Source: a virus. Taken from it: a stretch of 23,838 bases of DNA. Below the pieces are notes generated by a model. The model ran no database searches. It was not told where the DNA came from and was given only the letters and a program-made list of their open reading frames with translations. The stretch covers positions 1 to 23,838 of IMG/VR virus record IMGVR_UViG_3300006802_000573. One strand, written 5' to 3'. A program made the translations under genes and the position numbers. Positions within the stretch are counted from its first letter, which is position 1; each line of letters starts with the position of its first letter. This document shows positions 1 to 23,838 of this stretch, in pieces.

Positions 1-240
1 TCCCACTTCAACTCCAAGGACCTTTTTTGTTTGTATAGGTCTTGTATCATCAACAACCTCCTCATAGGTTATTCTGTTTACTCGGTTATCATATGATATA
101 CCAAGATATTCCCAATTTATACTTTTTTCTCCCAATTTGTCAAGGATCGATTGTTCTAGAGAAACGGCATCATCTTCAGACAAAACTTTAAATTTTGCAT
201 GATGATCGTAAGCCCATATATTTATTAGGAAATTTTTCAT
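1..240 (-). CDS. Hypothetical phage protein, 3' end beyond the window
   Basis: An open frame begins with ATG at 240 and runs off the left edge without a stop for 80 codons. It starts MKNFLINIWAYDHHAKF and is acidic in its middle. It lies downstream of the capsid gene, after a strong hairpin, so it may be expressed by read-through. A weak GA-rich ribosome site (GATAAGAAG) precedes the ATG. I do not recognise the family. The even codon use and position at the end of the head module support a real gene. Confidence 0.6.
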   Translation of the reverse strand, partial: MKNFLINIWAYDHHAKFKVLSEDDAVSLEQSILDKLGEKSINWEYLGISYDNRVNRITYEEVVDDTRPIQTKKVLGVEVG

Positions 241-263
241 CTTCTTATCAATTTATGTTGTAA

Positions 264-289
264 ATGGGGCGATTTTTAGACCGCCCCAT
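264..289 (-). terminator. Perfect 8-bp hairpin after the capsid gene
   Basis: ATGGGGCG (264-271) and CGCCCCAT (282-289) form a perfect 8-bp GC-rich stem with a 10-base loop, 12 bases downstream of the capsid stop codon. No long U tract follows on the minus strand, so it may be a partial terminator or an mRNA 3'-end stabiliser that keeps capsid mRNA abundant relative to the next gene. Confidence 0.6.
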
Positions 290-301
290 AAAATTTAATG
301 A

Positions 302-1213
302 TTACGCACCTTCAACGCCGAAGATACCTCTAGGGTCTGATACGCCGAAGCTGTATCTTTCTCTAGCTTTGTATCTAACGTTTCCAGTATCAAAGTCACC
401 TTCCATTGCAGTTGTCAATGGAGCTCTTGTGAACATTTTCATACCATTTGGTACGTCTGTAATGATGTAGAATGCATCAGAGTCAGTTAAATAGTTATTA
501 ACTCTGTATCCTTGCGGAATCATACCCATAGATACGATTGCATTGATATCATTATCAGCTGTTCCAGTTCTACCTTGAGATTTCATTAATCTCTCAGCTG
601 TGAACTGAAGCTCTTGAGGAATAATCATTTTTACTCCTCTTGCTGCAACTTTAAGACCTCTTTCGTCAGTCATAGCACCTATATCTATAAGTGATTGTTC
701 TAACGAAGTTTCGTTAAGGTCTGCCTGCGTTGTAAGGGTATTTTGAAAAGTACCATTTAACGTAGGGTGAGCTGTATTAAACAAGCTAACTCCATCACCT
801 GAATCAAATGTATCAGTTGATGGTAAACCGTTGATTAAAGGCTCAACAGATTTTACTTGTTTAGCATTACTCATAGATCTAGCTAAAGCTTTTGTGTATC
901 TAGCAGCTAATCTATCGTAGAGGTTATCTTCGATAGCTTCTTCTGTGATAGCAAATGCTAAAGCTACAGTCTCATGTGAGTAACGAGCTGTGAAAGTCTC
1001 TTGTGCATCGTCAAATGCTACTCCAGAACCTTCACCTTTTACTTGTGCGCTTCCGAATCCTGATAACATAACTTCTTCTTCAAAAGCTCTGTCAGATGAT
1101 TCGTTAGTATAAATCTCAGCATGCTGATTTTCATACCTCTTGTATTCCAAGCCGAACAGTGCGTTCAAACCTGGCTCTAGTTCTTTAACTAGTTGTGATC
1201 GTGATATTGCCAT
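302..1213 (-). CDS. Major capsid protein
   Basis: This 303-residue protein is most likely the major head subunit with an HK97-type fold. It begins MAISRSQLVKELEPGLNALF. A central helix-rich part (ITEEAIEDNLYDRLAARYTK, about residues 89-108) precedes FNTAHPTLNG near 145-154 and a C-terminal part with FTRAPLTTAMEGDFDTGN. That arrangement is typical of Mu gpT-like and related capsid proteins of marine phages, and the length suits an HK97-type subunit. It sits last in the head gene order, downstream of the scaffold-like and decoration-like genes and followed by a strong hairpin, as expected for the most abundant product. A ribosome site (AGGAGAA) lies just upstream of the ATG. The fold is assigned by similarity of pattern, not by a search. 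Confidence 0.85.
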   Translation of the reverse strand: MAISRSQLVKELEPGLNALFGLEYKRYENQHAEIYTNESSDRAFEEEVMLSGFGSAQVKGEGSGVAFDDAQETFTARYSHETVALAFAITEEAIEDNLYDRLAARYTKALARSMSNAKQVKSVEPLINGLPSTDTFDSGDGVSLFNTAHPTLNGTFQNTLTTQADLNETSLEQSLIDIGAMTDERGLKVAARGVKMIIPQELQFTAERLMKSQGRTGTADNDINAIVSMGMIPQGYRVNNYLTDSDAFYIITDVPNGMKMFTRAPLTTAMEGDFDTGNVRYKARERYSFGVSDPRGIFGVEGA

Positions 1214-1234
1214 GATTGTTCTCCTATTCTAGGC

Positions 1235-1894
1235 TTAAGCGTCTCTAGTCCATAGAGTTGCTCTGTTATTGAATACAACGACAATGTCTGCACCAGCTGC
1301 AGCTAGATCCTCTTGATTTGGAACTTCTGCTGATCTGATTATTCTAAACGCTCTACCGTCATTATCGGCTTGAATGTCTAGAGTTACGATTGATGTGCCG
1401 TTTTTATGTGAACCGTGGTTGTTAAGATTGCATCTTCCAGCAATGTTAGAGTCAGCCACTGCTGCGTCTGCTCTTACAATGTATTCTTGGAAGGGGTTAT
1501 CATTAACAAAACCAATGCCATCATTATTACCAGTGTTGTTGTTTGTTGCAAAAGTAGTTCCTGACGCTACAAAATTAGCAAATGTTGGTTTGCTAGTTGA
1601 GTTGTCAATATAGAACGCACCATTGAACACTCCTAGGATTGGTTGCACGTTTGAAGCATCCGCATCCCAAGAAGCACCACCAGTTAGACCATCGTCCATA
1701 GTAGCATGAGTTATATCCTGAATGTAGCTCGCATCTCCGCCAGATGAATACTGTAAAGAAACGGGAGCATGACTGTGGATATTTTTACCCAAGCCACTTT
1801 TGATTTTGTATTTAGACTGTCCAGACGTTGCAGGTGTATTCCCCAACGCAAGAGACATTCTAGCACCAAAACCAGTTGTACTTGTGTTAGCCAT
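1235..1894 (-). CDS. Putative head-associated or decoration protein
   Basis: This 219-residue protein is rich in Gly, Ser, Thr and Asn (starts MANTSTTGFGARMSLALGNT) and looks like a beta-rich structural protein. It ends 21 bases before the capsid gene and has a strong AAGGAG site. Proteins of this size and composition are commonly found immediately upstream of the capsid gene in uncultured marine phages, where they are annotated as hypothetical or virion structural. A role as decoration or head protein is inferred from position and composition only. Its 74-base upstream leader can fold into a hairpin (1912-1940). Confidence 0.7.
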   Translation of the reverse strand: MANTSTTGFGARMSLALGNTPATSGQSKYKIKSGLGKNIHSHAPVSLQYSSGGDASYIQDITHATMDDGLTGGASWDADASNVQPILGVFNGAFYIDNSTSKPTFANFVASGTTFATNNNTGNNDGIGFVNDNPFQEYIVRADAAVADSNIAGRCNLNNHGSHKNGTSIVTLDIQADNDGRAFRIIRSAEVPNQEDLAAAGADIVVVFNNRATLWTRDA

Positions 1895-1911
1895 AGTTGT
1901 TTTCTCCTTAT

Positions 1912-1940
1912 GTGCCTGTCTCCGAAAAGACCTCCAGCAC
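1912..1940 (-). promoter_or_regulatory. Hairpin in the leader of the head-associated gene
   Basis: Arms GTGC/GCAC (1912-1915, 1937-1940) enclose GTCT/AGAC (1918-1921, 1928-1931) around a UUUCGG-type loop on the minus-strand RNA. It sits just upstream of the AAGGAG ribosome site of the 1894 gene. It may stabilise or process the mRNA; function is not shown. Confidence 0.3.
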
Positions 1941-1968
1941 GGTTAACGTTAATCGATGATATTTAAAA

Positions 1969-2427
1969 TTACTTTTTCGTACCACCGAAGGTTACACGGG
2001 ATTGCCTTTCAACATTGATAGGCATCCTACTATCCTGCTCCTTCATTAGATCGTTTTTTACTGCTTGATCACGGTCTTGGTGTCTACCAGTCATGTAATC
2101 TTGTCTTTGTTGTGCGATCTCGTTAGGTACCTTCGCAAGCAGAAGGCCACCGACCCCAATCACTCCCTTGTATTTCCCGTCTTCGAGAACAGGATAATCG
2201 CCTGCGTTTTCGACTTCTTCGGCACGAACTAATTCATAACCTTCTCTTAAACGTCCAGTTATATTTTTCGTATCTTGAAATCCTACGACTTCAGCTCTTA
2301 TCCATCTATACCTGAATCCATCAGGTGCAGGGGGTGCATCTAGAGAAGATGGTGGAACCCACACTTTAGGTCTTTCCGACTTTGTTCGTGTTTGGCTCGC
2401 ACGAGAAGTATTTTTATCTTTTTCCAT
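1969..2427 (-). CDS. Conserved phage head-module hypothetical protein
   Basis: This 152-residue protein has a basic, disordered N-terminus, then a segment reading SSLDAPPAPDGFRYRWIRAE (about 27-46) and REGYELVRAEEV (about 61-72), and ends RVTFGGTKK. The pattern of a Pro-rich linker followed by YRWIRAE and a REGYE-V-R motif is familiar from small proteins next to the capsid gene in many marine phages; their function is unknown to me. It lies one base after the stop of the scaffold-like gene, so it is probably translationally coupled to it. Confidence 0.75.
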   Translation of the reverse strand: MEKDKNTSRASQTRTKSERPKVWVPPSSLDAPPAPDGFRYRWIRAEVVGFQDTKNITGRLREGYELVRAEEVENAGDYPVLEDGKYKGVIGVGGLLLAKVPNEIAQQRQDYMTGRHQDRDQAVKNDLMKEQDSRMPINVERQSRVTFGGTKK

Positions 2428-2428
2428 T

Positions 2429-3382
2429 TTACGCTCCTTCCGTGTTTTTCAATTGTTTTGCGTACTCTTCGAGTGGCACTCCTAATTTTTTAGCTATTGC
2501 TACTTGTGAAGAAGTGAGTCTCACAGTTTTGCGACCTGGCTTTACGCTTCTTTGTGCTGAGGCGACCGTTTGCACGGGAGCTGTCGTAGTTGTTTCAGTA
2601 TTACCAAATTTATGGGGAAAGTCAACTCTAATACGTTTATCAACTTCCACATAATACTCGTCAGAGCTAGGATCAAACCCTTCTTTTTCAGTAAGATCCT
2701 TATGTATCTCAAATGCAGTATAAGTCATCGCTCTATCACTACCAAACCAAGTATTTTTTGATGCCCAAGCTTCTGCTCTAGGATCAGGATTATCTGGTTG
2801 TTTTGTAATATCAGGTGCGTTTTGCACTTGAGAAGGTTTTGTTAGTTTATCCTCTTCTACTATCTCCTCTTGCCCTTGTTTTATTTGTTCAAGCTTTGCA
2901 TTTTCAAAGGCTAAAGTTGCAATTCTCTTATTAGCTTCAACTTGAGCTTTAGAATCTCCAGTATCGATCGCAGCAGCTAATTCTTTTTGTGCAGCTTCCA
3001 ACCCTGTTTGAATACTAGTCTCAAATTTTTTAACATAATCAGAATCTGTTTTCTTAAATTTAGATTCTAATTTTTTTCTAGATTCTTCTACACCTTTAGC
3101 ATAATCAAGAGCTGCGTGTTCTCTTCTTTCAGCCTCTCTTAATTTACGAGTTAGTTTTCCTATTCTCGCTTGTACACCTTTGCTGTAGTCTTCTAGTTCA
3201 CCGTCAGATTTTTTTTCATCTAACTTTGTTTCTCTTTCATTTTCAAATGATTTGTCTGTTTCTTGTTCCTTGTTTTCTTCTGGCTGTTCAATTACAGCTT
3301 CTTCTTTTGCTTCTTCAATATCTACCGTAACATCAGATCCTGATGTATCGATGGGTACTGTCTTTTTTTCTTCGTCTGGCAT
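2429..3382 (-). CDS. Putative capsid scaffolding protein
   Basis: This 317-residue protein is highly charged. Residues about 1-70 are very acidic (repeats of Glu/Asp/Lys), and about 75-180 are heptad-like and rich in Lys, Glu, Ala and Leu, consistent with a long coiled coil (RIGKLTRKLREAERREHAAL). A more ordered C-terminal third follows, ending in a basic segment (PGRKTVRLTSSQVAIAKKLG) that could contact the capsid shell. Composition, length and position between the portal and the capsid genes fit a scaffold that directs procapsid assembly. No protease motif was seen. It starts with ATG behind a GGAAGGAG site. The scaffold role is inferred. Confidence 0.65.
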   Translation of the reverse strand: MPDEEKKTVPIDTSGSDVTVDIEEAKEEAVIEQPEENKEQETDKSFENERETKLDEKKSDGELEDYSKGVQARIGKLTRKLREAERREHAALDYAKGVEESRKKLESKFKKTDSDYVKKFETSIQTGLEAAQKELAAAIDTGDSKAQVEANKRIATLAFENAKLEQIKQGQEEIVEEDKLTKPSQVQNAPDITKQPDNPDPRAEAWASKNTWFGSDRAMTYTAFEIHKDLTEKEGFDPSSDEYYVEVDKRIRVDFPHKFGNTETTTTAPVQTVASAQRSVKPGRKTVRLTSSQVAIAKKLGVPLEEYAKQLKNTEGA

Positions 3383-3401
3383 AGTTTACTCCTTCCTATG
3401 A

Positions 3402-3812
3402 TTAAAACTCATGCAATATGTCTTCTGGACTATCTATTGTTGCTAACACTTCATCGTCGTTTAGCAGACGCATTTCCCCACCATCTATCTTGATCCGTGA
3501 TCCAGCGTAACGCGCAAACATTACCCAATCATTGACCTTGCACCATGGACCTTTAGGATATCTCTCCTTATCCTTATAACAATCTGGACCCATAGCTAAA
3601 ACTAAACCAACTTGAGATGCAACTTGTTGCCTTTCTAAAGTTGTTTCAGCTAATACTAATCCACCTTTAGTTTTATCTTTCATTTTAAAAGGTAAAACTA
3701 TCATTCTCCAACCTGTCGGTTTTGGTAATTTTGGTTCTTCTTTTTTCTCTGATTTCTTTACACCAATAAGATCATTGTTTGGTGTTAAGATTGATGACTG
3801 TTCCTTTTTCAT
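3402..3812 (-). CDS. GroES-like co-chaperonin
   Basis: After a 32-residue charged N-terminal extension, the 136-residue protein follows the GroES pattern. There is a first strand (GWRMIVLPFK, about 34-43), then KGGLVLAETTLERQQVAS, which matches the GGLVL plus mobile-loop region contacting GroEL, then VGLVLAMGP, and finally VNDWVMFARYAGSRI with a terminal NDDEVLATI strand. Phage co-chaperonins such as T4 gp31 replace host GroES so that large capsid proteins can fold in the GroEL chamber, and the position among head genes fits that role. The first 41 bases overlap the end of the upstream small gene. The family call is by motif; the capsid substrate is inferred. Confidence 0.8.
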   Translation of the reverse strand: MKKEQSSILTPNNDLIGVKKSEKKEEPKLPKPTGWRMIVLPFKMKDKTKGGLVLAETTLERQQVASQVGLVLAMGPDCYKDKERYPKGPWCKVNDWVMFARYAGSRIKIDGGEMRLLNDDEVLATIDSPEDILHEF

Positions 3813-3999
3813 TTTGCTCCTTATCGTTTAGCAGGTTAGAGATTTCCTGTTTGGTTGCCTCTAGGGCGTTTATCTGTCCTATTATATACTGATACTTTTC
3901 CATATTGTCAACACCTCCTGATGTTACTGTTATGGATAGTGCTTCTATTCTAGTATTTATAAAATTGATTAGTTTTCTTAATACGTTTTCTAATTGCAT
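3772..3999 (-). CDS. Small conserved coiled-coil phage protein
   Basis: This 75-residue protein is mostly helical: MQLENVLRKLINFINTRIEA, then a TSGGVDNMEKYQYIIGQ segment, then a polar helix with LNDKEQNEK. The TVTSGGVDNMEKY sequence resembles a recurrent small protein found beside the portal-to-capsid interval of marine phages, of unknown function. Its stop overlaps the co-chaperonin start by 41 bases in another frame, and its start directly abuts the stop of the next upstream gene, which indicates coupled translation. Confidence 0.7.
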   Translation of the reverse strand: MQLENVLRKLINFINTRIEALSITVTSGGVDNMEKYQYIIGQINALEATKQEISNLLNDKEQNEKGTVINLNTKQ

Positions 4000-4293
4000 T
4001 TAACATTTCCATCTTCTACGAGCCTGCCTTATTCGTGAATTAGGATCAGCTGCAGCTTTTGGAAATTTTTTCATTTGACCTGCACTTCTTGCACAGTACG
4101 ACTTACGTCGGTTTGCAGCTTTTGATCCTGGCTTCACTTTTCCAGTCACGGCTGTTTTTAGTTTTGAACCGGGATTATCTCTTCTATATCGGGCGACCCC
4201 AGCTTTAGTCATCCCTGCTCCAGACTTTGTAGATCTGAAATACTTTTTAGTTTTTGGAGGATTTGTTCCTTTTGAATAATATTCTCTTCTCAT
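4000..4293 (-). CDS. Small basic Cys-containing protein, DUF6321-like
   Basis: This 97-residue, strongly basic protein contains GAGMTKAGVARYRRDNPGSK followed by LKTAVTGKVKPGSKAANRRK and ends DPNSRIRQARRRWKC. That arrangement is characteristic, as I recall it, of the DUF6321-type domain in marine phages and giant viruses. The high Lys/Arg content suggests nucleic-acid binding, perhaps inside the capsid, but no function is established here. It shares one base (TAATG-type overlap) with the gene upstream and belongs to a row of four basic small proteins (4000-5316). Confidence 0.75.
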   Translation of the reverse strand: MRREYYSKGTNPPKTKKYFRSTKSGAGMTKAGVARYRRDNPGSKLKTAVTGKVKPGSKAANRRKSYCARSAGQMKKFPKAAADPNSRIRQARRRWKC

Positions 4294-4547
4294 TATACAA
4301 ATGTTTTTACGTTGGTTGGTTTACCACCGGGATTACCTGCTGATCGTTTTCGTTTGACAGCACTCGCCTTTTGCCCTTTTGTCATCCGTGTGGCTTTTGC
4401 AAGTGGGACGCATTTTGGATATTTCCGTTTCGAGCCTTTGCTTCTCCCGCACGGCTGATACTTTCCGTTCTTCTTCGGTGCTCCAATGTCTACCCATTTT
4501 TCCGCTACCCATTGTCTTAAACCACCTTTTGAAAAGTGTGTACGCAT
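4293..4547 (-). CDS. Small basic protein, DUF5872-like
   Basis: This 84-residue basic protein has WVAEKWVDIGAPKKNGKYQP followed by CGRSKGSKRKYPKCVPLAKA and TKGQKASAVKRKRSA. The WV-D plus CGR and KYPKCVP motifs recur in small phage proteins annotated with DUF5872-like domains. Two Cys (in CGRS and KCVP) could hold a metal or form a disulphide. It shares one base with each neighbour, so the row is read as one coupled unit. The role is unknown; packing or DNA binding in the head is a guess from composition. Confidence 0.75.
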   Translation of the reverse strand: MRTHFSKGGLRQWVAEKWVDIGAPKKNGKYQPCGRSKGSKRKYPKCVPLAKATRMTKGQKASAVKRKRSAGNPGGKPTNVKTFV

Positions 4548-4795
4548 TACGAATTCTTTCCGTAAGCTTTTCCTTTACCTTTTGTAGCTAATTTACACAT
4601 TCCACCACTTCCGTAAGTAATACGAGGTGTATCCATCATCATTCCACCACCCATAGCTTTTTTTCTTTTCTTCTTGCCACCTGGTGTAACTTTGCCTGAA
4701 CATACAGCTGATGCGTACATGTTTGCGTACGCCGAAGGGTACACTTTAAATTTACGCTTTGCTGCTGCTTTACCTCTAGGACATAGTTTTGCCAT
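4547..4795 (-). CDS. Small basic protein with CPRGKAAAKRKF motif
   Basis: This 82-residue protein opens with MAKLCPRGKAAAKRKFKVYP and continues with SAYANMYASAVCSGKVTP, a conserved-looking block seen in small phage proteins, then a basic Gly/Met-rich tail with KKKRKKAMGGGMMMD. It has three Cys (near 5, 32 and 67). It is probably related in ancestry to the two neighbouring basic proteins through this Cys/Lys block, but that needs a profile comparison. It overlaps both neighbours by one base. Confidence 0.7.
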   Translation of the reverse strand: MAKLCPRGKAAAKRKFKVYPSAYANMYASAVCSGKVTPGGKKKRKKAMGGGMMMDTPRITYGSGGMCKLATKGKGKAYGKNS

Positions 4796-5316
4796 TAGAT
4801 TACCTTTTTATTTTTCTTTTTAGGTATTACACCTTTTGCCATTAAAATATCTTTTTGAGTAATCTTACCATCACCAGAATGATCAGGGAACTTGGAACCT
4901 TTTTTAAGAGCAGCTCTACCACCTTTTTTCATGTTTACTAATTTTTTTGCCATCGAAATATCTTTTTCGGAAAATCTACCTGTATCTAAAGGAGTCATTT
5001 CTTTTTCCCCTCTTCTTTTTTTCATGATTTCTTTTAATCTTTCAATTTGTTCTTTAGTTAAACCTCCTTTTGATATGCCCATATCATTATTTAATTTTCT
5101 AATTCGATCTGCTGCAAGTGTAACTTTACTTTTGATCTCACCCATTCTACCACTGTCTGCTCCACCACCTTTGTTAGCAAACATTCTCTTTTTAGGTTTT
5201 TCTTTTTTAACTTTTTTCTTAGGTCCAAAAGTTTCCATTATTTTTGCAATGTTGGATTTTCTTTTAGATGGATTAGTTCCATTTCTTAAATTTTGTCTGT
5301 AATATTTGTTAGCCAT
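4795..5316 (-). CDS. Lys-rich protein with an EF-hand-like loop
   Basis: This 173-residue protein is dominated by Lys (NIAKIMETFGPKKKVKKEKP) with internal segments such as LTKEQIERLKEIMKKRRGEK. Near the C-terminus the sequence FPDHSGDGKITQKDILMAKG matches a calcium-binding EF-hand or dockerin-like loop, with D-x-S-x-D-x-K-x-T-x-x-D spacing. A partial echo, FSEKDISMAKKLVNMKKGG, lies about 25 residues before it, suggesting an internal repeat. Marine phage virion proteins often carry this DHSGDGKIT block. Its function is unknown. It is coupled by a one-base overlap to the membrane protein upstream. Confidence 0.7.
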   Translation of the reverse strand: MANKYYRQNLRNGTNPSKRKSNIAKIMETFGPKKKVKKEKPKKRMFANKGGGADSGRMGEIKSKVTLAADRIRKLNNDMGISKGGLTKEQIERLKEIMKKRRGEKEMTPLDTGRFSEKDISMAKKLVNMKKGGRAALKKGSKFPDHSGDGKITQKDILMAKGVIPKKKNKKVI

Positions 5317-5702
5317 TATTTTTTGCCTCCGTTTTTAAAAATCTGTGTACCCTTTATACCATAAATGCTCGCCACGACAAGGATCCATAAATTTGTAAAC
5401 CATTTCGGGAGCTCTGAGAACATCTCGAAGAACAATTTTACCTTGTCCATAGCGGTTGGATCATCCGATACGACTGCCCAAGCCAAAATTACCACGGGCA
5501 AACTTAAAATTATCAAAACTGCCTCGTCTTTCCAGTCCGATTGTCTGGCCTCAAGTAGTTTTCCTTGGTAAGCTTCCTTACCTTCGGCCATACGAGACGC
5601 ATGCATCAGTTGTGCATCCGACATTGCCATTTTAGTCTTCTGCTTGTTAGCATAAATCTTACTTCCAGCAGAAACGGCTAGTTTAATCGCCTGAAACCAC
5701 AT
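5316..5702 (-). CDS. Small membrane protein in the virion gene cluster
   Basis: This 128-residue protein has an N-terminal helical region (residues 1-55), then two hydrophobic stretches, about 61-78 (AVLIILSLPVVILAWAVV) and about 102-117 (FTNLWILVVASIYGIKG), separated by a polar FFEMFSELPKW segment. Two membrane spans are likely, which is compatible with a holin-like, membrane-penetrating or assembly role; none is shown. It lies two bases downstream of the stop of the 59-residue gene. It is a recurrent type of hypothetical protein next to portal genes in marine phages. Confidence 0.65.
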   Translation of the reverse strand: MWFQAIKLAVSAGSKIYANKQKTKMAMSDAQLMHASRMAEGKEAYQGKLLEARQSDWKDEAVLIILSLPVVILAWAVVSDDPTAMDKVKLFFEMFSELPKWFTNLWILVVASIYGIKGTQIFKNGGKK

Positions 5703-5704
5703 AA

Positions 5705-5884
5705 TTATACTACTATTGCAGTTTTTCTTTTTCCAGCAAGCATTCTTTTAGTGCCATTTACCTTAACCACGTCGGGTTTAGCAATATAATTGAAAGCACC
5801 ATCAGCAGTTGTCTTAGATCTTGGATCTATTTCAACACTTTGCTCTGGAACAGAACTAACTTTTGCTTTTTTATAGTTCATCAT
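5705..5884 (-). CDS. Small conserved phage protein, 59 residues
   Basis: ATG at 5884 is preceded by an AAGGAGC ribosome site; a second ATG follows directly (MMNYKKAKVS). The frame continues through DPRSKTTADGAFNYIAKPDV to GKRKTAIVV and a TAA at 5705. It sits between the portal and the membrane protein and has the codon pattern of its neighbours. Short proteins with a TTADGAFNYI-type block beside the portal are typical of marine phages. The function is unknown. Confidence 0.7.
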   Translation of the reverse strand: MMNYKKAKVSSVPEQSVEIDPRSKTTADGAFNYIAKPDVVKVNGTKRMLAGKRKTAIVV

Positions 5885-5908
5885 AGTTTTTTGCTCCTTG
5901 TTTTTTTA

Positions 5909-8356
5909 TTAATCATCTATCATAACTTTAGCTTGTTGTACACCGCTCTTTGCAAGGCTAACTCCAGCTCTTAACTTAGCCAAATCTTCATTCTGTTCTA
6001 ATTTTTCATCAAAATTTTCACCTGATTGCATTAATCTTGCCTTTGCAATATCGTTTTGAGATTTGTCATAGTCTTTTTTACGTTCATTTTCCATTGCACG
6101 TAAGTCAACTTCTCTAGATTTTAGTTTTAATAATGGATCATTGTCGAATTGAGAGGTAATCTTCTTTTCTTCCTTCATAAATTCTTCAGTCATCTCTGCA
6201 ATTAACACAGATTTTCTAGCTTCAATTTGATTTGTTAGCATTTGTAACTGTTGTTGTACCATTGGATTCATTGCTGCTTGTTGTTGCATCAACATCATCT
6301 CTTGCATTTGCTCTCTGAACTCTAATTGTACTTGTTCTTGTGCCATTAGACTTATGTGCTCTAATATATTTTTTTGTATAGCAGCCATAAATGCAGGATT
6401 ATTTCTAACCATGTTGGTTGACATGAAATTTAAGTGTGCAGTTATATGAGCTCTATGATCTTGACCTGGAAACGCTTGGAAAGGTTTGCCATTTAAAGCA
6501 TTAATGTGTTCCATACTTGGATCCATAGGAGCGTTTGGAGCTGGTGGTGGTAGAACTGCGTCTACATTTTTAACACCAATTGCTTCATACATATTTCGAT
6601 ATACTTGATATAGATTGTGTATCTGTGGATTACTTGTTGCAAGTTGTAACTGTGTTTGTGCTAAACTAATTCTCTGAGACATAGAAAATATATTAGGATC
6701 TGCAACGGGTACTACATCTATTCTATCATCAAAGTCAGCTTGTTTAATGTTCCGTGCTCCACCGACAACGTCGTATGGATATTCTGGCGGTAGATATTGT
6801 GAAACAACTTTAGCCAATAATTTAAATTCATCTTTCATGGCTGCGTAACATCTTTTATGAATAGCACTCATGACCCTTGAACCACGTTCCAATAACGCAA
6901 CTGTAGTTCCAACAGCCGCTGCTTGATTACCATCGCCCACTTGCATATCAGCAATAGCAGCGAACCTTTGACCAGCTTGAACTACAACACCCATTAATTG
7001 TAACAATGTTTGTGATGGTTCTTTGTATGGTAAAGGGAAAAATGCATCTCTTAAATTACCACCTGGTGCATCTACATCTTTAAATTCACCTGGTTGAATT
7101 GGTGAGGCTTCATCTCTGACTCTAACTCCACGTTGTTTAAATCCTGCTGGTAGGTTTGATAATGTACCCGCATCTAATAATTGACGGAGAGCAGAAGTTG
7201 CAGTTCTACTTAATCCGCCAATCATATGAATTAACCCAAAGCCATAAAATCCTAAACCGGGAAGAAACTTAAAATGAACAAAATATTGGATTTTATTTTT
7301 CTTTAGATCTGTGGGCGCATAATTTCTTCTTATTGCAAGAACTGTTCTACTACCTTCTTCAACAGTTACAATGTATGGTAATTTAATTCCTGTGGGTCCT
7401 TCTTGTCCTTGATCTTCAAAACCTTCTAAGTCTAAGTTTACATGACACTCAAGTAAAGTATATATCGTTTCTTGTTTACCAGTTTTCTTAGTCCCATCTA
7501 ATTCTTTTTCTTTTTTCTCAACTGAGTTTTGTTCAACATTACTTGGTGGTGCAAGATCTACATCCACATAAAAACCATTTACTTGTTGTTTTCTCAATTC
7601 ATTCTCTGACATTTTAACAACATGTATAACTGCTTCTGCATCATCAATTGAAGTTGCAGTGTATGGTACTACTAATTCATCAGCTGGTACAAATTTTGAA
7701 ACTACTCTACCTAACGGTACATCATAGTAAATTTTTTTAAACGTAGAACCAGCAAGTGGTAAATGAAATAACATTGCATCAAACTCTTCTTCGTATTCTT
7801 TCATCTGATCCATGATTAAATAATTCATGTAATCTTTAACACGTTGTGATTGTGATTCTGTTTGTTGGTTTTTAACTCCTATGATCTGTGTTCTTACAGG
7901 GCCATCACTTGGTAATAATTCTTTGTAAGCTTGTGCTTGAAACTGTGTAACTGCTTCTGCAAGAACTGGGTGAGTTGCACCACTAGCTCCTTGAAACGGT
8001 TCCGTTCTATTCTCATATTTAAAACCTAATAGATCTAAACCTTGTGTGTAAGATTGTTCCCAATCTTTTCTAGAAGATTTATAATCTAAATAGTTACTAA
8101 CCATTTCAGATCCAATTGGATTTAAAATATCATCTGGTAAAATGTCTGCTAAATTATCAAAATGATTCTCGGTTCCTGGTACATTGATTGCACCCGGTTC
8201 AAAGTCTAATGTTACACCACCATCTTCTTCGGGTATAACTTCTATCGGTCCTTTACTATCTTCTGGTTCTTGAACGCTAACTTCTTCTATTTCCTCTTGC
8301 GAAGGAACTTCTAGTTTCGTCCGAGTGTTCGGAAGACCTTTGTCCATTTCTGCCAT
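5909..8356 (-). CDS. Portal protein, P22-like
   Basis: This 815-residue protein forms the dodecameric ring through which DNA enters and leaves the head. After an acidic N-terminal 75 residues comes a portal core with the segments NYLDYKSSRKDWEQSYTQGL, THPVLAEAVTQFQAQAYKEL, FHLPLAGSTFKKIYYDVPLG and FLPGLGFYGFGLIHMIGGLS. Next is QVGDGNQAAAVGTTVALLER, equivalent to the stem and wing region. From about 667 to the end it is Gln/Met-rich and coiled-coil-like, matching the extended C-terminal barrel of P22-type portals. The ATG follows a GGAG site. The terminase lies two genes upstream, the usual order of packaging then portal then head genes. Confidence 0.88.
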   Translation of the reverse strand: MAEMDKGLPNTRTKLEVPSQEEIEEVSVQEPEDSKGPIEVIPEEDGGVTLDFEPGAINVPGTENHFDNLADILPDDILNPIGSEMVSNYLDYKSSRKDWEQSYTQGLDLLGFKYENRTEPFQGASGATHPVLAEAVTQFQAQAYKELLPSDGPVRTQIIGVKNQQTESQSQRVKDYMNYLIMDQMKEYEEEFDAMLFHLPLAGSTFKKIYYDVPLGRVVSKFVPADELVVPYTATSIDDAEAVIHVVKMSENELRKQQVNGFYVDVDLAPPSNVEQNSVEKKEKELDGTKKTGKQETIYTLLECHVNLDLEGFEDQGQEGPTGIKLPYIVTVEEGSRTVLAIRRNYAPTDLKKNKIQYFVHFKFLPGLGFYGFGLIHMIGGLSRTATSALRQLLDAGTLSNLPAGFKQRGVRVRDEASPIQPGEFKDVDAPGGNLRDAFFPLPYKEPSQTLLQLMGVVVQAGQRFAAIADMQVGDGNQAAAVGTTVALLERGSRVMSAIHKRCYAAMKDEFKLLAKVVSQYLPPEYPYDVVGGARNIKQADFDDRIDVVPVADPNIFSMSQRISLAQTQLQLATSNPQIHNLYQVYRNMYEAIGVKNVDAVLPPPAPNAPMDPSMEHINALNGKPFQAFPGQDHRAHITAHLNFMSTNMVRNNPAFMAAIQKNILEHISLMAQEQVQLEFREQMQEMMLMQQQAAMNPMVQQQLQMLTNQIEARKSVLIAEMTEEFMKEEKKITSQFDNDPLLKLKSREVDLRAMENERKKDYDKSQNDIAKARLMQSGENFDEKLEQNEDLAKLRAGVSLAKSGVQQAKVMIDD

Positions 8357-8459
8357 TTAATTTCTCCAGTTTTATTGTCTTAACAGTATTATAAGTAATA
8401 TTCAACCCTTGTGGGTTAGGTCCACGTAATGGTGGTATTGTAGTTGTTAACTTTTTCAT
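8277..8459 (-). CDS. Small protein overlapping the portal start
   Basis: This 60-residue frame begins MKKLTTTIPPLRGPNPQGLN. A short MKKLT-TIPP-RGPNPQG N-terminus is a recurrent feature between the terminase-linked gene and the portal gene in marine phages. Its last 80 bases overlap the portal gene in another frame, so the C-terminal half is probably constrained by the portal sequence. Its ATG overlaps the upstream stop by one base (TAATG), which favours translation. Unknown function. Confidence 0.6.
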   Translation of the reverse strand: MKKLTTTIPPLRGPNPQGLNITYNTVKTIKLEKLNGRNGQRSSEHSDETRSSFARGNRRS

Positions 8460-9433
8460 TATTCGCCTAACATTCTGGCTAGTCCACCTAAAGTATAACC
8501 CGATCTTCCTCTACTTGTCTTTGGTGAAAATTGACCACTTCCTAAAGATGTTCCTGCTTTATCAGCAGCTGATGTATCAAAACCACCTCCTCCTGTTCCA
8601 GGTTTCGTGGTTCCTGTTACAGTTCTAGTTGGTTTTTTAATAGGAGTAATTGTATCTTTTTGTTTTTTCTTTGCATCTTCAAGTTGTTTTTGTTTTAGAA
8701 ACATTTGTCTTGATGATATAGGCATCATATCAAAACGATTCATTGGTACATAATCTTTCATTATTTCAGCATATAACTCTTCACTAGTTTTGTCTTTTGC
8801 AAATGCTCCTTTAATGTTACTAAGATTGTCTCTTACAAATTCACCAAAAACATCTTTATAATTTTTTGGATCATCATACAGCCCAACTGCAAGATCACCG
8901 ATTTCTTTTATTGCTCCTAATCCCGAAGAACCTAAAGCGCCCGATAAATAACTAATAGGTCCCATTATAGGATCTGTATACTGGCCTTTTCCTAAACTTT
9001 TAGCTAAAGCATTTGCTGCAGCTTGATGTCTAAAATCTGAAGGAATTCCTGATGGATCGTCAAAGGATCCTGGAAAATTAGAAGAAGTTATTTGATCTAC
9101 TCCTGTATACTTATCGAATGCTTCCATACCATCCATTATATAATCTTTAGATGTTTCATTTACAGATTTAATTACATCAGTGACTGGAGTCTCATAGTTT
9201 TTTCTTTCTGGTGTGCCATCTTGATATGCAACACGACCTCCTTTACTGAAAAGATAACCTAGACCAATACGTCCACCGTCTGCTAGGCCAAGTTCTCTCA
9301 TCTCATTCAAAATTCTTATAATATTTATTTCTTCTGATTCATTTGGATCATAGTCATCACTAAATCTTTTGTTAAAGATTCCTTTTCTTTCATCAGAAAA
9401 GTTTTTGATATATTCATCAGATAGTGAAGACAT
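8459..9433 (-). CDS. GGRIG-motif phage protein, probable virion component
   Basis: This 324-residue protein has an N-terminal acidic helical segment, then GLADGGRIGLGYLFSKGGRV at about 50-69. Repeated ADGGRIG / KGGRV blocks like this mark many marine phage proteins of unknown function. A middle part with PGSFDDPSGIPSDFRHQAAA resembles conserved phage sequence. The C-terminal 90 residues are Lys/Gln-, then Thr/Gly/Ser-rich and likely disordered, ending RSGYTLGGLARMLGE. Positioned between large terminase and portal with one-base overlaps on both sides, it may act in packaging or be a head internal protein; that is inference. Confidence 0.65.
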   Translation of the reverse strand: MSSLSDEYIKNFSDERKGIFNKRFSDDYDPNESEEINIIRILNEMRELGLADGGRIGLGYLFSKGGRVAYQDGTPERKNYETPVTDVIKSVNETSKDYIMDGMEAFDKYTGVDQITSSNFPGSFDDPSGIPSDFRHQAAANALAKSLGKGQYTDPIMGPISYLSGALGSSGLGAIKEIGDLAVGLYDDPKNYKDVFGEFVRDNLSNIKGAFAKDKTSEELYAEIMKDYVPMNRFDMMPISSRQMFLKQKQLEDAKKKQKDTITPIKKPTRTVTGTTKPGTGGGGFDTSAADKAGTSLGSGQFSPKTSRGRSGYTLGGLARMLGE

Positions 9434-10914
9434 TAATAATAAATCCTTTTACGTTTTTCTTTTACTTCATCCACATAGTCTTCTGGATGATCTATTAGAC
9501 CACCTTGTCTAAAACGCATGATTGCTTGTGTGGTACTATCCACCAAGTCATCATGATCGCCATATGGGAATGCAGCACACTCTTCAATGACTTCCTCAGC
9601 AAATTTTTGTTCAGGAGCCCATATCATACCACTTTCGAACAAAGGTGCAACCGCATTTACACGTGCATGCTTATCATTTCCTTTGGATGGCGTAAAGTTG
9701 ACAACGGGGATATCCATCTTTCTGAGCTCATAAGTAAGAGGTAGTCCACTCGCTTTCGCCTCAACGATAACTGTTTCAGGTTTCCAATAGTCATATTGTT
9801 CAAGGGCTAACCTACGTAACTCAGGGAACTCGTATCTGCCTTTGATAGAATCGAGAAGAATAAGGTTAGCCCCTTCATCCTCACTGGGATAAAATACACC
9901 CCAAGTGGTGATAGCTGAATAATCTGCGGTTTCTTTTTTAAGAAACGCAGTATCATAAGATTGTATTACATGTGATAACTGTGGGATATAATCTTTGGTA
10001 TAAGTTCTCCACCACTCACGTTTAAGAATTGCACCTTCTTCACTAGTTGGTTGCTGCATCCACTGTGCATTCCATTTAGCAACGGGTAGTGTTGCTTGTA
10101 CTTTCTCTAATTCATCTAACTTCCAATATTGTGGCCAAACAGGTTTTGCTTTTTCTGTTCCTTGATCCATGATTGCTGGAAATTCGACCACGTGCCACTG
10201 ATCAGCTTTAGCCTCTGTTTGATTTTTAACAAGCATACCTGTTAGATCTTTGGTAGACCAACGTGTCATAACCACAACTATCTTACCACCAGGTTGAAGA
10301 CGTTGACGTGGACCAGACGTATACCATTCATAGGCTGACTCTAATGCAGTCTTGGACATTGCATCTTGCTCTGAATGAGGATCATCAATTATTAAAAGGT
10401 CGGCACCCCGGCCAGTGATAGCACCGCCTACTCCAGCTGCAAAGTATTCTCCGCCTTGTGCCGTTTCCCACCTACCAGCGGCTTTGCTGTCTTCTTGTAA
10501 TCTTGTTTCAAAAATTTTTGTGTAGTCTTCACTGTCAATTAAATTTTTTGCTTTACGACCAAACCTTATTGCTAGTTCACCCGTGTGGGTTGCTTGGATT
10601 ATTTTTAACTTAGGGGTACGGCCCACCATCCAAGCAGGAAGTAAGTATGAGGCAAACTCCGACTTGGTATGTCTAGGTGGCATGTTGATTATCAAACGAT
10701 TTATTTCGCCGTTTGCTAATTTATTAAATTTGTCAGAAATATGTCTGTGGTGAGAACCTTCTACGAAATCAGGCCACACGCATTTTACAAAAGATAAGAA
10801 GTCATCCTTAGCCTTATTCTGTATCTTTTTTTCAGCGTGCATTACTTTTAGCTGCAAGAACTGTCTCCTTACATCAGAAGGTAATTTACTTATGTCTACT
10901 TTATCCAAATTCAT
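9433..10914 (-). CDS. terL: Terminase large subunit
   Basis: This 493-residue ATPase-nuclease motor drives DNA into the procapsid and cuts it. The ATPase half shows MPPRHTKSE (78-86, Walker A variant), LLIIDDPHSE (173-182, Walker B with catalytic acid) and VVVMTRWS (213-220, coupling motif). The RNase H-like nuclease half shows QSYDTAF (D321), VIVEAKASG (E385) and a C-terminal HDDLVDSTTQA (acidic pair near 455-456). Length is normal for the gp17-like family. No Shine-Dalgarno precedes the ATG, only an A/T-rich run. It is the first gene of the virion operon after a 258-base non-coding gap. The small subunit is not adjacent; a candidate lies on the plus strand at 15114. Confidence 0.93.
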   Translation of the reverse strand: MNLDKVDISKLPSDVRRQFLQLKVMHAEKKIQNKAKDDFLSFVKCVWPDFVEGSHHRHISDKFNKLANGEINRLIINMPPRHTKSEFASYLLPAWMVGRTPKLKIIQATHTGELAIRFGRKAKNLIDSEDYTKIFETRLQEDSKAAGRWETAQGGEYFAAGVGGAITGRGADLLIIDDPHSEQDAMSKTALESAYEWYTSGPRQRLQPGGKIVVVMTRWSTKDLTGMLVKNQTEAKADQWHVVEFPAIMDQGTEKAKPVWPQYWKLDELEKVQATLPVAKWNAQWMQQPTSEEGAILKREWWRTYTKDYIPQLSHVIQSYDTAFLKKETADYSAITTWGVFYPSEDEGANLILLDSIKGRYEFPELRRLALEQYDYWKPETVIVEAKASGLPLTYELRKMDIPVVNFTPSKGNDKHARVNAVAPLFESGMIWAPEQKFAEEVIEECAAFPYGDHDDLVDSTTQAIMRFRQGGLIDHPEDYVDEVKEKRKRIYY

Positions 10915-10943
10915 TTAAAAATTTTTAAAATTTTTTTGAGGTC

Positions 10944-10972
10944 ACTATACCTAATCAAAACGTTTTTACCAA
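10944..10972 (-). promoter_or_regulatory. Candidate promoter of the virion operon
   Basis: On the minus strand TTGGTA (10967-10972) and TATAGT (10944-10949) are separated by 17 bases and would start transcription about 20 bases before the terminase ATG. The -35 box matches the consensus in four or five positions. It is a prediction from sequence only. Confidence 0.4.
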
Positions 10973-11044
10973 CATTAACAGTCTAACTCTTGCACCTAGC
11001 ACCTAGTATTAGGATCCCTTTTAATTTTTTAGGGGGGTCGGTGT

Positions 11045-11100
11045 TCCGTGTTCTTTGGTTTTTGGCTTTGGCTTAGGATCCATTGACCAAGAAACACGGA
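11045..11100. repeat. Imperfect 15-base inverted repeat
   Basis: TCCGTGTTCTTTGGT (11045-11059) and ACCAAGAAACACGGA (11086-11100) are near-perfect reverse complements, with one base register shift in the middle, around a 26-base spacer. The arms could form a stem in RNA or DNA or be a protein-binding pair. It lies between the nuclease gene and the large terminase. Confidence 0.6.
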
Positions 11101-11172
11101 TCAAGAACCTTGATTTATTACTAGTGATAAGTGTGCGATATCAATAGTGATAATTAATCGTTATCGGAAAAC

Positions 11173-11535
11173 CTACAAAGAACCAAGAACCTTTTTAATA
11201 TCTTCATATCCTTGAGCCAATGCCCTTGATTTAAAACCCACGTTTAAAAGTTCATGGATCTTTGACCCCTCAAAAAGTTTGGGCGACCTCTGACTTTGCC
11301 CTTTAACTAGGATGAAAGTATTCTTTGAATGTTTAAAATGGAATGCGATTTGATGAGGTGAGAACGTAACCTTGTTACCTCTTGCAACTTTTAACTCTAC
11401 TGTGAAAAAGGTGCCATTATCATTATAAGCCAATAGATCAGCAACCCCAAGAAGGACAGAATTTTCAAGTCTAATCCAACTAATTTCAGATATATTCTTT
11501 TTGATTTCGTGATAAAATTTACTTTCATTCTTCAT
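11173..11535 (-). CDS. VRR-NUC-like PD-(D/E)XK nuclease
   Basis: This 120-residue protein matches a compact PD-(D/E)XK nuclease: VADLLAY (D33), then TFFTVELKVA with the E47-x-K49 pair, and SPHQIAFHF (Q62) after it. VRR-NUC and Holliday-junction-resolvase-like phage nucleases have this size and motif order. Likely roles are resolving branched DNA before packaging or trimming ends; which one is not decidable here. It is the promoter-proximal minus-strand gene of the divergent region 11536-11702 and is followed by the repeat-rich gap before the large terminase. Confidence 0.75.
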   Translation of the reverse strand: MKNESKFYHEIKKNISEISWIRLENSVLLGVADLLAYNDNGTFFTVELKVARGNKVTFSPHQIAFHFKHSKNTFILVKGQSQRSPKLFEGSKIHELLNVGFKSRALAQGYEDIKKVLGSL

Positions 11536-11738
11536 TATTATTTAAGGTGACACTTACATTTAAAAAGAAACAATTTCAAGTTGAAAACACAATATCTTGT
11601 GCCTGGAAATTAGGACCTACTATATGTAGTAAATTCAAGAGCTATCGAAAATTATTCAATTATTGACTTGATTACTCTTTACTATCCTATAATCTCCTTG
11701 ATATGAATAATATAAAAAACAAAACGAAAGAAGAAACA
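11536..11738. promoter_or_regulatory. Divergent regulatory region with palindromes and a plus-strand promoter
   Basis: This region separates the minus virion block from the plus accessory block. It has three short palindromes: TTTCAA-G-TTGAAA (11574-11586), CACAA-TATC-TTGTG (11588-11601) and CTAC-TATAT-GTAG (11617-11629). A plus-strand promoter follows, TTGACT (11663-11668) and TATAAT (11688-11693) with a 19-base spacer. The palindromes are candidate operators for a phage regulator. Confidence 0.55.
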
Positions 11739-12305
11739 ATGACTAAATATATATACAACAAAGACAGTTTTGATAATGCTTTAGAGGTTTCAAATTATCC
11801 TTGGGGTTTTAGATTAAAAACTAAAAGAAGAACATGGATTGAAACAAACAAAACAAAAGGCGACAGAGTTTGTTTTTGTACTTTAAATCCTAAAACTAAT
11901 AAATGGTGTGCAGTTAAAAAATCAACATATAATGCAGTTGATGTTTTATTTATAGACGAGAATGAACACATCAAATCAATTGGACTTTGGAAATATGGAA
12001 CAACTGAAATTGATCTTGAAAGCTTTCTTTTTAAGATTGATTATAATTCTTTAAGTTTGTTGCAAAAGAAACAGATTGAGAGAATTAAAGCAGTAAACAA
12101 AGTAATGGAGAAAGTTTCTTTTAAGGTTGAAAAAGTTTCTGAATATAATCTTTCCGACCCTCTCGACCTAATAAGAATGAGAAGAGAAAACAACTCGGAA
12201 GAAACTAAAAAGAGAGAACAAGAACAAAATCAAATTAAAGGTAAAATTGTAAATGCTATCAATAACACTTACAATCAAAGTTTGATTAAAAACAATTTGA
12301 AATAG
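11739..12305 (+). CDS. Conserved phage hypothetical protein, YPWGFRLKTK type
   Basis: This 188-residue protein has an N-terminal domain containing VSNYPWGFRLKTKRRTWIET, then TLNPKTNKWCAVKKSTYN and VLFIDENEHIKSIGLWKY. A Lys/Glu-rich helical C-terminal half follows. A YP-GFR-KTKR-W-E...LNPKT block of this kind recurs in marine phage early regions; its function is unknown to me. I chose the ATG at 11739 because a GAAAGAAGAAA purine tract precedes it; an in-frame ATG at 11703 lies only 9 bases after the -10 box and would need leaderless translation. Its TAG stop overlaps the first base of the hammerhead ribozyme. Confidence 0.75.
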   Translation: MTKYIYNKDSFDNALEVSNYPWGFRLKTKRRTWIETNKTKGDRVCFCTLNPKTNKWCAVKKSTYNAVDVLFIDENEHIKSIGLWKYGTTEIDLESFLFKIDYNSLSLLQKKQIERIKAVNKVMEKVSFKVEKVSEYNLSDPLDLIRMRRENNSEETKKREQEQNQIKGKIVNAINNTYNQSLIKNNLK

Positions 12306-12356
12306 ATCGAAACCCCCTCAAGGGGGTCTTGAGGTTAATCCTCAACTGATGAGATC
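12305..12356 (+). ncRNA. Type II hammerhead ribozyme
   Basis: All core elements are present in order. Stem II 5' strand GATC (12305-12308), GAAA (12309-12312), stem III CCCCC-UCAA-GGGGG (12313-12326, closed by a tetraloop), U16.1 at 12327 pairing with the last A of GAAA, and cleavage base C17 at 12328. Then stem I UUGAGG-UUAAU-CCUCAA (12329-12345), CUGAUGA (12346-12352) and stem II 3' strand GATC (12353-12356). Stem II is a 4-bp self-complementary GATC pairing with the expected G10.1-C11.1 closing pair. The open helix is stem II, so this is topology type II. Predicted cleavage is between 12328 and 12329. No mismatch to the invariant core was found; activity is not shown. Confidence 0.88.
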
Positions 12357-12379
12357 AGAAACAAAAAGGAGAAGATAAG

Positions 12380-12952
12380 ATGAATATAAAAGAGTTAATA
12401 AAAAACAATAAATATATCTGTAATTCAGATAATAAAAATTATATGGAAATTACAGAATTCAAAGACAATAAAATTTCTATATGTCCTCAAGGTGGGGGAT
12501 TTGTTAAATCTATAGATATAGACAATGGAAAGTTTATTGATGATGTTGTTAGTGAAAAAATTAAATTCACCAACGATATGCCAATGAGATGGAAAAAGGT
12601 AAAATTATTTCATGATCATTGGTTGTCAGATAGTGTAAATGAAAACGGAGAATATACTATTGAACATTATATTGAAGGATATGTGACTAATCATAAATGG
12701 AATGGATGGTCAATTCCTATGGTTGAACTAGACCAAATTAAAAAGTTTAATCAAATTCAGAAAAAAACTATGGATTGTGAACCTACATCAATCTTTAAAA
12801 TTATTGATGATGAAAATATATCTATCAGAGATTTTAACGAAGATGAGATAATCACACTTGAAAGATCTGAATTTAGTGTGAACGGTAAAACAATCAAAGC
12901 TTTTGATGTGTCACTTGGTTGGACTTGGTCAGAAGAAGAAATAAACAAATAG
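12380..12952 (+). CDS. Hypothetical AT-rich accessory protein
   Basis: This 190-residue protein starts MNIKELIKNNKYICNSDNKN and ends VSLGWTWSEEEINK. It is acidic, with many Asp, Asn, Lys and Ile and no membrane segment or recognisable catalytic motif. An AAAAAGGAGAAG ribosome site precedes the ATG, 24 bases downstream of the ribozyme. If the ribozyme cleaves, this gene becomes the first cistron of a transcript beginning with the stem I hairpin. The family is not recognised. Confidence 0.75.
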   Translation: MNIKELIKNNKYICNSDNKNYMEITEFKDNKISICPQGGGFVKSIDIDNGKFIDDVVSEKIKFTNDMPMRWKKVKLFHDHWLSDSVNENGEYTIEHYIEGYVTNHKWNGWSIPMVELDQIKKFNQIQKKTMDCEPTSIFKIIDDENISIRDFNEDEIITLERSEFSVNGKTIKAFDVSLGWTWSEEEINK

Positions 12953-12967
12953 AAAGGAAGAAAGAAA

Positions 12968-13414
12968 ATGGTAAAAATAATAACTAATCAAAGTGGGGCG
13001 AAAGGTTTCGTCTGTCAAGGTCAATTTATAACAGACCCTTATGTTACGGAATGCATGAGATCAAATGTTGATCCAAAACAATACTATGGTTTGAATGATG
13101 ATGAATTAATTCATTTTAAACATTTAGAACCATTAAAAGAAGAACCACAACCAAGTTATGAAGAATTAGTGAAAGATTTAAAAGGAATGAAATTTTTCAT
13201 TGTTCGTTGGAGTGGCGATGCTTGTGACCATAATGAACTATTTGATAAAAAATGTGGTTGCCATACATCAAACAGAGTTGACGATCCAATTAAATTTTTT
13301 AATGAGTATCAATATGACAATGACACCATTAAAGATTTAAAAGAAATGGAACTTGGAGAAAAATATCAAGTTGATGAAATGATGCAAGACATCGAAATAA
13401 TGAGGGTTGAATAG
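12968..13414 (+). CDS. Hypothetical protein with Cys/His cluster
   Basis: This 148-residue protein contains a middle segment with SGDACDHNELFDKKCGCHTS (about 82-101), where four Cys/His residues (CDH and CGCH) could bind a metal, followed by an acidic C-terminus. The N-terminus (MVKIITNQSGAKGFVCQGQF) looks globular. It follows the previous gene through the linker stop-AAAGGAAG-ATG and belongs to the same plus-strand transcript. The function is unknown, and metal binding is inference. Confidence 0.7.
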   Translation: MVKIITNQSGAKGFVCQGQFITDPYVTECMRSNVDPKQYYGLNDDELIHFKHLEPLKEEPQPSYEELVKDLKGMKFFIVRWSGDACDHNELFDKKCGCHTSNRVDDPIKFFNEYQYDNDTIKDLKEMELGEKYQVDEMMQDIEIMRVE

Positions 13415-13428
13415 AAAGGAGCAAAGAT

Positions 13429-13578
13429 ATGAAACTAACTAAAAAAGAAAAAGACTTTTTAACTAATTGGTTATTAGATGATGTGGATATTGCACAAAAA
13501 AATTATGATGGTTCATCTAAAACTATTATTAAAATGTTATTATCAATAATAAAAAAACTAACGGAGGGTAAAAAATGA
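13429..13578 (+). CDS. Small hypothetical protein, 49 residues
   Basis: ATG at 13429 follows a strong AAAGGAG site. The product, MKLTKKEKDFLTNWLLDDVD... ending KKLTEGKK, is a basic amphipathic helix-rich peptide. Its TGA overlaps the next ATG (ATGA), indicating coupled translation with the 56-residue protein. Function unknown. Confidence 0.65.
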   Translation: MKLTKKEKDFLTNWLLDDVDIAQKNYDGSSKTIIKMLLSIIKKLTEGKK

Positions 13579-13745
13579 AAAATAAAAAAAATGAATGGGA
13601 GTGGGAAAGTCTTAAAATTGAGATCAAAGACCCAAACGGAAAAATACACACTTTAAACAGTGGGGATTTAGGGGACTTTTGTTTGAGTGCTTTATTTGAT
13701 GAACTAACAACTTATGTAAAAGAGAAGAAAGGAGTGTTGAAATAA
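13575..13745 (+). CDS. Small hypothetical protein, 56 residues
   Basis: It starts in the ATGA overlap with the previous gene, within reach of the GGAGG purine run before it. It contains EWEWESLKIEIKDPNGKIHT and CLSALFDELTTYVKEKKG, which look like a beta-hairpin plus a helix. It ends in a TAATG overlap with the next micro-ORF. Function unknown. Confidence 0.65.
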   Translation: MKNKKNEWEWESLKIEIKDPNGKIHTLNSGDLGDFCLSALFDELTTYVKEKKGVLK

Positions 13746-13810
13746 TGGAGTGGTTTTTTATTGCGACGGTAATTGTATTAATAATATTAAGATTAGTGGG
13801 AGATAAATAA
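13745..13810 (+). CDS. Putative membrane micro-protein, 21 residues
   Basis: MEWFFIATVIVLIILRLVGDK is a single hydrophobic helix with a charged end. It starts in a TAATG overlap and has a GGAG run 10-14 bases upstream. The stop overlaps the next ATG in the same way. Being one link of an unbroken chain of stop/start overlaps supports translation, but the length leaves doubt. Confidence 0.45.
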   Translation: MEWFFIATVIVLIILRLVGDK

Positions 13811-13902
13811 TGGAGTGGTGGTATGTACCAATGATTTTGGGTGTAGGTGGTTTTGTATGCCTATTAATGATAATTATAGTCCATTTAATTGAGGATCTGT
13901 AA
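13810..13902 (+). CDS. Putative membrane micro-protein, 30 residues
   Basis: MEWWYVPMILGVGGFVCLLM followed by IIIVHLIEDL forms one membrane span with an aromatic start and an acidic tail. It repeats the MEW opening of the preceding micro-protein, hinting at a small duplicated pair. It is linked to both neighbours by TAATG overlaps. Confidence 0.5.
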   Translation: MEWWYVPMILGVGGFVCLLMIIIVHLIEDL

Positions 13903-13955
13903 TGAAGAAAATTATTGATTTTACTATTAATAGGACTATAAAGGACTTAGAATGA
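13902..13955 (+). CDS. Possible 17-residue micro-ORF
   Basis: MKKIIDFTINRTIKDLE starts in a TAATG overlap and ends in an ATGA overlap. It may only serve to carry ribosomes to the next gene. Its support is solely the unbroken overlap chain. Confidence 0.3.
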   Translation: MKKIIDFTINRTIKDLE

Positions 13956-14107
13956 AAAAAAACTTACCAACTCAAGATAATGTAAAATGGCTCATGGAAC
14001 AAACTTTGAGAAATATTTTGAGTTGTGTGGGTGGAGTGTATCATACTAAATATAAATTAAAGTTAGAAAGGAAGAAAAAAAATGGAACCAATAACAATAA
14101 CACTTAA
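13952..14107 (+). CDS. Small hypothetical protein, 51 residues
   Basis: It starts in an ATGA overlap with MKKNLPTQDNVKWLMEQTLR and ends in a Lys then Asn-rich tail (ERKKKNGTNNNNT). The last 26 bases overlap the next gene and include that gene's AAAGGAAG ribosome site, so the tail is probably a by-product of the linker. No family recognised. Confidence 0.5.
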   Translation: MKKNLPTQDNVKWLMEQTLRNILSCVGGVYHTKYKLKLERKKKNGTNNNNT

Positions 14108-14228
14108 AAGAGCAGTTTTCATAATCAAGCAACATGGAAACTTAGATGAGTTGGAAGACTTTTTTAAAACTTTAGGAAGAAAAAAAGTTTACAAAACAAA
14201 AGATGTAAAAAGTTGGTTGGGGTATTGA
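14082..14228 (+). CDS. Small basic hypothetical protein, 48 residues
   Basis: ATG at 14082 follows an AAAGGAAG site 9 bases upstream. MEPITITLKRAVFIIKQHGN and a basic C-terminal part (LGRKKVYKTKDVKSWLGY) suggest a compact helical nucleic-acid-binding peptide. The TGA at 14226 lies one base before the next gene. Confidence 0.6.
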   Translation: MEPITITLKRAVFIIKQHGNLDELEDFFKTLGRKKVYKTKDVKSWLGY

Positions 14229-14229
14229 T

Positions 14230-14448
14230 ATGAAAATAAACCATAAGGAAGTTAAAAAATTAAAATCCTTTTGTGGTGTAGAGTTGAAAGGAAATGAAAC
14301 TTTTGATGAATTAATAGAGATTGAAAAGAAAGAAGAAAAGAAAAAATTAATAAAAGGAACTATTATTTGTAAGGCTAAGAAGTGTAATAATTATTTATAC
14401 AAAAATCATAGCCAATCAAACAGAGAGTATTGTTCAGATTGTTATTAG
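14230..14448 (+). CDS. Small zinc-ribbon-like protein
   Basis: This 72-residue protein has a Lys/Glu-rich helical N-terminal part and a C-terminal four-Cys cluster: IICKAKKC (C47, C52) and YCSDCY (C68, C71), a C-x4-C...C-x2-C arrangement that could bind zinc. It starts two bases after the previous stop and ends at the next TTAGAAAGGAGG linker. DNA or RNA binding is inferred from the finger. Confidence 0.7.
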   Translation: MKINHKEVKKLKSFCGVELKGNETFDELIEIEKKEEKKKLIKGTIICKAKKCNNYLYKNHSQSNREYCSDCY

Positions 14449-14464
14449 AAAGGAGGTAAGAAAG

Positions 14465-14674
14465 ATGGAAAAAGATAAATTAGATTTAATTAAAAAAATA
14501 ATTACTTTAGTTGACACCAAAGAAGGTCTTAAAAAAATAGAAGATACAACCATGCAAGTTTTAAGAACTCAATGGGATAAGGATGAAAAAGACAAAGTAG
14601 AGTTTGAAAAATGGAGAAAGGATAAAGATAACGAAGACTCTAACTCTGTATTTCCAATAGATATATCCTCCTAA
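14465..14674 (+). CDS. Small charged helical protein
   Basis: This 69-residue protein (MEKDKLDLIKKIITLVDTKE...) is almost all Lys, Glu and Asp in helix-like order. The ATG follows AAAGGAGG with good spacing. It is the last gene of the plus-strand accessory transcript and is followed by a convergent hairpin. No recognised family. Confidence 0.65.
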   Translation: MEKDKLDLIKKIITLVDTKEGLKKIEDTTMQVLRTQWDKDEKDKVEFEKWRKDKDNEDSNSVFPIDISS

Positions 14675-14684
14675 AATGAGTATG

Positions 14685-14714
14685 GGGGCGTGGTAGTGTA
14701 AGATATCATGCCCC
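14685..14714. terminator. Hairpin between convergent genes
   Basis: GGGGCGUG (14685-14692) pairs with CAUGCCCC (14707-14714), with one G-U pair and a 14-base loop, between the ends of the plus transcript (14674) and the minus gene at 14714. No U tract follows, so it is a probable rather than a classic intrinsic terminator. Confidence 0.5.
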
Positions 14715-14956
14715 TAGTAATCTTTAATGTAGCCTTGAGGTAATATTAATTTTTCCTCTGTATTAGGTTTTAAAACTACCCTTATTGATGTGTCTTTTGG
14801 ATTATTGCTTTCATGAACTTCAATTCTTTTAATTTCTTCTAAATAACCCTTAGAAGTCATGATGTAAATTCTAGCATTACTGACTGCGTTTCCCCTCATA
14901 CCGTTGGATCCTTCAGTGAATTTATCTAGGTACTCTTGTAAGTGCTTTACGAACAT
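14714..14956 (-). CDS. Small hypothetical protein, 80 residues
   Basis: The product starts MFVKHLQEYLDKFTEGSNGM and has a mixed alpha-beta look, with strands such as ARIYIMTSKG, IRVVLKPN and EKLILPQGY. An AAGGAG site lies 8 bases before its ATG, inside the overlapping 50-residue frame at 14922-15074. No family is recognised. It probably shares the promoter at 15082-15110. Confidence 0.65.
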   Translation of the reverse strand: MFVKHLQEYLDKFTEGSNGMRGNAVSNARIYIMTSKGYLEEIKRIEVHESNNPKDTSIRVVLKPNTEEKLILPQGYIKDY

Positions 14957-15074
14957 CTTTTAACTCCTTTTTAAGCTTATTATTAACTTTTTCTAGTTTT
15001 CTTTTATCTAATTTTAATCTTTCTATTTCTCGTTCTAAATTAGAATAGACCACATTTCCCTTGTAAACTTTCAT
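14922..15074 (-). CDS. Small coiled-coil protein, 50 residues
   Basis: ATG at 15074 opens a frame reading MKVYKGNVVYSNLEREIERL and continuing as a Lys/Glu/Leu heptad-like helix to VPRstop. It overlaps the 80-residue gene by 35 bases. The ATG is only 7 bases after the -10 box of the minus promoter, so any translation would be leaderless or start lower down. It may alternatively be an untranslated leader. Confidence 0.5.
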   Translation of the reverse strand: MKVYKGNVVYSNLEREIERLKLDKRKLEKVNNKLKKELKDVRKALTRVPR

Positions 15075-15076
15075 TC

Positions 15077-15110
15077 TTGACTTTATAGGAGAGTTACCCT
15101 AAATTGTCAA
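15077..15110. promoter_or_regulatory. Overlapping divergent promoter pair
   Basis: Minus strand: TTGACA (15105-15110) and TATAAA (15082-15087), 17-base spacer. Plus strand: TTGACT (15077-15082) and TAAATT (15100-15105), 17-base spacer. The boxes interlock inside a 39-base gap between two divergent ATGs (15074 and 15114), so the two promoters should compete. The minus promoter shares the TCTCC-TATAAA ending with the one at 22183-22211. Confidence 0.6.
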
Positions 15111-15113
15111 CTT

Positions 15114-15629
15114 ATGGGCGTACCTAAGAGATTAACTGAAATGCAACAAAGATTTGCAGAATTCCTGGTTTTCGGTGATGAAAATGGTCCAGTTACAAAA
15201 ACTGAGGCGGCACTTAGGGCAGGTTATTCTCCAAAAAGAGCTAGACAAGAAGGTTCGGAGCTCACCAACCCAAGATTGTCTCCACTCGTAGTGAAACATA
15301 TTGGAGAACTAAAAGAAGAAAGATTAAGAAAACATGAAGTGACTTACGAAGGCCATGTTGCAGAACTTGCAAGATTACGAGAGGCAGCACTAAAGAAAGG
15401 ATCGTTTTCATCAGCAGTAAATGCTGAAGCTAATAGAGGAAAAGCTGCAGGATTGTATATCGATAGAAAAATAATTAAAACAGGTAAGTTAGAGGATCTA
15501 TCCGAAAAAGAATTAGAAAATAAAATGAAACAAATATTAGAAGATTACGAACCAATCCTTAATGCAAAACAAATAGAAGGTGAAGTTATATCTTCTGAAT
15601 CTTCTTCACCCACTGACGAGGAATCATAG
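15114..15629 (+). CDS. terS: Terminase small subunit, putative
   Basis: This 171-residue protein has the small-terminase pattern: LTEMQQRFAEFLVFG (about 7-21), then TKTEAALRAGYSPKRARQEG with the conserved T-AALRAGYS helix-turn-helix. SELTNPRLSPLVVKHI follows, then a helical oligomerisation part and an acidic C-terminus (ESSSPTDEES). It recognises phage DNA and hands it to the large subunit. Here it is on the opposite strand and about 4 kb from the large subunit, under its own promoter with an ATG only 9 bases past the -10 box. Its last 44 bases overlap the convergent gene at 15586. The recognition is by motif and length. Confidence 0.78.
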   Translation: MGVPKRLTEMQQRFAEFLVFGDENGPVTKTEAALRAGYSPKRARQEGSELTNPRLSPLVVKHIGELKEERLRKHEVTYEGHVAELARLREAALKKGSFSSAVNAEANRGKAAGLYIDRKIIKTGKLEDLSEKELENKMKQILEDYEPILNAKQIEGEVISSESSSPTDEES

Positions 15630-15873
15630 TTCGATCCCCAAAATTAATTCCATCCTCATCTTTGTCGTATGATGCAAATAATTTTATAGAAATTTTATCT
15701 TTAGAGTATAACCAACCTTCATTAATGGGTTTAGCTAATCTCATCTTATTAAATTCTTTTTCACTAGCCCAGCCAGAATCACTTACGCAATCGACCCACT
15801 CCACTCTGACCTTCTGAAAAGGTATATCAGGAGTTGTCTCAGTGGTGATAGCTTTTCTTCTTTTCTTAGGCAT
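15586..15873 (-). CDS. Hypothetical protein, 95 residues
   Basis: The product begins MPKKRRKAITTETTPDIPFQ, with VRVEWVDCVSDSGWASEKEF and GWLYSKDKISIKLFASYDKD in the middle. It looks like a small beta-rich domain after a basic tail. Similar short proteins with WxD...SGW and a GWLxS core occur in phages without known function. Its 3' end overlaps the small terminase gene in a tail-to-tail arrangement. It is the first gene left of the operator-like gap. Confidence 0.65.
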   Translation of the reverse strand: MPKKRRKAITTETTPDIPFQKVRVEWVDCVSDSGWASEKEFNKMRLAKPINEGWLYSKDKISIKLFASYDKDEDGINFGDRTMIPRQWVKKIQKI

Positions 15874-16091
15874 GTATAGGTTTATATCACAGATTGATTA
15901 ATTTAAAATATTGTTCGTGCGCGCGATAGCGATTTTGTATTGGTACATATTAATGTGTACCAAAAAACAAAAAGTGTACCATAATTTGTCCCATAAAACG
16001 CTATATTTTATGCTGAAAAACGATCAAAAGTACACAAAGTACACTTTATTTCATGAAATAAAAAAATTTTTTTTAAATCTGTAAAATAATA
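15874..16091. promoter_or_regulatory. Operator-like intergenic region with repeated GTAC motifs
   Basis: No gene was seen here. TTGGTACA (15940-15947) and TGTACCAA (15956-15963) form a perfect inverted repeat. A further GTGTACCA lies at 15974-15981, and a perfect tandem of AAAGTACAC occurs at 16027-16044. An 18-base perfect palindrome, TTTATTTCATGAAATAAA, covers 16045-16062. Five copies of GTAC in about 100 bases point to cooperative regulator binding. Genes on the minus strand to the left are the likely targets. Confidence 0.6.
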
Positions 16092-16319
16092 CTATAGTAA
16101 TTCTTTTTTTGTCTCTTTTTTGCTATAATGTAGCTCAATAACCGCTAATTTATCATGGGATTCGGACATTTTTTGTAATAATTTGTCAACTTCTGCCGTA
16201 ATATCAGGGTGTTCAGGTATCAAAAGCTCGTGTTCACTGTAACATTTTATCTTGTATTTTGCGTCTTCTATCTCTGCATTGTACCTTGCAGTTAGAACTT
16301 TTTTTAAATTGTCATTCAT
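16092..16319 (-). CDS. Hypothetical helical protein, 75 residues
   Basis: The product (MNDNLKKVLTARYNAEIEDA...) is helical and acidic, with HELLIPEHPDITAEVDKLLQ in the middle. Its ATG overlaps the previous stop by 8 bases (ATGAATGA), so it is translationally coupled to the 56-residue gene. It is the last gene of the operon before the operator-like gap. No family recognised. Confidence 0.65.
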   Translation of the reverse strand: MNDNLKKVLTARYNAEIEDAKYKIKCYSEHELLIPEHPDITAEVDKLLQKMSESHDKLAVIELHYSKKETKKELL

Positions 16320-16482
16320 TTTTCATGTCCTTCATCTTTTGGTACATTTTTTGTAGCTGAAAAATACCACATTTACCAACATATTCTTTTACTTCTTCTC
16401 TCATCTCTTTTTGGGCTTCGTGAGCCTTGGCCTTATTCTCTTGCTGCACTTGATCTATACCCCATCTTGTTTGATCCGTCAT
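16312..16482 (-). CDS. Small charged protein, 56 residues
   Basis: MTDQTRWGIDQVQQENKAKA starts in an ATGA overlap with the exonuclease stop. The product is a charged helix with one Cys (KCGIF) and ends KDMKNE. It overlaps the next start by 8 bases. Its small size and position directly after the nuclease suggest it could assist the nuclease or host takeover, which is inference. Confidence 0.65.
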   Translation of the reverse strand: MTDQTRWGIDQVQQENKAKAHEAQKEMREEVKEYVGKCGIFQLQKMYQKMKDMKNE

Positions 16483-17216
16483 AGCTTCCTTTCTAACTCC
16501 TTTAAGTATTCTTCGTTTTCTTTTTCCGTGTTGTGTTGTTCTTTCTCATCAAACTTGAGCTCATGATACATGTCCAATCTCTTCAAAAACTTATGTTTAT
16601 AGCTCCTTAATTCATGGTCCGTGATTATAAATTCTTGGTAATATAAATCTGGCGTACACATCATGATCACACCTTGACGGATCTGGGACCCGTGAACGTG
16701 GTCGTGTGCCATGGCATATGCAGCAATTTGTAAATAGTAATCTTCAACCCATTCTTTTCGTTTAGGTCTGTTAGATTGCTTGAAGTCTACAATAGATTCT
16801 TTACCATTATGACTACAAACGAGGTCAGTAGACCCAGCATATAACCCAGGATAATACAAAGTGACTTCCGAGCCGTAATACTCTTCAACAGGTGTAAGAC
16901 CCATCTCAATAATTTTATCGGCCATGGGACGCGCCTCTTGTCCAATCCTCGTAAGATCAACGATGTTAGTTCCGAGTACATGATGTTCCAAGAATTTGTG
17001 CATAGCTGTCCCCCGACTACTACTATAGTTTTTGATTCGCTCTGCTTCTGCTTCTCCAACTTTGGCCTTCCATTGTTTTAAAAAATCTTGGTTTTTGGTG
17101 GCTCCTAATATCGTAGTAACTGACGGAAGTCTAGAACCATTTACATCATAGGTCCTTGATCCGTGTTCATCGATTTGTCTACCTCGAACATATTGATACT
17201 TATTACTGTGCTTCAT
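16479..17216 (-). CDS. RecB-like PD-(D/E)XK exonuclease
   Basis: This 245-residue protein shows the RecB/Cas4-type nuclease motifs in order. PSVTTILGAT (31-40) and SRGTAMHKFLE (67-77) open it, then GSEVTLYY with E117, and AGSTDLV with D131. VDFKQ (D144, K146) carries the metal-binding lysine, and YYLQIAAYA (Q163...Y167) is the RecB-family QxxxY signature. Such phage exonucleases process double-stranded DNA ends for recombination or degrade host DNA for nucleotides. It lies in an early-type operon between a membrane protein and a small charged protein, with ATGA overlaps on both sides. Length is typical of a single-domain nuclease without helicase. Confidence 0.85.
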   Translation of the reverse strand: MKHSNKYQYVRGRQIDEHGSRTYDVNGSRLPSVTTILGATKNQDFLKQWKAKVGEAEAERIKNYSSSRGTAMHKFLEHHVLGTNIVDLTRIGQEARPMADKIIEMGLTPVEEYYGSEVTLYYPGLYAGSTDLVCSHNGKESIVDFKQSNRPKRKEWVEDYYLQIAAYAMAHDHVHGSQIRQGVIMMCTPDLYYQEFIITDHELRSYKHKFLKRLDMYHELKFDEKEQHNTEKENEEYLKELERKL

Positions 17217-17413
17217 ACTCTTCTCCGTTTACCAAATATCGTTCTCCAAAACCAACTTCGACATATAGAAATTACCGTAAAGATTACAGCTATATGGAAG
17301 CTTTCAAGAACTGTTGGGTACATATCAAAAAATGGAAAAATGAACAACTGTATTAGTGTCGATAGTAGCAAACCACTACCCACATCGATGCATGTTTCAA
17401 ACAAATGTCTCAT
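17213..17413 (-). CDS. Small two-span membrane protein
   Basis: This 66-residue protein has hydrophobic stretches around residues 12-29 (GSGLLLSTLIQLFIFPFF) and 39-50 (FHIAVIFTVISI), and ends in a basic tail (CRSWFWRTIFGKRRRV). A two-helix arrangement with FTVISICRSWFWR-F is a recurrent small phage membrane protein, as I recall the DUF7220 kind. It overlaps its neighbours by ATGA on both sides, so it is in the same operon as the oxygenase and exonuclease. Function unknown; holin-like is only a possibility. Confidence 0.65.
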   Translation of the reverse strand: MRHLFETCIDVGSGLLLSTLIQLFIFPFFDMYPTVLESFHIAVIFTVISICRSWFWRTIFGKRRRV

Positions 17414-18075
17414 TCCTTAACTAACATTCCTTTCTTAATTTGATTTAAGGGCGCTGAGTCGTGGACATTGCCACTGACTGATACTCTCACACAATCAGAG
17501 TCAAACGGACTAACCCAATGTTTCAACCACGCAGGAAAGATAAACATCTCACAGTCTTTAGGAAAGTAAGACATATAAGTAATACAATCTCTAATTCCTT
17601 CACCATACATAAACTGTATGCCTCCGGGTCCGCAAGATTTACCACTATACTTTTCGTTTTCTTTCTTCAAAGGATCAGGCACGGATAGATATATTACAAA
17701 TGATAATTTACCATCATGATCGTGTGGTGGGTTAAATTCATATTGACGTTGAAAATTACACCAAAGAGCCGTTAGTGCGTATTCTGGTTTTGAATCGTAA
17801 AACTTTCCTTGATACTTTTGAAACATTTGATCATAAATACCTAAGTATGGTGCAAGATAAGGTATAATTTTATCTCTAGACTCTTGAGTATAACCTATTT
17901 CTTTTTCTATTTGACCCGCAAGTTTGTGTCTATAGTCTTCTTTAGATTTTTTAATCTCACTTAATAACACTTTTTTAAAATCATCTTGTATCTTAAGTTT
18001 TATGACACAAGGACCCCAATTAAAAGTTCTGACTTCTATCTGTGGGTTATTTTCTTTTTTCTTTTTCTTTGACAT
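17410..18075 (-). CDS. 2-oxoglutarate/Fe(II)-dependent oxygenase, putative
   Basis: This 221-residue protein shows the pattern of the 2OG-FeII_Oxy_5-type phage oxygenases. FNPPHDHDGKLSFVIYL (about 115-130) carries the iron-binding His pair (H118, H120), with a nearby Asp. GPGGIQFMYGE follows in the middle. MFIFPAWLKHWVSPF carries the distal iron His (H186), and RVSVSGN the 2-oxoglutarate-binding Arg (R197). These enzymes hydroxylate proteins, nucleic acids or small molecules; marine phages carry several, with unproved substrates. Here it is co-transcribed with nucleases, so DNA or nucleotide modification is possible but inferred. Its start overlaps the homing endonuclease stop by 29 bases. 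Confidence 0.8.
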   Translation of the reverse strand: MSKKKKKENNPQIEVRTFNWGPCVIKLKIQDDFKKVLLSEIKKSKEDYRHKLAGQIEKEIGYTQESRDKIIPYLAPYLGIYDQMFQKYQGKFYDSKPEYALTALWCNFQRQYEFNPPHDHDGKLSFVIYLSVPDPLKKENEKYSGKSCGPGGIQFMYGEGIRDCITYMSYFPKDCEMFIFPAWLKHWVSPFDSDCVRVSVSGNVHDSAPLNQIKKGMLVKE

Positions 18076-18496
18076 TGTGTTCTCTCCAAAATTTGTAATA
18101 ATTAAAATCTATTACTTCGTTTTTTGTTTTAACTTTTATTTTTTTCTTAGCGTAATGAGCTATTATTTTTTGTATTCCATCTAACTTTATGTGAGCAAAA
18201 GGCCATAAAAGTTTAGAAACATAATAAGCATCACGGTGACAACACCTCCAACGCCATTGTTTTTTCCAAGTTTTTGAGTACCTTGTCTTATATCTTTTCT
18301 CTCCAACAGTTCCAACTCCCAAAGTTTCACAAACCCAAATTAAAATAGATTGATCTGTCATTGCCATTTCCATTCTAATTGACCAAGTTGGATAAGGTTT
18401 AATGTTATGCTTTCGTTGACGCATGTATTGTTTGTATTGAATATGTCCCTCGCCATCAAACAAACCAGCTATATAAGCTAAATTCTTTTCTTCCAT
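18047..18496 (-). CDS. LAGLIDADG homing endonuclease, free-standing
   Basis: This 149-residue protein carries one LAGLIDADG motif, LAYIAGLFDGEGHI (about 6-19). The variant DGEG holds the catalytic acid in the usual position. RMEMAMTDQSILIWVCETLG and a central RWRCCHRDAYYVSKLLWPF follow as in one-motif homing endonucleases, which act as homodimers. Such genes spread by cutting alleles that lack them. It is free-standing in the operon, sitting in a one-base overlap (TAATG) after the zinc protein and overlapping the oxygenase start by 29 bases; no intron was recognised around it. Confidence 0.88.
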   Translation of the reverse strand: MEEKNLAYIAGLFDGEGHIQYKQYMRQRKHNIKPYPTWSIRMEMAMTDQSILIWVCETLGVGTVGEKRYKTRYSKTWKKQWRWRCCHRDAYYVSKLLWPFAHIKLDGIQKIIAHYAKKKIKVKTKNEVIDFNYYKFWREHNVKEKEKRK

Positions 18497-18696
18497 TAAT
18501 TTATGCTTCGGCTGCTATTACCGTTACCAACAAATTGTTTGGATGAAACAGTTTGATAGACTTCTCCTTCTGAATCACACGCAAAACATTGGTTTATCTT
18601 ATCTTTCCCATCATGTCCTTTCGCTTTAATGTATCCGTTTCCTTTACAAACGGTACAAATTATTCTTTTAATCCGATTTAGTTTTAATTTTACCAT
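18496..18696 (-). CDS. Small Cys4 zinc protein, DnaJ-like
   Basis: This 66-residue protein contains two CxxC pairs: CTVCKGNGY (C14, C17) and CFACDSEGEV (C37, C40). The spacing and following Gly match the CxxCxGxG zinc knuckles of DnaJ. Single Cys4 modules of this kind are frequent in phages and may bind RNA, DNA or protein. It overlaps the stop of the ribbon-helix-helix gene by 29 bases, and its own stop overlaps the next ATG by one base. Zinc binding is inferred. Confidence 0.7.
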   Translation of the reverse strand: MVKLKLNRIKRIICTVCKGNGYIKAKGHDGKDKINQCFACDSEGEVYQTVSSKQFVGNGNSSRSIN

Positions 18697-18847
18697 TTAA
18701 TTTTCTCGCTTCCTTGTTTGCTAATACTTCTATTGTTTTTGATATAGACAATTTGCCGTCGGGCAGTAATACTTTAGACAACTTCTCTAAAATAGAGTAT
18801 GTTTCTTTTTGAAGCGAAACATTTTTATATTTATTCATGTCTGTCAT
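18668..18847 (-). CDS. Ribbon-helix-helix DNA-binding protein, putative
   Basis: This 59-residue frame (ATG at 18847, after a GAAAGGAAA site) reads KNVSLQKETYSILEKLSKVL at 8-27 and LSISKTIEVLANKEA at 33-47. The short strand, amphipathic helix and SISKTIEVL helix are the order expected of a CopG/Arc-type ribbon-helix-helix repressor. It lies just behind a good promoter (18874-18901), first in the operon with the homing endonuclease, oxygenase and exonuclease, as an autoregulator often does. It overlaps the zinc protein by 29 bases. The family is assigned by pattern. Confidence 0.65.
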   Translation of the reverse strand: MTDMNKYKNVSLQKETYSILEKLSKVLLPDGKLSISKTIEVLANKEARKLNGKIKTKSD

Positions 18848-18873
18848 GCTTGTTTCCTTTCATAATTAAATAA

Positions 18874-18901
18874 TTTATAGTTTATAATGTAGGATTGTCA
18901 A
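18874..18901 (-). promoter_or_regulatory. Promoter of the minus-strand early-type operon
   Basis: TTGACA (18896-18901) and TATAAA (18874-18879) with a 16-base spacer lie upstream of the ribbon-helix-helix gene. A plus-strand TATAAT (18883-18888) interlocks with it and could serve the gene at 18901, whose first ATG base coincides with the end of the -35 box. Confidence 0.6.
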
Positions 18902-19116
18902 TGAAATTTATTTTATTAATGGTTTTTTGTTCGGGGGTAGTACAGAATGAATGTAAAGTTATACCTACTAAAGAAAAATTATTTGAAGATTACCATAGCT
19001 GCATAGTTTATGGTTATGATTATTCGCATAAAATATTAACAGAACTTGACCCAGAATGGGTTAATAGTATGGAAGTCTATACAAAATTTTCGTGTAAAGT
19101 TGACAGGGTAATTTAA
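18901..19116 (+). CDS. Small secreted or signal-anchored phage protein
   Basis: This 71-residue protein opens with MKFILLMVFCSGVVQNECKV, a short hydrophobic N-terminus resembling a signal peptide with a nearby Cys. It then has EDYHSCIVYGYDYSHKILTE and a closing KFSCKVDRVI. I chose ATG 18901 because AGGA at 18891-18894 is spaced correctly; a TTG six bases earlier is in frame. Small proteins with the FILLMVFC...C...YDYS pattern are common in marine phages, function unknown. Four Cys could form disulphides in the periplasm. Confidence 0.65.
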   Translation: MKFILLMVFCSGVVQNECKVIPTKEKLFEDYHSCIVYGYDYSHKILTELDPEWVNSMEVYTKFSCKVDRVI

Positions 19117-19147
19117 TTATGTTAGTGAGGTTTTATCTTCTCATCAT

Positions 19148-19182
19148 CACCTATCCTTATTTTTCCCTCTTTAGGGTAGGTG
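19148..19182. terminator. Hairpin between convergent genes
   Basis: CACCTA (19148-19153) and TAGGTG (19177-19182) are perfect complements between the ends of the gene at 19116 and the minus gene at 19233. An internal CCCT/AGGG alternative exists, and a short T run follows on the plus strand. A weak bidirectional terminator is likely. Confidence 0.4.
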
Positions 19183-19232
19183 TTTCTTGATCCCAGATCC
19201 AAAACATAATAATAGCGGGTAGTAGTAAAAGA

Positions 19233-19442
19233 CTACTTACAAATACAGCCAATAAAATCACCTGTTCCATCCTTCATCACATGAACATTAAATGGTGGTT
19301 CATGATACGTGGTTAAATGTAATCGTAGTATGTCACATAAATCAAAACAATCAACCTTAGATATGATTTCAATTCCTTCCATCATTTGTTTTGTAACACT
19401 TATCAACTGATACATTCCATCGTTTAATATTATTAGATCCAT
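19233..19442 (-). CDS. Hypothetical protein, 69 residues
   Basis: This protein starts MDLIILNDGMYQLISVTKQM and has DCFDLCDILRLHLTTYHEPP and a C-terminal GDFIGCICK. It looks like a small alpha-beta domain with four Cys. A GGAAGTGAGAAA purine run precedes its ATG. It overlaps the 57-residue frame by 74 bases. No family recognised. Confidence 0.6.
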   Translation of the reverse strand: MDLIILNDGMYQLISVTKQMMEGIEIISKVDCFDLCDILRLHLTTYHEPPFNVHVMKDGTGDFIGCICK

Positions 19443-19542
19443 AATTCTTTCTCACTTCCTTGTACCACTGGTCCTTGTACCGTGGTTCTTTAGTCTTGTT
19501 ATATAAATTAGCTATCTTGTCTAATTGGCTTTGAGTAAGCAT
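19369..19542 (-). CDS. Small conserved-looking protein, 57 residues
   Basis: ATG at 19542 follows a GGGG run. The product MLTQSQLDKIANLYNKTKEP continues RYKDQWYKEVRKNYGSNN; the LYNKT-P-YK-WYK-VR core is like short helical proteins repeatedly found in marine phages. It overlaps the genes on both sides in other frames (35 and 74 bases), and a nested arrangement like this is usual here. Function unknown. Confidence 0.55.
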   Translation of the reverse strand: MLTQSQLDKIANLYNKTKEPRYKDQWYKEVRKNYGSNNIKRWNVSVDKCYKTNDGRN

Positions 19543-19711
19543 TCGTTCCCCATCTTATAATATTTCTAAGACCTGGTGCACTAACTTGTAAGTCTACACC
19601 ATATGGTTTCCAAGCTCGCTTCATTAAATTTAACTCTAACAAAAATGCACTGTATTGTTTGGGTGTTGCACCTTTTGGTTTGATAGTTATTATCTTTTCT
19701 TTAGCTGCCAT
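19508..19711 (-). CDS. Small conserved phage protein, 67 residues
   Basis: The product reads MAAKEKIITIKPKGATPKQY and continues with LLELNLMKRAWKPYGVDLQV, with SAPGLRNIIRWG near the end. KPKGAT...W-PYG is a familiar short phage block with no assigned role. It follows the restriction-like gene with an 11-base overlap and an AAGGAGAG site. Likely same transcript. Confidence 0.65.
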   Translation of the reverse strand: MAAKEKIITIKPKGATPKQYSAFLLELNLMKRAWKPYGVDLQVSAPGLRNIIRWGTNAYSKPIRQDS

Positions 19712-22157
19712 TACTCTCCTTTCTTGATATCAAATTATCTCCATCTACCATTATAATATCATGTTTGTTAGCCAACTCCTTAGCTGACGGACTAAATCTA
19801 GATGAAGTTATAAACATTTTAATTTTTTTATAGTTAGATTGTTCTTCGTCACAAGCTGTTTTGAAAGCCCTCATCTCATTAGGTGGTATAGGTGTCTTCC
19901 AATGTTTACATTGAACCATTAGATATTCTGTATCTAAGTTATCTAATACTTTCATAGCCCTAATGTCTATACCTCCGTCATAGTTTTGACAAGTCTTAAC
20001 CTCATAACCTAATTTTTTAACATAATCCCTACAGTATTCTTCAAAACCAAGTGGACCCAACTGATCTATCTTTTCAGCTTCTGTTAACTCTCTGCTGTCA
20101 TAATAAAACAAACCATTTAAAGCAGTGTTTCTATAACGTATTTCTCTTTTCGTCATGTTGCTGCCCCATTCGGATTCTCTAACAAATGTATGTCCATCAG
20201 GTATCCATATATCTAATCTTTTAGCTAACAGTAATTGTTTCTTAGATGGTTTTTGATCCGTTACTAAACGTCTAATATGAGCTCTTCTTGTGCCACTAAA
20301 CTTTCTACTTTCATCAAAAAAATCTTTTTCTTTTTTTACCTGTGCAGCATGTGAGCTTCTTCTGTATCTAACTTTAGGAAAGTAAATATGATAGACAGAG
20401 TCAGTTTTACAATTACTTGGGGTTTTTCTACCTCTGTATTGCATTGTACTATCTCTTTCAATCAATACCTTTGCATCTCTGATACATGTTGCAAGTTTTG
20501 TGTAAATATCTTGAATACAATCTTCTGAATAGTTCTCATTTAGTTTTAAATTATTCCATAAAAAGTATTTAAAATCTCTTTTTTTCTTATCAAACACTTC
20601 AAAGAAATATCTTTCATTATCATCTGATATAACAATAGTAATATAATCTTGATATTCTCTAAACTTAATAAAACTAAACACCATGTCATGCAGTATTTCA
20701 AACACACCATCATAAGGCATTGTATAACCCAATGAACTATTCATAGCTTCTTCTATGATATGTTTGTTTTTAAAATCAAACGAACGTTGGTGTTTTTTTG
20801 CTTCTTCCATAAAACCATCATAGTCCACCGTAACATCTAATTGATCTACAACTATTTTATCACTAGGCTTTGCATCATTAACAATAGTTGAATCAATCAT
20901 ACAAAGAGGAAAGTTGTTTACATTTAAAACATTAAATATTAATTCTGTGACTTCTATTTTGTACCAAAATAATAAACAATCTGTTTTAGATTTAGTATCG
21001 TATTTTATTTCTCTACCATCACAAAGAGTTAATCCTTCATTTACGCAGTAGTATAGTAAGGCAGCTTTAACTATAACTTTTTTCAAATAAGTAGTGATTC
21101 TTTTTTCGAAAGCTAAATCATCTTTCTCACCTGCTATATCAAAAATATCTATATGTTTTTCATGGTTAAATATTTCTTGCATGTAATAATTTTTAATTTT
21201 ATCAAAGGTATTTAATCTTCTTAATTCGTCAAAGAACAAGGGTTTTTCTAAAAGATTTTTAGGTTCCTCTCTTCTAGATTTTGAATCTATGCTTGTACAA
21301 TGATACTCATTATACAAAGCTAAAATCTCAACAGCACAACTAGTTTTTAAACAGTCTTTTTTTGAAGTCTCGTCAACAATAATATCTTTTATAGGTTTTT
21401 CTTTATTATCTTTTAGTTTAAGAAGACCAATAAATTCTGTGTCCTTAGTTCTTTTAATAAAAAAATCTTTAAAATCTTTTGGTGGATTATACACAAGTGT
21501 TTTGTAATTTGCTGTTCTTAAATATTTTAACAATTTATCCATTGCTTTATTATTTTTAAAAACAAGTCTTGCTGCAGTATTTTTAGATACTTTAGGTTGA
21601 ACTACATATACTACAACTTTCTCGTCAAAATTTTTATGGTTCCAATCTATTTGACCATAATTAGAAAATGATTCCTTAAATATATTAAAAACACTTTTAC
21701 CTGCGGGAGTTGTATTTTCATCTCCAACCCCGGCTATTTCAAAAAACGCACAACCTTCGTTGCCTTTTAAAGGGTGGTTAACAATAAGGATCCCATCTTT
21801 GTAATGTTTTGCAAACAAAGCACCTTTGTACATAGGTTCATCAACATATTCTGAGTAGTCAACATTTACTATTTCAGGCACCCATAAATTTTTTATGATA
21901 TGTCCATCACCTCTTTCTTTATTTAATTTAGTTTGTTCGGCTATAAAGTTAATCATTTGTAGTGATTTTTTCCTACCAACTTTAGGTAAAATAAAAGCAA
22001 AGTTTTGACCATCTTTTAGGTTATCTCTCTCTTCCATTCTTTTAGAAAAAGTATCTCTACTACCAAAATGATCTTCAAACTTTTTTAAGTTCTCTTCACT
22101 CTTCTCATGTCCCTTAAAGACTTTACTCTCCCACCATTCTTTTACATATTCGTGCAT
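19701..22157 (-). CDS. Large protein with C-terminal Mrr-type endonuclease domain
   Basis: This 818-residue protein ends in an Mrr-like PD-(D/E)XK domain at about 700-812: LGFEEYCRDYVKKLGYEV, then YDGGIDIRAM with D731, then EYLMVQCKHWK with Q749-x-K751, then MFITSSRFSPSAKELAN. The preceding 700 residues match no nuclease, ATPase or methylase motif. They include a segment at about 625-665 (SGTRRAHIRRL...DGHTFVRESEWG) that faintly recalls the RRxHxRR...GxxVWVR blocks of phage and AcrVA2-related proteins; that is a weak impression. It has its own promoter and an AGGAGA site. No partner methyltransferase or NTPase is in the window. It may cut host or competitor DNA. Many Lys and Asn suit an AT-rich genome. 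Confidence 0.75.
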   Translation of the reverse strand: MHEYVKEWWESKVFKGHEKSEENLKKFEDHFGSRDTFSKRMEERDNLKDGQNFAFILPKVGRKKSLQMINFIAEQTKLNKERGDGHIIKNLWVPEIVNVDYSEYVDEPMYKGALFAKHYKDGILIVNHPLKGNEGCAFFEIAGVGDENTTPAGKSVFNIFKESFSNYGQIDWNHKNFDEKVVVYVVQPKVSKNTAARLVFKNNKAMDKLLKYLRTANYKTLVYNPPKDFKDFFIKRTKDTEFIGLLKLKDNKEKPIKDIIVDETSKKDCLKTSCAVEILALYNEYHCTSIDSKSRREEPKNLLEKPLFFDELRRLNTFDKIKNYYMQEIFNHEKHIDIFDIAGEKDDLAFEKRITTYLKKVIVKAALLYYCVNEGLTLCDGREIKYDTKSKTDCLLFWYKIEVTELIFNVLNVNNFPLCMIDSTIVNDAKPSDKIVVDQLDVTVDYDGFMEEAKKHQRSFDFKNKHIIEEAMNSSLGYTMPYDGVFEILHDMVFSFIKFREYQDYITIVISDDNERYFFEVFDKKKRDFKYFLWNNLKLNENYSEDCIQDIYTKLATCIRDAKVLIERDSTMQYRGRKTPSNCKTDSVYHIYFPKVRYRRSSHAAQVKKEKDFFDESRKFSGTRRAHIRRLVTDQKPSKKQLLLAKRLDIWIPDGHTFVRESEWGSNMTKREIRYRNTALNGLFYYDSRELTEAEKIDQLGPLGFEEYCRDYVKKLGYEVKTCQNYDGGIDIRAMKVLDNLDTEYLMVQCKHWKTPIPPNEMRAFKTACDEEQSNYKKIKMFITSSRFSPSAKELANKHDIIMVDGDNLISRKESNGS

Positions 22158-22182
22158 AATTATTTCTCCTGTATAATTTTAA

Positions 22183-22211
22183 TTTATAGGAGATTATGTG
22201 ATATATGTCAA
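22183..22211 (-). promoter_or_regulatory. Consensus-like promoter for the Mrr-domain gene
   Basis: TTGACA (22206-22211) and TATAAA (22183-22188) are separated by 17 bases on the minus strand, about 26 bases before the ATG at 22157. The sequence before the -10 box (TCTCC) is the same as in the promoter at 15082-15110. The -35 overlaps the stop codon of the 44-residue gene. Confidence 0.7.
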
Positions 22212-22342
22212 CCCTGTCCTTTGTAACGAAGCTGTTTTTGTTGTCTTTTCTCGCTTTTATTCTTGTTTTTCTTGTGTTGGCGAGCCCCTCTTTTCTTAGG
22301 TTTATCACGAGGTGTAAAAAATTTAAAACTTTGTCTAGCCAT
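22208..22342 (-). CDS. Small very basic protein, 44 residues
   Basis: ATG at 22342 opens MARQSFKFFTPRDKPKKRGA, continuing RQHKKNKNKSEKRQQKQLRY to KGQG and a TGA at 22208. The KKRGARQHKKNKNKSEKRQ core with an RYKGQG end is a recurrent pattern of small nucleic-acid-binding-like proteins in marine phages. It overlaps the upstream zinc protein's stop by 8 bases. A longer frame in the same place (22123-22308) lacks this conserved look. Confidence 0.65.
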   Translation of the reverse strand: MARQSFKFFTPRDKPKKRGARQHKKNKNKSEKRQQKQLRYKGQG

Positions 22343-22562
22343 CTTTTAAAAATTTATCAATTTGAGATTGTACTGTTTTACCCGCTAGGGATGGTAAATA
22401 AATTATTTTACCATTTACATGCTGCTCTAAATCTGTACCACAAGTTACACATCTATAGTATTCTCTAGTTATCGAAACCAATAAAGTATCCTCTTCACAA
22501 GTAGGACAAACACCATTAACTACCTCTGGTGTAAACTTCCATGTGTATTTTTTTCCTGTCAT
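22335..22562 (-). CDS. Small zinc-ribbon protein
   Basis: This 75-residue protein has CPTCEED (C19, C22) and RCVTCGTDLE (C38, C41), a typical zinc ribbon, flanked by an N-terminal MTGKKYTWKFTPEV and a C-terminal helix (VQSQIDKFLKDG). Proteins of this size with a CPxC...CVTCG ribbon are common in marine phages. Its start overlaps the 48-residue frame by 47 bases. DNA or RNA binding is inferred. Confidence 0.75.
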   Translation of the reverse strand: MTGKKYTWKFTPEVVNGVCPTCEEDTLLVSITREYYRCVTCGTDLEQHVNGKIIYLPSLAGKTVQSQIDKFLKDG

Positions 22563-22662
22563 ATGCTTTCTTATTTTTTATCACACGTTGGTGATAACGT
22601 CTATCTTTTAATTCTTTAGCCACCTTATTCGAGGATGAGTTTTTTGATGCTTTTGCTGCCAT
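22516..22662 (-). CDS. Small basic conserved-looking protein, 48 residues
   Basis: ATG at 22662 gives MAAKASKNSSSNKVAKELKD followed by RRYHQRVIKNKKAYDRKKIH. The VAKELKD-RY-QRVI-NKKAYDRKK pattern is like short basic proteins found repeatedly in marine phages. It overlaps the neighbours on both sides in other frames (38 and 47 bases) and has only a weak ribosome site, so translation may depend on coupling. Confidence 0.6.
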   Translation of the reverse strand: MAAKASKNSSSNKVAKELKDRRYHQRVIKNKKAYDRKKIHMEVYTRGS

Positions 22663-22840
22663 CTATGTTCGACTCTAACTCAGCCATCGACTTTATGCAC
22701 TGATATTGAATATTATTATTTTTATTGGTTCTCATAGCAATTCTTTTTCCTTTTAAACAATCAGACATAGACTCTTGTATTCTGTGTTCCTTGATCTCTC
22801 CATGAACAATCATAAGAAGGGCGATAATTAACTCTGTCAT
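22625..22840 (-). CDS. Small conserved phage protein, 71 residues
   Basis: MTELIIALLMIVHGEIKEHR is a hydrophobic start followed by ESMSDCLKGKRIAMRTNKNN, IQYQCIKSMAELESNIDGSK and SIKKLILE. The EHR-Q-SM-DCLK-KR-AMR pattern with a conserved second Cys is typical of small, probably exported or membrane-anchored marine phage proteins. The two Cys may form a disulphide. It starts in an ATGA overlap with the previous gene. No assigned function. Confidence 0.7.
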   Translation of the reverse strand: MTELIIALLMIVHGEIKEHRIQESMSDCLKGKRIAMRTNKNNNIQYQCIKSMAELESNIDGSKSIKKLILE

Positions 22841-23007
22841 AAAACCTTACCTTTGTTGATACCTTGCTTGATAACATATTTTTGTGTACCATGCTTGCCA
22901 GTTTCAACTTCTTTTTTTAAATTTTTTGATAAACTTATTTCTTTATTCTCTTTGTTTATCTGTGCAATATGATCTAAAACTTTTCTATTAATGCGTCCCG
23001 TTGCCAT
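22837..23007 (-). CDS. Small helical protein, 56 residues
   Basis: ATG at 23007 opens MATGRINRKVLDHIAQINKE, then SLSKNLKKEVETGKHGTQKY and NKGKVL. It overlaps the end of the upstream membrane protein by 20 bases and ends in an ATGA overlap with the 71-residue gene, fitting a coupled row. Basic and helical; function unknown. Confidence 0.65.
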   Translation of the reverse strand: MATGRINRKVLDHIAQINKENKEISLSKNLKKEVETGKHGTQKYVIKQGINKGKVL

Positions 23008-23368
23008 TTTGTCTTACCTTATCTTTTAATACTTCGATATCAGCTAAAGCTTTATCCAATTGTTCTCTTAAAAATTCTATATTAACTTTGTTTGTCATGT
23101 TCATCTCTTGAGTCTGTTCCATTTTCTCTACGGATTTATATAAATCCTCTATTAAAAAATGTTGTTCTTGATCCGTGGGCACTTGTTCTGATTTTTTAAG
23201 TAAATCATTTTCAAACAACTCACGTGATGTCTCTAACGATACCAACCTTGCAGTCAACTCTGTGTATGCGAACACGCCCATTGCTACGAGCACGATTAGG
23301 CTAGCTACCGTCTTCATCGGCATCTGCACCCGTGCTTCTTCTCCGATATTTAAAGGTTTATTACTCAT
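22988..23368 (-). CDS. Membrane-anchored coiled-coil phage protein
   Basis: This 126-residue protein starts MSNKPLNIGEEARVQMPMKT, has one membrane span about 20-36 (VASLIVLVAMGVFAYTE), and then a long Glu/Lys/Leu coiled coil from about 40 onward. The PLNIGEEARVQMPMKTVASL opening is strikingly familiar from marine phage gene clusters. A cell-envelope role, such as lysis or superinfection exclusion, fits the architecture, but there is no direct evidence. Start overlaps the upstream stop by 8 bases. Confidence 0.7.
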   Translation of the reverse strand: MSNKPLNIGEEARVQMPMKTVASLIVLVAMGVFAYTELTARLVSLETSRELFENDLLKKSEQVPTDQEQHFLIEDLYKSVEKMEQTQEMNMTNKVNIEFLREQLDKALADIEVLKDKVRQNGNGTH

Positions 23369-23838
23369 TTATTTTTGGTTTTGGTAAAGGCAATATATAA
23401 TCTTTTGGTGGCATTTTCAAAGTGCTATCCTTCATTATATCTTTTGTGCCCATAAATTTTTTATCCTTGTGTTCAGGTAGGTTTTGATATTCATCTCTTA
23501 AATCGTCCCAAGCACTACCATCGGGTCTTTCCTGATTTTCATCATTAATCACTATACCAGAGCATTTCATAACCAGCAAATGGAAGTTTGGATTGTACTT
23601 TAAAGTGGGGTTTTTATTGACTTTTCCGCACATTTTCATGAGTTCTAGCTGCTGTTTTAGTTCCATGTTTTCTTGTTGAACAGCTTTAAATTCATCGGTG
23701 CAGGCTGAACCTAAATAGTGTCTCCAAGTTAAACGTAATGACCTATCATCGCTAGGGCTATTATAATTATTGTCAGGATTATTGTGTCTATACCTAGACT
23801 CCGAGTCTCTTTGATCGATTGATATGCTAAGATCACCA
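23361..23838 (-). CDS. Phage envelope-associated protein, 5' end beyond the window
   Basis: The minus frame ending at 23361 stays open to the right edge, so the internal ATG at 23666 is not the start. Visible residues include an Asn/Ser/Arg-rich part (ESRYRHNNPDNNYNSPSDD), then LRLTWRHYLGSACTDEFKAV and QQENMELKQQLELMKMCGKV. The TWRHY-G-xC-EF...ENxxLKxQLELMKMCG block resembles recurrent secreted small proteins of marine phages, in which a signal peptide would lie in the missing part. Two or more Cys and a coiled coil are visible. Function unknown. Confidence 0.7.
   Translation of the reverse strand, partial: GDLSISIDQRDSESRYRHNNPDNNYNSPSDDRSLRLTWRHYLGSACTDEFKAVQQENMELKQQLELMKMCGKVNKNPTLKYNPNFHLLVMKCSGIVINDENQERPDGSAWDDLRDEYQNLPEHKDKKFMGTKDIMKDSTLKMPPKDYILPLPKPKINE

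Follow-up and report, generated by a model that had tools for sequence, protein, structure and literature searches.

The virus sequence analysed here (IMG/VR record IMGVR_UViG_3300006802_000573, positions 1 to 23,838; the window below means this whole stretch of 23,838 nucleotides) carries a type II hammerhead ribozyme between two phage genes. We see about an even chance that this ribozyme punctuates a run of exchangeable phage genes, cleaving the transcript and leaving a product whose hairpin helps lock the two pieces apart. A broader version is put forward more tentatively, namely that phage type II hammerheads are bistable switches in which a covarying hairpin of 5 base pairs, tuned to stem II, sequesters the catalytic core and so gates operon splitting or makes it irreversible, at a plug-and-play junction where single genes are shuffled and the expression of their neighbours stays undisturbed. 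The parts of the region are as follows.

11715-11738, plus strand: leader before the 188-residue gene; by eye, 22 of its 24 bases match the leader that follows the ribozyme in locus L004.
11739-12305, plus strand: upstream gene (family F1), 188 residues, stop UAG; an open reading frame whose start is placed as it is after the ribozyme in relatives.
12303-12305, plus strand: UAG stop codon, its G shared with stem II (from the sequence).
12305-12308, plus strand: 5' strand of stem II, GATC; four base pairs in 414 of 424 distinct relatives.
12309-12312, plus strand: core GAAA; A12312 pairs with U12327 (A-U in 97/97).
12313-12326, plus strand: stem III hairpin, CCCCC(UCAA)GGGGG (from sequence, fold and relatives).
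12327-12328, plus strand: UH, that is U12327 and C12328, with the predicted cut at 12328/12329 (from sequence and relatives).
12329-12345, plus strand: stem I hairpin, UUGAGG(UUAAU)CCUCAA, 17 nucleotides with loop UUAAU (from sequence and relatives).
12346-12352, plus strand: core CUGAUGA (from sequence and covariance-model matches).
12346-12358, plus strand: rival hairpin CUGAU(GAG)AUCAG, the lowest-energy fold, mutually exclusive with core and stem II.
12353-12356, plus strand: 3' strand of stem II, GATC (from the sequence).
12357-12362, plus strand: 3' tail AGAAAC, common to close relatives.
12366-12371, plus strand: ribosome-binding site AAGGAG of the downstream gene (from the sequence).
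12380-12952, plus strand: downstream gene (family F0), 190 residues; weak match to phrog_9945 (unknown function).
12968-13414, plus strand: third gene of the run, an open reading frame of 148 residues with no ribozyme before it.

Read in order, the parts from the first GATC to the second account for every base of 12305-12356 on the plus strand. The complete type II hammerhead that the earlier note, made from the letters alone, had placed there is thus read directly, with all core bases and three closed helices, and C12328 is the expected cleavage nucleotide as judged from the motif. The window sequence and its relatives both give the type II topology, in which loops close stems I and III and stem II is open. 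A loose type II hammerhead pattern matched once in the whole window, against an average of 0.03 matches in 100 shuffles, and neither that pattern, the structural descriptor nor the covariance model found a second copy in the window. A terminator role for stem III on the plus strand was rejected, as no T-run is present. On the minus strand, stem III plus adjoining bases (12329-12310) scores as an intrinsic terminator, which is probably a by-product of the GAAA.

The Rfam type II model, to which the earlier note had also pointed, gave a divided answer. In a search of 261 nucleotides (12200-12460) the best sub-threshold match is RF02276 (Hammerhead_II), which spans 12305-12364 and scores 28.8 bits (E = 4e-4), short of the 37 bits needed for gathering, and the whole window has no Rfam match at the gathering score. 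Because an Rfam run at the gathering score recovered 0 of 30 ribozyme copies in the 18 loci tested, much of this class is probably unannotated in viral metagenomes. A permissive Rfam run over 8 loci gave 7 matches, two of which, both in L386, exceeded the gathering score.

Purpose-built models were also searched. The structural descriptor returned 166 rows, 146 of them distinct, in 1.42 Mb of loci, a few of them chance-like (e.g. L019, L021, 50-nucleotide stem I stretch), and had zero matches in three Markov resamples of the same 1.42 Mb. A covariance model was built from 51 copies, all with intact cores. Across 31 whole records, it matched in 23 of 23 records chosen by pattern and in 2 of 8 chosen by protein; ribozyme matches scored at least 44 bits, the next match 15.6, and positive records held 1-7 copies each. 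Seven of the model matches lie in one record, that of L055 (G011). A second model search, over 88 sources, gave 92 matches, of which 89 scored 42.7-73.8 bits and three 21.7-31.1. A copy missing one core base would probably still be found by this model.

Conservation and compensatory change support the hammerhead identity and topology well. The core is kept in related phages, its loss there being an outcome that the earlier note had named as refuting: GAAA and CUGANGA are intact in 92 of 92 covariance-model matches, 43 of which (not all distinct) lie outside the pattern selection. The pattern used on IMG/VR, GATCGAAAN{24,54}CTGATGAGATC, left stems I and III unspecified and retrieved at least 104 distinct sequences. 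Among the matches listed, UH stands at a fixed place in 98 of 104 distinct sequences, and the 17-nucleotide stem I hairpin with all six pairs is present in 97 of 104. Again among the matches listed, 592/624 stem I cells and 487/520 stem III cells are paired, where 500 shuffles gave means of 309 and 331 and maxima of 347 and 362, respectively. Compensatory change therefore supports stems I and III, neither of which the pattern named. Stem II and all stems taken together show compensation as well, a result that is partly circular because these rows were chosen by the descriptor for pairing. A chance sequence, or a decayed ribozyme without function, would agree with the Rfam score under gathering, but this is hardly credible in view of the conservation, the covariation and the lack of descriptor matches in the resampled loci. 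A chance motif as such is rejected on the shuffles, the Markov resamples and the stem pairing statistics.

In the window, the ribozyme sits between a stop codon and a ribosome site. Placement was tabulated in 137 distinct loci with 150 nucleotides on each side, 130 of which have a same-strand upstream open reading frame of at least 40 residues. The upstream stop codon begins at most 12 nucleotides before stem II in 120 of these 130 loci, and in 162 of the 177 with such a frame in a second, partly overlapping set of 187. The UAG that shares its G with stem II, a detail already remarked on for the window, is real and common in the class (51/130 loci) and not a local accident. An A immediately precedes stem II in all 137 placement loci and in 421 of 424 distinct copies, including those whose stop codon lies further up, and possibly makes a structural contact. 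Downstream, a same-strand open reading frame (at least 30 residues) starts within 110 nucleotides in 136 of 137 loci, at a median of 24 nucleotides after stem II; the opposite-strand controls for open reading frame placement give 43/137 and 89/137. Counting against the main reading, an open frame crosses the ribozyme in 10 of 137 loci on the same strand and in 14 of 137 on the other.

The upstream 188-residue gene had no family match in searches; 11739 is likely its right start, because in L016 and L043 a ribozyme and a ribosome site directly precede an ATG at this same protein start. The predicted model of the 190-residue protein (pLDDT 84.9, pTM 0.72) matched nothing in the PDB at E 0.001 or better. 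The ribozyme together with both neighbouring genes had no credible match among 50,697 phage records; one search gave matches of 18-26 nucleotides at E 7, and the other two gave none. Elsewhere in the window, the minus strand encodes an 818-residue protein whose C-terminal domain is a restriction endonuclease of the Mrr type (19701-22157; Mrr_cat, 5.6e-22) and a small homing-endonuclease candidate (18047-18496; an HNH endonuclease family in PHROG, LAGLIDADG_1 in Pfam).

Relatives of the downstream protein are encoded in 33 loci and those of the upstream protein in 15. A ribozyme lies just upstream of F0 in 11 of the 31 loci that hold the 5' end of this gene (L002-L011 and L016) and none was seen there in the other 20, the 31 including near-duplicates. 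Where stems I and III differ among these ribozymes, the two partners of a base pair change together, and stem III of L009 has a mismatch. Other RNA features recorded in the collected loci are two tRNA matches near the ribozyme of L068 (26-97 and 113-184) and a Betaproteobacteria-1 sRNA match in L075 (11459-11578).

Among 37 window-like copies, the genes that face a given family across the ribozyme vary. Ten copies with F0 downstream have six different families upstream, and the order flips from F6-ribozyme-F1 in L043 to F1-ribozyme-F6 in L095. Two loci are identical to the window over 62 nucleotides (ribozyme plus tail): L003 has the same downstream and another upstream gene, L043 the same upstream and another downstream gene. 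When 39 copies were compared in 741 pairs, a flank was shared on one side in 63, on both in 2 and on neither in 671, with 5 unclear; 58 of the 671 have a ribozyme plus 10-nucleotide tail at least 95% identical between unrelated flanks. Copy similarity is 0.82 within a contig and 0.61 between contigs, the former from 8 pairs only. The likeness of its leader to that of L004 makes a former ribozyme before the 188-residue gene possible, and 11715-11738 may be the scar of that lost joint.

Such permutation of gene order, and the 58 pairs with near-identical ribozymes between unrelated flanks, could also mean that the element is a DNA joint, a homologous site for single-gene exchange in which the ribozyme is a passenger. 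A pure DNA joint would need neither the core that is intact in all 92 model matches nor compensating stems, and we regard this account as very improbable. Since phages commonly exchange DNA at gene boundaries, the ribozyme can be said to persist at exchanged junctions, which is not proof that it causes the exchange.

A second structure distinguishes many of the phage copies. Their 3' tail carries N'UCAG, complementary to the core CUGAN, and this pairing excludes the active fold. The analysis covered 424 distinct copies, or 413 after dropping those with equal ribozyme and tail. In some copies with other stem II sequences, an XUCAG of their own directly follows stem II. Of 48 such copies at offsets 4-5, 47 have an X that forms a Watson-Crick pair with core position 7 (N7) and the remaining one is U-G, and 47 was never reached in 20,000 trials in which N7 was permuted within stem II classes. 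To remove sampling bias, full IMG/VR scans were made for the ribozyme with XUCAG at offset 4; they gave 104 matches with C7 and G, 2 with C7 and another base, and 112 with U7 and any X.

The long-loop tally drew on 729 sequences, 119 of them genome loci (these add 2 of 187 copies), and yielded 191 distinct sequences, 189 of which had all stems. In these 189, N7-X is U-A 98 times, C-G 87, U-G 3 and C-A 1, so that 185 of 189 are Watson-Crick (Fisher p = 4e-49, related sequences not being independent); with each distinct stem I hairpin counted once, the tally becomes 82, 60, 3 and 1. Both versions occur within single stem II classes (C-G and U-A respectively: GGCC 64 and 15, GACC 4 and 40, GTCC 9 and 19, GGTC 3 and 8, GCCC 5 and 5, GGCT 1 and 1) and co-occur within three contigs. 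L332 and L555 differ at 3 of 74 positions, two of which are the compensatory N7-X pair. Since N7 is the variable base of CUGANGA, catalysis alone does not explain its covariation with X. The rival hairpin is well shown by this covariation as a predicted structure of the long-loop class. The 8.2 kb contig L137, which carries both U7/AUCAG and C7/GUCAG versions, has eight type II ribozymes by descriptor at 3035-6289, seven of them with the 17-nucleotide stem I. Contig L592 also has long-loop copies of both kinds.

The strength of the hairpin also tracks that of stem II. Over five classes, C7:U7 is 65:16 with four G-C pairs in stem II and 13:31 with three (p = 3e-8), and copies without UCAG show no link between stem II GC and N7 (15:37 vs 15:53, p = 0.40). 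From UCAG to the start codon the median distance is 24 nucleotides (quartiles 21-27, 183 copies). Of 413 phage copies, 136 have the hairpin fully matched at offsets 1-5 and 277 do not, so the class can do without it. Samples of the class show it in a minority: with a match at offset 1 or 4-5 it occurs in 43 of 124 copies with C7 and in 15 of 132 with U7 and a stem II other than GATC, and in a bacterial-genome sample the hairpin stands at offset 4 in 2 of 71.

Three further pairing schemes found no support. The rival hairpin does not extend into stem I, whose last base avoids pairing with the base that follows UCAG (16/187 vs 44.5 when permuted, sd 3.9). A pseudoknot between loop I and the tail finds no excess complementarity (2.407 vs 2.426 permuted, sd 0.042; at least 4 base pairs in 31/413). 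A core-tail rule in copies without UCAG scored 2.88, against 2.79 permuted (sd 0.04) and 2.87 letter-shuffled, and yields no second refolding rule. For copies with UCAG, the tail-only score is 3.37, against 3.32 permuted (sd 0.05) and 2.78 letter-shuffled; these tails do not beat permuted tails because nearly all carry the same letters. A single link between loop I and the tail was observed, in which U at stem I position 11 goes with A at tail base 1 in 95 of 97, a possible tertiary U-A contact; with G at position 11 the tail base varies.

The hairpin of the window, CUGAU-GAG-AUCAG, is of the short-loop form, in which X lies inside stem II. The pooled short-loop association of N7 with X (Fisher 9e-12) is tied to stem II identity. 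In GATC ribozymes, AG follows stem II in 60 of 105 copies with U7 and 6 of 13 with C7, with no N7-AG association. Where stem II ends in RUC, the next bases are AG in 110 of 171 copies, against 55 of 242 for other stems, and within GGTC copies AG is present in 29 of 29 with C7 and 13 of 22 with U7, these related copies not being independent. For the window copy, analogy to the long-loop class and the folding energy are what suggest the rival hairpin. The missing N7-AG association among GATC ribozymes fits plain constitutive punctuation, as proposed in 2011, in which the AG tail of the window is coincidental and the rival hairpin matters only in long-loop copies. The excess of AG after RUC-ending stems, and its bias toward C7 in the related GGTC copies, are at odds with that proposal, which we think rather unlikely as the full account.

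Folding energies place the two structures close together. The minimum-energy fold of 12300-12362 keeps stems III and I and replaces stem II by CUGAU on AUCAG; for the window copy, the active fold is at -20.1 and the rival at -20.8 kcal/mol. The active minus rival difference averages -0.25 kcal/mol (sd 1.13) in 187 long-loop copies and +0.13 in 170 copies with any XUCAG, energies that omit core and tertiary contributions. Before cleavage, 155 of 187 long-loop copies have the active fold lower and 32 the rival, which speaks against a strong default-off gate.

These values bear on a gated ribozyme, in which the hairpin CUGAN:N'UCAG shuts the core before cleavage and an opener (temperature, a protein, an antisense RNA, or a 30S subunit initiating at the ribosome site close by) allows the operon to be split under some condition. 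A hairpin that excludes the active fold at nearly equal energy, follows stem II in strength and lies at a tight distance from the start codon would suit such a gate. No candidate trigger has emerged, however; once cleavage has freed the 3' product, that product too is predicted to form the hairpin, 277 of 413 copies have no fully matched hairpin, and the active fold prevails in most long-loop copies. We hold a gate of this kind to be unlikely, if still worth weighing.

The reading we prefer, cleavage followed by refolding, draws on the behaviour of the products. The free 3' product of the window is predicted to fold as stem I directly followed by the rival hairpin, and so are those of 186 out of 187 long-loop copies. 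Against this reading, the window products cofold at -22.4 kcal/mol with stem II kept, compared with -20.6 when separate, and the rival hairpin does not strip stem II in the cofold calculation. For long-loop products the association averages -1.4 kcal/mol (sd 1.2), a weak value at 1 M standard state that would probably not hold at cell concentrations. The hairpin is therefore read as an aid to lasting separation and not as a force that tears the duplex open.

Hammerhead chemistry leaves 2',3'-cyclic phosphate and 5'-OH ends. With its intact motif, the transcript would cut itself after C12328, plausibly separating the 188- and 190-residue genes. The upstream mRNA would end in the GC-rich stem III hairpin with a 2',3'-cyclic phosphate, and the downstream mRNA would begin with a 5'-OH and the stem I hairpin. 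The earlier note proposed that this hairpin might protect the new 5' end and that a ribosome terminating at the UAG might block folding; it mentions neither the rival hairpin nor the swapping of neighbouring genes. After cleavage, four stem II pairs and core contacts would still link the pieces. The 3' product could then refold, CUGAU pairing with AUCAG and consuming the catalytic core and half of stem II, which would help release the upstream piece and hinder re-ligation. Ribozyme and ribosome site together would form a junction at which neighbours swap yet stay separately expressed.

A SAR11-like host is plausible, because the large terminase resembles those of Pelagibacter phages (71% identical to HTVC027P, 62% to HTVC023P). 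Counting against the main reading, neither descriptor nor model finds a ribozyme in the whole records of HTVC027P and HTVC023P. In DSL-LC04 the descriptor found none over the first 50 kb and the model scored only 13.6 bits, and the first 50 kb of 023Pt_psg01 gave one weak, chance-like descriptor match inside an annotated gene. A covarying structure that excludes the active fold points to a specific and cheaply testable function, be it release, anti-ligation or gating. That the element sits so closely between a stop codon and a ribosome site, with neighbours that change, suggests why phages keep it.

Several known systems invite comparison. In viroid hammerheads, the catalytic fold competes with an alternative inactive fold of the same RNA; there the rival is the long rod-like fold of a circular RNA, and here it is a local hairpin of 5 base pairs. 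PeSL stem-loops are small repeated elements at the junctions of exchanged small genes in T4-like phages, and consist of a promoter and a stem-loop, whereas the window element is a ribozyme motif. The role of prokaryotic hammerheads was still called an open question in the accessible part of a 2017 review (PMC6155905), and most genomic self-cleaving RNAs are tied to mobile elements according to the portion available of PMC7761336. Phage type II hammerheads as gene punctuation are already known: Perreault et al. 2011 (PMC3088659), in the sections available, describe type II hammerheads of bacteria and phages (Rfam RF02276), with several copies flanking single genes of varying identity, and propose the processing of long phage transcripts. 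The terms 'stop codon', 'ribosome' and 'recombination' are absent from the available main text of that paper, and the literature searched, which leaves out most subscription papers and all preprints, yielded no account of a tail hairpin that pairs with the core or of genes being exchanged at hammerheads. As far as these searches show, the N'UCAG tail complementary to core CUGAN and covarying with N7 is new.

HHphage of haloviruses HF1 and HF2, as excerpted from the same paper (PMC3088659), likewise places a hammerhead just upstream of a phage start codon, with a 5' end mapped within three nucleotides of the cleavage site; its core variant is linked there to salt, whereas the core here is canonical and stands at gene-gene junctions. 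The type II ribozymes of the available sections of PMC3088659 have the same core, the same open stem II and a similar place near phage genes. Possible pseudoknots of at least 4 pairs between loop I and the 3' tail are described there for the majority of type II examples, while complementarity here is at the level of permuted tails. Unlike the type II ribozymes of those sections, the copies described here have a tail that can pair with the catalytic core and that covaries with it in long-loop copies.
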